From positions 1-64,000 of the forward strand of contig WHTS01000023.1 of the NCBI GenBank assembly GCA_009377585.1: DNA of 64,000 nt, written 5' to 3'. This document shows positions 1 through 64,000 of this stretch, piece after piece; position 1 is the first letter of the stretch; the number at the start of each line of letters is the position of its first letter. Both the position numbers and the translations under genes were made by a program. The notes beneath the pieces were generated by a model, which saw only the letters and a list, made by a program, of their open reading frames with translations, did not search any database and was not told where the DNA came from. The stretch comes from Betaproteobacteria bacterium (GTDB taxonomy: Bacteria > Pseudomonadota > Gammaproteobacteria > Burkholderiales > WYBJ01).

Positions 1-111
1 AGCTCGCCGATCGCGCGCGCGCTGATCGGCAAATACGCCGGCGACGTGGTCGAGGTCAATACCCCGGGCGGCACGCGCGAGTACGAGATACTCGAAGTCA
101 AATACGTCTAG
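1..111 (+). CDS. greA: Transcription elongation factor GreA, C-terminal fragment
   Basis: The window opens inside this gene; 36 codons and a TAG stop are visible. The residues start [15 protein letters not shown], contain a PGGTREYEI stretch and end in LEVKYV, which is the conserved end of the GreA C-terminal FKBP-like domain. GreA binds RNA polymerase through the secondary channel and stimulates cleavage of backtracked transcripts. The N-terminal coiled coil lies outside the window. Placement beside yhbY and rlmE is the usual betaproteobacterial arrangement. GreB would be the main alternative, but the neighbours favour GreA. Confidence 0.9.
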
Positions 112-154
112 GGGCAGTCGGGGTTGTTGCCCGCGGATCGGCTCGTCCGAGGTG

Positions 155-628
155 TTAGCGCGACTGGCGGCGCACTCGTCGCGACGCCGCTGCCGAAGTG
201 TTCCGTGACCGGGCCGCAGGTCGCGCGCGCCGTGCCGGCGCCTTCCCGCCGTCCCGTTTGCCTGGCCTGCCTCCCGCGCGTGGCTTGGCGACCGGCGGCT
301 CGGCGGGCTGCGGCCGGGGCCGGAAAGCGACCAGCATCTTGCCGATGGTCTGCACGGGTTCTGCACCGAGCTCTTGGCAAAGCGATTGCAGCAGCCGGCC
401 GCGCTCTTTGCGGTCGTCGATCGCCGCGTGGATCTTCACCAGCTCATGCACGGCGAGCGCTCGGTCGAGCTCGCGCACAACGCCTTCGGTGGGGCCGGTC
501 GAAGCAATCCACACCACGGGCTTCAGCGCGTGCGCCCGAGCGCGCAAGCCGCGCAGGCTCCTCGGCGCCAGCGGCTCCGCGGACGTGGCTATCGTCATTG
601 CTGCACCGGAAGCGGGCGGTTTGCTCAT
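155..628 (-). CDS. yhbY: YhbY/CRM-domain RNA-binding protein
   Basis: A CRM (CRS1-YhbY) domain occupies about the first 95 residues, with LKPVVWIASTGPTEGVVREL, a VHELVKIH segment and QTIGKMLVAFRP, all characteristic of the YhbY family, which associates with pre-50S ribosomal particles. The usual GxxG loop is altered to STGPTEG. The protein is longer than the roughly 97-residue E. coli homologue because of a very basic Arg/Ala/Pro tail of about 60 residues. It is divergent from rlmE. An ATG at 652 is also in frame but would overlap the rlmE start codon; the ATG at 628 was chosen, though neither has a clear Shine-Dalgarno, and 598 is possible. Confidence 0.85.
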   Translation of the reverse strand: MSKPPASGAAMTIATSAEPLAPRSLRGLRARAHALKPVVWIASTGPTEGVVRELDRALAVHELVKIHAAIDDRKERGRLLQSLCQELGAEPVQTIGKMLVAFRPRPQPAEPPVAKPRAGGRPGKRDGGKAPARRARPAARSRNTSAAASRRVRRQSR

Positions 629-650
629 GAACGCATTGTAGGCCACACTC

Positions 651-1271
651 ATGGCGCGCTCGAAAACACGCAGCGCCTGGATGCGCCGGCATCTGCGCGA
701 TCCCTACGTGAAACAGGCGGCCAGCCGGGGCTACCGCTCGCGGGCGGTATTCAAGCTGCTGGAGCTGAACGAGCGCGAGCGGCTGATCCGTCCCGGCATG
801 CGGATCGTCGATCTGGGCGCAGCGCCGGGCGGCTGGTCGCAGCTGGCGGCGGAAAAGGTCCGACCGGGCGGTTGCGTGGTGGCCGTGGACCTTCAATCCA
901 TGGTGGTACTGCCCGATGTGACGTTTATCCGGGGCGATGTGCGCGAGCCGGCCGTGCAATCATCCATCGAAAAAGCGCTCGGCGAGCGCCGGGCGGACCT
1001 TGTGCTGAGCGACATGGCCCCCAATCTCACAGGCGTGAGGCCGGTCGACGAAGCCCGCTCGCAGGAGCTGGCGGAAGTCGCGCTGGCAGCCGCCCGGCGC
1101 CTGCTGAAACCCGGGGGAGGGCTGCTGGTCAAAGTTTTTCATGGTTCGGGCCTGGATGCCGTTATCCGGCAAATGCAGGGAGCGTTCGCACAAGTTGGCA
1201 TCCGCAAGCCGCCGGCGTCGCGCAGCGATTCCAGCGAAGTCTACGTGGTGTGTCGAGGATTGCTGCAGTAG
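651..1271 (+). CDS. rlmE: 23S rRNA (uridine-2'-O)-methyltransferase RlmE (FtsJ)
   Basis: The 206-residue product matches the length of RlmE, the heat-shock methyltransferase that makes Um2552 in the A-loop of 23S rRNA. The SAM-binding motif IVDLGAAPGGWSQLA lies at about residues 52-66. The 2'-O-methyltransferase K-D-K-E tetrad is visible at K35, D121 (LSDMAPN), K161 (LLVKVFHG) and E196 (SEVYVV). It lies directly upstream of ftsH, the conserved arrangement across proteobacteria. The ATG sits opposite the first possible start of yhbY, so the two genes share a very compact divergent promoter. Confidence 0.96.
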   Translation: MARSKTRSAWMRRHLRDPYVKQAASRGYRSRAVFKLLELNERERLIRPGMRIVDLGAAPGGWSQLAAEKVRPGGCVVAVDLQSMVVLPDVTFIRGDVREPAVQSSIEKALGERRADLVLSDMAPNLTGVRPVDEARSQELAEVALAAARRLLKPGGGLLVKVFHGSGLDAVIRQMQGAFAQVGIRKPPASRSDSSEVYVVCRGLLQ

Positions 1272-1357
1272 GCCTTTCCAGGGCGGCTCTGTAATCGCGA
1301 GTCGGTTGAGGATAGAATCGATCGGGGGATCCCGGTCGATCCGTTTAGGACCGCATT

Positions 1358-3250
<1,893 letters not shown>

Positions 3251-3295
3251 ACGGCGGCTGGTTCACGCGGCCGGCGGCATTCGGGCACTGACGGC

Positions 3296-4150
3296 GTGTC
3301 CGCAGCCGAGGTCCAGGCAGGCGGCACTCTGCGCTGCGGGCGTTTCGAGCTTTCGCTGACTCGCCCGCTCATCATGGGCGTGGTCAACGTCACGCCCGAC
3401 TCCTTCTCCGACGGTGGCGCCTATTTCGAGCCGGCAGTCGCCATCGCGCACGGATTCGAGCTGGCGCGCGAGGGCGCGGCGATCATCGATATCGGCGGCG
3501 AATCGACCCGGCCGGGCGCCGAAAGCGTGCCTGCGGCCGACGAGCTTGCGCGCGTGCTGCCCGTTCTGCGCGGGCTTTCCGACGCCGGCGTGGTGCTGTC
3601 GGTCGATACCTGCAAGACCGAGGTCATGCGCGCGGCGCTCGAGCATGGCGCCGACATGATCAACGACGTGAATGCCTTTCGCGCCTCCGGCGCGCTCGAG
3701 GCCGTGGCCCCTTCGAATGCGGGGCTGTGCTTCATGCACATGCAGGGCGAGCCGCGCACCATGCAGCTTGCGCCGCATTATGACGACGTGGTGAACGAAG
3801 TCGCGGCCTTCCTCCGCAGCCGCGCACAGGCAGCCGAACAGGCCGGCGTCACCCGCAACCGGATCGTCGTCGATCCGGGCTTCGGCTTCGGCAAGATGCT
3901 GCGACACAACCTGGACTTACTGCGCCGTCTCGGCGAGATCGCGGGCCTCGGCTACCCGGTGCTGGCCGGCCTGTCGCGCAAGTCGACGCTGGGAACGATC
4001 ACCGGCCTCCCGGCCGGCGAGCGCACGTACGCCAGCGTCGCTGCCGCTTTGCTGGCCGTCGTGAACGGGGCTAGAATCGTGCGCGTCCACGACGTCGCCG
4101 CCACGCGCGACGCGCTCGCTGTGTTCGAGGCGATGCACGCGGGCGCGTGA
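3296..4150 (+). CDS. folP: Dihydropteroate synthase
   Basis: Condenses 6-hydroxymethyl-7,8-dihydropterin pyrophosphate with p-aminobenzoate in folate synthesis; the target of sulfonamides. The TIM-barrel signatures are complete: IMGVVNVTPDSFSDGG near residues 23-38, IDIGGESTRPGAESV near 63-77, a SVDTCKTEV strand, MINDVNAF, VDPGFGFGK, and the terminal RVHDVAAT. Length of 284 residues is normal. The start is GTG. It lies 45 bp after ftsH and before glmM, the standard ftsH-folP-glmM cluster. Confidence 0.97.
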   Translation: MSAAEVQAGGTLRCGRFELSLTRPLIMGVVNVTPDSFSDGGAYFEPAVAIAHGFELAREGAAIIDIGGESTRPGAESVPAADELARVLPVLRGLSDAGVVLSVDTCKTEVMRAALEHGADMINDVNAFRASGALEAVAPSNAGLCFMHMQGEPRTMQLAPHYDDVVNEVAAFLRSRAQAAEQAGVTRNRIVVDPGFGFGKMLRHNLDLLRRLGEIAGLGYPVLAGLSRKSTLGTITGLPAGERTYASVAAALLAVVNGARIVRVHDVAATRDALAVFEAMHAGA

Positions 4151-4216
4151 TCTCATGCTTTCACAGTTTTCGCGCGGCCAGCCGTAGTTGGCACATCGTC
4201 CGATCCGGAATTCATC

Positions 4217-5575
4217 ATGGCCAGAAAATACTTCGGTACCGACGGCATACGCGGCCGAGTGGGCGAGATGCCCATCACGCCGGATTTCGTGATGCGCTTA
4301 GGGTTCGCGGCCGGGAAAGTGCTCGCAGCCGCTGACTGGCACTTGTCGCAAGGCGAGCGGCCGGCGGTTCTCATCGGCAAAGACACGCGCATATCCGGCT
4401 ACATGCTGGAGGCGGCGTTGCAAGCGGGCTTGTCGGCGGCCGGCGTCGACAGCCTGTTGACCGGTCCGATGCCCACACCCGCGGTTGCATACCTCACGCG
4501 CGCGCTGCGCCTGCAGGCAGGCATCGTCATCAGCGCTTCGCACAATCCGTTCGAGGACAATGGCATCAAGTTCTTTTCCTCCGACGGCAACAAGCTGCCC
4601 GACGCGACCGAGGAGCAGATCGAGGCGGGCATCGACGAGCCGCTCGTAACCAAGCCTTCGGCGCAGCTCGGCAAGGCGAGCCGCGTGCGCGACGCCGACG
4701 GCCGCTACATCGAGTTCTGCAAGAGCACGTTTCCGAGCGAGCTCGACCTGCGCGGCCTGCGCATCGTGGTCGATTGCGCGCACGGTGCGACCTACCACAT
4801 CGCCCCGCACGTCTTCCACGAGCTGGGCGCGGAAGTGGTCTCGGTGTGCAACGAGCCGGACGGGCTCAATATCAACGACAAGTGCGGCGCGACGCAGCCG
4901 GCGACGCTGCGCGCGGCGGTGCGCCAGCATCGCGCCGATCTCGGCATCGCGCTCGACGGCGACGGCGACCGGCTGGTGATGATCGACCAGGACGGGAGAA
5001 TCTACGACGGCGACCAGCTGCTGTACGTGATCGCCTGTCACCGGCATGCCAGCGGCTCGCTCAGGGGCGGTGTCGTCGGCACGCTGATGACCAACCTGGC
5101 GCTGGAGAATGCCCTGAAGAGCATGGGCATTGCGTTCGCGCGCGCGGCGGTCGGCGACCGCTACGTGCTCGAGCAACTCGTCGCCAAGCGCTGGCAGCTC
5201 GGCGGGGAAGGCTCGGGGCACATCGTCTGCCTGGACAAGCACACCACGGGCGACGGCATCGTCTCGGCGCTCCAGGTCCTGCACGCGCTGCGCCGAAGCG
5301 GACAGGCGCTGGCGCAGGCCACCGCCGGGCTCTCGCTCTATCCGCAGGTGCTGGTCAATGTCCGCGTCAACCGCAAGTTCGACTGCCATGAAAATCCGGC
5401 AGTCGCGAAAGCGGTCTCGTTGGCCGAGTCGAAGCTCGGCTCGCTGGGGCGGGTGCTGTTGCGCCCCTCGGGAACGGAGCCGGTCATCCGGGTCATGGTC
5501 GAAGGCGAGCCGCGCGACCAGGTCGAGCAGCTGGCGAACGATATCGCCGACTGTGTGCGTCGGGCTGCGGCGTGA
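4217..5575 (+). CDS. glmM: Phosphoglucosamine mutase
   Basis: Interconverts glucosamine-6-phosphate and glucosamine-1-phosphate on the way to UDP-GlcNAc, peptidoglycan and LPS. The N-terminus [14 protein letters not shown], the phosphoserine loop [15 protein letters not shown] (catalytic Ser at about residue 108), the metal loop DGDGDRLVM and the phosphate-binding loop [12 protein letters not shown] are all intact. The 452 residues match GlmM rather than the ManB-type mutase encoded at 43978-45354. It follows folP with a 66-bp gap. Confidence 0.97.
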
Positions 5576-5593
5576 GGAGCTACGGGAGGGAAC

Positions 5594-5681
5594 GGTGAAA
5601 AGTGAAGGGTGAAGGTGCGCGGGGGCGTAAGCGGCCATTCACGTTTCACGCATTCACTCTTCACCTTTCACGCTTCACCCC
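5594..5681. repeat. TTCAC-rich dispersed repeat with inverted arms
   Basis: The glmM-tpiA gap holds a G+A-rich arm at 5594-5615 (units of GTGAA) that is the imperfect inverted complement of 5651-5672 (units of TTCAC), 18 of 22 positions matching by eye. The right side continues as degenerate TTCAC units to 5681. The 26 bases at 5653-5678 match 24 of 26 bases at 43921-43946, so this is a dispersed family and not chance low complexity. No T-run follows, so it is a poor intrinsic terminator; its role is unknown. Confidence 0.7.
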
Positions 5682-5752
5682 GCACCGCCGCAAATTGACC
5701 CGGATCGAACGGAAGCGGTAACATTCGACAGTTTAGACTGTTGATGCCCGAG

Positions 5753-6514
5753 ATGCGCAGTCAACTCGTTGCCGGCAACTGGAAGATGCATGGCAGCTTG
5801 ACCGAGAACGAGGCCCTGCTCGGTGCCCTCAAGGCAGGTCTTGCTTCCACCCGCGGATTCCAAAGCGCCGTTTGTGTTCCGTTCCCCTACCTGGCTCAAG
5901 CGCAAGCGTCGCTGCAGGGAAGTCCGATCGCCTGGGGCGCGCAGGATGTGAGCGAGGAGGCGAAGGGTGCGTATACCGGCGAAGTTTCGGCCGCGATGTT
6001 GAAGGAGTTCGGCTGCCGCTACGTCATCGTCGGTCACTCGGAGCGGCGGACGTTGCATGCCGAGGACAGTGCGCTCGTGGCGCGCAAGATGCAGGCTGCG
6101 CAGTCGCAAGGCTTGCTGCCAATCGTTTGTGTCGGCGAAACGCTCGCCCAGCGAGATGCCGGAGCGACCGAAGCGGTGGTCTGCGAACAACTGGACGCCG
6201 TGATCGCGCGGGCCGGTGTGGCGGCGCTGGCGCAGGCCGTGTTGGCGTATGAACCGGTGTGGGCCATCGGGACCGGCAAGACGGCCACGCCGGATGAGGC
6301 GCAGGCCGTGCATGCTTTGATTCGGGGCCGCGTCGCGGCGGTGGATCCGGCCGTTGCCGGTGCTCTGCAGATTCTTTACGGTGGCAGCGTGAAAGGCAGC
6401 AATGCGCAGGCGCTGTTCACGATGCCGGATATCGATGGCGGGCTGGTGGGCGGGGCTTCGCTCGATGCCAGGGAGTTCCTCGCGATCTGCGAGGCGGCGG
6501 GCGGGCCGCATTAG
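5753..6514 (+). CDS. tpiA: Triosephosphate isomerase
   Basis: Glycolytic and gluconeogenic interconversion of dihydroxyacetone phosphate and glyceraldehyde-3-phosphate. From the chosen ATG the protein has 253 residues with catalytic K11 (GNWKMHG), H95 (IVGHSERR) and E167 (AYEPVWAIGTGK), plus the phosphate-gripping YGGSVKG loop. The ATG at 5753 gives the family start MRSQLVAGNWKM; an ATG at 5744 and a TTG at 5741 are also in frame and no start has a clear Shine-Dalgarno. It is followed closely by secG. Confidence 0.96.
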   Translation: MRSQLVAGNWKMHGSLTENEALLGALKAGLASTRGFQSAVCVPFPYLAQAQASLQGSPIAWGAQDVSEEAKGAYTGEVSAAMLKEFGCRYVIVGHSERRTLHAEDSALVARKMQAAQSQGLLPIVCVGETLAQRDAGATEAVVCEQLDAVIARAGVAALAQAVLAYEPVWAIGTGKTATPDEAQAVHALIRGRVAAVDPAVAGALQILYGGSVKGSNAQALFTMPDIDGGLVGGASLDAREFLAICEAAGGPH

Positions 6515-6529
6515 CCGCCGGAAGAGACC

Positions 6530-6907
6530 ATGGAATTATTTCTTCTGATTTTTCATGTGCTGGTCGGTGCGGGCGTGGTCGGGCTCGTGCTGCTGCAGCA
6601 CGGCAAGGGCGCGGACATGGGCGCTGCCTTCGGCAGCGGTTCGGCCGGAAGCCTTTTCGGCTCCAGCGGTTCGGCCAACTTTCTTTCCCGGGCGACCGCC
6701 ATACTGGCCACGGTCTTCTTCGTGACCAGCCTCGGCCTCACCTACCTGGGTAGCAACCGCACCGAGACCCAGGGCGTGATCGAGCGCACCAAGGCGGGCG
6801 AGGAAAAGAAGTCGGCGCCCGAAAGCATTCCGCCCACCTCGGTCCCGGCGCCCAGCCCGGCTGCACCTTCGCCGGACGGTTCGAAAGCGGGTGAGGTGCC
6901 GAAGTAA
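6530..6907 (+). CDS. secG: Preprotein translocase subunit SecG
   Basis: Small integral membrane subunit of the SecYEG channel. Two transmembrane segments (about residues 2-22 and 53-72) flank a Gly/Ser-rich loop containing LLQHGKGADMGAAFGSG, the diagnostic SecG signature. At 125 residues it carries a hydrophilic Pro/Ala/Lys tail of about 45 residues, common in betaproteobacterial SecG. It begins 15 bp after tpiA and precedes a tRNA-Leu gene, as in many proteobacteria. Confidence 0.93.
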   Translation: MELFLLIFHVLVGAGVVGLVLLQHGKGADMGAAFGSGSAGSLFGSSGSANFLSRATAILATVFFVTSLGLTYLGSNRTETQGVIERTKAGEEKKSAPESIPPTSVPAPSPAAPSPDGSKAGEVPK

Positions 6908-6917
6908 AGTGAGGCAT

Positions 6918-6936
6918 GCCCGGATCGCGGCCGGGC
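6918..6936 (+). terminator. GC hairpin after secG
   Basis: A perfect 6-bp inverted repeat, GCCCGG and CCGGGC separated by seven bases, lies 10 bp after the secG stop and 24 bp before the tRNA. No T-tract follows, so it may be an attenuator or processing hairpin and not a true intrinsic terminator. Confidence 0.35.
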
Positions 6937-6960
6937 AGCGAAGGATTCCGCGGAAAACCT

Positions 6961-7045
6961 GCCGACGTGGTGGAATTGGTAGACACGCCGTCTTGAGGGG
7001 GCGGTGGCGAAAGTCGTGTGAGTTCGAGTCTCACCGTCGGCACCA
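6961..7045 (+). tRNA. tRNA-Leu (GAG anticodon)
   Basis: The cloverleaf can be drawn by hand. Acceptor GCCGACG pairs with CGTCGGC. The D arm contains GGAATTGGTAGACA. The anticodon stem CCGTC/GGCGG closes the loop TTGAGGG with anticodon GAG. A long class II variable arm follows, then a T arm GTGAG-TTCGAGT-CTCAC. The discriminator is A and the CCA is encoded at 7043-7045. The long variable arm and anticodon fit leucine, reading CUU/CUC. Confidence 0.95.
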
Positions 7046-7138
7046 GTATCGGCTTGCGTAGCAGTCCCAAGCCTCGCCGGCCTTGTCACGGAACCTGGAT
7101 GCGACACGGGCCGCCGCAGTGATGGGCGGATAGCTAGG

Positions 7139-7507
7139 ATGCTCGAGAATTATTTTCCGATCCTGATGTTCCTGCTGGTGGGCCTGGCCATCGGGTTCGT
7201 GCCGATGGCGCTCGGATGGGCCGCCAGCACTTGGCTCGGCGTGAACCGGCCCGATCCGGACAAGCTCTCGCCGTACGAGTGCGGTTTCGAGGCGTTCGAG
7301 GATGCGCGCATGAAATTCGACGTGCGCTACTACCTCGTCGCCATTCTCTTCATCCTGTTCGATCTGGAGATCGCGTTCCTGTTTCCGTGGGCGATCGTGC
7401 TGCAAGAACTCGGCTGGTTCGGCGTGATCTCAATGGGTGTGTTCCTGCTGATCCTCGTAGTGGGCTTCATCTACGAGTGGATGAAGGGAGCACTGGAATG
7501 GGAATAG
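7139..7507 (+). CDS. nuoA: NADH-quinone oxidoreductase subunit A
   Basis: First gene of the complex I operon. The 122-residue product has three transmembrane helices and the conserved loop [18 protein letters not shown] between helices 1 and 2, which contains the acidic and Cys residues near the quinone entry site. The following [19 protein letters not shown] is also a NuoA signature. It starts at ATG 7139, about 93 bp after the tRNA. Confidence 0.96.
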
Positions 7508-7529
7508 CGGCACTGGAAGCGTGAGCGAG

Positions 7530-8000
7530 ATGGAAAGCGTGACCGAGAAGGGCTTCGTCACCACGACGGCCGATAACCTGATCAACTGGACCCGCACCGG
7601 TTCGCTGTGGCCCATGACGTTCGGGCTCGCTTGCTGTGCGGTGGAAATGATGCACGCAGGCGCCGCGCGCTACGATCTGGACCGGTTCGGCATCATCTTT
7701 CGCCCCAGCCCGCGCCAGTCGGATGTGATGATCGTGGCCGGCACGCTGTGCAACAAGATGGCCCCGGCGCTGCGCAAAGTGTACGACCAGATGGCCGAGC
7801 CGCGCTGGGTCATCTCGATGGGCTCGTGCGCCAACGGCGGCGGTTACTATCATTACTCGTATTCGGTGGTACGCGGCTGCGATCGTATCGTGCCGGTCGA
7901 CGTCTACGTCCCCGGTTGCCCGCCGACCGCCGAAGCGTTGCTGTATGGAATCATTCAGCTGCAGAACAAGATCAAGCGCACCAACACCATCGCCCGCTGA
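7530..8000 (+). CDS. nuoB: NADH-quinone oxidoreductase subunit B
   Basis: Carries terminal iron-sulfur cluster N2, the electron donor to quinone. The four ligands are visible: the tandem Cys pair in [12 protein letters not shown], one in MGSCANGGG and one in VPGCPPTAE. The ATG at 7530 was preferred because GGAAG at 7515-7519 is well spaced from it; a GTG at 7521 is also in frame but too close to that site. The fragment at 7498-7524 in another frame reads MGIAALEA, reminiscent of the usual MGIEG start of betaproteobacterial NuoB, which may mean the N-terminus has been remodelled. Confidence 0.96.
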
Positions 8001-8064
8001 GCGGGCAGCCAGGGAGCCGCACGCGCACTGCAGGGCCGGAACATCGGCTTGGCGCGCAATCAGG

Positions 8065-8670
8065 ATGAACACAATGACGAGCCCAACCGCAACGCTGGTC
8101 GAGTCGCTGCGCGCCGTTCTCGGCGAGCGCCTGACCGATCCGGTCGTGACGGGCCCCGAGGTCACGATCGTGGTTCCGGCGGCCGATCTGATCCAGGCCA
8201 TGACGACGCTGCGCGATGGCGCGGGCCTGCAGTTCGAGCTGCTGGTCGATCTTTGCGGCGTCGACTACGCGAGCTACGGCGTCGGCTACGAAGGGCCGCG
8301 CTACGCCGTCGTCTACCACTTGTTGTCGCTCGCCTGCAACCAGCGGTTGCGCGTGCGAGTGTTCTGCGAGGACGACGACATGCCGAGAGTCGCCTCGGTG
8401 ATCGACGTGTGGCCGGCGGCGAACTGGTTCGAGCGCGAGGCGTTCGATCTCTTCGGCATCGTGTTCGAGGGCCATCCGGATCTGCGGCGTATCCTCACCG
8501 ATTACGGTTTCATCGGCCATCCCTTCCGCAAGGATTTCCCGCTCAGCGGCACCGTGGAGATGCGCTACGACGCGGACCAGCGGCGCGTGATTTACCAGCC
8601 GGTGACGATCGAGCCGCGCAACAACGTGCCTCGGATCGTTCGGGAAGAGACTTATGGGGACTCTGAGTAG
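8065..8670 (+). CDS. nuoC: NADH-quinone oxidoreductase subunit C
   Basis: Peripheral-arm subunit (30 kDa type). The 201 residues include [29 protein letters not shown] and the signature [20 protein letters not shown]. The stop is TAG at 8668-8670. ATG 8065 is used here, but ATG 8074 has the better-placed AGGA (8062-8065) and would shorten it by three residues. The open frame continues upstream into nuoB, but that extension lacks homology. It is separate from nuoD, unlike the nuoCD fusion of enterobacteria. Confidence 0.95.
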
Positions 8671-8678
8671 TAGTCGTC

Positions 8679-8828
8679 ATGGCTGAAATCCGCAACTACA
8701 CCATGAACTTTGGCTTCGGCCGCACTGCGTGCTTAACTTACGCTGTCTCTTTCATTCGACAGTGCAAGTTAGCCTGCGCCCAAATTCATCGCGCCATTGC
8801 TCATTCGCCAAGGCTCCGCCATGGCTGA
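8679..8828 (+). CDS. Leader ORF starting with a copy of the nuoD N-terminus
   Basis: A 49-codon frame starts eight bases after nuoC with [12 protein letters not shown], identical in protein to the first 12 residues of nuoD, then runs out of frame through unrelated sequence. Its TGA stop (8826-8828) overlaps the nuoD start region, the nuoD ATG lying at 8821-8823. Such an overlap would couple its translation to nuoD. Whether it is translated is unknown; it may only be a scar of a partial duplication. Confidence 0.35.
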
Positions 8829-8856
8829 AATTCGCAATTACACGATGAATTTTGGC
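8679..8856 (+). repeat. Direct repeat of the nuoD 5' end
   Basis: Bases 8679-8714 and 8821-8856 are 36-bp copies differing at four third-codon positions, all synonymous. Weaker similarity with indels continues for about 15 bases after each copy. The 106-bp spacer contains an imperfect stem-loop, AACTTACGCTGTC at 8735-8747 against GACAGTGCAAGTT at 8758-8770 (11 of 13 paired). Synonymous-only change suggests both copies were once under coding selection or that the duplication is old. Confidence 0.85.
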
Positions 8857-10074
8857 CCGCAGCACCCTGCGGCTCACGGGGTGTTGCGTCTCGTATTGGA
8901 GCTCGACGGCGAAGTGATCGAGCGCGCCGATCCGCACATCGGCCTGCTGCACCGGGCGACCGAGAAGCTGGCGGAGAGCAAGACGTACCTGCAGGCGTTG
9001 CCGTACATGGACCGGCTGGATTACGTCTCCATGATGTGCAACGAGCACGCCTACGTCATGGCGATCGAGCGCCTGGTCGGCATCGAGGTTCCGCTGCGCG
9101 CGCAGTACATCCGCGTCATGTTCGACGAGCTTACGCGCATCCTGAATCACCTGCTGTGGCTCGGGGCGCATGCGCTCGACATCGGCGCGATGACGGTGTT
9201 CCTGTATTGCTTCCGCGAGCGCGAGGACTTGATGGACTGCTACGAAGCGGTGTCGGGTGCGCGCATGCATGCCGCGTACTACCGGCCCGGCGGTGTCTAT
9301 CGCGACCTGCCCAGCCGCATGCCGCAGTACGAGACCTCGCGCCTGCGCGACGAGGACGAGGTGAAGTCGCTCAACAAGAACCGGCAAGGCTCGATGCTCG
9401 ACTTCATCGAAGACTTCATCGAGCGTTTTCCCCGCTACATCGACGAGTACGAGACGCTGCTCACCGACAACCGCATCTGGAAGCAGCGCACGGTCGGCAT
9501 CGGCGTCGTCACGCCGGAACGGGCCAAGGCGCTCGGGTTCACGGGGCCCATGTTGCGCGGCTCGGGCATCGCCTGGGACCTGCGCAAGATGCAGCCGTAC
9601 GAAGTCTACGACCGCATGGCGTTCGATATTCCCGTCGGGGTCAACGGCGATTGCTACGACCGGTATCTCGTGCGCATCGAGGAGATGCGCCAATCGAACG
9701 CCATCGTGCGCCAGTGCATCGACTGGCTGCGCAAGAACACCGGGCCGGTGATGGTCGACAACTACAAGGTGGCGCCGCCGGCACGAGTGTCGATGAAGAG
9801 CAGCATGGAAGAGCTCATCCATCACTTCAAGCTCTTCACCGAAGGCATGCACGTGCCGGAGGGCGAAACCTATGCCGCGGTCGAGCATCCCAAGGGCGAG
9901 TTCGGCATCTACCTCGTCTCCGACGGCGCCAACAAGCCGTTTCGCTTGAAGATCCGCGCACCGGGTTTCGTTCACCTCTCCGCCATGGATGAAATGACGC
10001 GCGGCCACATGCTGGCCGACGTGGTGGCGATCATCGGCACGCTCGACATCGTGTTCGGCGAGGTGGACCGATGA
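8821..10074 (+). CDS. nuoD: NADH-quinone oxidoreductase subunit D
   Basis: The 49-kDa-type subunit that forms the quinone pocket with NuoB. The 417 residues begin [20 protein letters not shown], the invariant start with the quinone-site His. [27 protein letters not shown] and the C-terminal [18 protein letters not shown] are also diagnostic. The frame is open back to 8797 but homology begins at 8821. Its stop overlaps the nuoE start as ATGA. Confidence 0.97.
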
Positions 10075-10568
10075 ACGCACCGATGCTGCTCTCGCCCGAA
10101 GCGCTGGCGAAGATCGACCGCGAGAGCGCGAAATATCCCGCCGGCGAAAAGCAATCCGCCGTCATGGCCGCGCTCGCCATCGCGCAGGACGAGAACGGCT
10201 GGCTTTCCACAGAGGTCATGGACTTCGTTGCTCATTACCTCGGAATGCCGCCGATCGCGGTGTACGAGGTCGCGAGCTTCTACACGATGTACAACCTGAA
10301 GCCGGTCGGCCGCTGCAAGTTGACGATTTGCACCAACCTGCCGTGCGCGCTGCAGGGCGCCAACGTGGCGGCCGGGCACCTGAAACAGCGCCTCGGCATC
10401 GGCTTCGGCGAGACCACGCCGGACGGTGCATTCACCTTGAAGGAAGGCGAATGCCTGGGCGCGTGCGGCGACGCTCCCGTCATGCTGATGAACAACAAGA
10501 CGATGCTGTCGTGGATGACGCCGGAGAAGATCGACGCGCTGATCGAAGATCAGAGGAAACCCGAATGA
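10071..10568 (+). CDS. nuoE: NADH-quinone oxidoreductase subunit E
   Basis: 24-kDa-type subunit with a thioredoxin-like fold carrying the off-pathway [2Fe-2S] cluster N1a. The four Cys ligands lie in [13 protein letters not shown] and [12 protein letters not shown] helical N-terminal domain with [10 protein letters not shown] precedes [15 protein letters not shown]. Length is 165 residues. It overlaps nuoD by four bases and nuoF by four bases, indicating translational coupling. Confidence 0.96.
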
Positions 10569-11878
10569 ATGCACCGCTGCCGCCCTTTTCCGGCGACATC
10601 TACGGGCCCGACGCCGTCCTTCTCAAGGGCCTGAGCGGCCTCAATTGGCGCCTGCAGGACTACGAGGCGCGCGGCGGCTACGAGGCGCTGAAGAAGATCC
10701 TGCGCGAAAACATCGCCCCGGAGCAGGTGATCGCCGAGGTGAAGAAGTCGGCCTTGCGCGGGCGCGGCGGCGCCGGCTTCCCCACGGGGCTCAAGTGGAG
10801 CTTCATGCCGCGGCAGTACACCGGTCCCAAATACCTCGTGTGCAACTCCGACGAGGGCGAGCCCGGCACCTTCAAGGACCGCGACATCCTGCGCTACAAC
10901 CCGCACATCGTCATCGAAGGCATGGCGATCGCGGCCTATGCGATGGGGATCCCCGTCGGATACAACTACATCCACGGCGAGATCTGGGATGTCTACGAGC
11001 GCTTCGAGGAGGCGTTGCTGGAGGCGCGCGCCGCCGGCTACCTCGGCGAGAACATTCTGGGGCGCGCGTTCAGCTTCCAGCTCCATGCTCATCACGGCTA
11101 CGGCGCCTACATCTGCGGCGAGGAAACCGGGCTGCTCGAATCGCTCGAAGGCAAGAAGGGCCAGCCGCGCTTCAAGCCGCCGTTTCCGGCGAGCTTCGGG
11201 CTCTACGGCAAGCCGACCACGATCAACAATACCGAGACCTTTGCCGCCGTGCCGTGGATCATCCTGAACGGGGGCGAAGCCTTCCTGTCGTTGGGACGGC
11301 CGAACAACGGTGGCACCAAGATCTTCTCGGTCTCGGGCGACGTGGCACGACCTGGAAACTACGAAGTCAAGCTCGGCACGCCGTTCGCCGCGCTGCTCGA
11401 GATGGCAGGCGGCATGCGCGACGGCATTGCATTGAAGGCATGCATTCCCGGCGGCTCGTCCATGCCGGTTCTGCCGGCGGAAGTGATGATGCGCACCGAC
11501 ATGGACTACGACTCGATCGCCAAGGCGGGGTCGATGCTGGGCTCGGGCGCGGTTATCGTCATGAACGAAACGCGCTGCATGGTGCGCTGCCTGCTGCGCC
11601 TGTCGTACTTCTATTTCGAGGAATCGTGCGGGCAGTGCACGCCCTGCCGCGAAGGCACCGGCTGGCTCTACCGCATGGTCGATCGCATCGAGCACGGCCG
11701 CGGCAAGATGGAGGACCTGGCGAAGCTCGACGCCGTGGCGGACAACATCCAGGGCCGCACCATCTGCGCGCTCGGCGACGCGGCTGCGATGCCGGTGCGC
11801 GCTTTCATCAAGCACTACCGCGACGAATTCGTGCACCACATCGAGCACGGCCGCTGCACTGTGCCGCACTACGTCTGA
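10565..11878 (+). CDS. nuoF: NADH-quinone oxidoreductase subunit F
   Basis: 51-kDa-type subunit that binds NADH, FMN and cluster N3. Visible motifs are the NADH-binding [13 protein letters not shown], the FMN site [14 protein letters not shown], a [15 protein letters not shown] segment and the [4Fe-4S] ligands in [15 protein letters not shown]. The 437-residue frame starts at ATG 10565, overlapping the nuoE stop; the frame is open further upstream but that extension is a shadow of nuoE. Confidence 0.97.
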
Positions 11879-11886
11879 GAACCCCC

Positions 11887-14247
11887 ATGCTGGAGATCGA
11901 GCTCGACGGCCGCAAACTGGAAGTTCCCGAGGGCAGCACCATCATGGATGTCGCCAATCGGGAGGGGATCTACATCCCCCACTTCTGCTATCACCGCAAG
12001 CTTTCCATTGCCGCCAACTGCCGCATGTGCCTGGTGCAGGTGGAGAAGGCACCCAAGCCCTTGCCGGCGTGCGCCACACCGGTCACGAACGGCATGAAGG
12101 TGTGGACGCATTCGGATACCGCGGTCGACGCCCAGAAGGGCGTGATGGAATTTTTGCTCATCAACCATCCGCTCGACTGTCCGATCTGCGACCAGGGCGG
12201 CGAATGCCAGCTGCAGGATCTCGCAGTGGGTTACGGCGCCAGCGCTTCGCGCTACGACGAGCCGAAGCGCGTGGTCTCGAACAAGAACCTCGGTCCGTTG
12301 ATATCGACCGACATGACACGCTGCATTCACTGCACGCGTTGCGTGCGCTTCGGTCAGGAAATCGCCGGCATCATGGAGCTCGGCATGATCGGGCGCGGCG
12401 AGCATGCCGAGATCATCACCTTCGTAGGCCGAGCGGTCGACTCGGAGCTGTCGGGCAACGTGATCGATCTTTGTCCGGTCGGGGCGCTCACGTCCAAGCC
12501 GTTTCGCTACTCGGCGCGCACCTGGGAGCTCATGCGGCGTTCGAGCGTCAGTCCGCACGACGGGTTGGGCTCGAATCTCACCGTGCAGGTGAAGCAGAAC
12601 CGGGTCATGCGCGTGCTGCCGCGCGAGAACGAAGCCGTCAATGAATGCTGGCTGTCGGACAAGGACCGCTTCTCGTACGAAGGACTCAACTCGGAGCAGC
12701 GCCTGGTGCGGCCGATGATCCGTGAATCGTCCGGTTGGCGCGAAGTCGATTGGCCCACGGCGCTGGCCTTCGCGGTGGAGGGCCTCAAACGGGTGCGCGA
12801 GGCGCACGGACCGAGCGCCATCGGCGCGCTGGCCACGGCGCATTCCACCTTCGAGGAGCTATACCTGCTGCAGAAGCTCATGCGTGGCATCGGCAGCGGC
12901 AATGTCGATCACCGGTTGCGGCAGTCGGACTTCAGTCGCGACGGCACGCAAGCCGGTGCGCCGTGGCTGGGGACCGCGATTGCAGACATTCCGGCGCTCG
13001 ACCGCGTGCTGGTCGTCGGCTCGACGTTGCGTCGCGATCATCCGTTGCTCGCGCATCGATTGCGGCAGGCGGCGAAGAAGGTGCTGCAGCTGAACCTCGT
13101 CAACCCGGTAGACGACGAGCTGTTGCTGCGTGTGGCCAATCGCCTGATCGTGGCGCCCAGCGGGCTCGCCGGAGCGCTGGCCGAGATCCTGCAAGCCCTC
13201 GGCGGGTTGAAGGGCGTTTCGGTGCCCCAGCAAGCTGGCGTCGAAGCTTCGGAAAGCGCCCGGCGCATCGCCGAGAGCCTGGCTTCGGGCAGCAACGTCG
13301 CCCTCTACCTCGGCAACCTCGCCCAGCACCATCCCGACGCGAGCCTGCTGCACGCGCTGGCGCAACGCATCGCCGATGTCGCGGGGGCGCGCTTCGGCTT
13401 TCTCGGCGAGGCGGCCAACAGCGTAGGCGGGGTGCTTGCGGGCGCGGTGCCGTATGGGGGCACGGTCGCAGGGCTCGATGCGCGCGCGATGCTCGAGGCG
13501 CCGCGTCATGCGTACCTGTTGCTGAATGCCGAGCCCGAGCTCGACTGTCACGACCCGGCGGCGGCCATGGCCGCGATGCGCGCCGCCGACTTCGTCATTG
13601 CGCTCAGCCCTTATCAGCACGGAGCAGTCGACTACGCGCGTGTCATGCTGCCGATCGGTCCCTTCACCGAGACCTCGGGCACCTTCGTCAACACCGAAGG
13701 CCGGCCGCAAAGCTTCCGCGGCGTGGTGAATCCGCTGGCCGAAACGCGTCCCGGCTGGAAGGTGTTGCGCGTGCTGGGCACGATGCTCGGCGTCGACGGA
13801 TTTGGTTACACCTCGAGCGAGCAGGTGCGCGACGAAGCGCTGGCGCAGGACGAGCTTGCCGCGCGGCTGGATAATCACCTGCGCGAGGAGCGCATCGACG
13901 CACCGCGCATGCAAGCGCCGGATCTCGAACGCATCGGCGAGGTGGCAGCCTATCACGCCGACGCCATCGTGCGCCGTTCGCCGCCCCTGTTGGCGACGCA
14001 ATACGGCCAGCCTCCGGTTGCCAGCATGAGCAGCGAGACGGCGGCGCAATTGGGCTTGCGCGCAGGCGGCGGTGTGCTTTTGCGGCAAGGGCAAGGCGAG
14101 GCGACGCTGCCGGTGGCGCTGGACGAGCGCGTTCCCCCGAACTGCGTGCGCGTTCCGGCCGGTCACCCGGCAACCGCAGCGCTGGGATCGATGTTCGGGG
14201 CGATCGAGGCGCAGCCGGTGGCGCTGGACGAGCGCAAGGTCGGCTAA
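11887..14247 (+). CDS. nuoG: NADH-quinone oxidoreductase subunit G
   Basis: Large electron-transfer subunit, 786 residues. The N-terminal ferredoxin-like domain supplies N1b ligands (IPHFCYHRK, ANCRMCLVQ, ACATPV). Next come the His-coordinated N5 region HPLDCPICDQGGECQLQD and the N4 ligands RCIHCTRCVRFGQ with DLCPVGAL. The molybdopterin-oxidoreductase-like domain follows. The Cys cluster that would bind N7 is absent: the equivalent stretch reads SSVSPHDGLGSN, so this NuoG is the N7-lacking type. The stop abuts the nuoH ATG. Confidence 0.96.
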   Translation: MLEIELDGRKLEVPEGSTIMDVANREGIYIPHFCYHRKLSIAANCRMCLVQVEKAPKPLPACATPVTNGMKVWTHSDTAVDAQKGVMEFLLINHPLDCPICDQGGECQLQDLAVGYGASASRYDEPKRVVSNKNLGPLISTDMTRCIHCTRCVRFGQEIAGIMELGMIGRGEHAEIITFVGRAVDSELSGNVIDLCPVGALTSKPFRYSARTWELMRRSSVSPHDGLGSNLTVQVKQNRVMRVLPRENEAVNECWLSDKDRFSYEGLNSEQRLVRPMIRESSGWREVDWPTALAFAVEGLKRVREAHGPSAIGALATAHSTFEELYLLQKLMRGIGSGNVDHRLRQSDFSRDGTQAGAPWLGTAIADIPALDRVLVVGSTLRRDHPLLAHRLRQAAKKVLQLNLVNPVDDELLLRVANRLIVAPSGLAGALAEILQALGGLKGVSVPQQAGVEASESARRIAESLASGSNVALYLGNLAQHHPDASLLHALAQRIADVAGARFGFLGEAANSVGGVLAGAVPYGGTVAGLDARAMLEAPRHAYLLLNAEPELDCHDPAAAMAAMRAADFVIALSPYQHGAVDYARVMLPIGPFTETSGTFVNTEGRPQSFRGVVNPLAETRPGWKVLRVLGTMLGVDGFGYTSSEQVRDEALAQDELAARLDNHLREERIDAPRMQAPDLERIGEVAAYHADAIVRRSPPLLATQYGQPPVASMSSETAAQLGLRAGGGVLLRQGQGEATLPVALDERVPPNCVRVPAGHPATAALGSMFGAIEAQPVALDERKVG

Positions 14248-15324
14248 ATGGACTTCGCATTCTTCGAGCAGCTGTTCGGGCCGACCTGGCCGGCGGTGTG
14301 GACGCTCGCCAAGATCGTCGCGATCGTCGTTCCGCTGCTCGCCTGCGTCGCCTACCTTACGCTCTGGGAGCGCAAGGTGATCGGCTGGATGCAGGTGCGC
14401 CGCGGCCCCAACCGGGTCACTTTCTTCGGCCTGCGCTGGCTCGGCGGCCTGGCGCAGCCGATCGCCGATGCCCTCAAGCTGCTGCTGAAAGAGATCATCG
14501 TCCCTTCCGGCGCGAACCGGTTCCTGTTCGTGCTGGCGCCGGTCATGGCCATCATGCCAGCGCTTGCGGCCTGGGCGGTCATTCCCTTCGCCCCCGAGCT
14601 GGTGCTCGCCGACATCGATGCAGGGTTGCTGTACGTGCTGGCGATCACGTCCATGGGGGTGTACGGAGTCATCATCGCGGGCTGGGCTTCGAACTCGAAG
14701 TACGCCTTCCTGGGAGCCATGCGCTCGGCGGCGCAGATCGTCTCCTACGAAATCGCCATGGGCTTCGCGCTCGTCGGCGTACTGATGGCTGCGCAAAGCC
14801 TCAACCTGGGCGAAATCGTCGTGCGCCAGGTGGGGCCCTACGGGTTCCTCAACTGGTTCTTCATCCCGCTCTTTCCGCTGTTCCTCGTCTACCTGATCGC
14901 CGGGGTCGCGGAGACCAACCGCGCGCCGTTCGACGTGGCCGAGGGCGAGTCGGAGATCGTCGCCGGCTTCCACGTCGAATACTCGGGAATGACTTTCGCG
15001 ATCTTCTTCCTCGCCGAATACGCGAACATTGTTTTGGTTTCGACGCTGTGCGCGGTCATGTTCCTGGGCGGGTGGCTGTCGCCGTTCGCGTTCTCCGCGC
15101 TCAACGACATCGCGTTCGCGCGCTGGCTGGCGGCACCCGGATTCCACTGGCTGGCCGCCAAGGTCTTCTTCGTCGTGTTCTTTTTTCTGTGGTTCCGGGC
15201 AACCTTCCCGCGCTATCGCTACGACCAGCTGATGCGGTTGGGCTGGAAGGTGTTCATCCCGGTCACGCTGGTATGGATATTCGTGCTGGCCGTGTGGATG
15301 ATGACCCCGTTGTGGCCATGGTAA
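14248..15324 (+). CDS. nuoH: NADH-quinone oxidoreductase subunit H
   Basis: ND1-type membrane subunit that joins the peripheral and membrane arms and forms the quinone tunnel. It has about eight hydrophobic helices, the conserved [17 protein letters not shown] loop near residue 36 and the acidic loop [20 protein letters not shown]. Length 358. The ATG immediately follows the nuoG stop with no gap, and its own TAA lies inside the Shine-Dalgarno of nuoI. Confidence 0.97.
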
Positions 15325-15334
15325 GGAGGCCATC

Positions 15335-15826
15335 ATGATCAAGCGGATTCGAGAATTCTTCAGTACGTTTCTGTTAGTCGAGCTCGTGCGCGGCATGATG
15401 CTCACCGGCCGGCACCTGTTCGCGAAGAAGATCACCATCCAGTATCCCGAGGAAAAGACTCCGCAGAGCCCGCGCTTTCGCGGGCTGCACGCGCTGCGCC
15501 GTTATCCGAACGGCGAGGAGCGCTGCATCGCCTGCAAGCTGTGCGAGGCGGTGTGCCCCGCACTTGCGATAACGATCGAATCGGAGCAGCGCGACGACGG
15601 CACCCGCCGCACCACCCGTTACGACATCGATCTCACGAAGTGCATTTTCTGCGGTTTGTGCGAGGAATCGTGCCCGGTGGATTCGATCGTCGAGACGCGC
15701 ATCCTCGAGTATCACGGTGAGAAGCGCGGCGACCTCATCTATACCAAGCCGATGCTGCTTGCGATCGGCGACCGCTTCGAAGAGCAGATCGCACGCGACC
15801 GCGCCGCCGACGCGCCCTACCGATGA
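15335..15826 (+). CDS. nuoI: NADH-quinone oxidoreductase subunit I
   Basis: 23-kDa-type ferredoxin-like subunit holding clusters N6a and N6b. Two complete [4Fe-4S] motifs are present, [12 protein letters not shown] and [12 protein letters not shown]. The N-terminal amphipathic helix precedes [17 protein letters not shown]. Length 163. A strong AAGGAGG at 15323-15329 precedes the ATG. Confidence 0.97.
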
Positions 15827-15857
15827 CAAAACGCGACTCGGGGAGCGGGGGAGCCGC

Positions 15858-16529
15858 ATGACTTTTCAGGAATTCGTCTTCTGGGTGCTGGCGGGCGTTC
15901 TGGTCTTCGCGGCCCTTCGCGTCATCACCGCGCGTAACCCGGTGCACTGCGCGCTGTTCCTGGTGCTTGCCTTCGTCTCGTGTTCGGGCCTGTGGCTGCT
16001 GCTCGAAGCCGAGTTTCTGGCGATCGTCCTGGTTCTGGTGTACGTGGGCGCAGTCATGGTGCTGTTCCTGTTCGTGGTCATGATGCTCGACATCAATCTG
16101 GCGCGCATGCGCGAAGGCCTTTTCACCTATCTGCCGCTGGGGCTCGTGGTGGCCCTGCTCATGGTCATGGAGATGGGACTGGTGCTGTGGTCGCGCAACG
16201 TCGAACTGCAGGACATGCCGGCGCCGCCTCCGCTCGCAGCCGGCTACAGCAATACCAAGGAGCTCGGCCGGCTGCTCTACACCGAGTACGTGTACCCGTT
16301 CGAGATCGCCGCGGTGATCCTGCTGGTTGCCATCGTCGCGGCCATTGCGCTCACGCTGCGCCGGCGCAAGAACACACGCTATCAGAACCCGTCGCTGCAG
16401 GTCTCGGTACGGCGCGAGGACCGCGTGCGGCTCGTTTCGATGCCGCCCGTGCGGCGCGAGGCCGGGCAGGCGGACGCCGCGGCAGAGGCGAGCGCCGAAG
16501 CCAAGCCGGAAGCGGGAGGCGCACGGTGA
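15858..16529 (+). CDS. nuoJ: NADH-quinone oxidoreductase subunit J
   Basis: ND6-type membrane subunit with five transmembrane helices; [20 protein letters not shown] contains the helix-3 pi-bulge region of the family. At 223 residues it carries a charged Ala/Glu/Arg-rich C-terminal tail of about 45 residues after the last helix. ATG 15858 gives the usual [13 protein letters not shown] start. Its TGA overlaps the GTG start of nuoK. Confidence 0.94.
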
Positions 16530-16831
16530 TCACGCTTTCGCATTACCTGATCCTGGGCGCGATCCTGTTCGCGATCAGCGTGGTCGGCATTTTCCTCAAC
16601 CGCCGTAATGTGATCATCTTGCTGATGGCGATCGAGCTGATGCTGCTTGCCGTCAACATGAATTTCGTCGCGTTCTCGCACTATCTCGACGACATGGCCG
16701 GGCAGGTGTTCGTGTTCTTCATCCTCACCGTAGCGGCGGCGGAATCCGCGATCGGCCTGGCGATCCTGGTGGTCCTGTTCCGCGCGCTCAACACCATCGA
16801 CGTCGACGATCTCGACAGCCTGAAAGGATGA
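16526..16831 (+). CDS. nuoK: NADH-quinone oxidoreductase subunit K
   Basis: ND4L-type antiporter-like subunit of 101 residues, the typical length, with three transmembrane helices. The helix-2 and helix-3 glutamates of the proton path lie in [15 protein letters not shown] and [14 protein letters not shown]. The start is GTG and overlaps the nuoJ stop (GTGA), so translation is likely coupled. Confidence 0.96.
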
Positions 16832-16883
16832 TCGGCCCGCGGGCTCTAAGCGGGACGGCTACCCATACAGAAAAACAAGCGGC

Positions 16884-18935
16884 ATGCAGACACTCTACCT
16901 GATCGTTGCTCTCGCTCCGTTGCTCGGCGCGCTCGTCGCCGGACTGGGCGGGCGGTTCATCGGCCGGCGCGGCGCGCATTCGGTCACCATCGCGCTCATG
17001 GTGGTCTCGTTCGGCGCGGCGCTCGCTGTTTTCCGCGACGTGTTCGACGGCAATACCTTCAACGGCCCGGTCTACACCTGGCTCGTCTCGGGCGATTTGC
17101 GCTTCGAGATCGGCTTTCTCATCGATCGGCTGACGGCCACCATGATGGTGGTCGTGACCTTCGTCTCGCTCGCGGTGCACGTCTATACCATCGGCTACAT
17201 GGCCGACGATCCCGGCTACCAGCGCTTCTTCAGCTACATCTCGCTGTTCACTTTCTCCATGCTGATGCTGGTGATGTCGAACAACTTCCTGCAGCTGTTC
17301 TTCGGCTGGGAGGCGGTGGGGTTGGTGTCGTACCTGCTGATCGGTTTCTGGTACACGCGCCCGACGGCGATCTACGCCAACCTCAAGGCGTTCCTGGTCA
17401 ACCGCGTGGGCGATTTCGGCTTCCTGCTCGGTATCGGCCTGGTGCTCGCCTACGCCGGCAGCCTCGACTATGCGAGCGTGTTCGCGCAAGCACCGCAGCT
17501 TGCGGGAATGAACATCGAGCTGTTCGAGGGCCATGCCTGGAGCCTCATGAGCGTCATCTGCATCCTGCTGTTCGTGGGCGCGATGGGCAAGAGCGCGCAA
17601 TTTCCGCTGCACGTCTGGCTGCCCGATTCGATGGAAGGTCCGACCCCGATTTCCGCCCTGATCCACGCCGCTACCATGGTGACCGCGGGCATCTTCATGG
17701 TAGCGCGCATGTCGCCGCTGTTCGAGCTCTCGGAGACGGCGCTTTCGTTCGTCATCGTCATCGGCGCGATCACCGCACTTTTCATGGCGCTCATCGCGAT
17801 CGTGCAGAACGACATCAAGCGCGTGGTCGCGTATTCGACTCTTTCGCAGCTCGGGTACATGACCGTCGCGTTGGGCGCTTCGGCCTACTCGGCCGCGATC
17901 TTTCACCTCGCCACCCACGCGTTCTTCAAGGCGGTGCTGTTCCTCGGCGCCGGCTCGGTGATCATCGCCATGCATCACGAGCAGGATATGCGCCGCATGG
18001 GCGGGCTGCGCCGGTACATGCCGATCACCTACTGGACCATGATGATCTCGGCGGCTGCGAGCATCGGCGTTCCAGGATTGTCCGGTTTCTTCTCCAAGGA
18101 TGCGATCATCGAGGCGGCGCATCTGGCAACCACGCCCGGCGCCGGTTTCGCCGCGTTCTGCGTGACGGCCTGCGTATTCGTGACCGCCTTCTACACCTTC
18201 CGCATGATGTTCATGACCTTCCACGGCACCGAGCGCTTCGGCCATGGAGACGATTCGGGCCACGGCGCTACAGCCGTGACCGGGCCGGCGGCGACCGCTG
18301 CGCACGCGGTCGCACACGCGCACGATACGCATGCCGCAGCGACGGATCACGACCACGGGCGCGTGCCGCACGAGTCGCCGGCGGTGGTCACCCTGCCGCT
18401 GGTCGCGTTGTCGATTCCGGCGATTGCCGCCGGCTGGCTGATCGGCCCGGTGCTGTTCGGATCCTATTTCGGCGACTCGATCTACGTCGCGCCCGAGCAC
18501 ACGGTGCTGGCGCGGTTGGGCGAGGAATTCCACGGGGTGCTCGGCATGATGTGGCATGCGCTCTTGACGGCTCCATTCTGGCTTTTGCTCGCCGGGATCG
18601 CGCTGGCCTGGTATCTGTACATCAAGCGCCCGGACCTGCCGGCCGTGATCGCAGGGCGCTTCTCGCTCCTGTACCGGGTGCTGGAGAAGAAGTACGGCTT
18701 CGACGAGTTCAACGACTGGTTCTTCGCCGGCGGCACGCGCGGATTGGGGCGCGGCCTGTGGCGCTTCGGCGACGCGGGATTGATCGATGGCGTCATGGTA
18801 AACGGATCCGCGCGCCTGATGGGGTGGTTCGCAGGGCTCCTGCGCTATCTCCAGACCGGATACATCTACACCTACGCATTCGCAATGATTATCGGCGTGT
18901 TGCTGCTCGTCACGCTGCTGTTCATATCGAGCTGA
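16884..18935 (+). CDS. nuoL: NADH-quinone oxidoreductase subunit L
   Basis: ND5-type antiporter-like subunit at the tip of the membrane arm, 683 residues, with the long lateral helix at the C-terminus. FFGWEAVGLVSYLLIGFW carries the helix-5 Glu; GKSAQFPLHVWLPDSMEGPT and LIHAATMVTAGIFM are core proton-path motifs. A His-rich hydrophilic insert spans about residues 452-497 (HGDDSGHG, HAVAHAHDTHAAATDHDHGR), with about eleven His residues between transmembrane helices. Confidence 0.97.
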   Translation: MQTLYLIVALAPLLGALVAGLGGRFIGRRGAHSVTIALMVVSFGAALAVFRDVFDGNTFNGPVYTWLVSGDLRFEIGFLIDRLTATMMVVVTFVSLAVHVYTIGYMADDPGYQRFFSYISLFTFSMLMLVMSNNFLQLFFGWEAVGLVSYLLIGFWYTRPTAIYANLKAFLVNRVGDFGFLLGIGLVLAYAGSLDYASVFAQAPQLAGMNIELFEGHAWSLMSVICILLFVGAMGKSAQFPLHVWLPDSMEGPTPISALIHAATMVTAGIFMVARMSPLFELSETALSFVIVIGAITALFMALIAIVQNDIKRVVAYSTLSQLGYMTVALGASAYSAAIFHLATHAFFKAVLFLGAGSVIIAMHHEQDMRRMGGLRRYMPITYWTMMISAAASIGVPGLSGFFSKDAIIEAAHLATTPGAGFAAFCVTACVFVTAFYTFRMMFMTFHGTERFGHGDDSGHGATAVTGPAATAAHAVAHAHDTHAAATDHDHGRVPHESPAVVTLPLVALSIPAIAAGWLIGPVLFGSYFGDSIYVAPEHTVLARLGEEFHGVLGMMWHALLTAPFWLLLAGIALAWYLYIKRPDLPAVIAGRFSLLYRVLEKKYGFDEFNDWFFAGGTRGLGRGLWRFGDAGLIDGVMVNGSARLMGWFAGLLRYLQTGYIYTYAFAMIIGVLLLVTLLFISS

Positions 18936-18954
18936 GCGGGGAGAAAACGCACGC

Positions 18955-20439
18955 ATGGGCGCACTGCCGACGCTGAGCACCGTGATCTGGCTGCCGATCC
19001 TGGCCGGAATTGCGACGCTATTGACCGGGTCGGATCGCAATGCCGGCATGGCGCGGCTGCTGGCGCTGGTGGGCGCGGTCGCCGGCTTCCTGGTCGCGAT
19101 CCCGCTCTGGACCGGATTCGACGCGACGGCGAGCGGTTTCCAGTTCGTCGAACGCCATTCCTGGATCGAGAGCTTCAACGTCTACTACCACCTGGGCATC
19201 GACGGCATCTCGCTGCTGCTGATCCTGCTCAATTGCCTCACCACCGTCTTGGTGGTGATCGCGGGCTGGAAGGTGATCGACACCCGCGTGGCGCAGTACA
19301 TGGCCTCGCTGCTGATTCTTTCGGGCGTGATGAACGGCGTGTTTTGCGCGCTCGACGGGCTGCTCTTCTATGTCTTTTTCGAGGCGACGCTGATCCCGAT
19401 GTTCATCGTGATCGGCGTGTGGGGCGGCCCCAACCGCGTCTATGCGGCGCTCAAGTTCTTCCTGTATACGCTGCTCGGCTCGCTGCTGGCGCTGATCGCG
19501 CTGATCTACCTGTACCTGAGCTCGGGCGGCAGCTTCTCGCTGCAGGACTGGTACGCGTTGCCCATCCCGTTCGTTGCCCAGGTGCTGGTGTTCCTGGCCT
19601 TCTTCCTGGCGTTCGCCGTCAAGGTGCCGATGGTGCCCGTGCATACGTGGCTTCCCGATGCGCACGTCGAAGCGCCGACCGGGGGCTCGGTGGTGCTGGC
19701 AGCGATCATGCTGAAGCTCGGTGCCTACGGCTTCCTGCGCCTGTCGCTGCCGATCGTTCCGGACGCGAGCCATGAGCTCGCGGGGTTCGTCATCGCGCTG
19801 TCGCTGATCGCGGTGATCTATATCGGCCTGGTCGCCCTGGTGCAGACCGACATGAAGAAGCTCATCGCCTATTCGTCCATCTCGCACATGGGCTTCGTCA
19901 CGCTCGGCATCTTCGTTTTCAATGCCATGGCGATGGAAGGGGCGGTCATCCAGATGATCTCGCACGGGTTCGTCTCGGGCGCCCTGTTCCTGTGCGTGGG
20001 CGTTCTGTACGACCGCATGCACTCGCGCCAGATCGCCGACTACGGCGGCGTGGTGAACCGCATGCCGGTTTTCGCGGCCTTCTTCATGCTGTTCGCGATG
20101 GCGAACGCGGGGCTGCCGGGAACCAGCGGGTTCGTCGGCGAGTTCCTCGTCATCATGGGGGCACTGAAGGTGAACTTCTGGTACGCGGCGGCCGCGGCCA
20201 CCACGCTCATCTGGGGCGCGGCCTATACGCTGTGGATGTACAAGCGGGTCGTGTTCGGCGCCGTGACCAACGATCACGTGGCGCAGCTCGATGATCTGTC
20301 CGCGCGCGAGTGGATCGTCATGGCGGTGCTGGCCGCATGCGTGCTCCTGATGGGGGTATATCCGGCGCCGTTCGCCGAAGTGCTGCACGTGAGCGTGAAC
20401 GACCTGCTGGCGCACGTCGCCCGCAGCAAGCTGCCCTAG
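18955..20439 (+). CDS. nuoM: NADH-quinone oxidoreductase subunit M
   Basis: ND4-type antiporter-like proton-pumping subunit, 494 residues, about 14 helices. DGLLFYVFFEATLIPMFIVI contains the conserved helix-5 Glu and PMVPVHTWLPDAHVEAPT the helix-7 region. The terminal TAG (20437-20439) forms the first bases of a dispersed repeat end (20438-20469), so the stop codon is shared with that element. Confidence 0.97.
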   Translation: MGALPTLSTVIWLPILAGIATLLTGSDRNAGMARLLALVGAVAGFLVAIPLWTGFDATASGFQFVERHSWIESFNVYYHLGIDGISLLLILLNCLTTVLVVIAGWKVIDTRVAQYMASLLILSGVMNGVFCALDGLLFYVFFEATLIPMFIVIGVWGGPNRVYAALKFFLYTLLGSLLALIALIYLYLSSGGSFSLQDWYALPIPFVAQVLVFLAFFLAFAVKVPMVPVHTWLPDAHVEAPTGGSVVLAAIMLKLGAYGFLRLSLPIVPDASHELAGFVIALSLIAVIYIGLVALVQTDMKKLIAYSSISHMGFVTLGIFVFNAMAMEGAVIQMISHGFVSGALFLCVGVLYDRMHSRQIADYGGVVNRMPVFAAFFMLFAMANAGLPGTSGFVGEFLVIMGALKVNFWYAAAAATTLIWGAAYTLWMYKRVVFGAVTNDHVAQLDDLSAREWIVMAVLAACVLLMGVYPAPFAEVLHVSVNDLLAHVARSKLP

Positions 20440-20469
20440 TGTCCCGAGTTCGAAATTCGCTGCGCAAAA
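20438..20469 (+). mobile_element. Solo terminal repeat of the MITE-like element
   Basis: The 32 bases starting AGTGTCCCGAGTTCGAAATT are nearly identical to the left end of the element at 55111 (three mismatches by eye through GCGCAAAA). The first bases double as the nuoM stop codon. Only one end is found here, so this is a remnant or a single-ended copy in the nuoM-nuoN gap. Confidence 0.6.
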
Positions 20470-20490
20470 CTAGCGGAGGCATAGCAGTCG

Positions 20491-21936
20491 ATGGGATTTC
20501 CAGTTCCTGACCTCGCAGTCGCGGCCCCGGAGATATTCCTGCTGGCGGCTGCCTGCACGGTGCTGCTGGTCGATCTGTTCCTTTCGGACGACTCGCGTTG
20601 GGTGAGCTACGTGCTCACCCTGCTGAGCCTCGCCGGCTGCGCGGTGCTGGTCGGCACGGGTGGGACGGCGACGGCCTACACCTTCAGCGACATGTTCGTG
20701 CGCGATCCGATGGCCGACGTGCTCAAGGTGTTCGTCTGCATCGCGGTGGCCGGGATTCTCGTCTATTGCCGCGCCTACATCGGCGCGCGCGGTATCTACC
20801 GGGGCGAGCTGTTCGTGTTGGCGCTGTTCGCCACGCTCGGCATGATGGTCATGATCTCCGCGAGCCACCTGCTGCTGCTCTATCTCGGACTGGAGCTGCT
20901 GTCGCTGTCGCTGTACTCGATGGTTGCCCTGCAGCGCGATTCGCGCGTCGCGGTCGAGGCCGCGATGAAGTACTTCGTGCTGGGCGCGCTCGCTTCGGGA
21001 TTGCTTCTTTACGGCATGTCGATGATCTACGGTGCGACCGGGACGATGCAGCTGGACCAGATCGCCTCGGCGATCGCGACCGCCGAAAATCCCAAGGTCT
21101 GGGTGCTCGGTCTGGGCGTGGCCTTCATTGTGGCGGGCGTAGGCTTCAAGCTGGGCGCCGTGCCGTTCCACATGTGGGTTCCGGACGTGTACGACGGCGC
21201 GCCGACCGCTGTCACGATCCTCATCGGTTCGGCGCCCAAGCTGGCCGCGTTCGCGCTCATCATGCGCCTGCTGGTATCGGGGCTGGAGGCCCTGGTCACC
21301 GACTGGCAGCAGATGCTGGTGGTGCTTTCGGTGCTTTCGCTCGCGATCGGCAACATCACCGCGATCGCCCAGACCAGCATCAAGCGCATGCTCGCGTATT
21401 CCACCATCTCGCACATGGGGTTCCTGCTGCTCGGGGTGCTGGCGGCAGATCTCAACGGCTACGGCTCGGCGATGTTCTACGTGGTCGCCTACGTCCTCAT
21501 GTCTCTGGCGGCTTTCGGCATGATCCTGCTGCTGTCGCGCCAGGGGTTCGAAGCCGACATGCTGGACGATTTCAAGGGACTGAACCAGCGCAGCCCCTGG
21601 TACGCGTTCATGATGCTCATCACCATGTTTTCCATGGCGGGGCTGCCGCCGACCATCGGCTTCTACGCCAAGCTGTCGGTGCTGCAGGCGGTGTTCGCCG
21701 CCGGCTATGCCTGGCTCGCCGTCGTTGCCGTGCTTCTCTCGCTGGTAGGCGCGTTCTACTACCTGCGGGTGGTGAAGCTCATGTATTTCGATGCGGCTCA
21801 GGACACGGCGCCCATCCGGCCGCAGGCCGACATGCGCCTGCTGCTCAGCGCCAACGGCCTTTCGATGCTGGTGCTCGGCATCTTGCCGCAGCCGCTGATG
21901 GCGCTTTGCATCGCCTCGATCCAGTATTCCTTCTAG
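20491..21936 (+). CDS. nuoN: NADH-quinone oxidoreductase subunit N
   Basis: ND2-type antiporter-like subunit, 481 residues, last of the fourteen nuo genes. [18 protein letters not shown] holds the conserved helix-5 Glu; [20 protein letters not shown] and [15 protein letters not shown] are family motifs with the buried Lys and His. GGAGG lies upstream of the ATG. The 51-bp gap from nuoM holds the repeat remnant described separately. Confidence 0.97.
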
Positions 21937-21949
21937 CACGCCCGCTCTC

Positions 21950-22510
21950 ATGCCAGCCGATTCCGAGCGCGATCTGACCGAGCACACGGTCGAGTCCAAA
22001 ACGGTCTACCGAGGCCGGCTGCTGCAAGTCCAGGAAGACATCGTGCGGCTCCCGGACGGCAAGCCCTCCCGGCGCGAGTACATCGTGCATCCGGGCGCCG
22101 CGGTGATGCTCGCAATGCCGGACGAGCGCAGCGTGCTGATGGAACGTCAATACCGCTATCCGCTCAAAAGCCACGTCTACGAGCTTCCGGCAGGCAAGAT
22201 CGATCCGGGCGAGGATGCGCTCGATACGGCCAAGCGCGAGCTGCTGGAGGAGACCGGCTATCGCGCCCGGAGCTGGCGGCATCTGCTCACCACCTACCCC
22301 GTGGTGGGCTATTCCAACGAGCGCATCGAGCTTTATCTGGCGCGCGATCTCGAGCACGTCGGCCATGCGCTCGACGAGGGCGAGTTTCTCGACGTATTCA
22401 CTCTGCCGCTGGAGGAAGCGCTGCAATGGGTGAAAAGCGGCCGCATCGTCGAAGCGAAGACCATCATGGCGCTGCTGCTGGCCGGCAGAATCGCGGCCGG
22501 CCAATGGTAG
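21950..22510 (+). CDS. Nudix hydrolase, ADP-ribose pyrophosphatase type
   Basis: The Nudix box is complete: GKIDPGEDALDTAKRELLEE followed by TGY, matching GX5EX7REUXEEXGU. The N-terminal segment SKTVYRGRLLQVQEDIVRLP and YRYPLKSHVYELPAG resemble NudF/ADP-ribose pyrophosphatases. Length 186. It starts 13 bp after nuoN and is probably the last gene of the operon; hydrolysis of NAD-derived ADP-ribose is a plausible link to complex I but is inference. It is convergent with the next gene, only 24 bp apart. Confidence 0.88.
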   Translation: MPADSERDLTEHTVESKTVYRGRLLQVQEDIVRLPDGKPSRREYIVHPGAAVMLAMPDERSVLMERQYRYPLKSHVYELPAGKIDPGEDALDTAKRELLEETGYRARSWRHLLTTYPVVGYSNERIELYLARDLEHVGHALDEGEFLDVFTLPLEEALQWVKSGRIVEAKTIMALLLAGRIAAGQW

Positions 22511-22534
22511 GACCAAGACGGTAGGACTCAAAGC

Positions 22535-24505
22535 TCAAGCGACCGCGGGCTGGTAGACACTTCCCAGGTCGGGCCCGTTTTCCATCGGGTACGGCGAGCG
22601 GAAGTAGTAGCCCTGGCCGTATTGCGCGCCCATCTGCAATAGCATGTCGAACGCCTGCTTGGTCTCCACGCCTTCCGCGATCACTTGCTTGGAGAGCCCG
22701 CGCGCCACATCGTTGAGGGCGCGCACGAACAGCACATTGGAGTTGCCTTCGCAAAGATCGCGGATGAAGCCGCCGTCGATCTTGATGTAGTCCACTTCGA
22801 AGCGCTTCAGGTAGTAGAACGAGCTGAAGCCCGCACCGAAGTCGTCGAGCGCGAAACGGTGGCCCATGGCCTTCAGGCGCTCGATGAACTTCAGCGTCAC
22901 GTCGACCTCGGTCATGGCCGCGGTTTCGGTGATCTCGAACACGAGCTGCCCCGGGCGCACCGGGGCGGAGCACAGCAATTGCTGGAAGCGGGCTACCCAG
23001 GCCGGGTCCGAGATCGACACGCGCGACAGGTTGACGAAGTAACGCAGCGACTCGTGCGGCGACGGGTTCGCCGCGATGTGCCGCAGCACTTTCTCCACCA
23101 CGCGCAAATCGATTTCACGGATCAATCCCAGCGATTCGGCCAGCTCGATGAACTGCGCCGGCTGGATGAGCGTATTGTCGTCGTCGCGAAGCCGCGCCAG
23201 CACCTCGTAGTGCACGGTCTTGCGATCTGCCAGCCGGACCACCGGCTGGCAGTGCAGCACGATGCGATCGGCATCGATGGCATCGCGCAGCTTGCGCGAC
23301 CAGTGCACGCGCCGGTGCGTGCTGCGACGGTCGTCCGGGTCGTTGCCGAACAGCACGTAGCGGTTGCGCCCGGCTTCCTTGGCCTGGAACATGGCGGCAT
23401 CGACATTCGACAGCAGCCCCGGAACGTCGTTGCCGTGAAACGGATACAGCGCGACACCGGCCGAGGCGCTCACGCCCCACATCCGATGTCCGGCGCGCAG
23501 CACGCAGCGATACTGCCGGATCGCCTCCAGCGTCTTTTCGGTGAGCTCGGCGGCCTGCGCGCGCAGCTTGTTGCGGGCGATGACGGCGAACTCGTCGCCC
23601 CCCAGGCGGTAGATCTTCGCCCCGGTCGACTCCAGCGCTTCGCGCAGTACCGCCGCGATGCCGATCAGCAGCTGGTCGCCGGCCGGATAGCCGAAGCTTT
23701 CGTTGACGTAGCGAAAATGGTCCAGGTCGAGAAAAACGACGGCGCCGTGCTCGTTGGATTCCAGCGATTGTTGCAGCTGCGCCTGCAGCGCGGTGCGATT
23801 CGGCAGCCCGGTGAGATGATCGCGCGCCGCCATGCGCTCCATCTCCATCATCGCCGTCTGCGCCTCGGTCACGTCGCGCGCGGTGCCGCGGATCCCGATC
23901 ACCGCACCCGAATCCGATGCCGTCACGCGCGCATTGATCCCGATCCAGCGATCCTGGCCGTGAATAGTCTGCAGATGCGTGAGGTAGTTGCGCACCTCGC
24001 CGTTGCGCATCAGCTTGGCGAGGAAGCGGCGATTGGCGATGTGCGCGGGGCGCGTCTCGAAATCGAAGAAGCAGCGCCCGATGATCGCGGACGGCTCCAG
24101 CCCGAACACTTCCAGCGAAGCGCCGTTGACGTAGGTGAAGCGGCCCTGGGCATCGGTGGTCCAGACCAGATCGTGGGACGTTTCGACCAGGTCGCGGTAG
24201 CGCTTCTCGCTTTCGAGCAAAAGCTGTATGACCCGCCGCTTGTCCTCGAGCGTGCGCTTGACCGCGGCCAGCTCGTCGGACACCGACCCCTGCGACAGGC
24301 CCGAGAAGTTCGTGCTGGCGAGCGTGTCGATCAGTTCGCGGGAATAGCGCCGATGGCCGCCCTCGGTGCGGCGCGCGATCAGGATTCCGTGCTCGTGCCA
24401 TCGCCGCAAGGTATGAATGGGCAGGCCGAGCCGTTCGGCTGCCTCCTGGATGCTGTACTCGAATGGCGGACGCATGTCCGCGCCTCCCTTGCGCGTTGGG
24501 GTCAT
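22535..24505 (-). CDS. MerR-HTH/PAS/GGDEF/EAL cyclic-di-GMP protein
   Basis: A 656-residue regulator with an unusual order of domains. A MerR-like HTH lies at about 15-65 (SIQEAAERLGLPIHTLRRWH, then GGHRRYSRE). A PAS domain spans about 105-215, a GGDEF domain about 225-390 with RLGGDEFAV intact at 300-308, and an EAL domain about 400-655. EAL catalytic positions look complete: YEVL in place of EAL, FVNLS, EITET, ALDDFGAGFSS, IKIDGGF, AEGVE and QGYYF. No RxxD I-site precedes GGDEF. ATG 24505 has GAGG upstream; a TTG at 24520 is in frame. It is 66 bp downstream of the DSF-synthase-like gene on the same strand. Confidence 0.9.
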   Translation of the reverse strand: MTPTRKGGADMRPPFEYSIQEAAERLGLPIHTLRRWHEHGILIARRTEGGHRRYSRELIDTLASTNFSGLSQGSVSDELAAVKRTLEDKRRVIQLLLESEKRYRDLVETSHDLVWTTDAQGRFTYVNGASLEVFGLEPSAIIGRCFFDFETRPAHIANRRFLAKLMRNGEVRNYLTHLQTIHGQDRWIGINARVTASDSGAVIGIRGTARDVTEAQTAMMEMERMAARDHLTGLPNRTALQAQLQQSLESNEHGAVVFLDLDHFRYVNESFGYPAGDQLLIGIAAVLREALESTGAKIYRLGGDEFAVIARNKLRAQAAELTEKTLEAIRQYRCVLRAGHRMWGVSASAGVALYPFHGNDVPGLLSNVDAAMFQAKEAGRNRYVLFGNDPDDRRSTHRRVHWSRKLRDAIDADRIVLHCQPVVRLADRKTVHYEVLARLRDDDNTLIQPAQFIELAESLGLIREIDLRVVEKVLRHIAANPSPHESLRYFVNLSRVSISDPAWVARFQQLLCSAPVRPGQLVFEITETAAMTEVDVTLKFIERLKAMGHRFALDDFGAGFSSFYYLKRFEVDYIKIDGGFIRDLCEGNSNVLFVRALNDVARGLSKQVIAEGVETKQAFDMLLQMGAQYGQGYYFRSPYPMENGPDLGSVYQPAVA

Positions 24506-24571
24506 TGTGACCTCGAGCAACCTTTGGTGGCGAGCCGGTCCGCGCGCGGCCGGTCCGCGTTGCGGCGTTGC

Positions 24572-25498
24572 CTAGTGCACCTGCTGCGATTCCGCCAAGC
24601 CGCTTTGGCGGGAAACCAGCCGCTGCATGAGTTTGAGATCCCGGGTGTTGAGTCGGAGCGCACAGTCTACCCAAATTTCAACGATGTCTACGAGTTCGGC
24701 GAGGTCGATCTTCTGCACGCGCCTGCGCGCCGCGGCGATTCCATAGAGCCCATTGCGCATGCGGGAGCGCTGCTTGATGAGTGCTGCGACCTCGGCTTCG
24801 CCCTGCCCATCGTCGACCACCAGGTCGATGACGCCCAGCTCGCGCACCTGCTCGGCGCTGTAGATCCTGCCGCTGGTGAGTATCTCCTCTCCGCGCTTCT
24901 CGCCAACACGCCGATAGAGGAAGGAATAGGCTCCCATTCCGGGGAATAGATTGAACAGGATCTCGGGGAAACCGAAGCGGGCGCTGCGTTCGGCCACGAT
25001 GACGTCGCTCGACAGGGCGGCTTCGAAGCCGCCGCCCAGGCATTCGCCCTGAACCAGAGAAATGGTCGTGGCGGGGAGATCGTGCGCGATGTAGTTGCGA
25101 TACAGCACATCGACGCACGCGCGCCCGTATACCGAAAGGCCGGCGCGGTCGCGCTTGTCGATCAGTTCGCGGAACAAATCCAGGTCGCCGCCCAGATTGA
25201 ATACGCCTGGCATGGCCGAGGCGAGCACGACGTATTCGATCGGATGCTCGTCGATGCCGTCGCTCACCGTGCCGTGCGTCTGCGTAAGCATGTCGTAGTA
25301 CGTTCGAATATCGCGCAGCAGGCCCGGATTGAAGCAAGGCCGCGGCGACGGGCTCCAGCGCGACCACATCGCGTTCTGGCTGGGGTCGAAGCGCGCGCTC
25401 AACTGTTCTGAGAACCTGTACTCCAGGTCGGGGGTCAGCTGCCGCGCCAAGGCATTGTCGCGAGCCTCCAACAGCTGCTGCGGCACATTCATATCCAT
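24572..25498 (-). CDS. RpfF/DSF-synthase-like enoyl-CoA hydratase family protein
   Basis: A 308-residue crotonase-fold protein matching the RpfF branch, which makes cis-2-unsaturated fatty acid signals from acyl-ACP. The segment RPCFNPGLLRDIR, then EYVVLASAMPGVFNLGGDL, GECLGGGFEAALSSDVIVAE and FGFPEILFNLFPGMGAYSF are characteristic. The two catalytic glutamates of RpfF, spaced 20 residues apart, are E159 and E179 here. No signal peptide. It heads a two-gene minus-strand unit with the PAS/GGDEF/EAL gene, echoing rpfF-rpfR pairs. A plain enoyl-CoA hydratase is the alternative but lacks the long N-terminal region. Confidence 0.85.
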   Translation of the reverse strand: MDMNVPQQLLEARDNALARQLTPDLEYRFSEQLSARFDPSQNAMWSRWSPSPRPCFNPGLLRDIRTYYDMLTQTHGTVSDGIDEHPIEYVVLASAMPGVFNLGGDLDLFRELIDKRDRAGLSVYGRACVDVLYRNYIAHDLPATTISLVQGECLGGGFEAALSSDVIVAERSARFGFPEILFNLFPGMGAYSFLYRRVGEKRGEEILTSGRIYSAEQVRELGVIDLVVDDGQGEAEVAALIKQRSRMRNGLYGIAAARRRVQKIDLAELVDIVEIWVDCALRLNTRDLKLMQRLVSRQSGLAESQQVH

Positions 25499-25573
25499 GT
25501 GGGGGGTCTCCCGATTCGTTGATTTTCAGGCGATGTCAGTGACATTCCGACATAGTGGTAGGAAATGTAGAGC

Positions 25574-25612
25574 AACCTAACGTAAAACACAAATCTCACA
25601 GATTGTTAGGTT
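25574..25612. promoter_or_regulatory. Inverted repeat, 8-bp arms
   Basis: AACCTAAC at 25574-25581 is the exact inverse of GTTAGGTT at 25605-25612, with a 23-base spacer. It lies 76 bp upstream of the DSF-synthase-like start, a position suited to a regulator-binding site or leader hairpin. Confidence 0.4.
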
Positions 25613-25729
25613 TTATATTGTTGAAAATCAATTGGGCTCACGGTAGCCTTTCGGGGGCAGTAAAATTGTAAAAAACTGGCCATTTATAAGAGAAATGACG
25701 ACATGGCGTCAGAAGATGTCTTACAAGCG

Positions 25730-25750
25730 TTGTAGGAAGTTTTCCTACAA
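25730..25750. promoter_or_regulatory. Perfect 9-bp palindrome, candidate operator
   Basis: TTGTAGGAA at 25730-25738 and TTCCTACAA at 25742-25750 are exact inverse copies around a 3-base centre. The 21-bp dyad is of the size bound by dimeric repressors and sits about 100 bp upstream of the Aas-like ATG. A half-site recurs at 25558-25564. A short RNA hairpin is the alternative. Confidence 0.45.
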
Positions 25751-25848
25751 AATGCTCGGCGTGCGCTCGGGTGGCCGCGAATAAGGGCGGGTGCGCTGGG
25801 CGGCGAGCCGGTGTTAGAGCGATAAGCGCGTTGGGGTATGCTCCGATC

Positions 25849-28017
25849 ATGCAAGGTACGCGTTCGAGGCGTCTGCTGCGCGCAGTGCTAGGCGCTTCTC
25901 TCGGCGGGAAGGCCGATGCACTGCTCTCGCCGGGGCCTCTGCTGATCGTTGCCAATCATCCGGGCGCGATCGCCCCGCTGCTGGTGTCCGCGGTGCTGCC
26001 GATCGATGCCGTTGTCGTGGTCGCGCCGCGCGCCGCGCGCCATCCAGCCTGCAAGCTGTGGCTGCGCGGGGCGCACGTTCTCGTCGCGGAAATGAGCGAA
26101 GCATTGACCGTGCGCCGGCTCGCGCGCCTGATCAACCAAGGCCGCAACGTCGTCGTCTTTCCGGAGAACGGGCCGGTTCGCACAGGCGCACTGGGCAAGC
26201 TCTACGAGGCGCCCGCGATCGTCGCGGCTCGAACCGGCGCAACCGTGGTCCCGATCAACATCCGCTACGGTTCTCCCGGGGCCAACGGCAAGCTGCGCCA
26301 CGGTTCGGTTCTGAGTGTCGGCACACCGGGCCGAATCGAATTGGCGCCCGGCCTGGCGGCGCGCGAGCGGCGCCGGCAGGCCGGTGTTCAATTGCTCTCG
26401 CTCATGCAGTGCGCAGCGCTCGAGGCGAGACCTCGCCGTACCTTGTTCGGTGCGTTCCTGGACGCGGTTGAGCAGCAGGGGCGCCGGACCCCGATCGTCG
26501 AAGACATCCGGCAGATCGAAGAATCGTACGGCACCGTGCTCAAGGTGACGCTGGCGCTCGCGCGCTTGCTGCAGCCGCGCACGCGGGAGCGCGAGGTCGT
26601 GGGCGTGTTGCTGCCCAATACGGTGGCTGCTGTCGGAACCTTGTTCGGATTGAGCGCAGCTGCCCGCGTGCCCGCGATCCTCAACTACAGTTCCGGTCCG
26701 GACGCTGTGCGCAGCTCCGTCGCCGCAGCCGGCATCAAGACCGTGGTGACTTCGCGCCGTTTCGTCGAGATGGCGCGTCTGGAGCGGCTGCTACGCGCAT
26801 TGGACGGCTGCAGCATCCACTACCTCGAAGACCTTCGTTCGCAGCTCGGTTGGCGCGACAAGCTCTGGCTCGCTGGCTGGGCCCTATGGCGGCCGCGTAG
26901 CATCGAGCGTGCGAGCGACCCGGATGCGCTTGCGATCGTCTTGTTCACCTCGGGCTCGGAAGGCAAGCCGAAGGGCGTGGGGATGTCGCATGACGGCGTA
27001 CTGGCGAACATGGCGCAGCTCGCAGCCGCGATCGACTTCAACGAGAACGACAAGTTCCTCAACGCGCTGCCGATGTACCACACCTACGGTCTCATCGCCT
27101 GCACGCTGATGCCCCTGGTGTACGGAACGAAGCTTTTTCTGTATACCAACCCGTTGCACTACCGGATCATTCCCGAGATCGCCTATTCGCGTAAATGCAC
27201 CTACCTGTTCGGCACCAGCACGTTCCTGGGCCACTACGCGCGGCAGGCACGCGCGCTGGATTTCGCGACCGTGCGCTATGTGATCTCGGGCGGGGAAAAG
27301 CTCAACCCGGAAGTTCAACGGTTGTACCAGGAGCGGTTCGGCCTGCGCGTGTTCGAGGGCTATGGTGCGACGGAATGCGGCCCTGCCATTTCGCTTGGCA
27401 CCCCACAACGCAATCGCGCCGGAACGGTCGGCGCATTTCTCGCAGGCGTCGAGTTCCGCCTCACGGCCGTGCCGGGGATCGCTCAAGGCGGCGTGTTGCA
27501 TGTGCGCAGTCCCAATCTCATGCTCGGTTATCTGCTGCCCGATCGACCGGGCGAATTGCAGCCGCCCGCATCGGAGCTCGGCCCCGGCTGGTATTGCATG
27601 GGCGACGTGGTCGAAATCGACGATCAGGGTTTCGTGCGCGTAGTCGGGCGCCTCAAGCGCTTTGCCAAGGTGGCCGGAGAGATGGTGGCGTTGGAGTTGG
27701 TGGAGCGATTGGCGCGCGAGTGCTCGCCGGAGCATCAGCATGCCGCAACGATTGCGACAGCGACGGAGCGCGGCGAGACGACGGTTCTCTTCACGACCGA
27801 TGCCGCGCTCGATCGGATGAAGTTGCACCAGGCCGCTCGCTCGCTCGGAGCGCAGGATCTCGCGGTGGCGCGCGAGATCGTTCATGTCGCCTCGCTGCCT
27901 GTGCTGGGCAACGGCAAGACCGACTACGTGAGGCTGACCGACATGGTCGCCGCTCGGCTGCAGACGCAACGCGACGATGCACCCAATCCCATGGGGCGAG
28001 TCGTCAACGACAATTGA
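25849..28017 (+). CDS. Aas-like acyltransferase/acyl-ACP synthetase fusion
   Basis: 722 residues with a PlsC-type acyltransferase domain (about 25-210) joined to an AMP-forming acyl ligase (about 240-715), the architecture of 2-acylglycerophosphoethanolamine acyltransferase/acyl-ACP synthetase. The ligase has LFTSGSEGKPKGV, LPMYHTYGL, GYGATECGPAIS, MGDVVEIDDQGF and the C-terminal GNGKTDY lysine. In the acyltransferase the HX4D motif reads NHPGAIAP: His37 remains but the Asp is Ala42, and FPEGT is FPENG, so transfer activity may be lost or altered. ATG 25849 gives the natural start. It is divergent from the DSF-synthase-like gene, so a fatty-acid activation role akin to RpfB is a reasonable inference. 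Confidence 0.82.
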   Translation: MQGTRSRRLLRAVLGASLGGKADALLSPGPLLIVANHPGAIAPLLVSAVLPIDAVVVVAPRAARHPACKLWLRGAHVLVAEMSEALTVRRLARLINQGRNVVVFPENGPVRTGALGKLYEAPAIVAARTGATVVPINIRYGSPGANGKLRHGSVLSVGTPGRIELAPGLAARERRRQAGVQLLSLMQCAALEARPRRTLFGAFLDAVEQQGRRTPIVEDIRQIEESYGTVLKVTLALARLLQPRTREREVVGVLLPNTVAAVGTLFGLSAAARVPAILNYSSGPDAVRSSVAAAGIKTVVTSRRFVEMARLERLLRALDGCSIHYLEDLRSQLGWRDKLWLAGWALWRPRSIERASDPDALAIVLFTSGSEGKPKGVGMSHDGVLANMAQLAAAIDFNENDKFLNALPMYHTYGLIACTLMPLVYGTKLFLYTNPLHYRIIPEIAYSRKCTYLFGTSTFLGHYARQARALDFATVRYVISGGEKLNPEVQRLYQERFGLRVFEGYGATECGPAISLGTPQRNRAGTVGAFLAGVEFRLTAVPGIAQGGVLHVRSPNLMLGYLLPDRPGELQPPASELGPGWYCMGDVVEIDDQGFVRVVGRLKRFAKVAGEMVALELVERLARECSPEHQHAATIATATERGETTVLFTTDAALDRMKLHQAARSLGAQDLAVAREIVHVASLPVLGNGKTDYVRLTDMVAARLQTQRDDAPNPMGRVVNDN

Positions 28018-28085
28018 GAGCCGAATTTGCCTGCCGCGGCAGCCGAGCGCGTCGCGTGCATCGTTGGCGCGAAAGGAGAGTGCGG

Positions 28086-28781
28086 ATGGCCGAGGCGAGA
28101 GTCGATCGGGAGAATCAGCCGCGCAAGGCCGTCGCGGTTTGGGATTGGCCCGTGCGCATCGTGCATTGGTTGCTCGTCGTACTCATTGCCGTCTCCTGGA
28201 TCACCAGCGAGGTGGGCGGCAATGCCATGACCTACCACATGTGGTCGGGTTACACGATTCTCACCCTGGTCGTGTTTCGCATCATTTGGGGATGGGTCGG
28301 CAGCTGGCATGCACGCTTCGCCAGCTTCGTCAGAGGGCCGGGCGAGGTGATCCGTTACGCCACGAGTCTCACCGCCACCCGCTCGTCGAGGTTCCTCGGC
28401 CACAATCCGTTGGGCGGCTGGAGCGTCGTGCTGATGCTGCTCAGCATAACGGTACAGGCGACGACGGGGCTTTTCGCCAACGACGACGTCATGACCGAAG
28501 GTCCGCTCGCAAGCCGTGTTTCGGGCGAGACGAGCGAATTGCTCACCGCGATCCACAACTACAACTTCTACGTGTTGCTCGCACTGATCGCGCTGCACCT
28601 GATCGCGATCCTGTTCTATCTGCTGGTCAAGCGCGAGAACCTGATCGGCGCCATGTTCACCGGCAGAAAGTACGTCGATGGTGCCGCGCCGACGCAGGAG
28701 CCGATGGCGAGTCTGCTGCGGGCGGCGGTCGTGCTCCTGATCGTCGCCGGCGCGGTTGCTGTCGTCGTCAACTCGGGTTGA
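28086..28781 (+). CDS. Cytochrome b561 family protein
   Basis: A 231-residue integral membrane di-heme cytochrome b. VWDWPVRIVHWLLVVLIAV begins helix 1 with a heme His, followed by YHMWSGYTILTLVVFRIIWG, LGHNPLGGWSVVLMLLS and a late helix with AIHNYNFYVLLALIALHLIA; these supply the expected His ligands. The extra C-terminal helix is hydrophobic. A strong AAGGAG precedes ATG 28086. It is probably a membrane electron carrier for a cytochrome c or hydrogenase partner, but no partner gene is adjacent. The stop is convergent with arfB, 3 bp away. Confidence 0.85.
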   Translation: MAEARVDRENQPRKAVAVWDWPVRIVHWLLVVLIAVSWITSEVGGNAMTYHMWSGYTILTLVVFRIIWGWVGSWHARFASFVRGPGEVIRYATSLTATRSSRFLGHNPLGGWSVVLMLLSITVQATTGLFANDDVMTEGPLASRVSGETSELLTAIHNYNFYVLLALIALHLIAILFYLLVKRENLIGAMFTGRKYVDGAAPTQEPMASLLRAAVVLLIVAGAVAVVVNSG

Positions 28782-28784
28782 AGG

Positions 28785-29195
28785 CTACTCCAAGATGCGC
28801 CGGTCGCGCTTGAGCAGGCCGCGCCGATGCTTCGACTGCAGGCGGCGTTCGCGCTCGGCTGCGGGTGGCCTCGTTGCGATCCGCGCGCGCGGACGAACCG
28901 ATGCCTTGCGCAGCAGATCGAGCAGCCGCGTCCTCGCGTCTTCCCGGTTTCGCGCCTGGCTGCGATAGCGGCTCGCCTGGATCACCAGCTCGCCCTCGCG
29001 CGTCATCATCGAACCGGCCAGCGCCGCGAGCCGGCGCTTCATATCGGCGGGCAAGGTTGCGCGTGCGAGGTCGTAGCGCAGTTGCACGGCGGTGGCCACT
29101 TTGTTAACGTTCTGGCCGCCCGGTCCGGGCGCGCGTACGAACTGCTCCTGGATCAGAGACTCGTCGATCGAAATGGCCCCCGGTCGTCGCAGCAT
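28785..29195 (-). CDS. arfB: Alternative ribosome-rescue factor ArfB (peptidyl-tRNA hydrolase)
   Basis: A 136-residue class I release-factor-like protein with the catalytic GGQ at residues 26-28 (RAPGPGGQNVNKV) and the basic C-terminal tail ending KHRRGLLKRDRR that enters the empty mRNA channel of stalled ribosomes. It lacks codon-recognition domains, which separates it from PrfA/PrfB. The gene is convergent with the cytochrome b561 gene and divergent from dsbB. Confidence 0.93.
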   Translation of the reverse strand: MLRRPGAISIDESLIQEQFVRAPGPGGQNVNKVATAVQLRYDLARATLPADMKRRLAALAGSMMTREGELVIQASRYRSQARNREDARTRLLDLLRKASVRPRARIATRPPAAERERRLQSKHRRGLLKRDRRILE

Positions 29196-29302
29196 GAGTG
29201 AAGTTTAGCAGGCGAGTGTCATCATCCGGCGCGAGGCGCTCGCCCGGGTCATACGCGAGACGGGGCCTATCGATGGCGCATGCGCCAGCCACGGCGAGGA
29301 CG

Positions 29303-29830
29303 ATGCAACTCACGAATCGGCACGGTTATCTGGCGGGCTTCCTGGTGTGCGCAGGATTGATCGGGTTCGCCCTTTATCTGCAGTACGTCGTGGGCGAAGA
29401 CCCTTGCCCGCTGTGCCTGCTGCAGCGAATCGCATTCATGGGTCTGGGCGTGGTATTCCTCGTCGCCGCGCTACACGATCCGCGTCGCACGGCGGCGGCC
29501 GTCTACGGCGTGCTGCTGCTGCTGTTTGCGGCCGCGGGCGCGGCGCTCGCCGGGCGACACGTATGGCTGCAAAGCTTGCCCAAGAACATGGTCCCGGAAT
29601 GCGGACCGGGGCTCGACTACATCCTGTCGCGCTTCCCGTTGCAAAAGGCGATCGACATGGTGCTGCGCGGATCGGGCGAATGCGCGGAAAAAGGCTGGAC
29701 CTTTCTCGGCCTCAGCATTGCCGGCTGGTCGCTCGTCTGGTTCGTGCTGCTCGCGCTGCTCGCGGTCGTGGTGACGATGCGGGCCACGCGCGACCGTGGT
29801 CGTGCGGGACACGCGCAAATGCGCGCCTGA
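29303..29830 (+). CDS. dsbB: Disulfide bond formation protein DsbB
   Basis: Inner-membrane quinone reductase that reoxidises DsbA. The 175-residue protein has four transmembrane helices. The first periplasmic loop carries the redox pair EDPCPLCLLQR; the second holds the other pair in PECGPGLD and SGECAEKGW. ATG 29303 gives the family length; ATG 29273 and an upstream frame to 29198 are also open. A FrnE/DsbA-family gene lies 1.1 kb downstream on the other strand. Confidence 0.93.
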   Translation: MQLTNRHGYLAGFLVCAGLIGFALYLQYVVGEDPCPLCLLQRIAFMGLGVVFLVAALHDPRRTAAAVYGVLLLLFAAAGAALAGRHVWLQSLPKNMVPECGPGLDYILSRFPLQKAIDMVLRGSGECAEKGWTFLGLSIAGWSLVWFVLLALLAVVVTMRATRDRGRAGHAQMRA

Positions 29831-29933
29831 TACAGCGCTCTGGATTCGACACGAATGCCGGCGATCCGCTCGGCATACGCCGTGTCGCGCAAGGGTTGCC
29901 CGGCGTTACGGCTCGGGCTGCGCGTTCGGTTAC

Positions 29934-30143
29934 TCAGGCTGGCACATCGGGGACCAGTCGTTTCTCGAGCACCGAGATCTGGTCTTTGAGCAGGAGCTTT
30001 TGTTTCTTCAGGCGCCGCAGCTCGAGTTCGTCTTGTACGGGGCTGTCGGCGAGGCGGGAGATCATCTTGTCGAGACTGCGATGTACGGAGTGCAATTCGG
30101 CGAGTTTGGCGCGCGTAGCTTCCAAATCCTCTTCGATCAGCAT
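29934..30143 (-). CDS. DUF465 (YdcH) family small protein
   Basis: A 69-residue, almost wholly helical protein starting MLIEEDLEATRAKLAELHSV and containing HRSLDKMISRLADS and LRRLKKQKLLLKDQI, which is the DUF465/YdcH pattern of a short coiled-coil hairpin. The biochemical function of the family is not established. A GGAGGCAGC Shine-Dalgarno immediately precedes the ATG at 30143; the frame is open to 30203 but without homology. Confidence 0.85.
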   Translation of the reverse strand: MLIEEDLEATRAKLAELHSVHRSLDKMISRLADSPVQDELELRRLKKQKLLLKDQISVLEKRLVPDVPA

Positions 30144-30203
30144 GCTGCCTCCTCTCGAAAGATGTTGCGCGCTTATGGTAGAAGATGCCCGCCAAAACTT
30201 CAA

Positions 30204-30910
30204 TCGCGGGAATTCGTTCGCTGGTCCTCCCGCATCGCGCGAGCCGGCGAATCGACTTCAACTTTCGGGGACAGCGGACTGATTCGAATCGAATCGGCCG
30301 CGAGCGCGCAACAAAGGAGACTTCGCCCGGCACCCGATTGCAGGGTCAGGGTGGCTGTACGGTGACGCGCGAGCACGGTGGTGCATGAGCTCGCAGGTGG
30401 GACCCGCGAGGTGGGACCCGCGAGGCGCCGCTGCCTTCAGACCAGCGTGGCCTCGGCGTAGACGTTGCCGAGATCGATTGCCGAGGACAGCGCCGGGTCG
30501 TAACAAGGCGCCGCCAGAGGCAAGACACGGATGCGCGCCGACGGCCGCGCAAGACTCGAATTGTCCGCCGATACTGTCGTCGCCGTGCCGCCCGCGGCAA
30601 TCAACAGCGGTCGCGCCTGCGCCTGCGATTGGCGGCGGCGGTTCAGGTAGTCCTCGATGTAGATCAACATTGACCGTTACCTTGCGAAGCCACGTCCTGA
30701 GCTTCTCAAAGCAACTTCCACACCATCCCTGACACGGCGTCGTGGCGATACGTTAAGTTACTGATTATGCATGCTAAGAAAGAAGCCGGCGGAACGACAT
30801 CGGCGGCCGTCGGACTGCGCCCACGTCGACATTCCGTCGCATTGTGACCATGCAGCCGTCAGCCCGGTGCCCCGGGCGGCAGCAGGCGTCAGGACTGGCG
30901 CCATGGAAAT
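30204..30910. other. Gene-poor interval
   Basis: About 700 bp between the DUF465 gene and the frnE-like gene. Apart from one possible small minus-strand ORF (30437-30670) and a perfect 14-bp tandem duplication at 30397-30424 (units begin GTGGGACCCGCGAG), no gene, RNA or recognisable element was seen. Confidence 0.6.
30437..30670 (-). CDS. Possible small hypothetical protein, 77 residues
   Basis: A minus-strand frame starting MLIYIEDYLNRRRQSQAQ with AAGG about nine bases before the ATG and GC-rich third positions like real genes in this window. The product is not recognised; it has an acidic/aromatic start, a mid-section LLIAAGGTATTVSADNSS and no signal peptide or helix long enough to span a membrane. 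It is alone in a gene-poor stretch and could be spurious. Confidence 0.4.
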   Translation of the reverse strand: MLIYIEDYLNRRRQSQAQARPLLIAAGGTATTVSADNSSLARPSARIRVLPLAAPCYDPALSSAIDLGNVYAEATLV

Positions 30911-31555
30911 TCAGGCTAGCGACTGCTGCATCGCTTCGAGCAGCATGCTCGGCTCGTGCGCGCCCGAAACGGCGACGCGTCGATTGAAGATGAAGAATGG
31001 AACGCCGCCGATTCCCGCCTGCCGTGCTTCGAGATCGGCTGACAGCACCGCTTGCCTGTCCTCGTCGGAGGCGAGATAAGCGGCCACCGCATCGGGCTCG
31101 AATCCCGCGCGCGCGCCGAGCGCGGCCAGCTGGGACAAGTCCGTCAACACGGTGCCTTCCTGGAAGTAACCACGGAACAGGCTCTCGGCCATTGCATCTT
31201 CCCGCTCGTGTCGGGCGGCATGGTGCATGAGGCGATGCGCGTTGACGGTGTTGGGCTGCACGGTGATCGCGTCGAAGGCGAAGTCGATGCCGACCTCCTT
31301 GCCCACCGCGGCGACGCGGGCATAATTGCGGGCGCCGCCGGGACCGAACTTGCGTTCGATGTAGGTCTTGCGGGCTATTCCCTCCGCTGGGAGATCCGGA
31401 TTGAGCTGGAACGGCAGCCAGCGCACGGCCGGCTCGGGTTCATCGGGCAACTTGCTGCGGAATAGCGCCAAGGCCGATTCCAGGCGGCGTTTGCCGATGA
31501 AACACCAGGGTCAAACCACGTCGGATACGATCTCGACGACGAGTCGGTTGTCCAT
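30911..31555 (-). CDS. FrnE-like DsbA-family oxidoreductase, apparent selenoprotein (UPWC)
   Basis: Reading through one in-frame TGA gives 214 residues, the normal FrnE length. The start MDNRLVVEIVSDVV is followed by TGA at codon 15, then PWCFIGKRRLESALALF. Homologues have C-P-W-C here, so TGA replaces exactly the first active-site Cys. The rest is intact: WLPFQLNPDLP, NTVNAHRLMHHA, EDAMAESLFRGYF and the cis-Pro loop GGVPFFIFNRRVAVSGAH. AAGGAG lies six bases before ATG 31555, so the reading starts upstream of the TGA by design. A 7-bp hairpin follows the TGA. Conventional callers would start at TTG 31471 and lose the active site. A nonsense-mutated pseudogene is the alternative. Confidence 0.8.
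31486..31506 (-). promoter_or_regulatory. Candidate bacterial SECIS hairpin
   Basis: Starting four bases after the TGA, GGTGTTT pairs with AAACGCC (six Watson-Crick pairs and one G-U) around the loop CATCGGC. Position directly 3' of the UGA is where bacterial SECIS elements bind SelB. The loop is about 11 bases from the UGA, slightly closer than in E. coli fdhF, and an alternative CGGC/GCCG stem is possible, so the exact fold is uncertain. Confidence 0.45.
31511..31513 (-). other. In-frame TGA, proposed selenocysteine codon
   Basis: Codon 15 of the frnE-like frame. It occupies the position of the nucleophilic Cys in the CxxC motif and is followed by Pro-Trp-Cys. No other stop or frameshift interrupts the frame. 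Confidence 0.75.
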
Positions 31556-31578
31556 GCGGCGCTCCTTCACAATTGACG

Positions 31579-31610
31579 TTGCAGCAACGAATCCCGGCCT
31601 CCGGACACTG
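31579..31610. mobile_element. Solo right-end repeat of the MITE-like element
   Basis: The 32 bases beginning TTGCAGCAACGAATCCCGG match 55273-55304 with three mismatches and end in the same GGACACTG terminus. It lies in the divergent frnE/panE promoter region, 24 bp upstream of the frnE-like start, and may supply or disrupt promoter sequence. Confidence 0.6.
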
Positions 31611-31682
31611 GAAGTGTATTCCCCGATTCCGGGGGCGTCGACTTCTGCTACCGTGCTCGAGTCCGGAGCATTGGAGAAAGAG

Positions 31683-32603
31683 ATGAGAATCGCCGTCATG
31701 GGCAGCGGAGGCGTAGGCGGCTTCGTCGGCGGACGGCTCGCCCATGCGGGGTGCGATGTGCGCTTCGTCGCGCGAGGCGAGCATCTGAAGGTGATGCGCG
31801 CGAACGGGCTGGTGATCGAGCGCGATGGTCAGGACGCCATCCGTATTCCGAACGTGCGAGCCGCGGAGGACCCGGCGCTATTGGGTCCGGTCGACCTGGT
31901 CATCATCGCGGTCAAGCTGCGCGACACCGAGGCCGCAGCGGCCGCCGTACGGCCATTGGTGACGCCCGCGACTGCGGTCCTGTCCTTGCAGAACGGCGTG
32001 ACCAAGGACGACATTCTGCGGCGCGAGTTCGGGGCACAGGCCGTAGTCGGCGGCGTCACCTATGTTGCGACCCGCATCGCCCGGCCCGGTGTCATCGGGC
32101 AAACCGGCGCCGTCCAGCGGGTCGTGATCGGCGAATACGACGGCCGTCCGTCGCCGCGCGTGCAGTCGCTGCACGATTGGCTCACGCGTGCGGGCATCGA
32201 CGCCGCGATCAGCGACGACATTCGTCGCACGCTGTGGGAGAAGTTCGTATTCCTTGTCGGCCTGTCCTCGACCACGGCGACCATGCGAGTGCGCCTCGGC
32301 GCCATCCTCGGCAATGCGCAGACGCGGGCGTTCCTGCTGGATCTCATGCGCGAGGTTGTCGCCGTCGGCCGCGCGCTCGGTGTGGCCCTGCCGTCCGACT
32401 ACGCCGAGCAGAGGCTTGCGTTCGCCGATACCATGCCGCAGGACATGACCTCGTCGCTGCACCACGATCGCGAGGCCGGCCGGCCGCTGGAGATCGAATG
32501 GCTCGCCGGTGCGGTCGCCACGCTCGGGCGCGCGCACGCGATCCCCACGCCGCTATGCCGCGCGGTGTGGGACATCCTCGCATTGCATGCCGCCGGCCGA
32601 TGA
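31683..32603 (+). CDS. panE: 2-dehydropantoate 2-reductase (ketopantoate reductase)
   Basis: NADPH-dependent reduction of ketopantoate to pantoate for coenzyme A synthesis. The N-terminal Rossmann motif is MGSGGVGGFVGGRLAHAG; LVIIAVKLRDTE and LSLQNGVTKDD follow. The C-terminal domain has the catalytic Lys in TLWEKFVFLVG and the segment SSLHHDREAGRPLEIEWL. Length 306. GGAG lies upstream of ATG 31683. Several PanE-like reductases of other 2-keto acids exist, so the substrate is inferred. Confidence 0.87.
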   Translation: MRIAVMGSGGVGGFVGGRLAHAGCDVRFVARGEHLKVMRANGLVIERDGQDAIRIPNVRAAEDPALLGPVDLVIIAVKLRDTEAAAAAVRPLVTPATAVLSLQNGVTKDDILRREFGAQAVVGGVTYVATRIARPGVIGQTGAVQRVVIGEYDGRPSPRVQSLHDWLTRAGIDAAISDDIRRTLWEKFVFLVGLSSTTATMRVRLGAILGNAQTRAFLLDLMREVVAVGRALGVALPSDYAEQRLAFADTMPQDMTSSLHHDREAGRPLEIEWLAGAVATLGRAHAIPTPLCRAVWDILALHAAGR

Positions 32604-32629
32604 ACCGGACAAGGTGCGAGCCCGCCCCC

Positions 32630-32649
32630 GGAGCGCATCAATGCGCTCC
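32630..32649 (+). terminator. Hairpin after panE
   Basis: GGAGCGCAT and ATGCGCTCC form a perfect 9-bp inverted repeat separated by two bases, 27 bp after the panE stop. There is no T-run, so termination efficiency is uncertain. Confidence 0.4.
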
Positions 32650-32774
32650 CGCCGCCCCATCCCTTTGCATGGCGAGCGACAAGCGTTCGCGTGTCTGCTC
32701 GGAAGCGATACGCTTTCCGGTAGAATGCGCGCCTCTTCGCGCGTCGCGCGGACACGTTGGTTATCGCACGCCAG

Positions 32775-33224
32775 ATGAGAAACAGCCGTCGACTCGCCCG
32801 CGAATTCGCCGTACAAGGCCTGTACGAGTGGCTGCTCGCCGGCAACGATGTGCGCGCGATCGAGCATCGCCTGGCGGAACTCAGGACTTTCGACAAGGCC
32901 GACCGTGCGCTGCTCGAATCGATTCTCAACGGCGTGATCCGCGAAGCGAGCGACCTCGATGCGCGGCTGGCGCCCTATCTGGATCGGCCGATCGCTGCAC
33001 TGTCGCCGGTGGAGCACGCGGTGCTGCTGGTTGGCGCATATGAGCTGGTGCACCGCATCGAGACGCCCTACCGGGTCGTGATCAACGAGGCCGTCGAACT
33101 GGCCAAGGCCTATGGCGGAACGGATGGCCACAAGTACGTGAACGGCGTGCTCGATCGCCTTGCCGCCCAAGCCCGCGCGATCGAAGTCGAGGCCGATCCA
33201 CGCGCATCGCGCTCGCGGCGTTGA
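32775..33224 (+). CDS. nusB: Transcription antitermination factor NusB
   Basis: All-helical protein that with NusE/S10 binds boxA RNA in rRNA operon antitermination. Family signatures RRLAREFAVQGLYEWLL, RPIAALSPVEHAVLLVGAYE and VVINEAVELAKAYGG are present, and KYVNGVLDRLA is near the end. ATG 32775 gives 149 residues and the expected start; a TTG at 32757 is also in frame. TAGAAT at 32721-32726 could be a -10. The usual upstream ribH is missing here; nusB leads a nusB-thiL-pgpA-cinA run. Confidence 0.95.
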   Translation: MRNSRRLAREFAVQGLYEWLLAGNDVRAIEHRLAELRTFDKADRALLESILNGVIREASDLDARLAPYLDRPIAALSPVEHAVLLVGAYELVHRIETPYRVVINEAVELAKAYGGTDGHKYVNGVLDRLAAQARAIEVEADPRASRSRR

Positions 33225-33302
33225 CGAGAGCGCAGCTGCGCGAGGGCGCCGGCCCGCTTCCCGCTCGACGGAAGGCTGCAGCGCCTGCGCGTACAATTGC
33301 GC

Positions 33303-34259
33303 ATGCCTACCGAATTCGAGCTGATTCGGCGCTACTTCGCGCGGCCGGCGAAGCATGCGCTGCTCGGAGTCGGCGATGATGCGGCGCTGCTCGAGCCCTC
33401 GCCCGGCATGGCGCTCGCGGTATCGGCCGACATGCTGGTGGCCGGCACCCACTTCTTCCCCGACGCGGATCCGCGCGCCCTCGGTCACAAGGCATTGGCC
33501 GTCAATCTCTCCGACATGGCGGCCATGGGCGCGGCGCCGCGCTGGGCGCTGCTGTCGCTGGCGCTGCCGAGCGCCGATAGCGCCTGGCTGAAACGTTTCG
33601 CGGGTGGCTTCCTCGCCCTCGCGCGCGCCTTCGACGTCGATCTGGTCGGCGGCGATACGACCCGCGGGCCGCTCAACCTGAGCGTCACGATCGTCGGCGA
33701 GGTTCCGCCGCGCGCCTCGTTGCGCCGCGACGCCGCGCGGCCGGGCGACGATGTCTGGGTGTCGGGTTCGCTGGGCGAGGCCGCGCTCGGCGTCGCGCAC
33801 GGCAAGGGCCGCGTGACGCTTGCCGCGAACGAGCTGGCGCGCTGCATGTGCCGGCTGGAGCGGCCGACTCCGCGCATCGCGCTCGGTATCGCGCTGCGCG
33901 GGATCGCGCATGCCGCGATCGACATTTCCGATGGCCTTGCGGCCGACCTGGGCCACATCTGCGTGCGCTCGAAACTCGGCGCCGACGTTCATGTCGCGCA
34001 GGTGCCGCGTTCGCCCCTGCTTGCGCGCCTCGGCGACCGTGCGGCTGCGCATGAAGCGCTGCTCGCGGGCGGCGACGATTACGAGCTCTGCTTCACCGCG
34101 CCGGTTCGCCGTCGTGGCCACGTTCAGGCGCTGAGCACGCAGCTCGGCTTGCCGCTCACGCGCATCGGGACGATGCGGCGCGGGCGCGGCGTGCGGCTGC
34201 TGCGCGCCGACGGAGCCGTGGCACGGATCGGGAAACGTGGATTCGACCACTTTGGCTAG
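33303..34259 (+). CDS. thiL: Thiamine-monophosphate kinase
   Basis: Phosphorylates thiamine monophosphate to thiamine diphosphate. The AIR-synthase-like motifs are complete: ELIRRYF, LLGVGDDAALL, VSADMLVAGTHFF, LAVNLSDMAAMGA, DLVGGDTTRGPLN, AIDISDGLAADLGHI and GGDDYELCFT. Length 318 from ATG 33303. Its 3' end overlaps the pgpA start by 23 bases. Confidence 0.96.
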   Translation: MPTEFELIRRYFARPAKHALLGVGDDAALLEPSPGMALAVSADMLVAGTHFFPDADPRALGHKALAVNLSDMAAMGAAPRWALLSLALPSADSAWLKRFAGGFLALARAFDVDLVGGDTTRGPLNLSVTIVGEVPPRASLRRDAARPGDDVWVSGSLGEAALGVAHGKGRVTLAANELARCMCRLERPTPRIALGIALRGIAHAAIDISDGLAADLGHICVRSKLGADVHVAQVPRSPLLARLGDRAAAHEALLAGGDDYELCFTAPVRRRGHVQALSTQLGLPLTRIGTMRRGRGVRLLRADGAVARIGKRGFDHFG

Positions 34260-34746
34260 GGCGCTCAGCGGACCGTCGTGGCGCTTCGTCGCCTCGCACC
34301 CGGCGCACGTCATCGCGCTGTTCGGCGGAGTCGGACTGATCCGATTCGCGCCCGGCACGTTCGGCAGCCTGGGCGCGGTGCCGTTGCACCTGTGGGCCGC
34401 TGCGCACTTGAATGCCTATGTTCACCTGGCCGGGATTGCGGCTGCGTTCGCGATCGGCATCTGGGCGGCCGGCCGTACGTCGCACGATCTGGGCGTGGCC
34501 GACCACGGCGGCATCGTCTGGGACGAGACCGTCGCTTTCCTGCTGGTGCTGTTCTTCACGCCACCCGATGCCGTGTGGCAGGCGGCTGCGTTCGCGCTGT
34601 TCCGAGTGTTCGATATCTTCAAGCCGCCGCCGATTCGTTATTTCGACCGCAGCCTCAAAGGCGGCTTCGGCGTGATGTTCGATGATCTGCTCGCGGCCGG
34701 TTACAGCCTGCTCTGCCTGGCGGCAGCGAAGGCGTTGCTCGATTGA
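34237..34746 (+). CDS. pgpA: Phosphatidylglycerophosphatase A
   Basis: Membrane phosphatase that makes phosphatidylglycerol. Family motifs IRFAPGTFGSLGAVP, VWDETVAFLLVL and FRVFDIFKPPPIRYFDR followed by GGFGVMFDDLLAA are intact, including the acidic metal-binding residues. Four hydrophobic segments. Length 169 from a GTG start at 34237 inside thiL. This thiL-pgpA-cinA order is conserved in betaproteobacteria. Confidence 0.94.
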   Translation: MDSTTLARALSGPSWRFVASHPAHVIALFGGVGLIRFAPGTFGSLGAVPLHLWAAAHLNAYVHLAGIAAAFAIGIWAAGRTSHDLGVADHGGIVWDETVAFLLVLFFTPPDAVWQAAAFALFRVFDIFKPPPIRYFDRSLKGGFGVMFDDLLAAGYSLLCLAAAKALLD

Positions 34747-34752
34747 GGAGAA

Positions 34753-34788
34753 AAATGGACGAGGCTCTATAAATGGACGAGGCTCTAT
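34753..34788 (+). repeat. 18-bp tandem duplication at the cinA start
   Basis: The unit AAATGGACGAGGCTCTAT occurs twice in direct succession (34753-34770 and 34771-34788). The first copy gives a five-codon ORF, MDEAL then TAA, at 34755-34772; the TAA touches the ATG of the second copy at 34773. The GAGGAG at 34746-34751 is spaced for the first ATG. Confidence 0.9.
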
Positions 34789-35270
34789 TTCGGCTGGCGG
34801 TTCGCGTCGGGCGCGAATTGAAGCGCAAGGACCTGATGGTTGCGACCGCCGAGTCCTGCACCGGCGGCTGGATCGGACAGGCGATCACCATGGTGCCGGG
34901 AAGCTCCGAGTGGTTCGAGCGCGGTTTCATCACCTACACCTACATCTCCAAGCGCGAAATGCTGGGCGTCAAGAGCGCATCGCTCGCCCGGTATGGCGCG
35001 GTGTCCGAGCAGGTCGTGCGCCAGATGGCTGTGGGCGCATTGCGACACAGTCACGCCCAGGTCTCGGTGGCGGTGTCGGGGGTCGCGGGCCCGGGCGGCG
35101 GAACACCCGACAAGCCCGTGGGCACGGTGTGTTTCGCCTGGGCGCGCGCGCCCGGCAAGGCGGTGGTTCAGACGCGCCGTTTTCGCGGCGACCGGGACGA
35201 CGTGCGGCGCAAGACGGTGGCGCACGCGTTGCACGGTGTCCTCGCGCAGATTGCGACGCCCGCACGCTAG
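34773..35270 (+). CDS. pncC: CinA-family nicotinamide-nucleotide amidase
   Basis: Stand-alone CinA C-terminal domain (PncC) that deamidates NMN to nicotinate mononucleotide in the pyridine nucleotide cycle. TAESCTGGWIGQAITMVPGS contains the active-site Ser/Thr region; GFITYTYISKREMLGV and VSGVAGPGGGTPDKPVGTV follow. Length 165. The true start is the second of two duplicated ATGs, so ribosomes probably reach it by reinitiation after a five-codon ORF. It precedes recA. Confidence 0.93.
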   Translation: MDEALFRLAVRVGRELKRKDLMVATAESCTGGWIGQAITMVPGSSEWFERGFITYTYISKREMLGVKSASLARYGAVSEQVVRQMAVGALRHSHAQVSVAVSGVAGPGGGTPDKPVGTVCFAWARAPGKAVVQTRRFRGDRDDVRRKTVAHALHGVLAQIATPAR

Positions 35271-35361
35271 ACCGAGCGGTCTAGCGTGCCGAGTAGCGCT
35301 TAAGTAACGGGCTCGACCGGCGCGGCCGTGTGGGATAATGGCGCCATTCTGGGAGATCGAC

Positions 35362-36384
35362 ATGGACGACAACAAGGTCAAGGCACTGTCGGCGGCGCTG
35401 ACGCAGATCGAAAAGCAGTTCGGCAAAGGCTCCATCATGCGCCTGGGCGAATCGAATCTGGCGAATGATGTCCAGGCCGTATCCACGGGATCGCTCGGAC
35501 TGGATATCGCGCTCGGCATCGGTGGGTTGCCGCGCGGGCGCGTGGTGGAGATCTACGGGCCCGAATCCTCGGGCAAGACCACGCTCACGCTGTCGGTGAT
35601 CGCGCAGATGCAGAAGCTCGGCGGCACGGCGGCGTTCATCGATGCCGAGCATGCGCTCGATCCGCAATACGCGCAGAAGCTCGGCGTCGACATCTCCGAG
35701 CTGCTGATCTCGCAGCCGGACAATGGCGAGCAGGCACTCGAGATCGCCGACATGCTGGTGCGCTCCGGCTCGGTCGACGTGGTGGTGGTCGACTCGGTCG
35801 CGGCGCTGGTGCCCAAGGCCGAGATCGAGGGCGAGATGGGCGAGCCGCAGATGGGCCTGCAGGCGCGCCTCATGTCACAGGCGCTGCGCAAGCTCACCGC
35901 GAACATCAAGCGCTCCAACACGCTGGTCATCTTCATCAACCAGATCCGCATGAAGATCGGCGTCATGTTCGGTAATCCCGAGACGACCACCGGCGGCAAC
36001 GCGCTCAAGTTCTATGCCTCGGTGCGCATCGACATCCGCCGTATCGGCTCGATCAAGAAGGGCGACGAGGTGATCGGCTCCGAGACCCGCGCCAAGGTGG
36101 TCAAGAACAAGGTGGCGCCGCCGTTTCGACAGGCCGAGTTCGACATCCTCTATGGCGAAGGCATTTCGCTCGAAGGCGAGATCATCGAGCTGGGCGTGAA
36201 CAACCGCATCGTGGAAAAGGCCGGCGCCTGGTATTCGTACAAGGGCGACCGCATCGGCCAGGGCAAGGACAACGTGCGCGAATACCTGCGGGAGCATCCC
36301 GAGATCGCCGAAGAGATCGAGGCCAGGATTCGCGAGGCGGTGGGCGTTCCCGCCGCCGCCGCGGCCGTTGCCGAAGAGGCCTGA
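35362..36384 (+). CDS. recA: Recombinase RecA
   Basis: ATP-dependent strand-exchange protein and LexA coprotease. [20 protein letters not shown] matches the N-terminus. Walker A is GPESSGKT, followed by [41 protein letters not shown] (Walker B) and the L2 loop [20 protein letters not shown]. Length 340 from ATG 35362, with GGGAGA upstream and a -10-like GATAAT at 35334-35339. No clear SOS box was seen. Confidence 0.98.
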
Positions 36385-36422
36385 GCAGGCAGACGCAGCA
36401 GCATACCGCCGGCGCCAGGCTC

Positions 36423-36926
36423 ATGGCGGGGCGCCGCTCGCATCCGGGTCCCGCGCAGCACCTCGATGCTCCGGCGCTCAAGCAGAAGGCCATCCGGTTG
36501 CTCGCCCGGCGCGATCGCTCGCGCGCCGAAATGGAACACCTGCTCGCCGGATATTGCGACGATGGCGGCACGCTCGCCGCGCTGCTGGACGAGCTGCAGG
36601 CGCGCGGCTGGCTGTCGGAAGCGCGTCTTGCCGCCCAGTTGGTCCATTCGCGTCGCAGCCGCTCGAGCGCCGTGCGCATCCGCCACGAGCTGGCGCGGCG
36701 CGGTCTCGAGCCCGATGTGATCGCCGAATCGACCGCAGGACTGGAAGAAACCGATCTGACGGCTGCGCTTGCCCTGTGGCGGCGGCGTTTCGGCCAGCCG
36801 GCGGCCGATCGGGCCGAGCGCGAGCGACAGGTGCGATTTCTCCTCAACCGCGGCTTCGGCCACGGCATCGCGCTCAAGGTGCTGCGGCTCGCGGACGAAC
36901 CGGACGACTCCGGCAGCGGCGGCTGA
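36423..36926 (+). CDS. recX: Regulatory protein RecX
   Basis: Three-helix-repeat protein that modulates RecA filaments. ALKQKAIRLLARRDRSRAEM, LDELQARGWLSEARLAAQLV, IRHELARRGLEPDVI and RQVRFLLNRGFGHGIALKVL are the tandem RecX helical repeats. Length 167. It lies 38 bp after recA, so the two are probably cotranscribed. Confidence 0.93.
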   Translation: MAGRRSHPGPAQHLDAPALKQKAIRLLARRDRSRAEMEHLLAGYCDDGGTLAALLDELQARGWLSEARLAAQLVHSRRSRSSAVRIRHELARRGLEPDVIAESTAGLEETDLTAALALWRRRFGQPAADRAERERQVRFLLNRGFGHGIALKVLRLADEPDDSGSGG

Positions 36927-36983
36927 AAGCACGCCGCGCAATCCCGGTCGCATTGCGCCCTTGAAATTTTCAAGGGAAAATCA

Positions 36984-39626
<2,643 letters not shown>

Positions 39627-39671
39627 TGTCAGATGTCGGGCCTCGGCATCCCGTGCCCGCATGGGTCTCCG

Positions 39672-40103
39672 ATGAGCGAACTGCGGCGTGAAGTCGACAT
39701 GGCCGAGCTGGACCGGCGCAGCCGCGGCCGCTTCCCGGGCATGGTGGGCCTCGAGATGGTCCGCGTGGAGGAGCGCTGCGTCGTCATGCGTCTCACCTTG
39801 CGCGCAGAGCATCTCGCGCCGAACGGCTTTCTGCACGGCGCGGTGGTCGTCGCACTGGCCGATACGGCGTGCGGGTACGGCACCGCGGCGCACTTGCCGC
39901 AAGGCGCGACGAGCTTCACCACCATCGAGCTGAAGACCAACTACCTCGGCACGGCGCGCGAAGGCGCGATCGTGTGCGAGGCGACGCCGGCGCACATGGG
40001 CCGCAGCACACACGTATGGGATGCGGTCGTAAAAGGCGAGGCGAACGGCCAGCGCATCGCGCTCTTCCGCTGCACGCAGCTGATCCTCTGGCCGAAGACC
40101 TGA
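39672..40103 (+). CDS. PaaI-type hotdog thioesterase
   Basis: A 143-residue single hotdog domain. APNGFLHGAVVVALADTACG is the PaaI/4HBT signature with the catalytic Asp region, followed by TTIELKTNYLGTAREG and LWPKT at the end. Such proteins hydrolyse acyl- or phenylacetyl-CoA thioesters; the substrate cannot be told. ATG 39672 was chosen; an in-frame start at 39633 is possible. It is 45 bp after alaS and just before marC. Confidence 0.85.
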   Translation: MSELRREVDMAELDRRSRGRFPGMVGLEMVRVEERCVVMRLTLRAEHLAPNGFLHGAVVVALADTACGYGTAAHLPQGATSFTTIELKTNYLGTAREGAIVCEATPAHMGRSTHVWDAVVKGEANGQRIALFRCTQLILWPKT

Positions 40104-40119
40104 ACGGCACGCCGATCGC

Positions 40120-40761
40120 ATGCCGGACGCATTCGTTACCTGGCAGGACTACTCGCGCTTCCTGATCGGATTGATCGCAATCCTCGATCCGTTCATCGCC
40201 GTGCCGCTGTTCGTTTCGCTCACGGCGAACCGATCGTTGCATGAGCGCCGGCGAACGGCGCGCGTCGTCACGCTGACGGTGGCGGCGGTGCTGGTCGTCT
40301 CTTCGGTCGCCGGCGAGGCCATTCTGCAGGCCGTGGGCGGCAGCCTTGCATCGTTTCGCGTCGGCGGCGGCCTGGTGCTGCTGCTGATGGCGCTCGCCAT
40401 GCTCAATGCGCGCACCGGCGACGTGCGCCAGACGGCCGAGGAAGCGAGCGCGCTGGAGCAAGGCGCAGGCCTCGGCGTGGTGCCGCTCGCGATCCCGCTC
40501 CTGGCCGGCCCGGGCGCCATCAGCACGGTGATCGTCGCCTCTCACGGCGGCGGCTTGCTGCACCGGCTCGCCATCCTCGGTTGCATCGTGGTCGCGTGCG
40601 CGGTCCTGTGGCTCATCCTCGCGGCCGCGGCACCGGTCGGACGGCGCATGGGAACCACCGGGCTCAACATCGCCACCCGGTTGCTCGGCCTGCTGCTGGC
40701 CGCGTTCGCCATCGAAAGCATGGCGATCGGGCTCAGGGCGCTGTTTCCGGCGCTCGGGTAG
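40120..40761 (+). CDS. MarC family integral membrane protein
   Basis: A 213-residue protein with six transmembrane helices typical of the MarC (UPF0056) family: LIGLIAILDPFIAVPLFVSL near the N-terminus, VGGGLVLLLMALAMLNA and GVVPLAIPLLAGPGAISTVI. The function of the family is unsettled; a role in multidrug resistance was proposed and later doubted. It begins 16 bp after the thioesterase gene. Confidence 0.88.
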   Translation: MPDAFVTWQDYSRFLIGLIAILDPFIAVPLFVSLTANRSLHERRRTARVVTLTVAAVLVVSSVAGEAILQAVGGSLASFRVGGGLVLLLMALAMLNARTGDVRQTAEEASALEQGAGLGVVPLAIPLLAGPGAISTVIVASHGGGLLHRLAILGCIVVACAVLWLILAAAAPVGRRMGTTGLNIATRLLGLLLAAFAIESMAIGLRALFPALG

Positions 40762-40778
40762 CTGTCAGCGACGGCACG

Positions 40779-40802
40779 CTTGGCCTGCATGGCAGGCCCA
40801 AG
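40779..40802 (+). terminator. Hairpin after marC
   Basis: CTTGGCCTGC and GCAGGCCCAAG are inverse copies with one bulged base around a 3-base loop, 17 bp after the marC stop. No T-run follows. It may end the alaS-marC transcript. Confidence 0.4.
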
Positions 40803-40992
40803 GCTCGGCCGCTCGAGGACGTGCCGATGGCGCTTTACGGCGCATCGCCCGCAGGCACCACGCAATGGCGGCACGCCATGGCGTCGGCAACGACGCCGAG
40901 GAGTATCATCGGCCGTGACGGAGTAGCGAGCGGCTTCGTCGTATTGTGGAATGCGTGCAAACGCTTTGCGGCCGAACGACAGGAGACAGGCG

Positions 40993-42708
40993 ATGGCTTC
41001 GAACCGACCGACCATATCCGGCACGCGGCATGTCATTGCGGCCGGCCACTACCTCGCCACCCATGCCGGCTTCCAGATTCTGGAGGCGGGCGGCAACGCG
41101 GTCGATGCCGGCGTGTGCGCGGGCATCTGCATCGGCGTGCTGCAGGGCGAGAAGGTCAGTTTCGCGGGCGTCGCGCCCACCATTATCTATCGTGCCGAGG
41201 ACCGCAAGCTTGTTTCGATCGACGGTCTCGGCGTGTGGCCCAAGGCAATCACACCGGACTACTTCCAGAAGAACCACGGCGGCAAGATTCCACCCGGGGT
41301 GCTCCGCTCGGTGGTGCCGGCGGCACCGGATGCCTGGCTGACCGCCCTGGAGCATTACGGCACCATGACCTTCGGCGAAGTCGCCGCGGCCGCAATTCGG
41401 TTCGCGCGCGACGGCTTTCCGATGTATCCGCTGATGACCGAGTTCATCGCCGACCAGGTCGACAACTACCGGCGCTGGCCATCGAGCGCCGCGGTTTTCC
41501 TGCCCAACGGAAAGCCGCCCGTGGTCGGCGAACTGTTCGTGCAATCGGACCTCGCACGCACTCTGCAGTACATGGTGGACGAGGAAAAGGCCAATGGCCG
41601 CAAGGGACGCTCGACCGGCATCCAGGCGGCGCGCGACGCCTTCTACAAGGGCGACATCGCGCAGAAGATCGTTGAGTTCCACGAGGAAAGCGGCGGCCTC
41701 CTGCGCCGCGACGACCTGGCCGAATACCGCGTGCGCTTCGAGCCGACGGTCAGTTCCAACTTCCACGGCATCGACGTGCATGCGTGCGGCTCGTGGTGCC
41801 AGGGTCCGACGCTGCCGATCGCGTTGAATCTCCTCAAAGGCTACGACCTGAAGGCGCTGGGCCACAACTCGCCCGACTATGTTCATGTCGTGACCGAAGC
41901 GCTCAAGCTAGCATTCGCGGATCGCCACAACTACATCGGCGATCCGCGCTTCGTGTCGGTGCCGATCGAGGGCCTGCTGTCCGAGGGCTATGCCGAACAG
42001 CGCCGCAGCCAGATCCGCATGGACAAGGCGTGGCCGCAGATGCCGCCGGCGGGCGATCCGCCCGGATCGGAAGGCCTGCCGCGCGCCAAGCTGCCCACGC
42101 CGCAGGCCGACGACGTGCGCCCGGGCGATACCTCGTATCTGTGCGTCATCGACCGGCACGGCAACGCGTTCTCGTGCACGCCGAGCGACGGCTCGAACCA
42201 AACGCCGATCATCCCGGGTTTGGGCGTCATCGCCTCCGGTCGCGGCACCCAGTCGTGGGCCGATCCGAGCCATCCCTGCTCGGTGGCGCCGGGCAAGCGT
42301 CCACGCTTGACGCCCAACCCGGCGCTCGCGCTGAAGAACGGCCGCGTTCTGATGCCGTTCGGCACGCCGGGCGGCGATGTGCAAATCCAATCGATGGTCC
42401 AGGTGTTCCTGAACGTGCACGTGTTCGGCATGGACGTCCAGTCTGCTATCGAGGCGCCGCGCTTCGCGAGCTACAGCTTCCCGGGCTCGTTCGAGCCGCA
42501 CCCGTACTTCCCGGGGCTGCTCATGATGGAGGGTCGCATCGACGCCGCCACGGGCGAAGCATTGAAGGCCCGCGGCCATCGCGTCGACTGGTGGGACGAG
42601 TGGACATGGCTCGCCGGTGCGCCGTGCGCCATCGTGGTCGATCAGGAGCACGGCATCCTGCATGGCGGCGCCGATCCGCGCCGGCCGGCCTACGTGCTCG
42701 GCTGGTGA
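40993..42708 (+). CDS. Gamma-glutamyltransferase-like Ntn hydrolase
   Basis: A 571-residue GGT-family protein. GGNAVDAGVCAGICIGVLQ, SVVPAAPDAWLTALEHYG and EALKLAFADRHNYIGDPRF are family landmarks. The expected autoprocessing Thr is T380 in GDTSYLCVIDRHGNAFSCTP, then TPNPALALKNGR and FGTPGGDVQIQSM. No signal peptide is visible, unlike periplasmic GGT, and the nucleophile context is DTS rather than TTH. It may therefore be a cytoplasmic or specialised acylase. AGGAG precedes ATG 40993. Confidence 0.85.
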   Translation: MASNRPTISGTRHVIAAGHYLATHAGFQILEAGGNAVDAGVCAGICIGVLQGEKVSFAGVAPTIIYRAEDRKLVSIDGLGVWPKAITPDYFQKNHGGKIPPGVLRSVVPAAPDAWLTALEHYGTMTFGEVAAAAIRFARDGFPMYPLMTEFIADQVDNYRRWPSSAAVFLPNGKPPVVGELFVQSDLARTLQYMVDEEKANGRKGRSTGIQAARDAFYKGDIAQKIVEFHEESGGLLRRDDLAEYRVRFEPTVSSNFHGIDVHACGSWCQGPTLPIALNLLKGYDLKALGHNSPDYVHVVTEALKLAFADRHNYIGDPRFVSVPIEGLLSEGYAEQRRSQIRMDKAWPQMPPAGDPPGSEGLPRAKLPTPQADDVRPGDTSYLCVIDRHGNAFSCTPSDGSNQTPIIPGLGVIASGRGTQSWADPSHPCSVAPGKRPRLTPNPALALKNGRVLMPFGTPGGDVQIQSMVQVFLNVHVFGMDVQSAIEAPRFASYSFPGSFEPHPYFPGLLMMEGRIDAATGEALKARGHRVDWWDEWTWLAGAPCAIVVDQEHGILHGGADPRRPAYVLGW

Positions 42709-42784
42709 GCGTCGCATGAGGCGCAAGCGTCTCTGAGCCTGAGCCTGAGTCTGAACCCTATTGCGCCGGTCCGGCGCCGGTTGC

Positions 42785-43822
42785 ATGCTGCTTTTCTATT
42801 GTCGCGCGGGTTTCGAGGTGGATTGCGCCGCCGAGCTGTCCGCGGCTGCGGCTGGCGCTCATGGCCGCTGGGAACACAAGGTGGGCGAGGCGCATGTCCT
42901 TTGGCACCCCGCAGCGGGCGGTGGCAGGAAGCGCGAGTGGACGCCCGACTTCGCCGAGCTCGCATTCACCCGGCAGTTGCTGACGCACGCTCGCCTGCTG
43001 GATGTGCCGGTGCCGGCCGAGCGGCTCGCCGTGATCGTCGCCGCGGCAAAGCAGCTGGGGCGACGTTTTTCCACCGTGTGGCTGGAAGCGCCGGATGCCG
43101 ACGGGCCGAGGCAGTTGCTGGCCGGTACTCGGGGTTTGGCAGCGCCGCTGCAGGAAGGATTGCGCGAAGCCGGCGTGATCGCGTCGCGTGGTCCGCGCCT
43201 GCACGTGAGCCTCCTCGATCGCCATCGCGTCGTGCTCGGCGCCTCCGATCCCGACAACAGCTCGCCCTGGCCGATGGGCATTCCAAGGCTGCGTTTTCCC
43301 GCCGGGGCACCGAGCCGTTCGGGGCTCAAGCTCCTCGAGGCGCTGATGCTTTTCATCGGCGAGGACGAATTGCTGGGGCGCATGCGGGCAGGGCGTGTGG
43401 CGATCGATCTCGGCGCGGCACCCGGCGGCTGGAGCCAGGTACTCGCGTCGCGCGGAGTGCGCGTGGTCGCCGTCGATAACGGTTCAATCGCCCCCGAAGT
43501 GATGCAAACGCAGCTGGTGGAGCACCGGCGCGAAGATGCGTTTCGCTTCCGTCCCGAGCTGCCGGTCGACTGGATGGTGTGCGACGTGGTCGCCGCACCC
43601 GCGCGCATCGCTGCCCTCGTGGCGCAGTGGGTCGCCCGGCGCTGGTGCCGCGAGACAATTTTCAACTTGAAGCTGCCGAACAAGGAGCGCTGGCGCGAAG
43701 TGCAGCGCTGCCACGGCGTCATCGAAAGGACGCTCGCCGCGGCCGAGGGCGATCATATGCTGAGGTTCAAGCATCTGTACCACGACCGGGACGAAATCAC
43801 CGGCCACCTGCGGCGGTTATAG
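42785..43822 (+). CDS. rlmM: 23S rRNA 2'-O-ribose methyltransferase RlmM
   Basis: Makes Cm2498 in 23S rRNA. The N-terminal THUMP-like part starts MLLFYCRAGFEVDCAAELSA. The SAM site is AIDLGAAPGGWSQVLASRGV, followed by VAVDNGSIAPEV, the catalytic Asp in DWMVCDVVAAPAR and the Lys in NLKLPNKERW. SRSGLKLLEALMLF is the linker motif. Length 345 from ATG 42785; a TTG at 42761 is in frame. A palindromic repeat lies just after the stop. Confidence 0.92.
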   Translation: MLLFYCRAGFEVDCAAELSAAAAGAHGRWEHKVGEAHVLWHPAAGGGRKREWTPDFAELAFTRQLLTHARLLDVPVPAERLAVIVAAAKQLGRRFSTVWLEAPDADGPRQLLAGTRGLAAPLQEGLREAGVIASRGPRLHVSLLDRHRVVLGASDPDNSSPWPMGIPRLRFPAGAPSRSGLKLLEALMLFIGEDELLGRMRAGRVAIDLGAAPGGWSQVLASRGVRVVAVDNGSIAPEVMQTQLVEHRREDAFRFRPELPVDWMVCDVVAAPARIAALVAQWVARRWCRETIFNLKLPNKERWREVQRCHGVIERTLAAAEGDHMLRFKHLYHDRDEITGHLRRL

Positions 43823-43828
43823 GGAAAT

Positions 43829-43914
43829 GGGGAAATGGGGACGCACACAATTTTCTTCAGTGCGAGGCGAGAACTGCACTATGGAGCTAAAATTGTGTGC
43901 GTCCCCATTTCCCC
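43829..43914. mobile_element. REPIN/MITE-like palindrome with perfect 26-bp arms
   Basis: The arm at 43829-43854 (beginning GGGGAAATGGGGACGCACAC) is the exact inverse of 43889-43914. A 34-base interior contains a further short inverted pair, AGTGC and GCACT. The whole 86 bp could fold into one long hairpin. GGGGACGCACAC-type palindromes resemble those mobilised by REP-associated transposases; no transposase gene is in the window. It lies between convergent rlmM and the mutase gene. Confidence 0.75.
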
Positions 43915-43919
43915 ACACA

Positions 43920-43949
43920 TTTCACTCTTCACTCTTCACGCTTCACTCC
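43920..43949. repeat. TTCAC-rich dispersed repeat, second copy
   Basis: Five degenerate TTCAC units follow the palindrome. Bases 43921-43946 match 24 of 26 bases of 5653-5678 in the glmM-tpiA gap. Confidence 0.65.
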
Positions 43950-43977
43950 GCTCTAGATTCCTCTAATCTCATAGATG

Positions 43978-45354
43978 CTAAAACGGCAGAACCACGTCCG
44001 GCTTGACCGCAGTGATGACGCGCCGGAAATCCTCCTGGATGCGCTTCAACGCCGCCTCGTCGTTCGCTTCGAAGCGCAGCACGATCACCGGAGTCGTGTT
44101 CGACGAGCGTGCAAGGCCGAAGCCGTCGGCATATTCGACGCGCAGCCCGTCGATGCGAATCACTTCGCGCGCAGCGGTGAATTGGGCGCTTTTCTGCAGC
44201 TTGTCGATGAGCGCGTAGTTCTCGCCTTCATTCAGCTTGATCTGCAGCTCCGGCGTGCTGACCGCGTCGGGCAAGGCTTCCAGCACGGCGCTCGGGTCGG
44301 CTTCGCGGCTCACGATTTCCAGCAGGCGCGCGCCTGCGTATAACCCATCGTCGAACCCGTACCAGCGTTCCTTGAAGAAAACATGCCCGCTCATCTCGCC
44401 GGCGAGCGCCGCGCCGGTTTCGCGCATCTTCGATTTCACGAACGAGTGGCCGGTCTTCCACAGCAGCGGCCTACCGCCGTGGCGCTCGATCCAGGGGGCA
44501 AGGTTGCGCGTGGACTTGACGTCGTAGATGACGAGCGCGCCGGGATTGCGCGACAGTACGTCCTTGGCGAACAGCATGAGCTGCCGGTCCGGGTAGATGA
44601 TCTTGCCGCTCTTCGTCACCACGCCGAGCCGGTCGCCATCGCCGTCGAAAGCGAGACCGAGCTCCGCGTCCGAAGTCTGCAGTGTGCGGATCAGATCCTG
44701 CAGATTCTTCGGCACCGACGGATCGGGATGGTGATTGGGGAAAGTGCCGTCGACTTCGCAGAAGAGCTCGATGACCTCGCAGCCCATCTTGCGGTAGAGA
44801 CTGGGTGCGATGGCGCCGGCGACGCCGTTTCCGCAGTCCACCGCAATCTTCATCTTGCGAGCGGTCTTCACATCCGAGACGATGCGCTCGACATACGCGT
44901 CGACGATCGGCCGTTCGGTATAGCTGCCCTGGCCGGCAGTCAAATCGCCACCTTCGATGCGCTGCCGCAATCCCTGAATGGCTTCGCCGGCGAGTGTTTC
45001 GCCCGCCAGCACCATCTTCAGCCCGTTGTAGTCGGGCGGGTTGTGGCTGCCGGTCACCGCGACGCCGGATTGCGTGCCGAGCTGATGGGCGGCGAAGTAG
45101 ACCACCGGGGTCGGCACCTGGCCGATGTCGATCACATCGACGCCGCTGGCCTGCAGCCCGCGCGCGAGCGCCTGACTCAGCGCCGGCCCCGACAGCCGGC
45201 CGTCGCGGCCGATGACAACTGCTGTCACGGAGCGCGCACGCGCTTCCGAACCGATCGCGCGCCCGATCGTTTCCACGCCCGCCGCAGTGAGCGTCTTGTC
45301 GACGATGCCGCGGATGTCGTAGGCCTTGAAGATCTCCGCCGGAATGTTGTTCAT
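43978..45354 (-). CDS. Phosphomannomutase/phosphoglucomutase (AlgC/ManB type)
   Basis: A 458-residue alpha-D-phosphohexomutase. IFKAYDIRGIVDKTL starts domain 1; the phosphoserine loop is AVTGSHNPPDYNG (Ser103). The metal loop is FDGDGDRLGVV, the sugar-specificity loop is GEMSGHVFFKERWYGFDDG and the phosphate loop SSNTTPVIVLRFE. These match dual-specificity PMM/PGM enzymes that supply GDP-mannose and UDP-glucose precursors for exopolysaccharide and LPS. The frame is open upstream to 45978 but homology starts at MNNIPAEI (45354). It is downstream of the YheT gene. Confidence 0.93.
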   Translation of the reverse strand: MNNIPAEIFKAYDIRGIVDKTLTAAGVETIGRAIGSEARARSVTAVVIGRDGRLSGPALSQALARGLQASGVDVIDIGQVPTPVVYFAAHQLGTQSGVAVTGSHNPPDYNGLKMVLAGETLAGEAIQGLRQRIEGGDLTAGQGSYTERPIVDAYVERIVSDVKTARKMKIAVDCGNGVAGAIAPSLYRKMGCEVIELFCEVDGTFPNHHPDPSVPKNLQDLIRTLQTSDAELGLAFDGDGDRLGVVTKSGKIIYPDRQLMLFAKDVLSRNPGALVIYDVKSTRNLAPWIERHGGRPLLWKTGHSFVKSKMRETGAALAGEMSGHVFFKERWYGFDDGLYAGARLLEIVSREADPSAVLEALPDAVSTPELQIKLNEGENYALIDKLQKSAQFTAAREVIRIDGLRVEYADGFGLARSSNTTPVIVLRFEANDEAALKRIQEDFRRVITAVKPDVVLPF

Positions 45355-45392
45355 GTCCCGTGCCCTATCGTGAGAGGAAAAATTATGCCACG

Positions 45393-46442
45393 CTAAAGAT
45401 GCGCCACACGGCTGCCCGCCAATTGGGCCTGAAAGAAAGCGAGCACGCGTGCCGGCATCCAGTCGAGCGAGCCCGGAAAGCGGCCACTGACGAATGCGCC
45501 GTGGCCGCCGTGCGCCGGTTGTTCCAGCGTAACCGCGGCCGACACCTCGGCCGTGCTCGGCAGCGCGTGCGCCGGCAAGAACGGATCGTCGCGTGCATTG
45601 AGAACGAGCGTCGGCACGGCAATATGTTTCAGCCACGGCTTGCTGCTGGATCGAGTCCAGTAGTCGCTGGCATCGACAAATCCGTGCAGGGGCGCGGTGA
45701 CGTGATCGTCGAACATGCGTAGCGTGCGGGCACGGCGCATGGCCTCGGAGTCCAGAAGCCCGGGAAAGCTGCGCAGCTTCTGCCGGCTCTTGCGCTTGAG
45801 CGTGCGCAGGAAGTTCCACGTGTAGAGGCGGTTGAAGCCTCGTTCGAGCGCCGCACCCGCCGCGGTGAGATCGACCGGTGCCGATATCGCGCAAGCGGCT
45901 TCCAGCACCGCGCTGGCTGCGGGCCCGCGCTCGCCCAGCCACTTCAGCAGCGCGTTGCCGCCGAGCGATACTGCACAAGCGGCCAGCGGCCCAGGTTGTT
46001 CGGCGCGCATGCGTCGTAGAATCCAGTCGATTTCGGCCGAGTCGCCGCTATGATAGGCACGCGGCAGAAGATTCGGTTCGCCGCTGCAGCCGCGGAAATG
46101 AACCACGACTCCGCGCCAGCCGCGACAGTCGATGGCATGCATGAGCGTGCGCGCATAGTGGCTGCCGGAACTGCCTTCCAGGCCGTGAAACACGACGATC
46201 AAAGGGGGCGGCGACAACGCGCAAGCACGCGCCGTGCCTCGTGTGGCGCAGAGCCAGTCGAGATCGACGAAATCGCCGTCGGGCGTGGACCAGCGGCTGC
46301 GCCGCCAGGCAATGCAAGGACAGCGCGCGATGCAGGACGCGTAGAGCGTTTGCAGATGCGGATTGCGCAGCCAGCGCGGCGGCTGGTACGGCAGGTTGGC
46401 CGCCGCCTCGCCAAATCGTTCGACCGCATCCCAATCACTCAT
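45393..46442 (-). CDS. YheT-family alpha/beta hydrolase
   Basis: A 349-residue hydrolase of the YheT/ABHD1-3 group. RWLRNPHLQTLYAS and LIVVFHGLEGSSGSHYARTL with VVHFRGCSGEPNLLPRAYHS are distinctive. The triad is Ser in AVSLGGNALLKWLGE, Asp in LNARDDPFLPAHALP and His in AHGGHGAFVSG. The family has esterase activity on short acyl esters; the natural substrate is not known. It precedes the phosphomannomutase gene on the same strand with a 38-bp gap. Confidence 0.9.
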   Translation of the reverse strand: MSDWDAVERFGEAAANLPYQPPRWLRNPHLQTLYASCIARCPCIAWRRSRWSTPDGDFVDLDWLCATRGTARACALSPPPLIVVFHGLEGSSGSHYARTLMHAIDCRGWRGVVVHFRGCSGEPNLLPRAYHSGDSAEIDWILRRMRAEQPGPLAACAVSLGGNALLKWLGERGPAASAVLEAACAISAPVDLTAAGAALERGFNRLYTWNFLRTLKRKSRQKLRSFPGLLDSEAMRRARTLRMFDDHVTAPLHGFVDASDYWTRSSSKPWLKHIAVPTLVLNARDDPFLPAHALPSTAEVSAAVTLEQPAHGGHGAFVSGRFPGSLDWMPARVLAFFQAQLAGSRVAHL

Positions 46443-46707
46443 GCCGACAGTGTACGTTCCTCATTCTGCAAACGCGATCCGCGCTCTCCCAGCGCTTCGC
46501 GCAATGCTCGTTTGGGGACCAAGGCCAGGGACCCGCGGACCAACGGCATCGGCCCGCATGCCGATGCGCGCGCTGCAAGCGAGGGGGCAGGCTGTAACAC
46601 AATGCCGGAAGCTCGCTAAACTTCGGCCAAGCGCGGCCGTAATGCATACGGCGTGACCGGGTCGTGAGCCACGCACAACAACACCAAACCCGATCCACGG
46701 AGCTCCG

Positions 46708-47280
46708 ATGAAGCCCCTGCGTATAACTTTTCTCGCAAGCCTTGTTGCCGCAACCGCGTTTTCGCTGCCTGCCGGCGCCGCCATGTACAAGTGGGTCGAC
46801 GAGCACGGCACCACGCATTATGGCGACAGCGTTCCGCCCAGGTATGCCAGTCGCGCTGCCGAACGCGGCAAGCGCGCGGCCCAGCCAGCGAAGACCGAGC
46901 ACCTCAAGGCCGTGCAGGTGGCTCCGAGCGAGGAAGAGCAGGAAAGGCGCAAGGCGGAAGCCAAACGGCAGCTGGATCGCCAGCGCAAGGACACGGCCCT
47001 GCTGTCGACCTATGCCAGCGAGAAGGAAATCGAGCTGGCGCGCGCGCGCGAGCTCAAGCGCAATCAGGACACGCTCAAGATGGCCTCGGCCGGACTGGCG
47101 CGTTCCGGCGCGCGCGAGGATCGGAAAAAGCTCGACGCCCTGATGGCTCAAAGCCAGCAGGAGACCGATAGCATCAACGCCAAGTTCGACGCGCAGCTCA
47201 CGCGCTATCGCGAATTGACCAAGCGTCCTGCAGATGCCGCGCGCCCCACGGCGCAAGCGCAGGTTGCAGCTCCCAAATAA
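46708..47280 (+). CDS. DUF4124 periplasmic protein
   Basis: A 190-residue secreted protein. The signal peptide MKPLRITFLASLVAATAFSL ends near PAGA. The DUF4124 domain follows at once: AMYKWVDEHGTTHYGDSVPP. The remainder is a long charged helix, likely coiled coil, rich in Glu/Arg/Lys, ending in an Ala/Pro tail. DUF4124 proteins are common in gamma- and betaproteobacteria and have no assigned function. The stop codon is inside a strong terminator hairpin. Confidence 0.83.
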   Translation: MKPLRITFLASLVAATAFSLPAGAAMYKWVDEHGTTHYGDSVPPRYASRAAERGKRAAQPAKTEHLKAVQVAPSEEEQERRKAEAKRQLDRQRKDTALLSTYASEKEIELARARELKRNQDTLKMASAGLARSGAREDRKKLDALMAQSQQETDSINAKFDAQLTRYRELTKRPADAARPTAQAQVAAPK

Positions 47281-47302
47281 GCGCGGGGCCGGGCGCTTAT
47301 TT
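47275..47302 (+). terminator. Bidirectional intrinsic terminator
   Basis: AAATAAGCGC (47275-47284) and GCGCTTATTT (47293-47302) form a perfect 10-bp stem around GGGGCCGG. The A and T runs on the outside suit termination on either strand. The DUF4124 gene's TAA stop lies in the left arm; the PEP-CTERM gene ends 66 bp to the right and is convergent. Confidence 0.7.
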
Positions 47303-47367
47303 AACCGCAGGCGTGGATCGAACGGCTTGTTTTCTCCGCTGCTGCAAGCGCTGCAGACCGCGCGGAG

Positions 47368-48240
47368 TCAAACTAGCGGCGTGTCTGTCTTACGGACCCG
47401 GTAGCCGATAACCGCAAGGCCGGCGATCAAGAGCGCCCACGTCTCGGGTTCCGGGATCGGTGCCGCGGCGAAGATCACGGGACTCAGCACGACATCGGAG
47501 AAGGCGAGCTGCAATCCGCTGAAGCGCTTCACGGGCTCGATGGGATCGATGAAGCCGAAATCCTTGTCCCGCAGCGCGTATCCGGCACTCACCGAATTGC
47601 TCGTAGGATGCTCCCGTTGGATGAAGACCTCGACAAACCGCGTTTCGAGAGTGATGCCGAGCAGTTGCCGATCCGAGATCTCGCCCGTGAGCGCATTGGA
47701 GAACTTGCCGTAGTAATTGTCGCCGTCGCGTTCGACGGTAGCGGCAATCGCGCGCGTGCCGGCACCGCGAAAGACGTCCGTGAGGCCCACCCCGCCAAAG
47801 ATCTGACCCCCCGTGTACGAATCGAGCTCGTAGACGGCGTACACGCCGAAGTTGGACGGCGCATTGTCGATGGCGCCGGTGCCGGCAAGCGGTGTTTGCA
47901 GCTCCAGGACCTGGGCGAGTGTCAGGTAGGGCCCGATCGTGAAGGGGGCGCCGCGCCGCCAGGGCTTCAGGTGCAGGCCCTCGTCCTCGTCCTTGTCCTT
48001 GATCGTGCCGACTTTGATTTGCCACTCGAATGCGGCCGAGGGATTGACCAGGGGGCCGCCGCCACTGAATGTATCGAGAAACGTCGTGACTTCGAACGGC
48101 ACGCCCGGTCCGCCAGGCTTGAATTTGTCATAGCCGAAGCGCTCGATTTGGAAGCCGGCGCTCGCCGGCAGCGCCCAAGCCGCCAGGAGAAGCAACGCGG
48201 CACGGAGAAGGAAAACGTGAGCCCAGGACTGGATGCACAT
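47368..48240 (-). CDS. PEP-CTERM sorting-domain exported protein
   Basis: A 290-residue protein with an N-terminal signal peptide (hydrophobic run FLLRAALLLLAAWALPASA) and a C-terminal PEP-CTERM signal: IPEPETWALLIAGLAVIGY then basic RVRK. PEP-CTERM proteins are cleaved and anchored by exosortase in exopolysaccharide-producing gram-negatives. The mid-part is beta-rich with several FGG/GVG stretches and no recognised enzyme motif. AGAGGG lies upstream of the ATG. No exosortase gene is in the window. Confidence 0.88.
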   Translation of the reverse strand: MCIQSWAHVFLLRAALLLLAAWALPASAGFQIERFGYDKFKPGGPGVPFEVTTFLDTFSGGGPLVNPSAAFEWQIKVGTIKDKDEDEGLHLKPWRRGAPFTIGPYLTLAQVLELQTPLAGTGAIDNAPSNFGVYAVYELDSYTGGQIFGGVGLTDVFRGAGTRAIAATVERDGDNYYGKFSNALTGEISDRQLLGITLETRFVEVFIQREHPTSNSVSAGYALRDKDFGFIDPIEPVKRFSGLQLAFSDVVLSPVIFAAAPIPEPETWALLIAGLAVIGYRVRKTDTPLV

Positions 48241-48360
48241 GACCGATCCCTCTTGACCGATGCGAGGCCGAGCGCTTGCAGCCTACGCCACGGGCATGCA
48301 TGGGTCAATTCGGGAATGCCGTTGTCCTAGGTTGGGTTCGAGAAATTCGTCACGCTTCCT

Positions 48361-48378
48361 GGAGCCTTTTATGGCTCC
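48361..48378. repeat. Short hairpin in the PEP-CTERM upstream region
   Basis: GGAGCC and GGCTCC form a perfect 6-bp inverted pair around TTTTAT. The 292-bp gap around it (48241-48532) holds no gene. Confidence 0.3.
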
Positions 48379-48505
48379 CATATCCGCCGACCCAGGTAGG
48401 GCGGGCCTGTGCTGCTCCAGCTCGTGCGCCAGCCGGTCAGGATGTTCTGAAGTACCCGTCATGATCGCCTACGCTGACAATTACAGCGCTCGCACCGGAT
48501 AAGAT

Positions 48506-48528
48506 ACCCGGGCGCGGGGCGCCCGGGT
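48506..48528 (-). terminator. GC-rich hairpin after the ComA-like gene
   Basis: ACCCGGGCGC and GCGCCCGGGT form a perfect 10-bp stem with a 3-base loop, starting 4 bp after the stop of the minus-strand ComA-like gene. The following bases on the minus strand, ATCTTAT, are a weak U-tail. Confidence 0.5.
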
Positions 48529-48532
48529 GGGC

Positions 48533-49312
48533 TCAGCGCGCGAGCAGGGAATAGTCGACCGCGCGGCCGATGCCGCAACGGAATCCTTCCACCCGCAGAA
48601 CCTGCCCGGGCGTGACGTTGGCGAGGTTCACCTCCGGCCCGAAATCGCGGATGATCTGCGCGTGCTGCTGCGGGAAGCGGTAGGGGTCGACCTCGATCAG
48701 GATGTGGTCGAACCACGGTTGCTGCGGAAGTGTACGCAGCGCCTCGGCGGAGCTTTGCGCCAGCAGATCGATCTCGCATTGCTCGACGGTGACATGGTCT
48801 ATGCCGAGAGCTTGTACATCGGCGACCAGCCCGGCCACGTAATCGAAGCTCATGGGATCGACCGGATTCTTGCGGCCGAACTCGTACACCACTTTCAGGC
48901 CATGGCGCTGCAGCCGATCGATCTCGCGCCGGCGCTGGTCGCGATCGAGCGTGATGTAGTTCTCCGACAGCTCGATACCCGCCAAGCCGAGTCGATCGAG
49001 GTGGCGCATCATCTCCTCCACCTGGCCCTTCTGCCACGCGTACTCGAACAGAATGCCACCGGCGAACGGCACGATGCCGGCATCCCGATAGGCCTGGGCC
49101 GCGCGCTTGACCGTCTGCTCCGGCAACAGCAGCGCATTCATCGCGTAGATCTTGGCAAAGTCGATGTAGTCGGCCGCGCACTCGAGCAGCCCTCGAATGC
49201 CGTGCTCCCCGCCGGTCCAGCCGAACGTGTCGGGACCGAAATCGATCATCGAGGTGAGACCCCGCGTGCGCGGTTTTCTGGACCGCGGCGGCAGCGCAAA
49301 TTCGTTGCTCAT
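48533..49312 (-). CDS. Phosphosulfolactate synthase (ComA)-like protein
   Basis: A 259-residue TIM-barrel protein of the ComA family. KPRTRGLTSMIDFGPDTFGW, then AADYIDFAKIYAMNALLLPE, GIVPFAGGILFEYAWQKGQV, LGLAGIELSENYITLD, YEFGRKNP and EVNLANVTPGQVLRVEGFR align with archaeal ComA, which adds sulfite to phosphoenolpyruvate in coenzyme M synthesis. Coenzyme M genes are not nearby, so the substrate here is unknown. ATG 49312 was chosen over an open extension to 49627. The SnoaL-like gene lies directly upstream on the same strand. Confidence 0.82.
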   Translation of the reverse strand: MSNEFALPPRSRKPRTRGLTSMIDFGPDTFGWTGGEHGIRGLLECAADYIDFAKIYAMNALLLPEQTVKRAAQAYRDAGIVPFAGGILFEYAWQKGQVEEMMRHLDRLGLAGIELSENYITLDRDQRRREIDRLQRHGLKVVYEFGRKNPVDPMSFDYVAGLVADVQALGIDHVTVEQCEIDLLAQSSAEALRTLPQQPWFDHILIEVDPYRFPQQHAQIIRDFGPEVNLANVTPGQVLRVEGFRCGIGRAVDYSLLAR

Positions 49313-49340
49313 GACATTTCCCGGAAAGCGGCCGGCGGGC

Positions 49341-49778
49341 TCAGTGCAGCAGGGTGGGCGTGCTCTTTTCCGCAGGCGGTTCGACTTCGGCGTTGGCGAC
49401 CGGCGAGGCGTGATGGCCCACCATGCGCCAACCGCCGCCGGCATTCGCGTACAGGTTGGTTGCGATGACCGCGCTCGCTTGCCGGCGCTCGCCCACGAGC
49501 GTGATGTATTCGTAGACGCTGTGGACCGCGAGCAAACCGCCACGGATCTGCTGCACACCGCGCAATTGAAAACGCATGTTCGCGCCGTTGCGGAACAGCT
49601 GCCGGAACGATTCCCGTATCGCCGCAAGCCCCGTCAGCCGCGAGCCCCCAGGGTGCACGCAGAATACTTCGTCGTCCTCCGCCCAGACCGCCATCATGGC
49701 ATCGAGGTCGGCGCGCTGGAACGCTTCGTAGAACGCCTGCTCGGCTTCCTGTGGCGTGGTGAATGATGCTGCAGCCAT
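49341..49778 (-). CDS. SnoaL/ketosteroid-isomerase-like protein
   Basis: A 145-residue NTF2-like fold. EAEQAFYEAFQRADLDAMMA, VWAEDDEVFCVHPGGSRLTG and IRESFRQLF are typical of the SnoaL-like DUF4440 group; the fold ends with GGGWRMVGHHASPV. These are small dimeric pocket proteins whose ligands vary widely, so no reaction is assigned. ATG 49778 was chosen; an upstream extension to 49919 lacks homology and overlaps waaF. It may be cotranscribed with the ComA-like gene 28 bp downstream. Confidence 0.82.
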   Translation of the reverse strand: MAAASFTTPQEAEQAFYEAFQRADLDAMMAVWAEDDEVFCVHPGGSRLTGLAAIRESFRQLFRNGANMRFQLRGVQQIRGGLLAVHSVYEYITLVGERRQASAVIATNLYANAGGGWRMVGHHASPVANAEVEPPAEKSTPTLLH

Positions 49779-49863
49779 AGGCGGCGATTCTAGCAGGAGC
49801 GGCGCGAGCCCCCCGCAAACCACGTCACGCTCTGCGCCAAAGCGCACCATCCAGGCGGCGTCT

Positions 49864-50982
49864 TCAGCCGGACGTGCCGGAAGGATGCGGCAGCGCTGCA
49901 GCGGCGATGGCGGCGGCATCGCGCCATACCCGATCGGGTGCGAGATCGCGCAGGCACTTGAAGTGCCCCAGCGGACAGACGCGCTCGAAGCATGGGCTGC
50001 ACGGCAGATCGAGGCTCAGCACCCGGGCCTGCGGCGCGAGCGGCGGCGTGTAGCCCGGGCTGCTCGATCCATAAAGCGCCACCAGGGGCCGGTCGAGCGC
50101 TGCGGCGACGTGCATCAACCCGGAATCGTTGCTGACCACCACCGCGGCCAGCGACAGGAGGTCGACCGCATCGGCGAGCGTCGTGCGGCCGCACAGATTC
50201 GCGATGCCTTGCGCGTCGCAGCGGCTCGCGATTGCATCCGCGATGCTCTTGTCGTTGGCCGAACCGAACAGCCAGACCTGCGCGCCGGCGGCACGCGCGT
50301 GTCCGGCGAGCGCCGCGAAATGCTCCACCGGCCAGCGCTTCGCCTCGCCGTATTCCGCTCCGGGACAGAACGCGACCACCGGCCGTTCGGTCGCGAGCTG
50401 CAGGCGCTCGATCGCGCGCGAGCGGTTGAGCGGGTCGGCGCGCAGCCGCGGACGCGGCACAGGGCGGCGCAAGGGTGCGCCTGCCGGCTCGGCCAGAGCG
50501 GCGAAGCGCTCCACCAGAAGCGGCAGCCGTTTCTCGTCCAGGCGCCTTATATCGTTCAGCACGCCCGAGCGCAGCTCGCCGCGGTAGCCGGTGCGCACGG
50601 CAATGTGGGCGAAAAACGGCGGCAACGCGGACTTGAGCGAATTGGGCAGGATGATGGCGCGATGGTAGTGCCGTTCGCGCAGCGCCAGACCCAGACGGCG
50701 GCGCGCGAACACCTTCAGCTCGCCGTGCCGGAACGGATTCTCGATGACGTCGTTCACTTCGGGCATGCGGCGGACCAGGGAGGCGGTCCAGGGCGGGGCC
50801 AGCACGTCGAGCGCAAGCTGCGGCGAGCGCTCGCGCAGCCGCATGAACAGCGGTTGCGCCAGAACCGTATCGCCAACCCAGGAAGGTCCAACCACCAGCA
50901 CGCGCGTCGCCGTGGCGGTTGCCGTCCCGCGCGCGTGCAGCGCCGCGCCTCGCCCGTTAGTGCCCGCGGTGTCCGCCTTCAC
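49864..50982 (-). CDS. waaF: ADP-heptose:LPS heptosyltransferase II
   Basis: A 372-residue GT9-family glycosyltransferase that adds the second heptose to the LPS inner core. RVLVVGPSWVGDTVLAQPLF, IILPNSLKSALPPFFA, VAFCPGAEYGEAKRWPVEHF, VVVSNDSGLMHVAAALDRP and LYGSSSPGYTPPL are diagnostic, as is the SLDLPCSPCFERVCPLGHFK cluster. The N-terminal 25 residues are Ala/Thr-rich and the start may be internal. It overlaps the zinc-finger gene by 26 bases. Confidence 0.93.
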   Translation of the reverse strand: MKADTAGTNGRGAALHARGTATATATRVLVVGPSWVGDTVLAQPLFMRLRERSPQLALDVLAPPWTASLVRRMPEVNDVIENPFRHGELKVFARRRLGLALRERHYHRAIILPNSLKSALPPFFAHIAVRTGYRGELRSGVLNDIRRLDEKRLPLLVERFAALAEPAGAPLRRPVPRPRLRADPLNRSRAIERLQLATERPVVAFCPGAEYGEAKRWPVEHFAALAGHARAAGAQVWLFGSANDKSIADAIASRCDAQGIANLCGRTTLADAVDLLSLAAVVVSNDSGLMHVAAALDRPLVALYGSSSPGYTPPLAPQARVLSLDLPCSPCFERVCPLGHFKCLRDLAPDRVWRDAAAIAAAALPHPSGTSG

Positions 50983-51160
50983 CCTGGTACGAGAAGCGGG
51001 TGCCGCAATAGGGACACATCGCCTCGCCGGTACGCTCGATATCGAGAAACACGCGCGGATGCGAGTTCCACAGCAGCATCGCGGGCGTCGGACAGTGCAG
51101 CGGCAAGTCCTTGTCCGTGACCTCGATGCAGGCTGGCGTGCGAACCGTGTCGTCGTTCAT
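50957..51160 (-). CDS. CHCC zinc-finger domain protein
   Basis: A 67-residue protein with the zf-CHCC pattern: LPLHCPTPAMLLWNSHPRVF supplies Cys and His and MCPYCGTRFSYQGEG the last two Cys. It resembles the C-terminal part of mitochondrial complex I subunit NDUFS6 and is commonly found between ilvE and waaF in betaproteobacteria. Whether it acts in complex I here is unproven. It is 11 bp after ilvE. Confidence 0.85.
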   Translation of the reverse strand: MNDDTVRTPACIEVTDKDLPLHCPTPAMLLWNSHPRVFLDIERTGEAMCPYCGTRFSYQGEGGHRGH

Positions 51161-51171
51161 GATGGCGGCGA

Positions 51172-52098
51172 TCAGGCGGCGACCGGGGTGTTCCAGTCGC
51201 GGTGGTTCTGCGCGCGTCCGCCCACGCAGTCGAAGAACATCTTCTGCAGTTTTTCGGTGACAGGGCCGCGGCGGCCGACTCCGATCGTGCGGCTGTCGAG
51301 CTCCCGGATCGGGGTGACCTCGGCCGCGGTGCCGGTGAAGAACGCTTCGTCGGCGCTGTACACCTCGTCGCGCGTGATGCGCTTGGCGATCACCTCGATG
51401 CCCGCTTCCTGTGCGAGCGTGATCACGGCATCGCGCGTGATGCCTTCGAGCGCGGAGGTGAGCTCGGGTTCGTACAGTTTTCCGCTGCGCACGATGAAGA
51501 TGTTCTCGCCCGAACCTTCGGCGACGAAGCCGTCGACATCGAGCAGCAGCGCTTCGTCGTAGCCGTCCTGGTGCGCTTCCTGGTTGGCGAGAATCGAGTT
51601 CATGTACGTACCGACCGATTTGGCGCGGCACATCGTGACATTGACGTGGTGGCGGGCATAGGACGAGGTCTTGACACGGATACCCTCTTCCAGCGCCTCG
51701 GGGCCGAGGTAGGCCCCCCAGGCCCAGGCGGCGATCGCCACGTGCACCGAGCACTTGGCGGTGTTGATGCCCATCGCTTCCGAGCCGTAGAAGGCGATCG
51801 GGCGGATGTAGCACTCGTCGAGCTTGTTGGCGCGCACCACTTCGCGCTGCGCTTCGAAGATCGTGCTCTTGTCGTAAGGAATCTTCATGCCGTTGATGTG
51901 CGCCGAGCGGAACAGCCGGTCGGTATGCTCGCGCAGCCGGAATACGGCAGTTCCCTGCGAGGTCTTGTAGGCGCGCACGCCTTCGAATACGCCCATGCCG
52001 TAATGCAGCGTATGCGTGAGCACGTGAGTGGTCGCCTCGCGCCATGGCCGTAGCTTGCCGTCCTGCCAGATCCAGCCGTCGCGATCGGCCATCGACAT
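51172..52098 (-). CDS. ilvE: Branched-chain amino acid aminotransferase
   Basis: Class IV PLP aminotransferase for the last step of Ile, Leu and Val synthesis. [16 protein letters not shown] starts the fold; the PLP lysine is K160 in [33 protein letters not shown] and [19 protein letters not shown] follow, with [20 protein letters not shown] near the end. Length 308. It heads the minus-strand ilvE-zf-CHCC-waaF run. Confidence 0.95.
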
Positions 52099-52249
52099 GG
52101 TACAACTCCCTGCAGCGGAAAACAGAAATTCTAGCCGAATTCGCCTCGCGGCGACGCATCGCCGTGGCGCTTGGTATGGTCCAAATTAGGACCATACGTG
52201 GCGTTTTCGGCGCTTGCGCCGCATTCCGAGCGGATCGGCAATGCGATCT

Positions 52250-54973
52250 TTACGGCGCGAAAACCCGATCCCACAGTCGCCGCACCGAGTCGATCTCGGT
52301 TGCCACGCTAGCCGGGTCGACGCGGGCGTAACGCTCACCGCGAAGCCGCAATGCGTGCTGCAGTTGCCGGTAGCGGCGGTAGGCGGCGTGCACGGCCTGC
52401 GCATCCGAAGCCGGGATCAGCCCCAGCGCGGCGGCGCGCATGATCAGGGCAAGATTGCCGATATTGGCCGTGAGCTCGGCGTGGCGCGCGGAGTGCGCCA
52501 GGACGAGATACTGGACCATGAACTCGACATCGATGATGCCGCCGCGATCGTGCTTCAGGTCGAAAGCCGCGCTCGTGTTCGGATGCGCATCGAGCATCTT
52601 CGCGCGCATGGCGACGATTTCGCGCTGAAGCTCGCCCACGTCGCGTTGGCTGCGCAGGATCTCCACACGCAACGCTTCGAAGCGGCGCCCGATTGCCGCA
52701 TCGCCCGCGACGTGACGGGCGCGCGTGAGCGCCTGGTGCTCCCACACCCAGGCCTTGTCGCGCTGGTAGGCGACGAAGGCTTCGAGCGGGCTTACCAGCA
52801 GGCCGCTCGCGCCGTCGGGCCGCAGGCGCAGATCGGTTTCGTACAAGATGCCGGCCGGCGTAACCGTCGTCAGCCACGTGTTGATGCGCAGCGCATAACG
52901 CGCGTAGACTTCTGCGGCCTGGCCGGTGTCGTCATCGTAGAGAAATATGATGTCGAGGTCGGACGCATAGCCGAGCTCCTTGCCGCCGAGCTTGCCGTAG
53001 CCGACGATTGCGAAGCGCGGCTCGGGCCGATGGCGCACGCGCAGGTGCTCCCAGGCGAGCCGCATGACCGAGTCCAGGCAGGCACAAGCCAGATCGCTCA
53101 GGTGATCGCTGAGCGTCTCCAAAGGCAACCCACCGGCCAGATCCTGCACCAGCAGGCGAAAGGTCTGCGCATGCTTGAAGTGGCGCAGGGCATCCATCTG
53201 CCCCTCCATGTCGCCGGCGTGTTCGCTCAATTGCGTTTCAAGAGCGCGCACCATGCCGGCCAGATCGGGCGCGGCGGCAGCCGCCCGATTGTCCAGCAGC
53301 TCGTCCAGCAGAATCGGGTGCTGCCCCAGATACTGCGCGGCCCAGCGGCTTGCCGCGGCCAGGTTGGCGACCGCCGCCAGAGCCTGCGGATACTCCACCA
53401 GCAACGCGAGGTAGGACTCGCGCCGGCCGATGTTTTCGATCAGATCGAGCAGGCTCTCGGCCGCCGCATCCCGATCGTGCAGTCGGGCCGCGGTTTCCAG
53501 CACGCGCGGCAGCAGGACGTCGATGCGCGTCTGACCGGAAGCCGGCATCTGCCGATAGCGGCTGCCGGTGCGCATCCCGGTCACGCGCGCCGCGAGCGCG
53601 TCCGCACGCGCGTAGCCCAGTTGCACGAGCTGCTGGCCGAGCACGCCGCCCTGGGCCTCGATCGCCGCCGACGGCAAGCCGGGCGCGGCCACGGCCGCAG
53701 CAGTCGAGCCTTCGTCCGGCGCCCGCCCGCTGGCTGCGAAAATCTGCTCGAAGTGATGCGACACGGCCCGGCGATGCGCATCCAGCGCGTCCAGCATGGC
53801 CGGCCAATCCTGCATGCTCATCGCCTGCGCGATCAACGCGCGATCTTCGTTGCTGCGCGGCAGCGACTGCGTCTGCTGGTCGTCGAGATATTGCAGCCGG
53901 TGCTCCAGGCGGCGCAGGAATTCATACGCCTGCGCGAGCTCGGCTGCAGCCGCCGCAGGCAATAGCGCGCGTTCGGCCAGCAGCCGCAGCACTTCGAGCG
54001 TGGGCTGCGTGCGCAGCGCCGCCTCGCGGCCACCGCGGATCAGCTGGAACAGTTGGGCGATGAACTCGATTTCCCGAATGCCGCCGGGACCGAGCTTGAT
54101 GTCGTCGGCCATGTCGCGCCGGTTCACTTCCTGGCGGATCTGCGCATGCAGGCTTCGCATCGAGGCGAGCGCGCCGTAGTCGAGGTGGCGGCGGAAGACG
54201 AACGGCCGCACCAGCGCGGCGAGCTCGCCCTCGCGCCCGCCGCGGATCAGGCGCGCCTTGATCCAGGCGTAACGCTCCCACTCGCGTCCCTGGGTGATGA
54301 AGTAGCTCTCCAGCATGGCGAGGTTGCACACCAGTGGCCCCGAATCCCCGTAGGGCCGCAGGCGCATGTCGACGCGGAACACGAACCCGTCCGCGGTGAT
54401 CTCACCCAGCGCGGCGATCAGTTTGCGCGCGATCCGGGTGAACAACTCGGAATTGCTGATGGACCTGGCGCCACGCGTTTCGCCCTCTTCGCCGTGAAGG
54501 AACACCAGGTCGATATCGGACGACACGTTGAGCTCGCAGCCGCCGAGCTTCCCCATGCCGACCACCATGAGGTGCTGCGTGCTGCCGTCCGGGGCCGTGG
54601 GGCTGCCGTATTGGGTCGCGGTCCAGGCTTCGATCCGGGTGCAGGCTTCGTCGAGAGCGGTGTCGGCCAGGGCGGTCATGGTCGAGGTCACTTCGTCGAG
54701 GTCGGCCCAGCCCGCCAGATCGCGCACGATGAGCGTGAGCAGCACGCGCTTGCGCAGCTCGCGTAAGGTAGCCATCAGCGCGGTTTCGTCGAATGGCTCG
54801 GCCGCGCGAATGAAATTGCGCATGGCTTGCGCGGTAAACGCACGGGCGGCGTCGAGCGTTTGCAGCAACGCCGGCTGGCTCGCAGCCGTGCGGCGCGCGT
54901 AGCGGCTCAATCGGCACGCGCGCTCGATCGCGCCGGAGGCTGCATCGGGTCCGGTGTTGGCTGCGGGCATCAT
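52250..54973 (-). CDS. glnE: Bifunctional glutamine synthetase adenylyltransferase/adenylyl-removing enzyme
   Basis: A 907-residue protein that adds and removes AMP on glutamine synthetase in response to PII. Two nucleotidyltransferase domains are visible: the N-terminal adenylyl-removing one with MGKLGGCELNVSSDIDLVFL and the C-terminal adenylyltransferase one with YGKLGGKELGYASDLDIIF. RVDMRLRPYGDSGPLV and ETDLRLRPDGASGLLV each follow their domain. LGPGGIREIEFIAQLFQL is also typical. ATG 54973 (or 54970) is the likely start; the open frame continues upstream to 55072. Confidence 0.95.
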   Translation of the reverse strand: MMPAANTGPDAASGAIERACRLSRYARRTAASQPALLQTLDAARAFTAQAMRNFIRAAEPFDETALMATLRELRKRVLLTLIVRDLAGWADLDEVTSTMTALADTALDEACTRIEAWTATQYGSPTAPDGSTQHLMVVGMGKLGGCELNVSSDIDLVFLHGEEGETRGARSISNSELFTRIARKLIAALGEITADGFVFRVDMRLRPYGDSGPLVCNLAMLESYFITQGREWERYAWIKARLIRGGREGELAALVRPFVFRRHLDYGALASMRSLHAQIRQEVNRRDMADDIKLGPGGIREIEFIAQLFQLIRGGREAALRTQPTLEVLRLLAERALLPAAAAAELAQAYEFLRRLEHRLQYLDDQQTQSLPRSNEDRALIAQAMSMQDWPAMLDALDAHRRAVSHHFEQIFAASGRAPDEGSTAAAVAAPGLPSAAIEAQGGVLGQQLVQLGYARADALAARVTGMRTGSRYRQMPASGQTRIDVLLPRVLETAARLHDRDAAAESLLDLIENIGRRESYLALLVEYPQALAAVANLAAASRWAAQYLGQHPILLDELLDNRAAAAAPDLAGMVRALETQLSEHAGDMEGQMDALRHFKHAQTFRLLVQDLAGGLPLETLSDHLSDLACACLDSVMRLAWEHLRVRHRPEPRFAIVGYGKLGGKELGYASDLDIIFLYDDDTGQAAEVYARYALRINTWLTTVTPAGILYETDLRLRPDGASGLLVSPLEAFVAYQRDKAWVWEHQALTRARHVAGDAAIGRRFEALRVEILRSQRDVGELQREIVAMRAKMLDAHPNTSAAFDLKHDRGGIIDVEFMVQYLVLAHSARHAELTANIGNLALIMRAAALGLIPASDAQAVHAAYRRYRQLQHALRLRGERYARVDPASVATEIDSVRRLWDRVFAP

Positions 54974-55325
54974 TGCTTTTGAGGTTACAATGAAATTCCT
55001 TGCGCAAGTCCGTCCATTGTACTGAGCATGCGAGAAGTTTTCGGGCGCTCGCTCGCTGGGCGATTGACACACGGTCGTCGGCTGGGCTGACGACTTTCAC
55101 ACTCCACAGTAGTGTCCTGAGTCCGAAATTCGCCGCGCAAAAGATGCCGAGAATCGACGCCATACATTGTCGTGAATCCTCGCCAGGTGTCCAACCTGGC
55201 TGCGGTTCACTTCGCGTCTGGCGCCGATTTCGACACTTTTGCCACGCTCGGGCGCGGGGCATACGATCGGGATTGCAGCATCGAATCCCGGACTCAGGAC
55301 ACTGCGAGCTACGGCGGATTTCGAG
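54974..55325. other. glnE-yhdP divergent gap filled mostly by a MITE-like element
   Basis: Of these 352 bp, 193 belong to the element at 55111-55303. The remaining 137 bp on the glnE side hold no recognised promoter; yhdP starts 22 bp after the element, so its promoter is probably within the element. Confidence 0.6.
55111..55303. mobile_element. MITE-like element with 22-bp terminal inverted repeats
   Basis: The left end (55111-55132, AGTGTCCTGAGTCCGAAATT then CG) is the inverse of the right end (55282-55303) with two mismatches. Inside lies a nested stem CCAGGT/ACCTGG flanked by GTGAA/TTCAC. No ORF has a recognisable product and no target-site duplication is clear. Single-end relatives occur at 20438-20469 and 31579-31610. 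Confidence 0.7.
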
Positions 55326-58300
55326 GTGTTACGGCGCATCGGCCGGCTGATCTTCAAGCTCATCCCGCTCTGGTCGTGGCGCGTCGGACTTTACGCAACG
55401 CTTACTGCGATGCTGCTGGCCGGCGGTTCGATCCTCGGCTTGCGCTATTGGGTGCTGCCGAACATCGATGCGTATCGAGGCCATCTCGAGCGCATCATGA
55501 GCTCGGCCACGGGCCAGCGCATCGCCATAGGGGAAGTGCGCGCCGACTGGCGCGGGTTTCGGCCGCAATTCACGCTGCTCGATGTCACCGTCTATGACGA
55601 TGCGGGTAGGCCCGGGCTCGAGCTGGGCCGGATCGAGAGCTCACTTGCGTGGACAACGCTGTTCTTCCTCGAGCCCCGCTTCCATTCGTTCCGGATCGAT
55701 CGGCCTCACCTCGCGATTCGCCGCGCCGCCGACGGCGTCATCTCGATCGGCGCCATCGAACTACGCAAGACCGAAGGCGGCGGGGGGCTCGCAGACTGGG
55801 TCCTGCGCCAGCCGGCGCTGGCGATATCCGGCGCCAGCGTATCGTGGCTGGACGAGCAAAGGCAGGCGCCGGAGCTCAAGCTCGAACAGGTCCGGCTGCG
55901 GCTGCAGAACGAGTTCTACCGCCACCGCTTCGGCCTGCAGGCGGTCGGGCCGGCCGGGGTGCTCGGCGCCGTGGATCTGCGAGGAAACCTCTCGGGCCGC
56001 AGCGTGCGCGACCTGCAGCAATGGGAAGGCCAGATCTATCTGCGGCTCGACGATGCGGACCTGGCCGCGCACAAACAGTGGGTCGACCTGCCGATCGACA
56101 TCGCGCGCGGCCAGGGCGCGCTGCGGCTATGGGTGGATATTGCAGCCGAACGCGTAACCGCGGTGACGGCCGACGTGCACCTTGCCGCGGTAACCGCCAC
56201 GTTAGCGCCGGGCCTGCAGCCGCTGGAACTGAACGAGCTTGCGGGACGTGTGGGCTGGCGCGGATGGCGCTCGGGGTTCGAAGTGTCTGCGCGCCAACTC
56301 GGCGCCTCCGCGCCGGACGGAGAAAGTTTTCGCGCCGCCGATTTCACCCTGCGCAAGTTCGAGGCGCAGGGCGCCAAGCCGGCCGGTGGCCAGATGAAGG
56401 CGAACGTGCTCGACCTCGGCGCCTTGGCGCATTTCGCCGAGCACTTGCCGATCGACGAGGGCATTCGCAAAGATCTCGCGCGCTACGCGCCGCGCGGCAT
56501 CGTCTCGGGTGTCGACGCAAGCTGGAGCGGAGCGTGGCCGCCGGCGCAGTTCGCGGTCAAGGCGCGCTTCGAACAGTTGGGCGTGGCGCCGGTCGGCTCG
56601 CTGCCGGGACTTGCCAACGTATCGGGGAGCCTGGAGGCGAACGAGAAGCGAGGCGCGATCACGCTGACCAACCGCGACATGCGCATCGACCTGCCGCGCA
56701 CCTTCGCCGAGCCGCTGCAGTTCGATTCGCTCGCCGGGCAGGTGACCTGGACCGCGAACGCCGGCCGCTACGATATCCGCTTCGCCCGGCTCGATTTCAG
56801 CAATGCCGATCTGGAAGGCAGCTTGCACGGCACGTATCGTATCGGGGCCGAAGGCCTGGGCAGCGCCGATCTGACGGGCAACCTCACCCGCGCCGATGCG
56901 CGTCGCGTCGCGCATTACCTTCCGCTCGTGGTCGGCGAATCCACGCGCGAGTGGGTGCGCAGCGCCGTCGTCGCGGGCCATTCGCAGGACGTGAAGTGGC
57001 GTCTGCAGGGAAACCTGTCCGATTTTCCCTTTCATGGACGCGAGGGAACGTTCGAGGTGTTGGCGAAGGCGCGCGACGGCATCCTCGAGTACGCAACCGG
57101 GTGGCCGCGGATCGAGAACATCGCAGCCGAGATCCATTTCAAGGGCAACCGCCTCGAGGTCCGCTCGTCGGCGGCCAACATCCTCGGCACGCAGTTGACG
57201 CGGGTGCAGGCCGTGATCCCCGACCTGGTCGGTCCCTACGAAGTCATCGAGGCCACGGGGGACGCGGAAGGACCCAGCAGCGAGTTCATGCGCTTCGTCA
57301 ACGCGAGCCCGGTCGCCGACAAGATCGATCACTTCATCGACGGCATGGAAGCGCAAGGGCGCGGCCAGCTCGCTCTGAAGCTTATCTTGCCGCTGCGCGA
57401 GCTGGAGAAGTCCCGCGTCGATGGCAGCTACCGCTTCCTGGCCAATCGGCTGCGCGTGGACAACGACTTGCCGCCGCTCGAGAACGTCGACGGGCGGCTG
57501 AACTTCACCGAGAGCACGGTTCAGGGCCAGAACATCGCTGCGCAGATCTTCGGCGGCCCGGCGACCATCGCGTTCGATACGCGCGACGGCGCGGTGTTCG
57601 CGGCCGCGAACGGCCGAGCCACCATCGAGGCGTTGCGCAGGAGCATCGAGAGCCCGCTGCTGCAGGCATTCAGCGGCGCCGCGGACTGGCGCAGCAGCCT
57701 GCAGGTGCGCGCCAAGACTGCTGAGTTCGTCGTCGAATCGAGCCTCGAAGGCGTCGCTTCGACTTTGCCGGCGCCATTTGCCAAGGCGGCCGACGAGGTG
57801 GTGCCGGTGCGCATCGAACGCCGGCTCGCCGGCGCGGCGGGGGACACGATCCAAGTCAGCTTGAGCAAGACGCTTTCGGCCAATATCGCCCGCCGCCGCG
57901 ACGGGCAACAGTTCGTGGTCGAACAGGCTGCGATCGGATTGGGCGGCGTCGAACCGCCGGCCGCAGAAGGGCCCGGCATCTGGCTGCGCGGCACGCTGGC
58001 GCACGTCGACGCCGACCGCTGGCGCGCGTTTCTGGCCGGCGGCGAAGCGTCCGGGTCGAACAAGCTAGCCGTCATGGCCGCCGATTTGAAATTCGGCACG
58101 CTGGACGCGTTCGACCGGCGTTTCAACGACGTCTCGGTGAACGCGCGCCAGGCCGATGAGTGGCGGTTGCGCGTTTCCGCGCGCGAATTCGCCGGCCAGA
58201 TCGACTGGCAAGCGCGCGACCAGGGTCGGATCGTCGCACGCCTGCAGCGACTGGCGTTGCCGGCCGCATCCGACAGTGCCGGTGCGGATGCAACCGACCC

Positions 58301-59144
58301 CAAAGCGCAGCAGCAGGCGGCCGATTATCCGGCGCTCGACGTGATCGTGGACGAGTTCAGTTACAAAGACCGGGCGCTCGGGCGGCTGGAATTGAAAGCC
58401 ATTCCCGAGGGTGGCGACTGGCGCATCGAGCAGCTCAGCCTGCGCAATGCCGATTCCACGCTCACCGCCGACGGCTATTGGCAGCGGCAGGTCCCGGAGC
58501 CGCGCACGCAAATGAACTTGCGCCTGGACATCGATGACATCGGCAAATTCCTTGCTCGCATGCGCTATCCCGAGGGCGTGCGCGGCGGCACGGCGACCTT
58601 GAGCGGTACGCTCGGCTGGAACGGCGCGCCGCAGGATATCGACTTTCCCACGCTGGCCGGCGATCTTGCGATCGATGCCAAGCGCGGACAGTTCGCCAAG
58701 CTCGATCCGGGCATCGGCAAGCTCCTTTCCATTCTGAGCCTGCAGGCCCTGCCGAGGCGGGTGACGCTGGACTTCAAGGACGTCTTCAGCGAAGGCTTTG
58801 CCTTCGATTCGATCCAGGGGAAGGTGAAGATCCAGCGTGGCATCGCGACCACCGAGAGCTTTCGCATCGTCGGTTCGTCGGCCAGGGTGCTCATGCGCGG
58901 GGAAGTGGATCTGAACCAGGAAACGCAGGCGCTGCGGGTGCGCGTCACGCCGTCGGTCGGCGATAGCGTTGCCACGGTGACCGCGCTGCTCGGCGGGCCG
59001 GTCGCCGGCATCGGCGTATACCTGGCGCAGAAGCTCCTGAACGACCCGCTCGGGCAGCTCATTGCCTACGATTACTCGGTGACCGGCACGTGGAGCGATC
59101 CGAACGTCAGCAAGATCGGCTTTGGCCGCTCGGGGCCCGGCTGA
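55326..59144 (+). CDS. yhdP: YhdP-family (AsmA-like) envelope lipid-transport protein
   Basis: A 1272-residue protein with one N-terminal transmembrane anchor (about residues 15-45) and a very long periplasmic beta-rich region, the architecture of YhdP/DUF3971 AsmA-like proteins that bridge inner and outer membranes for phospholipid transport. WRGFRPQFTLLDVTVYD near residue 80, SLAWTTLFFLEPRFHSFRID and the C-terminal SVGDSVATVTALLGGPVAGI are family hallmarks. The GTG at 55326 has GGCGGA upstream; the frame is open back to 55239 through the mobile element. Confidence 0.92.
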   Translation: MLRRIGRLIFKLIPLWSWRVGLYATLTAMLLAGGSILGLRYWVLPNIDAYRGHLERIMSSATGQRIAIGEVRADWRGFRPQFTLLDVTVYDDAGRPGLELGRIESSLAWTTLFFLEPRFHSFRIDRPHLAIRRAADGVISIGAIELRKTEGGGGLADWVLRQPALAISGASVSWLDEQRQAPELKLEQVRLRLQNEFYRHRFGLQAVGPAGVLGAVDLRGNLSGRSVRDLQQWEGQIYLRLDDADLAAHKQWVDLPIDIARGQGALRLWVDIAAERVTAVTADVHLAAVTATLAPGLQPLELNELAGRVGWRGWRSGFEVSARQLGASAPDGESFRAADFTLRKFEAQGAKPAGGQMKANVLDLGALAHFAEHLPIDEGIRKDLARYAPRGIVSGVDASWSGAWPPAQFAVKARFEQLGVAPVGSLPGLANVSGSLEANEKRGAITLTNRDMRIDLPRTFAEPLQFDSLAGQVTWTANAGRYDIRFARLDFSNADLEGSLHGTYRIGAEGLGSADLTGNLTRADARRVAHYLPLVVGESTREWVRSAVVAGHSQDVKWRLQGNLSDFPFHGREGTFEVLAKARDGILEYATGWPRIENIAAEIHFKGNRLEVRSSAANILGTQLTRVQAVIPDLVGPYEVIEATGDAEGPSSEFMRFVNASPVADKIDHFIDGMEAQGRGQLALKLILPLRELEKSRVDGSYRFLANRLRVDNDLPPLENVDGRLNFTESTVQGQNIAAQIFGGPATIAFDTRDGAVFAAANGRATIEALRRSIESPLLQAFSGAADWRSSLQVRAKTAEFVVESSLEGVASTLPAPFAKAADEVVPVRIERRLAGAAGDTIQVSLSKTLSANIARRRDGQQFVVEQAAIGLGGVEPPAAEGPGIWLRGTLAHVDADRWRAFLAGGEASGSNKLAVMAADLKFGTLDAFDRRFNDVSVNARQADEWRLRVSAREFAGQIDWQARDQGRIVARLQRLALPAASDSAGADATDPKAQQQAADYPALDVIVDEFSYKDRALGRLELKAIPEGGDWRIEQLSLRNADSTLTADGYWQRQVPEPRTQMNLRLDIDDIGKFLARMRYPEGVRGGTATLSGTLGWNGAPQDIDFPTLAGDLAIDAKRGQFAKLDPGIGKLLSILSLQALPRRVTLDFKDVFSEGFAFDSIQGKVKIQRGIATTESFRIVGSSARVLMRGEVDLNQETQALRVRVTPSVGDSVATVTALLGGPVAGIGVYLAQKLLNDPLGQLIAYDYSVTGTWSDPNVSKIGFGRSGPG

Positions 59145-59548
59145 TGAGTGGCACGCAGCCGATGACCGTGCGCGCGCTGCAGGCGGGACTGCTTGGGGTC
59201 GCCCTGACAGCCGGGCTGCTGGCAGCCGGGCTGCTGGCAGCCGGGCTGCTGGCGCGAGCCGCCGAGCCGGTGTCGACGCCGTCCGGAGCCGTTCCCTACG
59301 AGCTTTGGGATCGCCCACGCAGCGGCCGCGCCGTCCTTGCCGTGCCGGCCGTGCGCGAGGCGATGACGACGCTGTCGGCCAATCCCGCCGCCCAGTTGAT
59401 GATTCGGCATCCGGCAAGCGTAGAGGGCACACTGCAGGCCGAGGAGCTGCGCACCTGGCTCATCGCGCACGCGATTGCGCCCGGCCGGCTCGTCCTGCGG
59501 GCTGAGCCCGCGGCCCGGCAACTGCTCCAGCTCGAGATCGTGCGCTGA
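59144..59548 (+). CDS. Hypothetical exported protein with repeat-built N-terminal helix
   Basis: A 134-residue product overlapping the yhdP stop (TGATG). The N-terminus is a hydrophobic helix made largely of a repeated LLAAG unit encoded by three exact 15-bp repeats, followed by RAAEPVS, which looks like a signal peptide or anchor. The soluble part (AVREAMTTLSANPAAQLMIR, RTWLIAHAIAPGRLVL) resembles the helix-strand pattern of an OmpA-like C-terminal half but is too short to assign. It lies between yhdP and the amidase gene and is probably in their operon. Confidence 0.7.
   Translation: MSGTQPMTVRALQAGLLGVALTAGLLAAGLLAAGLLARAAEPVSTPSGAVPYELWDRPRSGRAVLAVPAVREAMTTLSANPAAQLMIRHPASVEGTLQAEELRTWLIAHAIAPGRLVLRAEPAARQLLQLEIVR
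59208..59252 (+). repeat. Three exact 15-bp tandem repeats in a signal/anchor helix
   Basis: The unit CAGCCGGGCTGCTGG occurs three times in a row within the hypothetical gene at 59144. Each copy adds five hydrophobic residues without shifting frame. Confidence 0.9.
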
Positions 59549-59560
59549 CGAGGAAAATCG

Positions 59561-60403
59561 ATGACGACCGACCGATCGGCGCCGAACACAACCGCAACCA
59601 CCCGGATCGCCGCAATCCAGATGGTGTCGGCGGTCGACGTTGCGACCAATCTGGCGCAGGCCGAGCGCCTGCTCGAGCAGGCGGCGAGCCAGGGCGCCCG
59701 CCTCGCGGCCCTGCCGGAGTTCTTTCCGCTCATGGGTTTGCGCGATACCGACAAAGTTGCCGTACGGGAGCGCTTCGGTTGCGGGCCAATCCAGGAATTC
59801 CTGTCCGCGACGGCCCGGCGACTGGGGCTGTGGATCATCGGCGGCTCGGTGCCACTGGAGGCAGACGTGCCGGACAAGGTGCGCAACAGCTGCCTCGTGT
59901 ACGATGACGCGGGAAGGCTGGCCGCGCGCTACGACAAGATCCACTTGTTCGGCTTCGACAACGGGCGCGAGCGCTACGTCGAGTCCAACACGATCGAGCC
60001 CGGGACGGAGATCGTCGTTCTGGAATCCCCCTTCGGCCGAATAGGTCTTTCCATCTGCTACGACTTGCGCTTTCCCGAGCTCTACCGGCGGATGGGCTCG
60101 GTGGCGCTGATCGTGGTCCCCTCGGCCTTCACCGCCACCACCGGGGAAGCGCATTGGGAGACCCTGTTGCGAGCACGGGCGGTGGAAAACCTCGCCTACG
60201 TGCTGGCGCCGGCTCAGGGCGGTGTGCATGCGAGCGGCCGTCGTACCCATGGGGACAGCATGATCATCGACCCCTGGGGCGAAATCCTGGCGCGGGTGCC
60301 TACCGGCCCGGGCATTGCGTTCGCCGAGCTCGATCCGGGGCGGATCGCCGCCGTGCGCGGCGCCCTGCCCGCTCTGGAACACCGTACACTCGACCCCATC
60401 TAA
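59561..60403 (+). CDS. Nitrilase-superfamily amidase (Nit-type)
   Basis: A 280-residue carbon-nitrogen hydrolase with the E-K-C triad at E53 (LPEFFP), K126 ([11 protein letters not shown]) and C166 ([13 protein letters not shown]). The segments RVRFP-type pocket ([12 protein letters not shown]) and [19 protein letters not shown] match Nit1/YbeM-like deaminated glutathione amidases. It sits 12 bp after the hypothetical gene and before tldD, a conserved betaproteobacterial order. Assignment of substrate is by family only. Confidence 0.9.
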
Positions 60404-60497
60404 CGAAAGGCGAGCTTGCGGGTGTTTCCCGCCGAACTCCGGCCCGCCATCCGAATCAATACTGAGTTGGTTCGAACACTTCGAAGGTAGCCCATTC

Positions 60498-61967
60498 ATG
60501 TCCATCCAGAGCGAGCCTGCCCTGCGGCTGGCGGAAAACCTGTTCGCGACCGCGGATCAGTGCCTGCTGGCCCCCTACGCGCTCGACATCGGCAAATTGC
60601 AGAGCGTTTTCGGCGACATCATGACGCACTCGGTTGACTATGCCGACCTGTATTTCCAGTACAGCCGCTCCGAGGGCTGGAGCCTGGAGGAGGGCATCGT
60701 CAAGTCCGGCAGCTTCGCGATCGACCAGGGTGTGGGTGTGCGCGCGGTGAGCGGGGAAAAGACCGCGTTCGCCTATTCGGACGATATCAGCCTCGATGCA
60801 TTGCACTCCGCGGCCTTGGCGACGCGAGCGATCGCCCGTCAGGGCAGCGGCGGTGCGGTCCAGGTCGCAACGCGCGGCAAGGGCCGCAGTCTCTACGAGC
60901 CGCGTGATCCGCTGACGAGCCTGGACGACGCGGCCAAGGTCGCGCTGCTGGAGCGCATCGAGCGCTATGCGCGCTCGCTCGATCCGCGTGTGACGCAAGT
61001 GATGGCCCATCTGGGCGGCGAATACGAAGTCGTCCTGGTCACCCGCCACGACGGCATGATGGTGGCCGACGTGCGTCCGCTGGTGCGCATGTCGGTGCAG
61101 GTGATCGCCGAGCAGGACGCTCGCCGCGAGCAGGGCTCCTCGGGTGGCGGCGGGCGCTTCGACTACAGCTATTTCACGGATGCGGTGATCGAGGACTATG
61201 CGCGCAAGGCGGTGCACCAGGCGGTGACGAACCTCGCGGCGCGGCCGGCGCCGGCCGGCACCATGACGGTGGTGCTGGGGCCCGGCTGGCCGGGCGTGCT
61301 GCTGCACGAGGCGGTGGGGCACGGGCTCGAAGGCGACTTCAACCGCAAGGGCAGCTCGGCGTTCTCCGGTCGCATCGGCGAGCGGGTCGCCGCACCCGGC
61401 GTCACGGTGGTCGACGACGGCACGCTGGAAAAACGGCGCGGCTCGCTCAACGTCGACGACGAGGGCAATCCCACCCAGCGCAACGTTCTGATCGAGGACG
61501 GAGTGCTGAGGGCGTATCTGCAGGATTCACTCAACGCGCGCCTCATGAACGTTCCTGTTACGGGCAACGGCCGGCGCGAGTCGTATGCGCATATCCCGAT
61601 GCCGCGCATGACGAATACGTACATGCTCAACGGCAGCCACGATCCGCAGGAGATTCTCGCCTCGGTCAAGAACGGGCTGTACGCGGTCAACTTTGGCGGC
61701 GGCCAGGTCGACATCACCAGCGGCAAGTTCGTGTTCTCGGCCGCCGAGGCATACCTGATCGAGGACGGCAAGGTCACCCAGCCCGTCAAGGGCGCCACCT
61801 TGATCGGCAACGGTCCGGACGTGCTCACACGCGTATCCATGATCGGCAACGACATGGCGCTCGACTCCGGCGTGGGCACGTGCGGCAAGGAAGGGCAAAG
61901 CGTGCCGGTGGGCGTGGGCCAGCCGACCCTGCGGGTGGACGGGCTCACCGTCGGCGGCACCGGCTGA
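60498..61967 (+). CDS. tldD: Metalloprotease TldD
   Basis: A 489-residue TldD/PmbA-family protease subunit that with TldE degrades unfolded peptides and matures some RiPPs and CcdA. The metal-binding HExxxH is H270-H275 in [34 protein letters not shown] near residue 75 and [20 protein letters not shown] near the C-terminus are conserved. ATG 60498 was chosen; the upstream frame overlaps the amidase gene. TldE is not in this window. Confidence 0.96.
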
Positions 61968-62071
61968 AATCGCTCCAAGCGCGCAGACCAACGATGCTTC
62001 CCGGCCCGGCGCATTCGCGGCCGGGGCCGGCCGCGCTCCGGCAATCCGGCTTATACTAATTCGCTTCCTCG

Positions 62072-63187
62072 ATGAGCCAGACGGTTCCAGCCATGCAGCG
62101 CGCACCCAACTCCATCCACCCTGCCATCGACGACACCCGCATTCGCGAGATCAAGGAGCTTCTTCCACCTTCGCACGTGCTGAGGGAGTTTCCTGCGTCG
62201 GAGCGTACCGCACACACCACGGTCGAAGCGCGGCAGGCGATTCATCGCATCCTCCATGGCGCGGACGACCGGCTGCTCGTGATCATCGGCCCGTGCTCGA
62301 TCCACGACGTGCGTGCGGCACGCGAGTATGCCGAGCGGCTCGAGCGCGAGAAACAGCGCCTGGCAGCCGACCTGTTGATCGTGATGCGGGTTTATTTCGA
62401 GAAGCCGCGCACCACCGTGGGCTGGAAGGGGCTCATCAACGATCCCGACCTGGATGGGAGCTTCAGGATCAACGAGGGCCTGCGCACCGCGCGGCAACTG
62501 CTGCTGGAGTTGAACGAGCTGGGCATGCCGGCCGGCGTCGAATACCTCGACATGATCACGCCGCAATACATCGCCGACCTGGTCGCCTGGGGCGCGATCG
62601 GCGCCCGCACCACCGAGAGCCAGGTGCATCGCGAGCTTGCCTCGGGCCTGTCGTGCCCGGTCGGGTTCAAGAATGGCACCGACGGCAATCTCAAGATCGC
62701 GGTCGACGCGGTGCGCACCTCGCAGCAGCCGCACAACTTTCTGTCGGTCACCAAGGGCGGCCATTCCGCCATCGTTTCCACCCTGGGCAACGAGGACACG
62801 CACGTGGTCCTGCGCGGCGGCAACGGCAAACCCAACTTCGATGCGCCGAGCGTCGAAGCCGCCTGTAAGGAGCTTGCCACGGCGGGCCTCGCGCAGCGCG
62901 TGATGATCGATTTCAGCCACGCCAACAGCAGCAAGCAGTACCAGCGCCAATGCGAAGTGGGCCGCGACGTGGCCGCGCAGGTGGCGGCCGGCGACAAGCG
63001 CATTTTCGGCGTCATGATCGAGGGCCATCTGCAGGGCGGACGGCAAGATCTGGTGCCCGGCAAGGAGCTCGTGTACGGACTGAGCATCACCGACGGCTGC
63101 ATCGGCTGGGAAGATACCGTGCCCCTGCTCGATGCGCTGGCCGAGGGCGTTCGCACGCGCCGCATCGCGGGCGACCAGGAAGAATAG
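62072..63187 (+). CDS. aroG: 3-Deoxy-7-phosphoheptulonate synthase (class I)
   Basis: First enzyme of aromatic amino acid synthesis, condensing PEP and erythrose-4-phosphate. The 371 residues match the AroF/AroG/AroH class I type: LLVIIGPCSIHDVRAAREYA, VMRVYFEKPRTTVGWKG, DPDLDGSFRINEGL, GARTTESQVHRELASGL, FKNGTDGNLKIAVDA and DFSHANSSKQY. A -10-like TATACT at 62052-62057 precedes it. Which amino acid inhibits it cannot be read from sequence here. Confidence 0.95.
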   Translation: MSQTVPAMQRAPNSIHPAIDDTRIREIKELLPPSHVLREFPASERTAHTTVEARQAIHRILHGADDRLLVIIGPCSIHDVRAAREYAERLEREKQRLAADLLIVMRVYFEKPRTTVGWKGLINDPDLDGSFRINEGLRTARQLLLELNELGMPAGVEYLDMITPQYIADLVAWGAIGARTTESQVHRELASGLSCPVGFKNGTDGNLKIAVDAVRTSQQPHNFLSVTKGGHSAIVSTLGNEDTHVVLRGGNGKPNFDAPSVEAACKELATAGLAQRVMIDFSHANSSKQYQRQCEVGRDVAAQVAAGDKRIFGVMIEGHLQGGRQDLVPGKELVYGLSITDGCIGWEDTVPLLDALAEGVRTRRIAGDQEE

Positions 63188-63206
63188 CCGGCATTGAGGC
63201 GTATGC

Positions 63207-63761
63207 ATGGCCGATGACGCCGAAGATTCCTTGCACGGCTCGAGCGTCGAGCTGCTGTCGCACATCGAGCACCTCGGCGCCGGCGGGTCGTACGCGCAGC
63301 AGATCTTCGATCTGGTGGGGCGCTCGCTCTTCTTCGCCGACTTCGAGCGCGACGACATCGGTTTGCTCGCCGACTACATGGCGATCTACAACGCGCAACC
63401 GGGTCAGGCCATCATTCGCGAAGGCGACGATGGCGATTTCATGCTGCTCGTCATTTCCGGGGCGGTGGACATCTTCAAGAACAACGCGCAGGGCGAGCGC
63501 CAGCTGATGACGAGCGTCGGGCCCGGCATGACGCTGGGCGAGATGTCCATGATCGACGGGGAGCCGCGTTTCGCCACCTGTGTCGTCACCGATACCACGG
63601 TGTTCGCGGTGCTCACGCGCGATGCCATGGCGAACATCATCCTGGAAAAGCCGAGCCTCGGGGCGAAGATTCTCATCAAGCTGGTCACCATGCTGTCGCA
63701 GCGCCTGCGTCAGACCAGCGCCCGGCTGCTGCAGACGATGGAGCGTCCGGCTACGTTCTAA
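63207..63761 (+). CDS. Cyclic-nucleotide-binding domain protein
   Basis: A 184-residue protein consisting of an N-terminal helical lead and a cNMP-binding beta-roll: IIREGDDGDFMLLVISGAVD and GPGMTLGEMSMIDGEPRFAT form the phosphate-binding cassette, followed by the C-helix. It has no HTH, so it is not a Crp-type activator; such stand-alone modules usually act through partner proteins. It follows aroG by 19 bp and is convergent with the next gene. Confidence 0.85.
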   Translation: MADDAEDSLHGSSVELLSHIEHLGAGGSYAQQIFDLVGRSLFFADFERDDIGLLADYMAIYNAQPGQAIIREGDDGDFMLLVISGAVDIFKNNAQGERQLMTSVGPGMTLGEMSMIDGEPRFATCVVTDTTVFAVLTRDAMANIILEKPSLGAKILIKLVTMLSQRLRQTSARLLQTMERPATF

Positions 63762-63798
63762 GCTCGGTCCGGCGTTTCGCCACGGACCGCGCCCGAGC

Positions 63799-63999
63799 TC
63801 AACGGCGCTGGCGCAACGCCAGTACCGCCTGGTTGCGCAGGGTCTTGAGCAGGTTCATCTCCCGCGCCTCGACCGTGAGCTCGTCGGCCAGGGGCTTTTC
63901 GCCGTAGAACAGCCCGATCGGTTTGTTGTCGAGCACGATCGGCAGCAGCACGAAGGTCTGCCCCAGCGAGGCCTTGCGAAACCATTCCGGAATGCGCGC
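63799..63999 (-). CDS. C-terminal fragment of a GAF-like/HDOD-associated protein
   Basis: The window ends inside this gene. The last 66 residues, read on the minus strand, include ARIPEWFRKASLGQTFVLLP, then IVLDNKPIGLFYGEKP and MNLLKTLRNQAVLALRQRR before TGA. The pattern matches the C-terminal GAF-like domain that follows HDOD domains in many betaproteobacterial signalling proteins. The N-terminal part is outside the window, so the assignment is tentative. Confidence 0.6.
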   Translation of the reverse strand, partial: ARIPEWFRKASLGQTFVLLPIVLDNKPIGLFYGEKPLADELTVEAREMNLLKTLRNQAVLALRQRR

Positions 64000-64000
64000 G

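Follow-up and report, generated by a model that had tools for sequence, protein, structure and literature searches.

The analyzed stretch of DNA, hereafter the window, comprises 64,000 nt of a contig (WHTS01000023.1) from a betaproteobacterial genome assembly (GCA_009377585.1; 6.76 Mb, 242 contigs, 99.4% complete). Its minus strand carries a predicted gene for a FrnE/DsbA-family protein of 214 amino acids, whose reading frame starts from an ATG at position 31555 and is interrupted by a single internal stop codon, the TGA at codon 15 (Table 1). Codons for Pro-Trp-Cys follow directly, and the frame is open from there down to the terminal TGA (30913-30911). In FrnE homologues, the first Cys of the CPWC motif is found at the position of the internal TGA. 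Translation of the minus-strand frame bears out an original prediction, which had described an AAGGAG Shine-Dalgarno motif and an ATG (both present, at a spacing of six bases), the lone TGA before PWC and an intact remainder of the frame. It had also anticipated that automated annotation would start at a TTG at 31471, and a mechanical ORF caller indeed returns exactly and only this TTG ORF (30911-31471, 186 aa), in which the active site is lost.

Table 1. Features of the FrnE/DsbA-family gene and of the RNA element within its coding sequence (positions in the window).
Feature	Positions	Strand	Basis
Predicted FrnE/DsbA-family selenoprotein CDS, 214 aa, UPWC active site, terminal TGA	30911..31555	-	sequence, Pfam match, AlphaFold2 model, PDB matches
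Shine-Dalgarno AAGGAG, six bases 5' of ATG 31555	31562..31567	-	sequence
In-frame TGA, codon 15, predicted to be read as selenocysteine	31511..31513	-	conservation across loci
Cys18, putative resolving cysteine of UPWC; sole Cys in the protein	31502..31504	-	sequence; invariant in 44-row alignment
Pro186, presumed cis-Pro loop (GVPF) of the thioredoxin fold	30998..31000	-	invariant in 44-row alignment
Codons 37-45, synonymously constrained in the Sec but not in the Cys forms	31421..31447	-	lowest of 197 nine-codon windows
Helix A, 5' strand AUCGG, codons 20-21	31494..31498	-	pairing counts
Helix A, 3' strand CCGAU, codons 37-38	31442..31446	-	RNAalifold and pairing counts
Hairpin D, AGCCGGC / CGUGC / GCUGGCU, codons 41-47	31416..31434	-	pairing, compensatory changes at two pairs, -10.6 kcal/mol
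Possible outer helix, 5' strand GGU, 4 nt after UGA	31504..31506	-	RNAalifold on 70 sequences; weak, as only one of the three pairs varies
Possible outer helix, 3' strand, third base of codon 47 and codon 48	31413..31415	-	RNAalifold on 70 sequences

A DsbB gene (PF02600, 163.5 bits) is located about 1 kb away on the plus strand (29198-29830), with a DUF465 gene (29934-30203, minus strand) in between. The neighboring genes for DsbB, DUF465 and an RF-1-domain (ArfB-like) protein are kept in all four genomes of the genus (that of the window and three others) but in none of six regions from a second family; no functional link can therefore be drawn from the gene order, and the neighborhood was discarded as a clue to function.

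The read-through frame matches the Pfam family DSBA (PF01323) along its entire length (residues 6-210, 121 bits). An AlphaFold2 model of the sequence, lettered with Cys at position 15, reached a pLDDT of 97.0, and both the best PDB sequence match (128 bits) and a Foldseek fold match (TM about 0.9, 36-37% identity) are to FrnE of Deinococcus radiodurans. The protein thus combines a DSBA domain covering its whole length, a CPWC-type motif and the FrnE fold, the features of the FrnE/DsbA-like class. Pro186, within the sequence GVPF, is invariant among the 44 aligned proteins and is taken by us to have the cis-Pro role. No signal peptide was seen in the protein. D. radiodurans FrnE, a cytoplasmic disulfide reductase (PDB 5cnw, 5coh), exhibits a CP(W/F)C motif, whereas UPWC would be present here; it uses Cys and has a C-terminal CXXXXC, while the window protein lacks both Cys15 and the tail.

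The original prediction placed the TGA at the nucleophilic Cys, suggested an alignment of homologues as a check and named a wrong base call as the observation that would overturn it. In a first set of 125 FrnE loci, the aligned codon is TGA in 28 and TGC or TGT in 97 (89 of them distinct), and nothing else occurs there. This set excludes six weak or partial matches (L048-L050, L052-L054), among them L049 (31% identity), in which a TGA occurs at a different place, and it includes the best 80 of 516 loci from a scan of named genomes, 14 of which carry the TGA; these 14 are labelled as Betaproteobacteria or Burkholderiales MAGs. The TGA is found at the same codon in relatives with 53-89% identity. 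Within the genus it is present in four of four genomes (that of the window and three at 89, 79, and 71% identity), and the same search of 60 related genomes detected it in one genome of a second family (57% identity). In that family, 66 of 74 genomes contain the gene and all 66 have a TGA copy, two of them next to a stop-free second copy; among 59 loci of the family fetched later, 57 exhibit TGA at codon 15 and the other two are second copies with TGC. Among 399 genomes of the order, 138 yielded a match (E up to 1e-20), 15 with TGA. A sample of 398 genomes of the phylum gave 165 matches and, among the matches listed, only the genome of the window shows the TGA. The UGA is thus aligned with the Cys of homologues and conserved in more than one species. 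A sequencing error (the codon really being TGC or TGT) or a recent pseudogene, for which the draft state of the genome in 242 contigs might speak, is therefore already refuted by the same TGA in dozens of separately assembled genomes, and with an otherwise intact frame and purifying selection on the codons after the TGA, its probability is negligible.

When residue 15 was masked and a tree of 117 proteins computed, a single branch (SH-aLRT 86) separated the 28 selenocysteine (Sec) forms from the others, and one change between Cys and Sec is placed on the tree. The Cys row nearest to the Sec forms, a second copy, comes from a genome within the genus and lies on a long branch. Three genomes (loci L051 in G002, L272 in G789, and L273 in G792) contain, in addition to the Sec copy, a FrnE of the Cys type that shares about 51-54% identity with the window protein.

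Comparisons with relatives indicate purifying selection on the codons after the TGA. Between the window gene and its nearest relative, codons 16-32 show eight synonymous and no nonsynonymous differences, and codons 1-14 show three synonymous and one nonsynonymous difference. Against five more distant relatives, dN is lower than dS in all five at codons 16-32 and at codons 33-69. For codons 1-14 the same holds in four, while both values are equal in one (L079), which makes codons 1-14 alone weaker evidence than the rest. Sec and Cys forms share conserved residues 7-14 as well as the PWC, and it is the ATG at 31555 that has a good ribosome site. Translation from the TTG at 31471, downstream of the TGA, into a shortened protein devoid of the active site is what the mechanical caller proposes; given these observations, such a start is very improbable. 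Codon usage before the UGA is also biased: codon 14, which directly precedes it (codons 14-15, 31511-31516), is GTT in 21 of 28 Sec forms vs. 11 of 89 Cys homologues; at codon 12, GAC is used in 27 of 28 vs. 58 of 89. This bias may reflect the UGA context or be part of the RNA element described below.

The original prediction had proposed to look for the selenium genes, and selA, selB, tRNASec (UCA anticodon) and selD are all present in the genome. SelA was identified by PF03841 (517.7 bits) and its gene is located directly before selB (442.8 bits), followed on the same contig (L024:10161-15158, G000:C118) by a gene for a thioredoxin-reductase-like pyridine nucleotide-disulphide oxidoreductase and the gene for tRNASec (75 bits). 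SelD (412.5 bits; L055, G000:C2:81361-82290) is encoded on a different contig and is itself a selenoprotein, with an in-frame TGA in the sequence SHGGG-U-GCK, which is presumably read by the same SelB. A second tRNASec match (L017, G000:C94:1972-2057) scored 48.3 bits, just above the gathering score, and was rejected as it is a tRNASer(UGA) according to ARAGORN; exceeding the Rfam gathering cut-off for tRNASec is thus by itself no proof of selC. Formate dehydrogenase was considered as a further Sec user: TIGR01553 gave no match over its cut-off in the genome, and the matches of TIGR01591 are without internal stop. In the window, weak matches to the formate dehydrogenase alpha subunit (12547-13839, plus strand) of up to 110 bits, under the cut-off, fall into a stop-free frame of 1,234 residues, which probably encodes another molybdopterin enzyme. 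The genome's own system of SelA, SelB, SelD and tRNASec would supply Sec and insert it at codon 15. Together with the TGA and Cys codons of the aligned homologues, its presence supports the selenoprotein reading of the original prediction.

In the order sample, selB exceeds its cut-off in 102 of the 399 genomes, namely in all 15 TGA carriers, in 33 of 123 Cys-only carriers and in 54 of 261 genomes without a match; the difference between TGA and Cys-only carriers has a Fisher p of 2.5e-8, uncorrected for kinship. SelD contains a TGA in all 15 TGA carriers; five selB-positive Cys carriers served as controls, of which two have SelD with TGA, two have SelD without it, and one has no SelD (E up to 1e-50). 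Selenium genes do not by themselves imply Sec use in FrnE, as they occur in the 33 Cys-only carriers too. UGA is also used as terminator, ending the window gene as well as 12 further Sec loci among the 28, and decoding of the internal UGA must therefore depend on its context. Suppression of the UGA as Trp or Cys would likewise yield a full-length protein through read-through; against it stand this use of UGA as terminator, the co-occurrence of selB with the TGA in 15 of 15 genomes and the location of the UGA at the redox Cys, a site at which related enzymes are known to carry Sec instead of Cys. Suppression of this kind is accordingly most unlikely.

In the bacterial SECIS (bSECIS) model, a small loop with an early G is located 16-37 nt after the UGA. 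The published description gives as limits a loop of 3-9 nt, a stem of 4-16 bp, G followed by G or U early in the loop and an energy of at most -7.5, and it also notes that some bacterial selenoprotein genes deviate from the model (PMC13188914). At 16-37 nt after the FrnE UGA, some loci have a hairpin, but there is no enrichment over codon shuffles or Cys homologues. A hairpin of -3 kcal/mol or better was found in the usual range in 14 of 28 Sec forms vs. 55 of 89 Cys forms, and codon-shuffled controls performed equally well, with a mean fraction of 0.53. Nor does the RNA directly behind the UGA exceed codon shuffles in stability: for stretches of 12 and of 16 codons, the mean z is -0.23 in both cases in the 28 Sec forms, compared to -0.04 and -0.21, respectively, in Cys loci (the first 45 of 89). 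SelD of the same genome does possess a hairpin that fits the published model (CGCCAGC-GUU-GCUG-A-GCG), with the loop 20 nt after the UGA. This hairpin is nearly invariant in 17 SelD genes with TGA (that of the window genome and 16 others), two of which have GGU in the loop.

A distinct signal was identified further downstream. At codons 37-45, only 313 of 2,441 same-residue codon comparisons differ among the Sec forms (0.13, vs. a window median of 0.46; 378 pairs of 28 sequences), as compared to 1,961 of 3,467 (0.57) among Cys homologues (1,017 pairs at 50-95% identity). With 70 Sec sequences this stretch is again the lowest of 187 windows (0.126 vs. a median of 0.47). Asp at codon 38, for example, is encoded by GAT in 27 of 27 Sec forms vs. 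19 of 50 Cys forms. RNAalifold placed two helices in the constrained region, helix A and hairpin D. All five pairs of helix A are formed in 28 of 28 Sec vs. 12 of 89 Cys sequences (four Cys rows are gapped there), and hairpin D is formed with at most one mismatch in its seven pairs in 28 of 28 vs. 10 of 89. Both occur together in 28 of 28 Sec vs. 1 of 89 Cys forms, counts in which kinship is not fully corrected, with the Sec forms constituting one clade and the helices picked after viewing many windows. Compared to codon-preserving shuffles, codons 20-38 have a mean z of -1.51 (SE 0.14) in the 28 Sec forms vs. -0.33 (0.21) in the first 40 of the 89 Cys forms, and the hairpin D stretch alone has -0.79 (0.14) vs. 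-0.32 (0.15). In the Sec genes, three control windows ranged between -0.48 and 0.39. In single-sequence folding, both helix A and hairpin D have probabilities below 0.5 in 3 of 28 sequences.

The helices were also scored in further TGA loci, which belong to the family that had contributed 10 of the first 28, making this a test on relatives and not on new lineages. From 57 loci, 14 repeats of the first set or of each other (over 480 nt) were dropped. Among the 42 scored, 41 have all pairs of helix A, 41 have hairpin D with no more than one mismatch, and 40 have both; L220, scored afterwards, carries both helices as well, giving 41 of 43. One pair of helix A is broken in L252. The most divergent sequence, L270 (53% identity), has two outer mismatches in hairpin D while both cores are kept, and it exhibits double changes from C-G to U-A in helix A and from G-C to A-U in hairpin D, in addition to a change from G-U to A-U. 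The same G-C to A-U double change in hairpin D is found separately in L058. In the 68 distinct rows of the 70 sequences (without L220), 96.4% of all cells pair (99.7% for helix A) and 13 cells are changed on both sides, as compared to a mean of 2.4 in shuffles, none of 500 of which reached 13; slid registers pair only 10-52% of cells. Less remarkable is the count of further pair types, which 48 of 500 shuffles reach; as with the counts above, kinship is not fully corrected in these tests. For the pair between the third base of codon 41 and the first base of codon 47, G-C occurs in 53, A-U in 10 and G-U in 3 of the 68 rows, with 2 unpaired, which corresponds to eight state changes on the tree of 70. 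The pairing of helix A and hairpin D is thus supported, though much of the element is invariant and compensatory changes are accordingly confined to few pairs and few independent events. Two helices inside helix A, B and C, score well on covariation (helix C, for example, reads CAGUUC-GCU-GAACUG vs. CUGCUC-GCC-GAGCAG), but were rejected as a general element as they fit only 89% and 79% of cells, respectively.

Hairpin D is similar to a canonical bSECIS in its stem length, loop size and energy and in having a G within the first two positions of the loop, with U next to it. Apart from the spacing, it agrees with the published limits, with a loop of 5 nt, a stem of 7 bp, the sequence C-G-U and -10.6 kcal/mol. 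Unlike the canonical loop, that of hairpin D lies 83 nt after the UGA (80 nt in lineages with a codon deletion) and is preceded by a helix enclosing 47 nt. By eye only, the core of the SelD hairpin, GCC(A/G)GC...GCUG, resembles that of hairpin D; it differs in the position of its loop, in the loop sequence (GUU, or GGU in 2 of 17) and in a bulged purine. A covariance model built from the 17 SelD hairpins found no link: among 73 FrnE loci (28 Sec, 45 Cys) it gave 30 scattered matches up to E 10, none of them on hairpin D.

These features suggest a model in which codons 20-38 form a side arm closed by helix A, with hairpin D directly after it. Without the 47 nt enclosed by helix A, the loop would be situated about 36 nt after the UGA, or 26 nt if the helix strands are also omitted. 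Hairpin D would then constitute the apical part of a SECIS, held at working distance through looping-out, and the weak outer helix would turn the arrangement into a three-way junction. The looped-out stretch covers the codons for most of the protein's first helix (residues 16-35 in the AlphaFold2 model), a part that would be free to evolve while the signal stays fixed. It can alternatively be argued, with regard to the RNA part only, that codons 37-45 and the helices serve mRNA stability or another overlapping signal and that a weak, nearer hairpin is the true SECIS. The location of hairpin D outside the 16-37 nt model, its failure to be matched by the SelD covariance model and the usual-range hairpins of some sequences are in line with such a role. 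However, Cys homologues from the same family show almost none of the constraint and pairing, the usual-range hairpins are no better than codon shuffles, and helix A would bring hairpin D within the usual distance. We therefore regard this alternative as a possible but less favored explanation and consider it somewhat probable that the RNA element is what SelB reads. The further proposition, that it represents a new class of SECIS with a SelB-binding hairpin about 83 nt after the UGA, 47 nt looped out by a conserved helix and possibly a three-way junction, appears to us evenly poised. For the locus as a whole, a FrnE protein with Sec15, produced via the organism's own sel system and with the RNA element as the likeliest context signal, is with high confidence the best explanation.

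The encoded enzyme is predicted to be a cytosolic thiol oxidoreductase of 214 residues in which Sec15 takes the place of the attacking cysteine. Its selenolate would attack disulfides, and the bond would subsequently be resolved by Cys18. In D. radiodurans FrnE, the C-terminal CXXXXC pair is thought to regenerate the active site (PMC8945050). No such CX4C pair was found in the window protein, which ends at residue 214 and has Cys18 as its sole Cys; something else, thioredoxin or glutathione, would therefore have to recycle the enzyme.

The original prediction mentioned neither the published COG2761/DsbA-like Sec proteins nor the downstream RNA element. COG2761 is the FrnE group. Sec-containing "DsbA-like, COG2761" proteins with a UXXC motif were described in 2005 from nine Sargasso Sea sequences (PMC1088965), a 2016 count comprised 45 "DsbA-like protein" members in 41 organisms (PMC5029168), and a review of 2026 lists a "DsbA-like protein form 1" with PF01323 (PMC13188914). 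The Sargasso proteins, compared here by description only, belong to the same Pfam family and likewise have Sec first in UxxC; they derive from marine shotgun sequences with SECIS-like stem-loops downstream of the TGA (PMC1088965), whereas the present case is a clade of betaproteobacteria whose sel genes have been identified and whose RNA element lies far from the UGA. In the accessible, largely open-access literature on FrnE, DsbA-like and COG2761 selenoproteins, on SelB and SECIS distance and on DsbA selenoproteins of betaproteobacteria, neither the protein of this clade nor a SECIS at such a distance was found described. The Sec-FrnE protein consequently belongs to a family that is already known, while the RNA element, should it act as proposed, looks new.

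If the RNA element is a SECIS, the 16-37 nt rule concerns the folded and not the linear distance between UGA and loop, and searches relying on a linear SECIS rule would miss such genes. As SelD of the same genomes has the usual element, one SelB could be tested on both. Kept across a clade of betaproteobacteria and overlooked by a mechanical gene caller, the protein is in itself a well-supported addition to a known, little-studied selenoprotein family.
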